The translations under genes and the position numbers were made by a program. Below, piece after piece: positions 1 through 13,191 of a DNA stretch of 13,191 nt. Each line of letters opens with the position of its first letter. Positions within the stretch are counted from its first letter, which is position 1. This DNA comes from Candidatus Zixiibacteriota bacterium (GTDB lineage Bacteria > SM23-81): NCBI GenBank assembly GCA_030628225.1, contig DAOVRJ010000041.1, positions 1 through 13,191 on the forward strand, given 5' to 3'. The notes under the pieces are model-generated. The model saw only the letters and a program-made list of their open reading frames with translations, searched no databases and was not told the origin of the DNA.

Positions 1-2
1 GA

Positions 3-114
3 AGGGGGATGTTTCCCCCTCGCTTCAACCGGCGTGCTGCTTCGCAGCACCGGGGCGCTATCGGCGGCTACGCCGCCGATGCCGTTTTCCTTCACGTCAA
101 CCGGCACGCGCCCC
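3..114. repeat. GC-rich nested hairpin element, REP-like
   Basis: Several perfect inverted repeats are packed together. AGGGGGA (3-9) pairs with TCCCCCT (14-20). GTGCTGC (34-40) pairs with GCAGCAC (44-50) across a 3-base loop. ATCGGCGGC (60-68) pairs with GCCGCCGAT (72-80) across a 3-base loop. GGGGCGC (52-58) can pair with GCGCCCC (108-114), enclosing the 60-80 hairpin. The 9-mer TCAACCGGC occurs at 25-33 and again at 97-105. No gene-like protein is read through here. The density of palindromes suggests a repetitive extragenic palindrome, a transposon end or a structured 3' region of an upstream transcript. Which of these it is cannot be told from one copy. Confidence 0.55.
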
Positions 115-146
115 TCGCCGTTCTCCGCTACCCCCTCTGAAAGACC

Positions 147-348
147 GAGACTCGAAATTCGAGATTCGAAACTCGGGAACCGGGGACCGGGAATCGTAAA
201 AAGAAAAATCACAACCCTAGGTTTATACGAATCTCGAGTCTCGAATCTCGAACAACGACCGGGAATCGGAAAAAGAGAAAAACATAGCCGTGGTCTTGAT
301 CATTACGGTTCCCGGGTTCCGATACCCGAACCACGATCCACGATTCCC
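147..348. repeat. Mosaic of short direct and inverted repeats upstream of liuC
   Basis: A 14-base unit, GAGATTCGAGACTC, appears here in variant form at 161-174 (one mismatch) and as an exact reverse complement at 236-249. The same unit is tandemly repeated at 3361-3388. A second motif, GACCGGGAATCG followed by an A-rich run, occurs at 185-196 and 257-268, and its core returns inverted as CGATTCCC at 341-348. Together with the hairpins before it, this fills the 375 bases ahead of liuC. I see no gene or clear promoter there. An open frame crosses it, but the translation is low-complexity and matches no family I know. Confidence 0.6.
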
Positions 349-364
349 TTCAGAAAGCTGCTGT

Positions 365-368
365 GGAG
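365..368 (+). promoter_or_regulatory. Ribosome binding site that sets the liuC start
   Basis: GGAG lies 7 bases before the ATG at 376. That ATG also begins the part of the frame that matches the crotonase family. The open frame extends back to 34, but the extra 114 codons fall in the repeat mosaic, so the shorter start is preferred. Confidence 0.6.
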
Positions 369-375
369 AAAATTT

Positions 376-1176
376 ATGACGCACCACAAAAAGTACCAGA
401 CTATCCTCGTTTCCCACGACGGTCCGCTAGCGCGCATCGCCCTGAACCGGCCCCAGGTGCACAACGCTTTCAACGAGACGATGATACGGGAGCTCCAGGA
501 TGCCTTCGACTCGGTGAAGGATGGCGCAGGAACACGAGTAGTGGTTCTCACCGGCCAGGGCAGATCCTTCTGCGCAGGGGCCGACCTGAACTGGATGAGA
601 AAGGTGAAGGATTTCTCCTTTGAGGAGAACCTGGAGGGGTCCAAGCGGTTGGCCGAGCTGATGTACACTATCTACTCCCTGCCTCTGCCGACCATCGCCC
701 GGGTGAACGGCGCGGCCATAGGAGGTGGCACCGGCCTGATGGCCGCCTGCGATCTGGTCATCGCCGCCCAGACGGCCAGGTTCAGCCTCAGCGAGGTCAA
801 GCTGGGTCTGGTTCCGGCGGTTATCTCCCCCTATGTGGTCCGGCGGGCCGGGGAGAGCGCCTGCCGGGAGTTTATGCTGACGGGGGAACGGTTGGTGGCC
901 GAAAAAGCCCAGCGTTTCGGGCTGGTCAACCAGGTGGTGCCCCTGGAGGATCTGGACAGGGCTGTCCAGGAGCGGGTGGAGCAGCTTTTAACCAGCGGGC
1001 CCGAAGCACTGAGCACCTGTAAGGAGCTTCTTCGCCGGGTCCCGGGGATGAGCTTTGACGAGGTGAGAGCTTACACCGCCGAGGTCATCGCCCGATTGAG
1101 AATCAGCCGGGAGGGCCAGGAGGGAATGTCGGCCTTTCTGGAGAAGAGAAAGCCGAAATGGACTGCTGAAAGCTAA
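376..1176 (+). CDS. liuC: Enoyl-CoA hydratase family, likely methylglutaconyl-CoA hydratase
   Basis: This 266-residue crotonase-fold protein is of normal length. In leucine and isovalerate degradation, methylglutaconyl-CoA hydratase adds water to 3-methylglutaconyl-CoA to give HMG-CoA in the cytoplasm. Visible motifs are the CoA-binding/oxyanion segment RSFCAGADLNWM (63-74), the second oxyanion segment NGAAIGGGTG (111-120) and SLSEVKLGLVPAVISPYVV (137-155). Glu140 matches the second catalytic glutamate of rat enoyl-CoA hydratase (Glu164). The position of the first (Glu144) is Gly120. From memory of the family, that pattern together with GADLxWM and ISPYVV is typical of bacterial LiuC/AtuE-type hydratases rather than crotonases of fatty-acid oxidation. 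The biotin carboxylase gene 56 bases downstream supports the assignment, because methylcrotonyl-CoA carboxylase makes this enzyme's substrate. A generic enoyl-CoA hydratase remains possible. The start at 376 is chosen from the GGAG at 365-368. Confidence 0.85.
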   Translation: MTHHKKYQTILVSHDGPLARIALNRPQVHNAFNETMIRELQDAFDSVKDGAGTRVVVLTGQGRSFCAGADLNWMRKVKDFSFEENLEGSKRLAELMYTIYSLPLPTIARVNGAAIGGGTGLMAACDLVIAAQTARFSLSEVKLGLVPAVISPYVVRRAGESACREFMLTGERLVAEKAQRFGLVNQVVPLEDLDRAVQERVEQLLTSGPEALSTCKELLRRVPGMSFDEVRAYTAEVIARLRISREGQEGMSAFLEKRKPKWTAES

Positions 1177-1232
1177 AAACTGGGTGCTGTGGTCAGCAGG
1201 TTTGAGAACTCAACCCTTTCAGGACGAAGGTT

Positions 1233-2738
1233 ATGGACCTGAGAAAAGTGCTTGTGGCCAATCGAGGCGAGATCGCCGTGAGGGTGATCAGGGCCTGTCG
1301 TGAGTTGGGTATTTCTACGGTGGCCGTTTACTCCGAGGCAGACAGGGAGTCACTGCACGTCCAGATGGCCGACCATGCTTTGTGCATCGGCCCACCGGCT
1401 CCTCTGGAAAGCTACCTGAATATCGAAGCCATCGTGGATGCCGCCAAAAAATCAGCGGCCCAGGCCATTCATCCCGGGTACGGCTTCTTGTCCGAGAACA
1501 CCAGTTTCGCCAAACGGTGCGAGGAAGAAGACCTGGTCTTTATCGGGCCCACCTCGAACGCACTGGCTCTGGTGGGAGACAAGGTGGCCTCGCGGGTGAC
1601 CATGAGCAAAGCGGGTATCCCCATTATCCCCGGGATGAAGAGCAAAGGGACGGATCCGGCCCTTTTCGCGGCCGAGGCGAAGAAGATCGGATATCCCGTG
1701 CTGATCAAGGCTTCGGCAGGCGGTGGCGGCAAGGGAATGGTGGTGATCAATTCACCCCGGGAACTGAAGGAGGCGGTGGAGGCCTCCATGCGCGTGGCCG
1801 GAGGAGCCTTTGGGGACGAGTCCGTCTATCTGGAGAAATACCTTCCCGCGCCGCGTCATGTGGAGTTTCAGGTATTGGCCGACACCCACGGCAATGCGGT
1901 TCATCTTTTCGAACGGGAGTGCTCCATCCAGCGCAGGCACCAGAAAGTCGTCGAGGAGACCCCCTCGGTGGCCCTGGACGATCGCCTGAGGACAAAAATG
2001 GGAGCGACCGCCGTGGAGGCCATCAAGGCCGCGGGTTACACAAACGCGGGGACGGTGGAGTTTCTATTGGACGATGACGGTCGTTTTTACTTCTTAGAGG
2101 TAAACGCACGACTTCAGGTGGAGCATCCCATCACCGAGCTGACCACGGGGGTTGACCTGGTCCGGCAGCAGATCGCCGTTGCCCGGGGAGAGAAGCTGTC
2201 CTTTAGCCAGAAAGACGTGCGCCGGAGCGGCCACGCCATAGAGTGCCGCATCTACGCTGAGGATCCGGCCAAAGGGTTCATGCCCTCATCGGGCAGGGTG
2301 GCCTTTTTGCGGGAGCCTGGAGGCCCAGGGGTAAGGCATGACTGCGGCATATACTCCGGCTGCCAGGTGCCGGTCCACTACGATCCCATCCTCTCCAAAG
2401 TGATCGTCTGGGGAGAAGACAGAGAGGCGGCAAGAAAGAGAATGCTCTCTGCCCTTTCTGAGACGGTCATTCTGGGGATTCAAACCAGCATTGGTTTTCT
2501 GCAAGATGTTATCGCCCATGCGGAGTTCATCGCCGGCAACACCCATACTGATTTCATCGACAAGTACATGATGCCGTGGAAAGAGGAAGCCGACAAGGAA
2601 CTGCTGCAGGTGATCCTGACGGCCGCGGCCGTGGATGCTCAGGGGAAAGCTGGCCAGCCGGGCAGGAGTTCCTCCTCCTCGGTCAGGCAGGTGACTCCCT
2701 GGCAGACGGGGGGTGGGTGGCGGGTGGGGGGACAGTGA
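1233..2738 (+). CDS. accC: Biotin carboxylase subunit of an acyl-CoA carboxylase (methylcrotonyl-CoA carboxylase-like)
   Basis: This 501-residue cytoplasmic biotin carboxylase uses ATP and bicarbonate to carboxylate the biotin of the carrier protein encoded next. It begins with the biotin carboxylase N-domain signature KVLVANRGEIAVRVIRACRE (5-24). The ATP-grasp glycine loop ASAGGGGKGM is at 160-169, ERECSIQRRHQKVVEE at 227-242 (catalytic Lys238 in E. coli AccC numbering falls here), and the active-site segment EVNARLQVEHP at 289-299. The segment usually reads MNTR, so NAR is a mild variant. The C-terminal domain ends near residue 450. The last 30 or so residues (Ser-run, then Gly/Trp-rich) look unconserved and are encoded by a G-rich stretch. 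Methylcrotonyl- and propionyl-CoA carboxylase alpha chains normally carry the biotin domain in the same polypeptide; here it is a separate gene 76 bases on. Next to liuC, a methylcrotonyl-CoA carboxylase role is likeliest, but acetyl-, propionyl- or geranyl-CoA carboxylase cannot be excluded without the carboxyltransferase, which is not in the window. Confidence 0.9.
   Translation: MDLRKVLVANRGEIAVRVIRACRELGISTVAVYSEADRESLHVQMADHALCIGPPAPLESYLNIEAIVDAAKKSAAQAIHPGYGFLSENTSFAKRCEEEDLVFIGPTSNALALVGDKVASRVTMSKAGIPIIPGMKSKGTDPALFAAEAKKIGYPVLIKASAGGGGKGMVVINSPRELKEAVEASMRVAGGAFGDESVYLEKYLPAPRHVEFQVLADTHGNAVHLFERECSIQRRHQKVVEETPSVALDDRLRTKMGATAVEAIKAAGYTNAGTVEFLLDDDGRFYFLEVNARLQVEHPITELTTGVDLVRQQIAVARGEKLSFSQKDVRRSGHAIECRIYAEDPAKGFMPSSGRVAFLREPGGPGVRHDCGIYSGCQVPVHYDPILSKVIVWGEDREAARKRMLSALSETVILGIQTSIGFLQDVIAHAEFIAGNTHTDFIDKYMMPWKEEADKELLQVILTAAAVDAQGKAGQPGRSSSSSVRQVTPWQTGGGWRVGGQ
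2708..2731 (+). other. G-quadruplex-type motif at the 3' end of accC
   Basis: The sense strand reads G6-T-G3-TGGC-G3-T-G6, that is four or more G-runs of at least three with loops of 1, 4 and 1 bases. This meets the usual intramolecular G-quadruplex pattern. It lies a few bases before the accC stop codon and encodes a Gly-rich tail. Folding in DNA or mRNA is plausible but not shown. Confidence 0.5.
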
Positions 2739-2814
2739 GAGTTACCGGAAGGGTTTCTGATCAGACCGGTTGAGGGAATCATAACCAGGCGGAATTCAGG
2801 AAGGTAAAATCAAT

Positions 2815-3339
2815 ATGGCCCGATCCTTTGGCAGGACATTCCAGTTCACCATCGGGGATACGACTCACCAGCTTTCTCTGTTCTCTGAACCCGGTCTGTA
2901 CCGGGCGCATTTCGGAGACAGACAGCTAGAGGTCCATGTGCAGCCCATATCAGATAATTGCATCTTGTTGGACATCGATGGACATTCGGTGACCGTCTAT
3001 CTGGCCGAGGAGGGTGGAAGGAAATTCATCTGTATCGGGGGCAGGCAATTTGTCCTGGAGGAGGTCCGCGAATCCGCCGGGGCGGGAGTGGCCGCTCAGA
3101 CACAAGCGTTTAAAACAGACTATGCCCTGGTCTCTCCCATGCCGGGCCAGGTGGTGAAAATTCAGGTTTCCGAAGGCGATGTGGTGGAGAAAAACCAGAC
3201 CCTGGCCATCGTGGAGGCCATGAAGATGGAGAATGAGTTGAAAGCATCGGCCCGGGCCCGGGTAAAGAAGGTCTGCGCCGCGGCGGGAGATCTGGTAGAT
3301 GCCGGGCAGATCATTGTGGAGTTGGAGCCGGAGGAGTAA
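2815..3339 (+). CDS. Biotin carboxyl carrier protein of the acyl-CoA carboxylase
   Basis: This 174-residue protein has two parts. Residues 1 to about 90 form a beta-rich segment resembling the BT (biotin-carboxylase-transfer) domain of propionyl- and methylcrotonyl-CoA carboxylase alpha chains. Residues about 104-172 form a classic biotinyl domain, with SPMPGQVVKIQVSEGDVV at 107-124 and the biotinylation motif EAMKMEN at 134-140. The biotin-accepting residue is Lys137. An AGGAAGG at 2798-2804 lies 10 bases before the ATG. It follows accC by 76 bases on the same strand, so the two should form one transcription unit and one enzyme. The BT-like N-terminus makes a methylcrotonyl/propionyl-type carboxylase more likely than AccB of fatty-acid synthesis. 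No carboxyltransferase gene follows; it may lie upstream of the window. Confidence 0.85.
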   Translation: MARSFGRTFQFTIGDTTHQLSLFSEPGLYRAHFGDRQLEVHVQPISDNCILLDIDGHSVTVYLAEEGGRKFICIGGRQFVLEEVRESAGAGVAAQTQAFKTDYALVSPMPGQVVKIQVSEGDVVEKNQTLAIVEAMKMENELKASARARVKKVCAAAGDLVDAGQIIVELEPEE

Positions 3340-3349
3340 AAAACCCGTT

Positions 3350-3412
3350 ATTCGAGAATCGAGATTCGAGACTCGAGATTCGAGACTCGTTGAACCCCGA
3401 GACTAGAGACTC
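3350..3412 (+). repeat. Tandem 14-bp repeat, shared with the region upstream of liuC
   Basis: GAGATTCGAGACTC occurs twice head to tail at 3361-3374 and 3375-3388. It is preceded by the related ATTCGAGAATC (3350-3360) and followed by a copy with two changes at 3399-3412. An exact inverted copy lies at 236-249, so the liuC-accC-carrier module is bracketed by the same repeat family. No terminator or promoter is evident here. Its role is unknown. Confidence 0.65.
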
Positions 3413-3440
3413 GTAAAGGCTGAAGTCAAAAGATTTTTCC

Positions 3441-3480
3441 ATTTTGCATTTTTCACTTTTCATTTTTCACTTTGCATTTC
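3441..3480 (+). repeat. AT-rich direct repeat before the reductase gene
   Basis: The 13-base sequence CATTTTTCACTTT occurs at 3447-3459 and 3461-3473, flanked by TTTGCATTT at both ends of the tract. It marks the change from GC-rich sequence to the AT-richer operon. I find no good -35/-10 pair in it. It could be a simple-sequence spacer or an integration scar. Confidence 0.5.
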
Positions 3481-3497
3481 TTTTACCAGGATCAAGT

Positions 3498-3502
3498 GGG
3501 GG
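3498..3502 (+). promoter_or_regulatory. Ribosome binding site that sets the reductase start
   Basis: A GGGGG run lies 5 bases before the ATG at 3508, and the Rossmann fold starts directly after that ATG (MERLLITGGSGFLGG). The alternative ATG at 3472 lies inside the AT-rich repeat and would add 12 residues unlike the family N-terminus. Confidence 0.5.
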
Positions 3503-3507
3503 TTTTT

Positions 3508-4401
3508 ATGGAACGTCTCCTCATAACAGGGGGCAGTGGTTTTTTAGGCGGCAATTTGGCCTCACTTGCCACCTATTGTTGGGAGACCTATACGACATAC
3601 CATTCTTCCCCTATTCCTGAGAGGGGGTTTGGGACTGCTTTTTATGTGGATATCGGGAAAGAAGACGAGGTCAGACGGCTTATTGGCAAGCTTTCACCAA
3701 AAGTCGTCATCCATGCCGCCGCTATTACTCATCTCGATTTTTGTGCACAGCATCAATGGGTGGCGAGGGAGGTAAATGTCAGGGGCACCGAGAATGTCGC
3801 CCTGGCAGCGGAGCAGGTAAAGGCAAGATTGATTTATGTTTCGACGGATTCTGTTTTTAAAGGCGATGAGGGTCTTTATTCTGAAGATGACCTGCCGGAA
3901 CCTTTGGGCTATTATGGCCAGACCAAATTAGAGGGTGAAAGGATTGTATCTTCTTTAAGTTCAAACTATTGCATAGCACGTGCTTCTCTTTTGTACGGTT
4001 GGAGTCTCAATTCATCCCGGTGTTTTACGGAGACTATGATAAACGATTTGAGGAATAAAAGGGAAGTGAAGCTTTTCGTGGATGAATACAGGACGCCGAT
4101 GTACGTTAAGAATTTATGTGAGATGTTTTTAGAGCTGGCGGCGAGAGATGAGCTGCAGGGAATATTTCATATCGGGGGATCTCAAAGATTAAGTCGGTTT
4201 GAGTTTGGTTTGAGAATAGCGCAGGAATTTGGCTTTAACGAAAAATACATAAATCCCGTTTCAGTGAAGACATTTCCATTTGTAGATAAAAGACCAAGAG
4301 ATTGTTCGATGAGAAATGAAAAGGCGGCCAGTATTTTAAAGGCGAAGTTTTGGAGTATTGAACAGGGATTAAAGGATATGAAACAGTGTCTCATGACTTA
4401 G
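3508..4401 (+). CDS. Extended SDR family NAD(P)-dependent reductase/epimerase, RmlD-like
   Basis: This 297-residue protein has an extended short-chain dehydrogenase/reductase fold, closest by eye to dTDP-4-dehydrorhamnose reductase (RmlD) and sugar-nucleotide epimerases. The NAD(P)-binding motif TGGSGFLGG is at 7-15, the VVIHAAAITH segment at 66-75, the catalytic STDSVF strand at 112-117, and the YxxxK pair Tyr136/Lys140 in YGQTK. The C-terminal half would bind the substrate. RmlD-like enzymes usually reduce a deoxysugar nucleotide, but no other sugar-nucleotide or glycosyltransferase gene is nearby. The stop codon TAG at 4399-4401 overlaps the GGAG of the next gene, so it is translationally linked to the hydratase/citrate lyase genes. 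It may act on an intermediate of that pathway, or be an unrelated passenger. Codon use is AT-rich, like the rest of this operon and unlike both flanks. The exact substrate is unknown. Confidence 0.8.
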   Translation: MERLLITGGSGFLGGNLASLATYCWETYTTYHSSPIPERGFGTAFYVDIGKEDEVRRLIGKLSPKVVIHAAAITHLDFCAQHQWVAREVNVRGTENVALAAEQVKARLIYVSTDSVFKGDEGLYSEDDLPEPLGYYGQTKLEGERIVSSLSSNYCIARASLLYGWSLNSSRCFTETMINDLRNKREVKLFVDEYRTPMYVKNLCEMFLELAARDELQGIFHIGGSQRLSRFEFGLRIAQEFGFNEKYINPVSVKTFPFVDKRPRDCSMRNEKAASILKAKFWSIEQGLKDMKQCLMT

Positions 4402-4411
4402 GAGATACGCC

Positions 4412-6205
4412 ATGAGAAAGACCATAATCGAGAAGATAATCGGAAATCACTCCGGCAGAGCAGTTACTCCTGGAGATATCGTTGAAGTGGAGATTGATAC
4501 AAGAGTTGCCCGGGACTTCGCTGGGGCCAATGTGGTTAAGAATTTAGAGGAGCATAACTTGGCCATACACGAACCGGAGAGGACTTTCTTCACCTTCGAC
4601 TGCAATCCGGGCGGTTCTGATCAAAATTACGCAGCCAACCAACATCTTTGTCGGTTGTTTGCAAGGACATATGGAATAAAGGTTTATGATATCAACATGG
4701 GCATTGGAACACATCTTGCCATAGATGAGGGACTTATCTTTCCTGGTGGAACTCTTATCTCCACTGATTCTCATGCCAACATCGTCGGTGCTATTGGCGC
4801 TTTCGGGCAAGGCATGGGAGACTTGGACATAGCCTATGCATTTGCCAAAGGCAGGGTGTGGTTTAAGGTACCACCCACCATAAAAGTTGTTCTCAAGGGT
4901 GAAGTAACGAACTTCATAACTCCGAAGGATATTACTTTATTTTTGCTTAAGGAATTTGGTGCGTCCGGTTTGCTTGGATATGCCTGTGAGCTCTATGGTG
5001 ATATTATAGAGAAGTTAGATCTTTCCGGAAGGATTACTATAGCATCTATGGCCACAGAGATGGGGGCCATCGTCATCTTATTTACACCTAATCGGGAGAT
5101 GATCGATTACTTAAAAAAAGTAGCAACAAAGGAATTTACCGCTATATATGCGGATAAGAACGCCGAGTATGAAAAAGTCGTAGAACTTGATGTCACAAAT
5201 CTATCCCCGCTCATATCACGGCCGGGCCGACCTGATGATGTTGTTCCTGTTGCTGAGGTAGCGGGCAAAAAAGTAGATTCGGTATTCATCGGCTCATGCA
5301 CCAATGGAAGGTATGAAGATTTGTTTAAAGCCGCACAGATCTTAAAAGGAAGAAAAGTGGCCCCCGGTGTTGTCCTTAAAATAGTACCATCAACTGATAG
5401 GATATGGCGACATTGTATGAAAGAGGGTCTTTTTTCTATCTTTAAGGAAGCAGATGCACTTATTGGTAATGCCGGTTGTGCCGGCTGTGCCGCTGGTCAA
5501 ATAGGTCAGAATGGACCAGGGGAAGTGACCATAAGTACAGGTAATCGCAATTTTCCTGGCAAGCAAGGCAGAGGTGAGGTATGGCTTGCTTCTCCGAACA
5601 CGGCAGCGGCATCGGCAGTTGCCGGGCATATTACCACCGAGGATAATATCCCGCAGAAGCCATCCATTTTTGAAATTTCAAAGGCCAGACGGGAAAAGAT
5701 AATAGAGAGAGAAGTTTCTGAAAGACCAACGAAAACAAGAGGAAGGGTATGGGTTATTTCCGAAAACAACATAGACACCGATATGATTTACCACAATCGT
5801 TACCTGACAGTGACGGACATAAAGGAGATGGGAAAGTATGCTTTTGGCAACCTAAAAGGGTGGGAGGATTTTTCTGAGAAGGTAAAGCCCGATGATATCA
5901 TTGTGGTGGGGAAAAATTTTGGCTGTGGTAGCTCAAGACAGCATGCAGTTGATTGTTTTCGAGCCCTCAAAGTAGGCATAATCATGGCCAGGTCTTTCGG
6001 CGCCATATATGAGCGGAATGCGATAAATTCAGGTTTGCCAATAATGGTGGCTCATGTGCAGAAACTGAACCTCAAAGATGGTGATATACTAGAGGTTGAT
6101 TTTATAAGCGGTGAGATTAGAAAGTTGAAAACAGATGAAATTGTGCAAGGTAGTCCATTCTCTCCAATACAGCTCTCAATTTATAAACGAGGCAGCCTGT
6201 TATAG
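4412..6205 (+). CDS. Aconitase-superfamily Fe-S hydratase, fused large and small subunits, variant active site
   Basis: This 597-residue protein joins a LeuC-like domain (1 to about 420) and a LeuD-like swivel domain (about 443-590). In 3-isopropylmalate dehydratase these are separate chains, and the protein is shorter than AcnA/AcnB. Such enzymes dehydrate and rehydrate hydroxy di- or tricarboxylic acids with a [4Fe-4S] cluster. Cluster ligands are Cys296 (GSCTNGR), Cys356 and Cys359 (GCAGCAAG). Other family residues are His101, the TDSH motif (118-121) and GCGSSRQH (504-511), where most relatives have REH. The catalytic Asp-His pair near residue 63 reads FDCNPGG, so the His is replaced by Cys64. 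That is unusual and may change the acid/base chemistry or the substrate. GGAG at 4401-4404 lies 7 bases before the ATG and overlaps the previous gene's stop. The substrate is unknown: aconitate-, mesaconate/citramalate- and methylaconitate-type acids are possible. I do not call it leuC, because its diverged paralogue and citrate lyase genes follow. Confidence 0.85.
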   Translation: MRKTIIEKIIGNHSGRAVTPGDIVEVEIDTRVARDFAGANVVKNLEEHNLAIHEPERTFFTFDCNPGGSDQNYAANQHLCRLFARTYGIKVYDINMGIGTHLAIDEGLIFPGGTLISTDSHANIVGAIGAFGQGMGDLDIAYAFAKGRVWFKVPPTIKVVLKGEVTNFITPKDITLFLLKEFGASGLLGYACELYGDIIEKLDLSGRITIASMATEMGAIVILFTPNREMIDYLKKVATKEFTAIYADKNAEYEKVVELDVTNLSPLISRPGRPDDVVPVAEVAGKKVDSVFIGSCTNGRYEDLFKAAQILKGRKVAPGVVLKIVPSTDRIWRHCMKEGLFSIFKEADALIGNAGCAGCAAGQIGQNGPGEVTISTGNRNFPGKQGRGEVWLASPNTAAASAVAGHITTEDNIPQKPSIFEISKARREKIIEREVSERPTKTRGRVWVISENNIDTDMIYHNRYLTVTDIKEMGKYAFGNLKGWEDFSEKVKPDDIIVVGKNFGCGSSRQHAVDCFRALKVGIIMARSFGAIYERNAINSGLPIMVAHVQKLNLKDGDILEVDFISGEIRKLKTDEIVQGSPFSPIQLSIYKRGSLL

Positions 6206-6220
6206 TCAACGGGAGGAAAG

Positions 6221-8008
6221 ATGGGAAGGACATTTGCGGAGAAGCTTTTAAATGGCAAAGCAGGCGAGATTGTTTTTCGTAAACCCGACATCGTATTATC
6301 GCATGATAACACAGCCAGCATTAAAAAGACATTTGAGGGCATGGGCGGGAAAAAGGTCTTTGATGCGGATAATCTGCTTATCGTTCTTGACCACGATGCA
6401 CCAGCCACAAACGCCGGCATTGCCAATGACCACAAGGTGATCCACGAATTCATATGCGAACAAAATGTTAAACGGTTTCATCCGGTAGGAGACGGAATTT
6501 GTCACCAGTGCATGAGCAAATACGCGCGACCTGGTATGCTGGTGGTAGGCAGTGATTCACACACTACTACTGCTGGCGCATTCAATGCATTTGCTTGTGG
6601 AATCGATCGAACAGAAACTGCCGGTTTGTGGATAAGGGGTGAGACATGGTTTAGGGTACCGGAAAGCCTGAAGATAGTGCTGAAAGGTAAATTCAATCCT
6701 GGAGTGTATTCCAAGGATTTAGCTCTTTGGCTTGTTGGTATGCTCGGTGCATCAGGTGCCAATTACCTGTCGGTTGAGTTTCATGGTCCGGGTCTGAAGG
6801 ATCTTTCCATTGCCGATCGAATGGTTCTGGCCAATCTTGCCGCTGAGATGGGCGCCAAAAATGCTGTGTTTCCGTTAGATGAAATCCTTAAAGATTGGCT
6901 TAAAGATGATTATCAAGGTGTCTGGGCGGACCCCGACGCAAGTTACCTGGAAACTATTGAGATAGAGCTATCCGATATTGTCCCGGTAGTTGCCTCTCCT
7001 CATTCTGTAGATAATGTACACACAATCTCAGAAACAGGTGCAGTTGAGGTTCACGAGGCTATTATTGGAACATGTACCAATGGTAGAATCGATGATCTCA
7101 GGGTGGCGGCTTTCATATTGAAGGACAAAAAGGTATCTCAAGATGTACAGCTGCTTATCATACCAGCATCCAGAGAGGTATATCTTCAGGCAATTGAAGA
7201 GGGAATAATTGCAGCACTGGTTGAGGCGGGTGCTACTGTGCTTTCTCCAAGTTGTGGACCTTGTCTTGGCAAAGGCCAGGGAATACCCGCAGATGGCTGG
7301 AACGTCATCTCATCCGCGAACCGTAACTTCTTAGGAAGGATGGGCAATAAAAATGCCAGCATTTGGCTTGGATCGCCAGCAACAGTGGCCATATCGGCAC
7401 TCTATGGAAGGATTGCTGATCCAAGAGAGATTTTAGATGAGAGCTTTGAATCCAACGAGTTTCCTTACAGAAGAGAACAGCCCCCAGTATATACCATACC
7501 TGAAGGCGAAAACAGATGCCTGAATGGAGTGTGGAATTATAAAGACGTAGACAACTTCAATACTGACCAGATGTTTGCTGGTTCGCTCACCTACGATATT
7601 AAGAGCTCCGCGCCAGAAAAGATCGTGCCGCATCTATTTAAAGGACTTGATGATAATTTCGCCAAAATGGTAAAAAAGGGAGATATTATTCTTGCAGGTA
7701 GGAACTTCGGCTGTGGCTCGAGTCGTGAACATCCGGCAGTGGGCCTTGCTCACATGGGCGTAAAAGCCGTGATTGCCAAGTCTGTATCAAGGATATTTTT
7801 TCGTGCGTCGGTGAATCAAGGGCTGCCTATTATCATATGTCCTGAAGCCGTAGAAGAATATAATGTTGGCGATCCAATAGAGGTATATTTAGAGGAAAAC
7901 AAGATCAAAGTGGGGGAAAGATGGTTCCCCTATTCTCCGATGCCAAAAGAGCTGCTGAATATTTTCAAAGCAGGTGGACTTAAAAAATATCTTAAAGGAG
8001 AAGCGTGA
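6221..8008 (+). CDS. Second aconitase-superfamily Fe-S hydratase, fused large and small subunits, canonical active site
   Basis: This 595-residue protein has the same fused LeuC-LeuD architecture as the gene before it, but is clearly a diverged paralogue. It keeps the full set of family residues: Asp57-His58 (LDHDAP), His95 (GICHQ), SDSH at 111-114, cluster cysteines Cys285 (GTCTNGR), Cys345 and Cys348 (CGPCLG), and GCGSSREHP at 497-505 with the substrate-binding Arg502. By eye it resembles the 3-isopropylmalate dehydratase, homoaconitase and dimethylmaleate hydratase group. GGGAGG at 6211-6216 precedes the ATG, and only 15 bases separate it from the previous gene. Its stop overlaps the next start by one base. 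Two adjacent hydratases suggest either two sequential hydration steps or a stereochemical pair (dehydration by one, rehydration by the other). A leucine biosynthesis role is unlikely given the citrate lyase genes that follow and the absence of leuA or leuB here. Confidence 0.85.
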   Translation: MGRTFAEKLLNGKAGEIVFRKPDIVLSHDNTASIKKTFEGMGGKKVFDADNLLIVLDHDAPATNAGIANDHKVIHEFICEQNVKRFHPVGDGICHQCMSKYARPGMLVVGSDSHTTTAGAFNAFACGIDRTETAGLWIRGETWFRVPESLKIVLKGKFNPGVYSKDLALWLVGMLGASGANYLSVEFHGPGLKDLSIADRMVLANLAAEMGAKNAVFPLDEILKDWLKDDYQGVWADPDASYLETIEIELSDIVPVVASPHSVDNVHTISETGAVEVHEAIIGTCTNGRIDDLRVAAFILKDKKVSQDVQLLIIPASREVYLQAIEEGIIAALVEAGATVLSPSCGPCLGKGQGIPADGWNVISSANRNFLGRMGNKNASIWLGSPATVAISALYGRIADPREILDESFESNEFPYRREQPPVYTIPEGENRCLNGVWNYKDVDNFNTDQMFAGSLTYDIKSSAPEKIVPHLFKGLDDNFAKMVKKGDIILAGRNFGCGSSREHPAVGLAHMGVKAVIAKSVSRIFFRASVNQGLPIIICPEAVEEYNVGDPIEVYLEENKIKVGERWFPYSPMPKELLNIFKAGGLKKYLKGEA

Positions 8009-9186
8009 TGCAGGGAGCGGAGGCAGGCAGAAGGGGTAAAGGGGTAAGAGCGGATTGTTTTGTGCGGCTGGAAGCAAGATCATCAGGTGGTATCAAAATA
8101 GAGCTGAAAAGCAAAGTCGAGTCGATGTATGGTGATTCGATAAAGGAACTTGTGCAACAAATGATTAAATTTTTCAAAATCAAGGCTGCATATCTATATC
8201 TTGAGGACTCAAGTGCCTTTCCATGGGTACTTATGGCCAGGGTTGAAGCAGCTATTAAACGTTGTTATCCTGAAAAAAGCGAGGAATTTCTCCCTGATAT
8301 GATGCCCCAAAATCTTTACACGAAACCAAGGGATACTTTCAGACGCACTCGCCTCTATGTGCCAGGTAATCAACCAAGGCTTGTGATCAATGCTGGATTA
8401 TATAAACCAGACGGTATCATACTCGACCTTGAGGACAGTATAGCGCCCGCCGAGAAGTACTCGACCAGGTTTATGGTTCGTAATGCACTATGTGAAGTTG
8501 ATTTTATGGGTGCAGAGCGTATGGTACGGATCAATCAAATTCCTGAAGGGATAGATGACCTTCCTTTTGTGGTTCCGCATAACATACACGTTATACTTAT
8601 TCCGAAATGTGAAACTCCCGAGGAAGTAGAAGAAGTCGATGGCAAAACACAACAACTGCGTGCCAAACACAGTGTTAAAAATGACGTTTATCTTATCCCC
8701 ATAATTGAGAGTGCCTTAGGTATAGAGAATGCATACAGAATTGCCACTGCGTCAGAGAAAGTTGTTGGCTTAACTATTGGACTTGAAGATTTCACTGCTG
8801 ATATAGGAGCTGAACGTACAAAAGAAGGCCGGGAAAGCTTTCTTGCCCGTCAAAAGATAGTTATTGCGGCAAGAGCAGCAGATGTCCAACCGCTCGATTC
8901 TGTCTACTCCGATGTAGAGGATGAAAAGGGCCTCATGGCAAGCGTTATCGAAGCTAAGCAATTGGGTTTTGAGGGCAAGGGCTGCATTCACCCAGGGCAG
9001 ATAAAGGTCATACATGAGGGGTTTGCTCCAACTTCTGCGGAGATAGATAGGGCGAAGAGGATAGTTGCCGCCATGGAGGAGGCCGAAAAGAAGGGTTTGG
9101 GCGTTGTATCCCTCGGTACTAAGATGATAGATCCACCAGTTCTTAAGCGAGCACAAAGAATACTTAAGCTGACCAGTATCCAGTGA
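8008..9186 (+). CDS. citE: Citrate lyase-like CitD-CitE fusion (acyl carrier domain plus lyase subunit)
   Basis: This 392-residue protein combines two citrate lyase subunits. Residues about 10-100 align without gaps with CitD (gamma, acyl carrier) as I recall it: DCFVRLEARSSGGIKIEL (16-33), then KVESMYGDSI (36-45) against CitD VEKQFGDAI. Residues about 110-392 are CitE (beta), the aldolase-like subunit that cleaves the acyl thioester: RRTRLYVPGN (112-121), LDLEDSIAP (139-147), MVRINQ (172-177), PIIESALG (231-238), SVYSDVEDEKG (298-308), then GLGVVSLGTKMID (363-375). Normal CitE is about 300 residues, so the extra length is the carrier domain. In Klebsiella and E. coli CitD, Ser14 carries the phosphoribosyl-dephospho-CoA group in an ESxD context. 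Here the aligned residues are Arg14-Ala15-Asp16, so the attachment serine is missing. The enzyme may use free CoA thioesters or another substrate. AGGAG at 7996-8000 supports the ATG at 8008; the GTG at 8005 would add one residue. The start overlaps the previous stop by one base. Confidence 0.85.
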   Translation: MQGAEAGRRGKGVRADCFVRLEARSSGGIKIELKSKVESMYGDSIKELVQQMIKFFKIKAAYLYLEDSSAFPWVLMARVEAAIKRCYPEKSEEFLPDMMPQNLYTKPRDTFRRTRLYVPGNQPRLVINAGLYKPDGIILDLEDSIAPAEKYSTRFMVRNALCEVDFMGAERMVRINQIPEGIDDLPFVVPHNIHVILIPKCETPEEVEEVDGKTQQLRAKHSVKNDVYLIPIIESALGIENAYRIATASEKVVGLTIGLEDFTADIGAERTKEGRESFLARQKIVIAARAADVQPLDSVYSDVEDEKGLMASVIEAKQLGFEGKGCIHPGQIKVIHEGFAPTSAEIDRAKRIVAAMEEAEKKGLGVVSLGTKMIDPPVLKRAQRILKLTSIQ

Positions 9187-9187
9187 T

Positions 9188-9195
9188 GGAGGTGA
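9188..9195 (+). promoter_or_regulatory. Strong ribosome binding site that sets the citF start
   Basis: GGAGGTGA is a near-perfect anti-16S match, with its GGAGG 5 bases before the ATG at 9198. The in-frame GTG at 9183 and ATG at 9186 are the alternatives, but they would sit upstream of or within this site. Confidence 0.7.
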
Positions 9196-9197
9196 CT

Positions 9198-10754
9198 ATG
9201 AATGGCAAGATCAACGCCTTGGGCAGATGGATTCCTGAGCAGATAAATGGGCAGCCTGTTATTCCGTTTCAAGGTATAGGCAAGTACATTCCTGAAGGTA
9301 GGAAAGCAGCGCCACCGATAGTAAGCTGTGCAAATTATCCGAAAGATGGCAACAAAGTCGTCAATAGCCTGCGTAAAGCACTTGAGCTTGCCGGAATAAA
9401 AGATGGAATGACCATCTCAACACATCATCATTTCCGCAACGGTGATAAGCTCACTAACAAGCTCTTTGATACGATGGCCGAGATGGGTGTCAAGGACCTT
9501 ATATGGTTTCCCAGCGCATCATTCCCATGTCATGAACCGATCATTGAGCATCTTAAAAGTGGTGTGATTCATCACATCGAAGGTAGTATGAATGGCTCGC
9601 TAGGCAGGTTCTGCACAATGGGTAAGATGAAGGGTCAGGGTGTTCTTCGCTCGCACGGCGGTAGGTATCGAGCAGTACAGGATGGTGACGTCCACATAGA
9701 TATAGCGGTTATTGCCGCTCCCGCAGCTGATCCTTTCGGCAACGCAAATGCACTGTACGGGAAATCAGCATGCGGACTGCTTGGCTTTGCCCTGGCAGAT
9801 TCACAATATGCTGATAAGGTCATCATAGTGACCGATAACCTGGTTCCATTTCCCTGTATACCTTGGCAAATACATGGAAATCACGTAGATCATGTGGTGG
9901 TGATGGACGAAATCGGTGATCCAGAAAAAATTGTCTCTGGAACGACCAGAATAACGCGAAGTCCTGCGAGATTGCTCATCGCTGAGTATACAGCAAGATT
10001 TATAAAAGAAGCCGGTATTATGAAGGATGGCTTCTCTTTTCAGGCAGGTGCTGGTGGAATATCCTTGGCATTCATATCATTTCTCAAGAAGTTCATGGAG
10101 GAGGCGGGAGTAAAAGCTGGTTGGGTAAGAGGGGGTAGCACCCGCCACCTTGTTGAATTGCTTAATGAAGGTCTAACCTCTTATATACTTGACGGACAGA
10201 CATTTGATCTTGACGGCGTTAGATCTATGCGCGACAACCCCAATCATGTTTGGACATCACCGTTCACCAGCTATAATTATCATGGCAAAGGCAACTTCGC
10301 TTCCATGATAGATGTTGTCATACTTGGTGCTACTGAAGTAGATGTTTCCTTCAATGCCAATGTGGTGACCCATACGGATGGTCTGCTACTGCATGGAATG
10401 GGAGGTTGGCAGAATTGTCTTTTCGCCAACTGTACGATACTTGCCTTACCATCTTTCAGAGATCGAATTCCAGTTATTGTGGATAAGGTCACTACGATCT
10501 GTGGACCTGGGCAACTCATCGATGTTGTGATAACGGAGAGAGGAATTGCCATCAATCCGGCCAGGAAAGATCTCATAGATTCATTAAAAGGATCTGATTT
10601 GCCGGTAAGAACGATTGATGAGATAAAGATAGAAATCGAAAAAATTTGTGGAGGCCCCCCTGTTCCCCCCAAGGTAGATAAAAAGAGGGTGGTAGCTGCC
10701 ATCGAATGGGTTGACGGCACTGTCATCGATGTTGTCTACAAAAAGATAGATTGA
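9198..10754 (+). CDS. citF: Citrate lyase alpha subunit-like CoA-transferase
   Basis: This 518-residue protein matches CitF in length and along its whole sequence. In citrate lyase it moves the acyl-thioester carrier from acetyl to citrate, so that CitE can cleave the citryl thioester to oxaloacetate and regenerate the acetyl carrier. Family segments seen are THHHFRNGDKL (75-85), RSHGGRYR (151-158), DPFGNANALYGKSACGLLGFA (178-198), FSFQAGAGGISLAF (279-292), NPNH (347-350), and the C-terminal DGTVIDVVYK (506-515). Where E. coli CitF has a GGHCDTA-type segment (from memory), this protein has GGWQNC (402-407), a possible sign of a different substrate. It starts 11 bases after citE and closes the operon. 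Genes for the ligase and prosthetic group synthesis (citC, citG, citX) are not in the window. With the missing carrier serine upstream, the complex may not be a standard citrate lyase; citramalate lyase is a named homologue that would also fit. Confidence 0.88.
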   Translation: MNGKINALGRWIPEQINGQPVIPFQGIGKYIPEGRKAAPPIVSCANYPKDGNKVVNSLRKALELAGIKDGMTISTHHHFRNGDKLTNKLFDTMAEMGVKDLIWFPSASFPCHEPIIEHLKSGVIHHIEGSMNGSLGRFCTMGKMKGQGVLRSHGGRYRAVQDGDVHIDIAVIAAPAADPFGNANALYGKSACGLLGFALADSQYADKVIIVTDNLVPFPCIPWQIHGNHVDHVVVMDEIGDPEKIVSGTTRITRSPARLLIAEYTARFIKEAGIMKDGFSFQAGAGGISLAFISFLKKFMEEAGVKAGWVRGGSTRHLVELLNEGLTSYILDGQTFDLDGVRSMRDNPNHVWTSPFTSYNYHGKGNFASMIDVVILGATEVDVSFNANVVTHTDGLLLHGMGGWQNCLFANCTILALPSFRDRIPVIVDKVTTICGPGQLIDVVITERGIAINPARKDLIDSLKGSDLPVRTIDEIKIEIEKICGGPPVPPKVDKKRVVAAIEWVDGTVIDVVYKKID

Positions 10755-10897
10755 GATAAGAAAAAAACGGATGAACCGCTGTTCTTAATTGAAGTTCTAA
10801 CCAATGTTGCTGGAAGGGCCTAATTATTTGATTTCATAAGCGAGAAGAGAATTTTCAGGTACGATTTAACAAGGGGCTATGACGGAGAGTTTTTTCT

Positions 10898-10925
10898 TTG
10901 AAATGAGGCAAATTTTTCGTAGATT
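10898..10925 (+). promoter_or_regulatory. Possible sigma70-type promoter for the thiolase operon
   Basis: TTGAAA at 10898-10903 (5 of 6 to TTGACA) is followed 16 bases later by TAGATT at 10920-10925 (4 of 6 to TATAAT), in the 205-base gap before the thiolase. The sequence between citF and here (10755-10897) holds nothing I recognise. The match is modest and could be chance in AT-rich sequence. Confidence 0.3.
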
Positions 10926-10940
10926 GTGAAAAGATTCACT
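10925..10940. promoter_or_regulatory. CRP/FNR-family-like palindromic operator
   Basis: The sequence TGTGA-N6-TCACT matches 9 of the 10 defined bases of the CRP consensus TGTGA-N6-TCACA. It lies 20 bases before the thiolase ATG and just downstream of the candidate -10 box, so a bound protein would more likely repress than activate. It may also simply form a small hairpin (GTGAA/TTCAC) near the ribosome binding site at 10947-10954. Confidence 0.35.
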
Positions 10941-10959
10941 TTCATTAAGGAGGTATTGA

Positions 10960-12153
10960 ATGAGTACATCGCCACGCGATGCGGTCATCGTTAGCGCCAC
11001 CAGGACGCCCAGCGGCAATTTTCTGGGTTCCCTTTCCTCTTTCACCGCGCCTCAATTGGGTACTATGGTCATCAAAGAGGCGGTGAAAAGGGCCGGCATC
11101 GATCCCCAGGAGGTTGGTGAGGTGATCATGGGTCAGGTGCTGCAGGGGGGCTGTGGTCAGGCTCCTGCGCGCCAGGCGGCCATTTATGCCGGCATCCCTC
11201 CGGAGGCAGGTGCCATGACCATCAACAAGATCTGCGGCTCCGGACTGAAGGCTGTGGAGTTAGCTGCCCAGGCCATTCGGCTGGGTGATCAGGATGTGAT
11301 CGTGGCCGGGGGGATGGAGAGCATGAGCAATGCCCCTTACGTATTGCACGGCGCCCGGAAGGGGTTAAAGTTCGGTGAGCAGAAGCTAAAGGATGGCATG
11401 ATCCTGGACGGTCTATGGGATTCCTTCAACGATTTTCACATGGGAGTGGCCGCAGAGCTCACCGCCGAAAAAGGCCAGCTTTCCCGTGAGGATCTGGATC
11501 AATACGCCTACAACAGCCAGATGAAGGCGGTCAAGGCCATCAAGGAGGGCAAATTCAAGGCCGAGATCATCCCCGTGGAGATACCCCAGAGAAAAAAGGA
11601 CCCGATTATCTTCGACACCGACGAGACCCCCAGGGCCAATACAACCCTGGAGGGCCTGGCCAAGCTGCGCCCGGCCTTCCAGAAAGACGGCAAGTTGACT
11701 GCCGGAAATTCGCCGGGCCTTAGCGACGGAGCGGCGGCCGTGGTGGTAATGGCCAGGGAGAGGGCCGAGAAGCTGGGTGTCAAACCCATGGCCACCATCC
11801 GCGGCTATGCCACCGCCGGCACCGAGCCCAAATGGCTGTTTTATTCCCCGATAGTGGCGGTAAAGAAATTGATGGCCAAGCTGGGGATGACCATCGACGA
11901 TTTTGAGCTCATCGAGGCCAACGAGGCCTTCAGCGCCCAGGCTCTGGTGGACGGCAAGGAGCTGGGTTGGGACTGGGAACGGGTAAACGTTCACGGCGGC
12001 GCCATCGCCATGGGCCACCCCATCGGGGCCAGCGGTGCCAGAGTGCTGGCGACTCTGCTGTATGCCTTGGCCGATAGAGACAAGAAGGTTGGCTTAGCCG
12101 TTCTGTGTCTGGGTGGGGGCAACGCGGTGTCCATGTGTGTGGAGCGTATGTAG
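10960..12153 (+). CDS. atoB: Acetyl-CoA C-acetyltransferase (thiolase)
   Basis: This 397-residue type II thiolase is of standard length. It condenses two acetyl-CoA to acetoacetyl-CoA or runs in reverse in degradation; the latter fits this locus. The nucleophilic cysteine is Cys92 in NKICGSGLKA (89-98). The other catalytic residues are His353 in GGAIAMGHPIGASG (346-359) and Cys383 in CLGGGNAV (383-390). The NEAF motif is at 321-324. AGNSPGLSDGAAA (248-260) replaces the more common AGNASGINDGAAA. AAGGAGGT at 10947-10954 gives a strong ribosome binding site. Base composition returns to GC-rich here, unlike the operon just upstream, so I treat it as the start of a new unit with the hydroxyacyl-CoA dehydrogenase 49 bases downstream. 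It could serve the last step of leucine degradation after acetoacetate activation, or butyrate oxidation. Chain-length preference is not readable from the sequence. Confidence 0.9.
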   Translation: MSTSPRDAVIVSATRTPSGNFLGSLSSFTAPQLGTMVIKEAVKRAGIDPQEVGEVIMGQVLQGGCGQAPARQAAIYAGIPPEAGAMTINKICGSGLKAVELAAQAIRLGDQDVIVAGGMESMSNAPYVLHGARKGLKFGEQKLKDGMILDGLWDSFNDFHMGVAAELTAEKGQLSREDLDQYAYNSQMKAVKAIKEGKFKAEIIPVEIPQRKKDPIIFDTDETPRANTTLEGLAKLRPAFQKDGKLTAGNSPGLSDGAAAVVVMARERAEKLGVKPMATIRGYATAGTEPKWLFYSPIVAVKKLMAKLGMTIDDFELIEANEAFSAQALVDGKELGWDWERVNVHGGAIAMGHPIGASGARVLATLLYALADRDKKVGLAVLCLGGGNAVSMCVERM

Positions 12154-12202
12154 TGAATAATAGAGTGATTTTGTGAAGACAACATAAAGAGGAGGAATTG
12201 AT

Positions 12203-13054
12203 ATGACCATCTCCAAGATAGGCGTCGTCGGTGCCGGAACCATGGGCAGCGGCATCGCCCACATCTGTGCCCTCTCCGGATACGATGTTTGCCTGGCCGA
12301 CGTGAGCCAGGAGATTTTGGATAAGGCCATGGCCGTCATCGAGAAGAACATGGGGCGGCAGGTCAAGAAAGAGATCATCGGCCAGGATGACATGGACAAG
12401 GCTCTTTCTCGTATCAAGACCAGCGTGGACCTGAAAGAGACCGGGGATGCCCAGGTGGTTATCGAGGCCGCCAGCGAGGACATGGGTCTCAAGAACAAAT
12501 TGTTCGGCCAGTTAGACCAAATTTGTCCCCCGGAGACCATCCTGGCCACCAATACCTCTTCCCTGCCCCTCACGGAACTGGCCGCTGTTACCAGTCGCCC
12601 GGACAGGGTGATGGGCATGCATTTCATGAACCCCGTTCCGATGATGAAGCTGGTGGAGCTGATCCGGGGTCTGGCCACCAGCGACGAGACCTTTCAGATT
12701 ATCGAGGATTTGACCAAAAAGCTGGGCAAGACACCGGTGGCGGTCAGCGATTACCCCGGTTTTGTGGCCAACCGCTTGCTGATACCGATGATTAACGAGG
12801 CGGCTTATGTCCTCATGGAGGGAGTGGCCACCAGAGAGGACATCGATACGGTGATGAAACTGGGGATGAACCATCCCATGGGACCTCTGACCCTGGCCGA
12901 TTTGATCGGGTTGGATATTTGTTTAGCTGTGATGGAAGTTCTTTACAAGGGTTTTTGCGATTCTAAATATCGGCCTTGCCCGCTGTTGCGCAAGATGGTG
13001 CAGGCCGGCCATCTGGGGAGAAAGACGAGGAAAGGTTTCTACGATTACGAGTGA
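12203..13054 (+). CDS. hbd: 3-hydroxybutyryl-CoA dehydrogenase
   Basis: This 283-residue protein has the length of the single-function short-chain enzyme. It interconverts 3-hydroxybutyryl-CoA and acetoacetyl-CoA with NAD(P). The Rossmann motif [14 protein letters not shown] is at 7-20. The four residues that act in the human enzyme (Ser137, His158, Glu170, Asn208) fall at Ser119, His140, Glu152 and Asn190 with identical spacing. The C-terminal dimer domain shows [16 protein letters not shown] (223-238) and the closing [13 protein letters not shown] signature. GGAGG at 12191-12195 lies 7 bases before the ATG. It sits between thiolase and an acyl-CoA dehydrogenase, so the three make a butyryl/crotonyl-CoA-type beta-oxidation set. 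No crotonase is adjacent; the liuC-like protein upstream is not an obvious substitute. Confidence 0.93.
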
Positions 13055-13092
13055 ATGGATCCAGCTTGAGGGCATCCCCAAAGGGAGGGATC

Positions 13093-13191
13093 ATGAATCT
13101 AGATTTGACTGAAGATCAAGAGATGATCAAAGAACTGGCCGCAAAATTTGCCACCGAGCAGCTCAAACCCCTGGCCGCAAAGTGGGATGAA
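13093..13191 (+). CDS. Acyl-CoA dehydrogenase, N-terminal fragment (runs off the window)
   Basis: Only the first 33 codons are present. They read MNLDLTEDQEMIKELAAKF and continue to AAKWDE, the usual opening helices of acyl-CoA dehydrogenases (LTEEQ...R.FA...I.P.A...D). GGGAGGGA at 13083-13090 lies directly before the ATG. It is 38 bases after hbd and completes a beta-oxidation operon. Substrate class (butyryl-, isovaleryl- or another acyl-CoA) cannot be judged from this part; the catalytic glutamate lies beyond the window. Confidence 0.75.
   Translation, partial: MNLDLTEDQEMIKELAAKFATEQLKPLAAKWDE

Follow-up and report, generated by a model that had tools for sequence, protein, structure and literature searches.

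The window, a stretch of 13,191 nucleotides from a Candidatus Zixiibacteriota bacterium, is the whole of contig C158 in a metagenome-assembled genome of 306 contigs (G000, 92.3% complete). Five genes with ATG starts form a block at 3508-10754, with acyl-CoA and biotin carboxylase genes on its flanks (Table 1). With these starts, the spacings of 10, 15, -1 and 11 bases given by the first-pass annotation were exact, and so were its G+C counts of 19/60 at 5101-5160, 38/60 at 541-600 and 42/60 at 11701-11760. Its statement that all five genes are AT-richer than both flanks also held, with GC of 0.44-0.46 and GC3 of 0.40-0.45 in the block compared with GC3 of 0.69-0.79 in the flanks. The tetranucleotide correlation between block and flanks was 0.24, while that between the flanks and three other contigs of the same genome was 0.63-0.89. 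Further AT-rich genes were found in this genome at L133:10150-12316 (GC 0.36-0.39) and L155:2098-3951 (GC 0.38). Since the most AT-rich 7.2-kb segments of the contigs carrying them reach the GC of the block (0.451), its composition is not unique in the genome. A promoter and terminator scan of 3200-11100 found promoters not in excess over shuffled sequence.

Table 1. Genes and sites in the window, with base composition and supporting matches.
Feature	Position	Strand	GC/GC3	Evidence
Enoyl-CoA hydratase-like (ECH) flank gene, outside the cassette	376..1176	+	0.617/0.787	ORF; 77% identity to gene on G001 C49
Biotin carboxylase flank gene	1233..2738	+	0.599/0.727	ORF; 75% identity in G001 C49
Biotin carboxyl carrier protein (BCCP) flank gene	2815..3339	+	0.566/0.686	DNA homology to G001 stops at 3338
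P0001, RmlD-like SDR, AT-rich	3508..4401	+	0.438/0.446	Pfam RmlD_sub_bind, 208 bits; below NCBIfam rmlD cutoff
P0002, Fe-S hydratase of fused LeuC-LeuD type, candidate homocitrate dehydratase for the half-reaction between homocitrate and homoaconitate	4412..6205	+	0.443/0.420	Pfam Aconitase + Aconitase_C
P0003, likewise an Fe-S hydratase of fused LeuC-LeuD type, candidate homoaconitate hydratase	6221..8008	+	0.457/0.418	Pfam Aconitase + Aconitase_C
P0004, CitD-CitE fusion, candidate lyase subunit for homocitryl-CoA, its carrier-like domain lacking the serine	8008..9186	+	0.450/0.397	Pfam ACP (residues 16-86) + HpcH_HpaI (114-330)
V-R-A-D codons at the site of the CitD prosthetic-group serine (Ser14), Ser missing	8044..8055	+		Alignment to E. 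coli CitD (NC_000913) and Klebsiella CitD
P0005, transferase subunit resembling CitF, candidate acetyl-CoA:homocitrate CoA-transferase	9198..10754	+	0.460/0.432	NCBIfam citF TIGR01584, 506.9 bits > cutoff 501.45
Thiolase flank gene	10960..12153	+	0.599/0.746	Homology to G001 restarts at 10919
3-Hydroxybutyryl-CoA dehydrogenase-like (HBD) flank gene	12203..13054	+	0.554/0.739	79% identity in G001 C49

The block was absent from the syntenic site of a relative of the same family (G001, locus L186), in which biotin carboxylase, BCCP, a nucleosidase-like gene, thiolase and HBD follow one another on one contig. The edges of the insertion lie between the end of the BCCP gene (3339) and 3508 on the left and between 10754 and 10919 on the right. 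Because both flanks are collinear on one contig of the relative, around one unrelated gene, we regard the block as an insertion, and an assembly chimera is unlikely. The flanking acyl-CoA and biotin carboxylase genes need not share the function of the block.

Conservation was restricted to part of the block. For P0001, the 80 related loci yielded no homolog; it was dropped as a pathway member and is a passenger, no conserved member of the cassette. The set of P0002, P0003, CitD-CitE and CitF was found again at nine loci, five of which keep the gene order; these loci represent at least seven other phyla. Many Bacteroidales loci carried CitDE-CitF alone. In the P0003 tree, the protein fell in a fused clade with Cloacimonadota, Bacteroidota and Armatimonadota (support 100/100). 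CitF grouped with relatives from its own phylum and a Stahlbacterium (100/100), and P0002 leaned the same way (83/78). Since P0003 and CitF differ in their nearest clades, transfer of the whole block from a single origin was unsupported. The first-pass annotation had proposed that a foreign five-gene block was acquired as a unit. Its foreign character is supported by the differing composition and the empty syntenic site, and the hydratases and citrate-lyase-like genes are indeed conserved together in distant genomes with different flanks, as it had asked of a true unit; the five-gene membership and a single-donor history were not supported.

Both hydratases scored at the level of the hacA_fam subfamily (399.7 bits for P0002 and 460 bits for P0003, cutoff 385.7). 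P0002 did not reach the equivalog cutoffs and was below the cutoff of IPMI_arch, and P0003 did not reach the equivalogs TIGR00139 and HacA_Meth. The candidate cluster cysteines are C296, C356 and C359 in P0002 and C285, C345 and C348 in P0003. In other cassettes P0002 is replaced by MmgE/PrpD (13 versus 33 loci), and no locus has the two together. A pair of different hydratase types is a recurring feature of the cassettes. PrpD/MmgE with an aconitase-type hydratase, as in the cassettes of Ignavibacteria and Anaerolineales, is also found in the 2-methylcitrate cycle, from which the cassette differs by cleavage through CitDE-CitF rather than a PrpB-type lyase and by its lysine context. The hydratase of the one Ignavibacteria-type cassette tested (L059) was a homoaconitase (TIGR00139, 844 bits, cutoff 529.9).

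The family names CitF, CitE and aconitase agree with a simpler reading, in which an ordinary citrate lyase works with aconitases and isocitrate dehydrogenase in a reductive TCA half-cycle (2-oxoglutarate + CO2 to isocitrate, citrate, and then acetate + oxaloacetate). For Geobacter bemidjiensis, closure of a reverse TCA cycle by citrate lyase has been proposed (PMC2996986), and P0003 as a query found no other aconitase homolog in the window's genome. No residue of P0002, P0003, CitE or CitF is proof of homocitrate rather than citrate as the substrate. However, two hydratase types per cassette, in place of a single aconitase, are what a homocitrate substrate would predict, and the cassette hydratase of L059 is a curated homoaconitase.

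In the lyase subunits, P0005 matched PDB entries 2hj0 and 1xr4 and was 81% identical to its counterparts in G002 and G003. The CitD domain of P0004 matched PF06857 with 55.7 bits. The remainder has a CitE-like fold, and its best-scoring family was CitE (TIGR01588, 280 bits), below the cutoff of 443.4. An AlphaFold2 model of P0004 had a pLDDT of 94, and its best structural matches were CoA-dependent CitE homologs with Z of about 31-36; these matches mostly span residues 86-393 and hence bear on the CitE part. Such homologs (CLYBL, malyl-CoA and citramalyl-CoA lyases) act on free CoA thioesters and, unlike the cassette protein, have neither a CitD domain nor a CitF partner. The canonical citrate lyase (CitCDEFXG, e.g., citC-citG of E. 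coli, NC_000913) has the CitF, CitE and CitD-like domains of the cassette and the same logic of acyl exchange and cleavage as we propose here. In contrast to it, the cassette has CitD fused to CitE, Arg or Lys in place of the cofactor serine (at the Ser14 position in 81 of 84 fused CitDE relatives) and, as proposed, homocitrate as its substrate. CitG (PF01874) was found neither in the window's genome nor in 33 of the 34 genomes with CitDE, G068 being the exception, and the E. coli control was positive. CitC (PF08218) was also absent from the window's genome; the only strong match was in G068, and the others were weak matches over short stretches (E 1e-4 to 1e-7), leaving no convincing CitC in 33 of the 34. 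Together, the Arg/Lys at the serine site and the missing CitG suggest that free CoA thioesters may be used instead of a covalently bound cofactor. A serine adjoining the Ser14 column is kept in 79 of the 84 relatives and absent from the window's protein, and the relatives may attach a cofactor in an unusual way through it.

The surroundings of the cassettes contained homoisocitrate-dehydrogenase-like genes, saccharopine enzymes, piperidine-6-carboxylate (P6C) dehydrogenase and homoaconitases. Cassette loci of Cloacimonadota and Armatimonadota adjoin LKR (AASS LKR domain, E 8e-78) and saccharopine reductase (E 2e-89), and a chromosome-level Anaerolineales assembly with the cassette has a P6C dehydrogenase above the curated cutoff (758 bits, cutoff 730). 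Chromosome-level carriers include Anaerolineales bin12 and Gemmatimonadota bin29. The best models for the β-decarboxylating dehydrogenases of the cassettes (e.g., L098 12831-14018) were those of homoisocitrate dehydrogenase (AksF), with scores below the cutoffs, and these proteins have SPIV where the aligned isocitrate dehydrogenase has S-V-N. LKR or lysine 6-transaminase was present in 22 of 28 CitDE genomes, compared with 67 of 361 without CitDE (p = 1e-10, a value that ignores genome relatedness; the carriers represent 21 families, 17 of them with a lysine enzyme). The two enzymes occurred together in none of the 28 genomes, and six had neither. A dehydrogenase lacking the S-x-N motif of isocitrate dehydrogenases, saccharopine and P6C genes beside the cassette, and lysine enzymes as the co-occurring partners all speak against the citrate reading, as does Melioribacter roseus, described with an ordinary TCA cycle of citrate synthase, aconitase and Icd (PMC3534657). 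We consider the citrate reading unlikely.

The window's genome carries its lysine genes away from the window, on other contigs. They comprise LKR (41% identity, E 2e-102) and saccharopine reductase (47%, E 6e-129) on C261, and an aldehyde dehydrogenase on C276 with 375 bits to the AASA/P6C dehydrogenase model, below the cutoff of 730, whose class adjoins lysine 6-transaminase in G002 and G009. An HD protein seen in cassettes is encoded on C220. A search for homoisocitrate dehydrogenase found no PF00180 (Iso_dh) gene in this genome (92% complete) or in G003 (90%), whereas all 14 control genomes, G002 and most other carriers have one; the incompleteness of the two genomes is only a partial excuse. 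This absence is the chief weak point of the lysine pathway proposed below, against which also count the placing of the lysine genes on other contigs, the six CitDE genomes with neither lysine enzyme and the Bacteroidales loci that have CitDE-CitF alone.

The cassette might also be biosynthetic, within lysine synthesis by the α-aminoadipate pathway, or shorten another 2-oxo acid, e.g., by reversed leucine synthesis via isopropylmalate. Both directions share their intermediates, and leucine synthesis uses LeuCD-type enzymes on isopropylmalate. The α-aminoadipate pathway (fungi, Thermus; compare AksDEF of methanogens) has the homoisocitrate dehydrogenase, homoaconitase and saccharopine reductase families in common with the cassette route. 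The direction that we propose is the opposite one, with a lyase at the end, which cleaves and does not condense, rather than homocitrate synthase at the start, and the P6C/AASA dehydrogenase or lysine 6-transaminase is catabolic. The curated homoaconitase and the homoisocitrate-dehydrogenase-like gene speak against isopropylmalate, and both versions seem quite improbable. We give very little credence to a citramalate lyase with mesaconase (mesaconate to citramalate to acetate + pyruvate), even though the enzyme classes are identical, the best PDB match of P0002 is the large subunit of isopropylmalate/citramalate isomerase, and mesaconase and (S)-citramalate lyase, a hydratase feeding a citrate-lyase-type complex, act in series in the methylaspartate route of glutamate-fermenting clostridia (PMC8473912), because a single hydratase would suffice, the lysine enzymes and homoisocitrate-dehydrogenase-like gene would be left unexplained, and neither glutamate mutase nor methylaspartate ammonia-lyase could be made out when the listed neighbourhoods were inspected by eye.

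From the computed gene content, order, conservation and co-occurrence, the loss of the serine and the absence of CitG, we propose, with a probability of roughly 0.6, that the lower half of a lysine-degrading route is encoded by P0002-P0005. This route would be the α-aminoadipate pathway in reverse, ending in a "homocitrate lyase". Lysine would first become 2-aminoadipate 6-semialdehyde, through LKR and saccharopine reductase in the present genome and through lysine 6-transaminase in relatives. AASA/P6C dehydrogenase would oxidise the semialdehyde, and transamination would then give 2-oxoadipate. Homoisocitrate dehydrogenase would reductively carboxylate 2-oxoadipate with CO2 to homoisocitrate. 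P0003 and P0002, in half-reactions assigned provisionally, would turn homoisocitrate into homoaconitate and homocitrate, with PrpD/MmgE in place of P0002 in other lineages. CitF would move CoA from acetyl-CoA onto homocitrate, freeing acetate, and CitE would cleave homocitryl-CoA into acetyl-CoA and 2-oxoglutarate; the CitD domain, which has lost the cofactor serine, would keep its fold, and free CoA would take the place of the covalently bound group. The presumed net reaction is lysine + CO2 to acetate + 2-oxoglutarate, with two amino groups handed on. The earlier view that Fe-S hydratases prepare a hydroxy acid for a citrate-lyase-like complex is thus retained, with homocitrate as the proposed acid.

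In the open-licence literature, the part that could be searched, we found no mention of "homocitrate lyase" and no paper combining lysine, saccharopine and Cloacimonas, and a lysine route via homocitrate cleavage appears to be so far undescribed. The wider picture, a previously undescribed CO2-fixing route of lysine catabolism whose homocitrate lyase is freed from its covalent cofactor and which was transferred across many uncultured anaerobic phyla, is a tentative one that we hold at slightly under even odds. If true, it would be a distinct route of lysine degradation to acetate and 2-oxoglutarate, the latter being what LKR or lysine 6-transaminase requires in the first step. It would give a function to fused CitD-CitE genes, which in many genomes from sediments, groundwater and digesters would otherwise be labelled citrate lyase, and these genomes would be reread as those of amino-acid degraders instead of evidence for a reverse TCA step. 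A lineage that apparently does without the prosthetic group of citrate lyase would also offer a natural test of the purpose of that group.

The window spans all 13,191 bases of contig C158, which belongs to a metagenome-assembled genome (MAG) of 306 contigs (2.34 Mb, 92.3% complete). Between 3508 and 10754 stand five closely spaced genes whose GC is 0.44-0.46 and whose GC3 is 0.40-0.45, compared with a GC3 of 0.69-0.79 for the genes on both sides; the base counts and gene spacings reported in the first-pass annotation were exact on recount. Since AT-rich genes also occur elsewhere in this genome, composition was taken as no more than supporting evidence for a foreign block. Synteny was compared with G001, the sole family relative found. 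There, counterparts of the flanking genes share contig C49, with protein identities of 75-86% except for BCCP (about 55%); where the block would be, G001 has just one nucleosidase-like gene. DNA homology ends at window position 3338 and resumes at 10919, and therefore the block is present in one relative and absent from the other at a syntenic site. The block is thus best read as an insertion, and an assembly chimera is unlikely. In the trees, CitF grouped with the phylum relatives G002 and G003 and a Stahlbacterium (support 100/100), and P0002 leaned to the same relatives (83/78), whereas P0003 was placed with Cloacimonadota, Bacteroidota and Armatimonadota in a clade of fused proteins (100/100); in G002 and G003 a P0003-like pair is split and located elsewhere. 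The block is compositionally foreign, yet, since the nearest clades differ, mixed in descent.

Features of the block, its genome and related loci
Feature	Location	Description
P0001		RmlD-like SDR, first of the five block genes
P0002, P0003		Two fused LeuC-LeuD Fe-S hydratases
P0004		CitD-CitE fusion
P0005		CitF
Left block edge	window 3340-3500	Intergenic direct repeats of type TCGAGATTCGAGACTCG, then TTTTCATTTTTCACTTT tract
AT-rich genes, own genome	L133:10150-12316; L155:2098-3951	GC 0.36-0.39 within GC-richer contigs
Four-helix-bundle-like protein, own genome	L132:3277-3660	Between saccharopine reductase and LKR; similar one beside the reductase in G001
HD-domain protein	L050:5608-6192; L038:763-1326; L119:17287-17862; own genome C220 (L133:9404-9952)	175-205 aa; found with the cassette across most lineages, frequently between dehydrogenase and first hydratase
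P6C dehydrogenase-FtsH frame, Anaerolineales bin12 (G073 C1)	L141:1286-3931 (-)	P6C dehydrogenase, AAA and M41 half of FtsH in one 881-aa frame; either a genuine fusion or an artificial join from assembly

A scan of GTDB genomes with an alignment of nine fused CitD-CitE proteins (CitDE) gave 482 relatives, of which 80 loci were examined. P0002, P0003, CitDE and CitF occurred together in nine, with the window's order in L050 (WOR-3), L056 (Eisenbacteria), L065, L100 (Aminicenantes) and L117, a chromosome-level Gemmatimonadota MAG, and rearranged in L061 (Armatimonadetes), L090 and L098 (Cloacimonadota) and L119 (Bacteroidetes). No P0001 homolog was found in the 80 loci. G002 and G003 have the order HD protein, P0002, CitDE, CitF. 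P0002 was present in 13 loci and a PrpD/MmgE protein without P0002 in 33, and no locus had both. The usual order in Ignavibacteria and Phycisphaerae is dehydrogenase, HD protein, homoaconitase, PrpD, CitDE, CitF, with the HD protein sometimes after the homoaconitase.

The neighboring genes point to lysine. LKR and saccharopine reductase adjoin the cassette or CitDE-CitF in L061, L074 and L098 (where LKR matches that of human AASS at 8e-78 and the reductase match is 2e-89), LKR stands beside the cassette in L090, and a piperidine-6-carboxylate (P6C) dehydrogenase above its curated cutoff adjoins in Anaerolineales bin12. The L059 hydratase exceeds the curated homoaconitase cutoff (844 versus 530 bits). 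The best NCBIfam models for the adjoining dehydrogenase are homoisocitrate dehydrogenases, with scores below cutoff; nearly every readable one has SPIV in place of the S-V-N of the aligned Methylococcus isocitrate dehydrogenase, at a position that we take to discriminate substrates in the family. Among 389 relatives at least 90% complete, LKR was found in 12 of the 28 with full-length CitDE versus 25 of the 361 without (p = 9.6e-7). The corresponding counts were 10 and 44 for lysine 6-transaminase (p = 0.002) and 22 and 67 for either enzyme (odds ratio 16, p = 1e-10), and the two enzymes never occurred together in the 28. The 28 carriers represent 21 families, and a lysine enzyme occurs in 17 of these families. 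Among 35 genomes picked separately as carriers or close relatives, P6C dehydrogenase was above cutoff in 15 and lysine 6-transaminase was present in 14.

In the window's own genome, contig C261 carries both LKR and saccharopine reductase, and the GC of the reductase gene is usual for this genome. C276 encodes an aldehyde dehydrogenase of a class that adjoins lysine 6-transaminase in G002 and G009, and the HD protein is encoded on C220. Lysine 6-transaminase was not found in this 92.3% complete genome, nor was another LeuC/aconitase homolog with P0003 as query. An Iso_dh-family dehydrogenase was found in neither this genome nor G003; G002 has one. Its absence is the chief weakness of the lysine-pathway reading: either the gene is missing from the assembly, or the organism performs that step differently.

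In the proposed pathway, lysine would be converted through saccharopine, aminoadipate semialdehyde and aminoadipate to 2-oxoadipate, which with CO2 and NAD(P)H would give homoisocitrate, then homoaconitate and homocitrate. In some lysine-building organisms, the known homoaconitases carry out the second half only, so two hydratases would be expected for homocitrate. Cleavage, with CitF as putative CoA-transferase and CitE as putative homocitryl-CoA lyase, would yield acetate and 2-oxoglutarate, regenerating the 2-oxoglutarate used at the start.

The predicted CitDE structure is of high confidence throughout (pLDDT 94). Of 84 CitDE sequences, 81 have Arg or Lys in place of the cofactor serine; 79 of the 84 have a Ser adjacent to this position, and the window's CitDE reads R-A-D without it. 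CitG was absent from 33 of 34 CitDE carriers, and CitC matches were weak save in G068. Hence, we propose that free CoA would replace the covalent cofactor. The structural neighbors of the CitE half are enzymes acting on free CoA thioesters, which would fit this proposal, but the same holds for the CitE fold generally. The exception, G068, is a Bacteroidetes MAG whose CitDE is serine-less and whose CitG and CitC genes lie together on another contig (C154, L165), a useful side-by-side comparison of two enzymes.

According to a review of anaerobic fermentations (PMC8473912), lysine is degraded by way of aminomutases, and citramalate lyase takes part in the fermentation of glutamate. Neither a homocitrate lyase nor the proposed pathway was named in the open-licence papers searched; since subscription literature was outside the search, its novelty is provisional. 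The enzyme families are known, and it is the direction of the pathway that is apparently new, with a carrier domain that is apparently degenerate.
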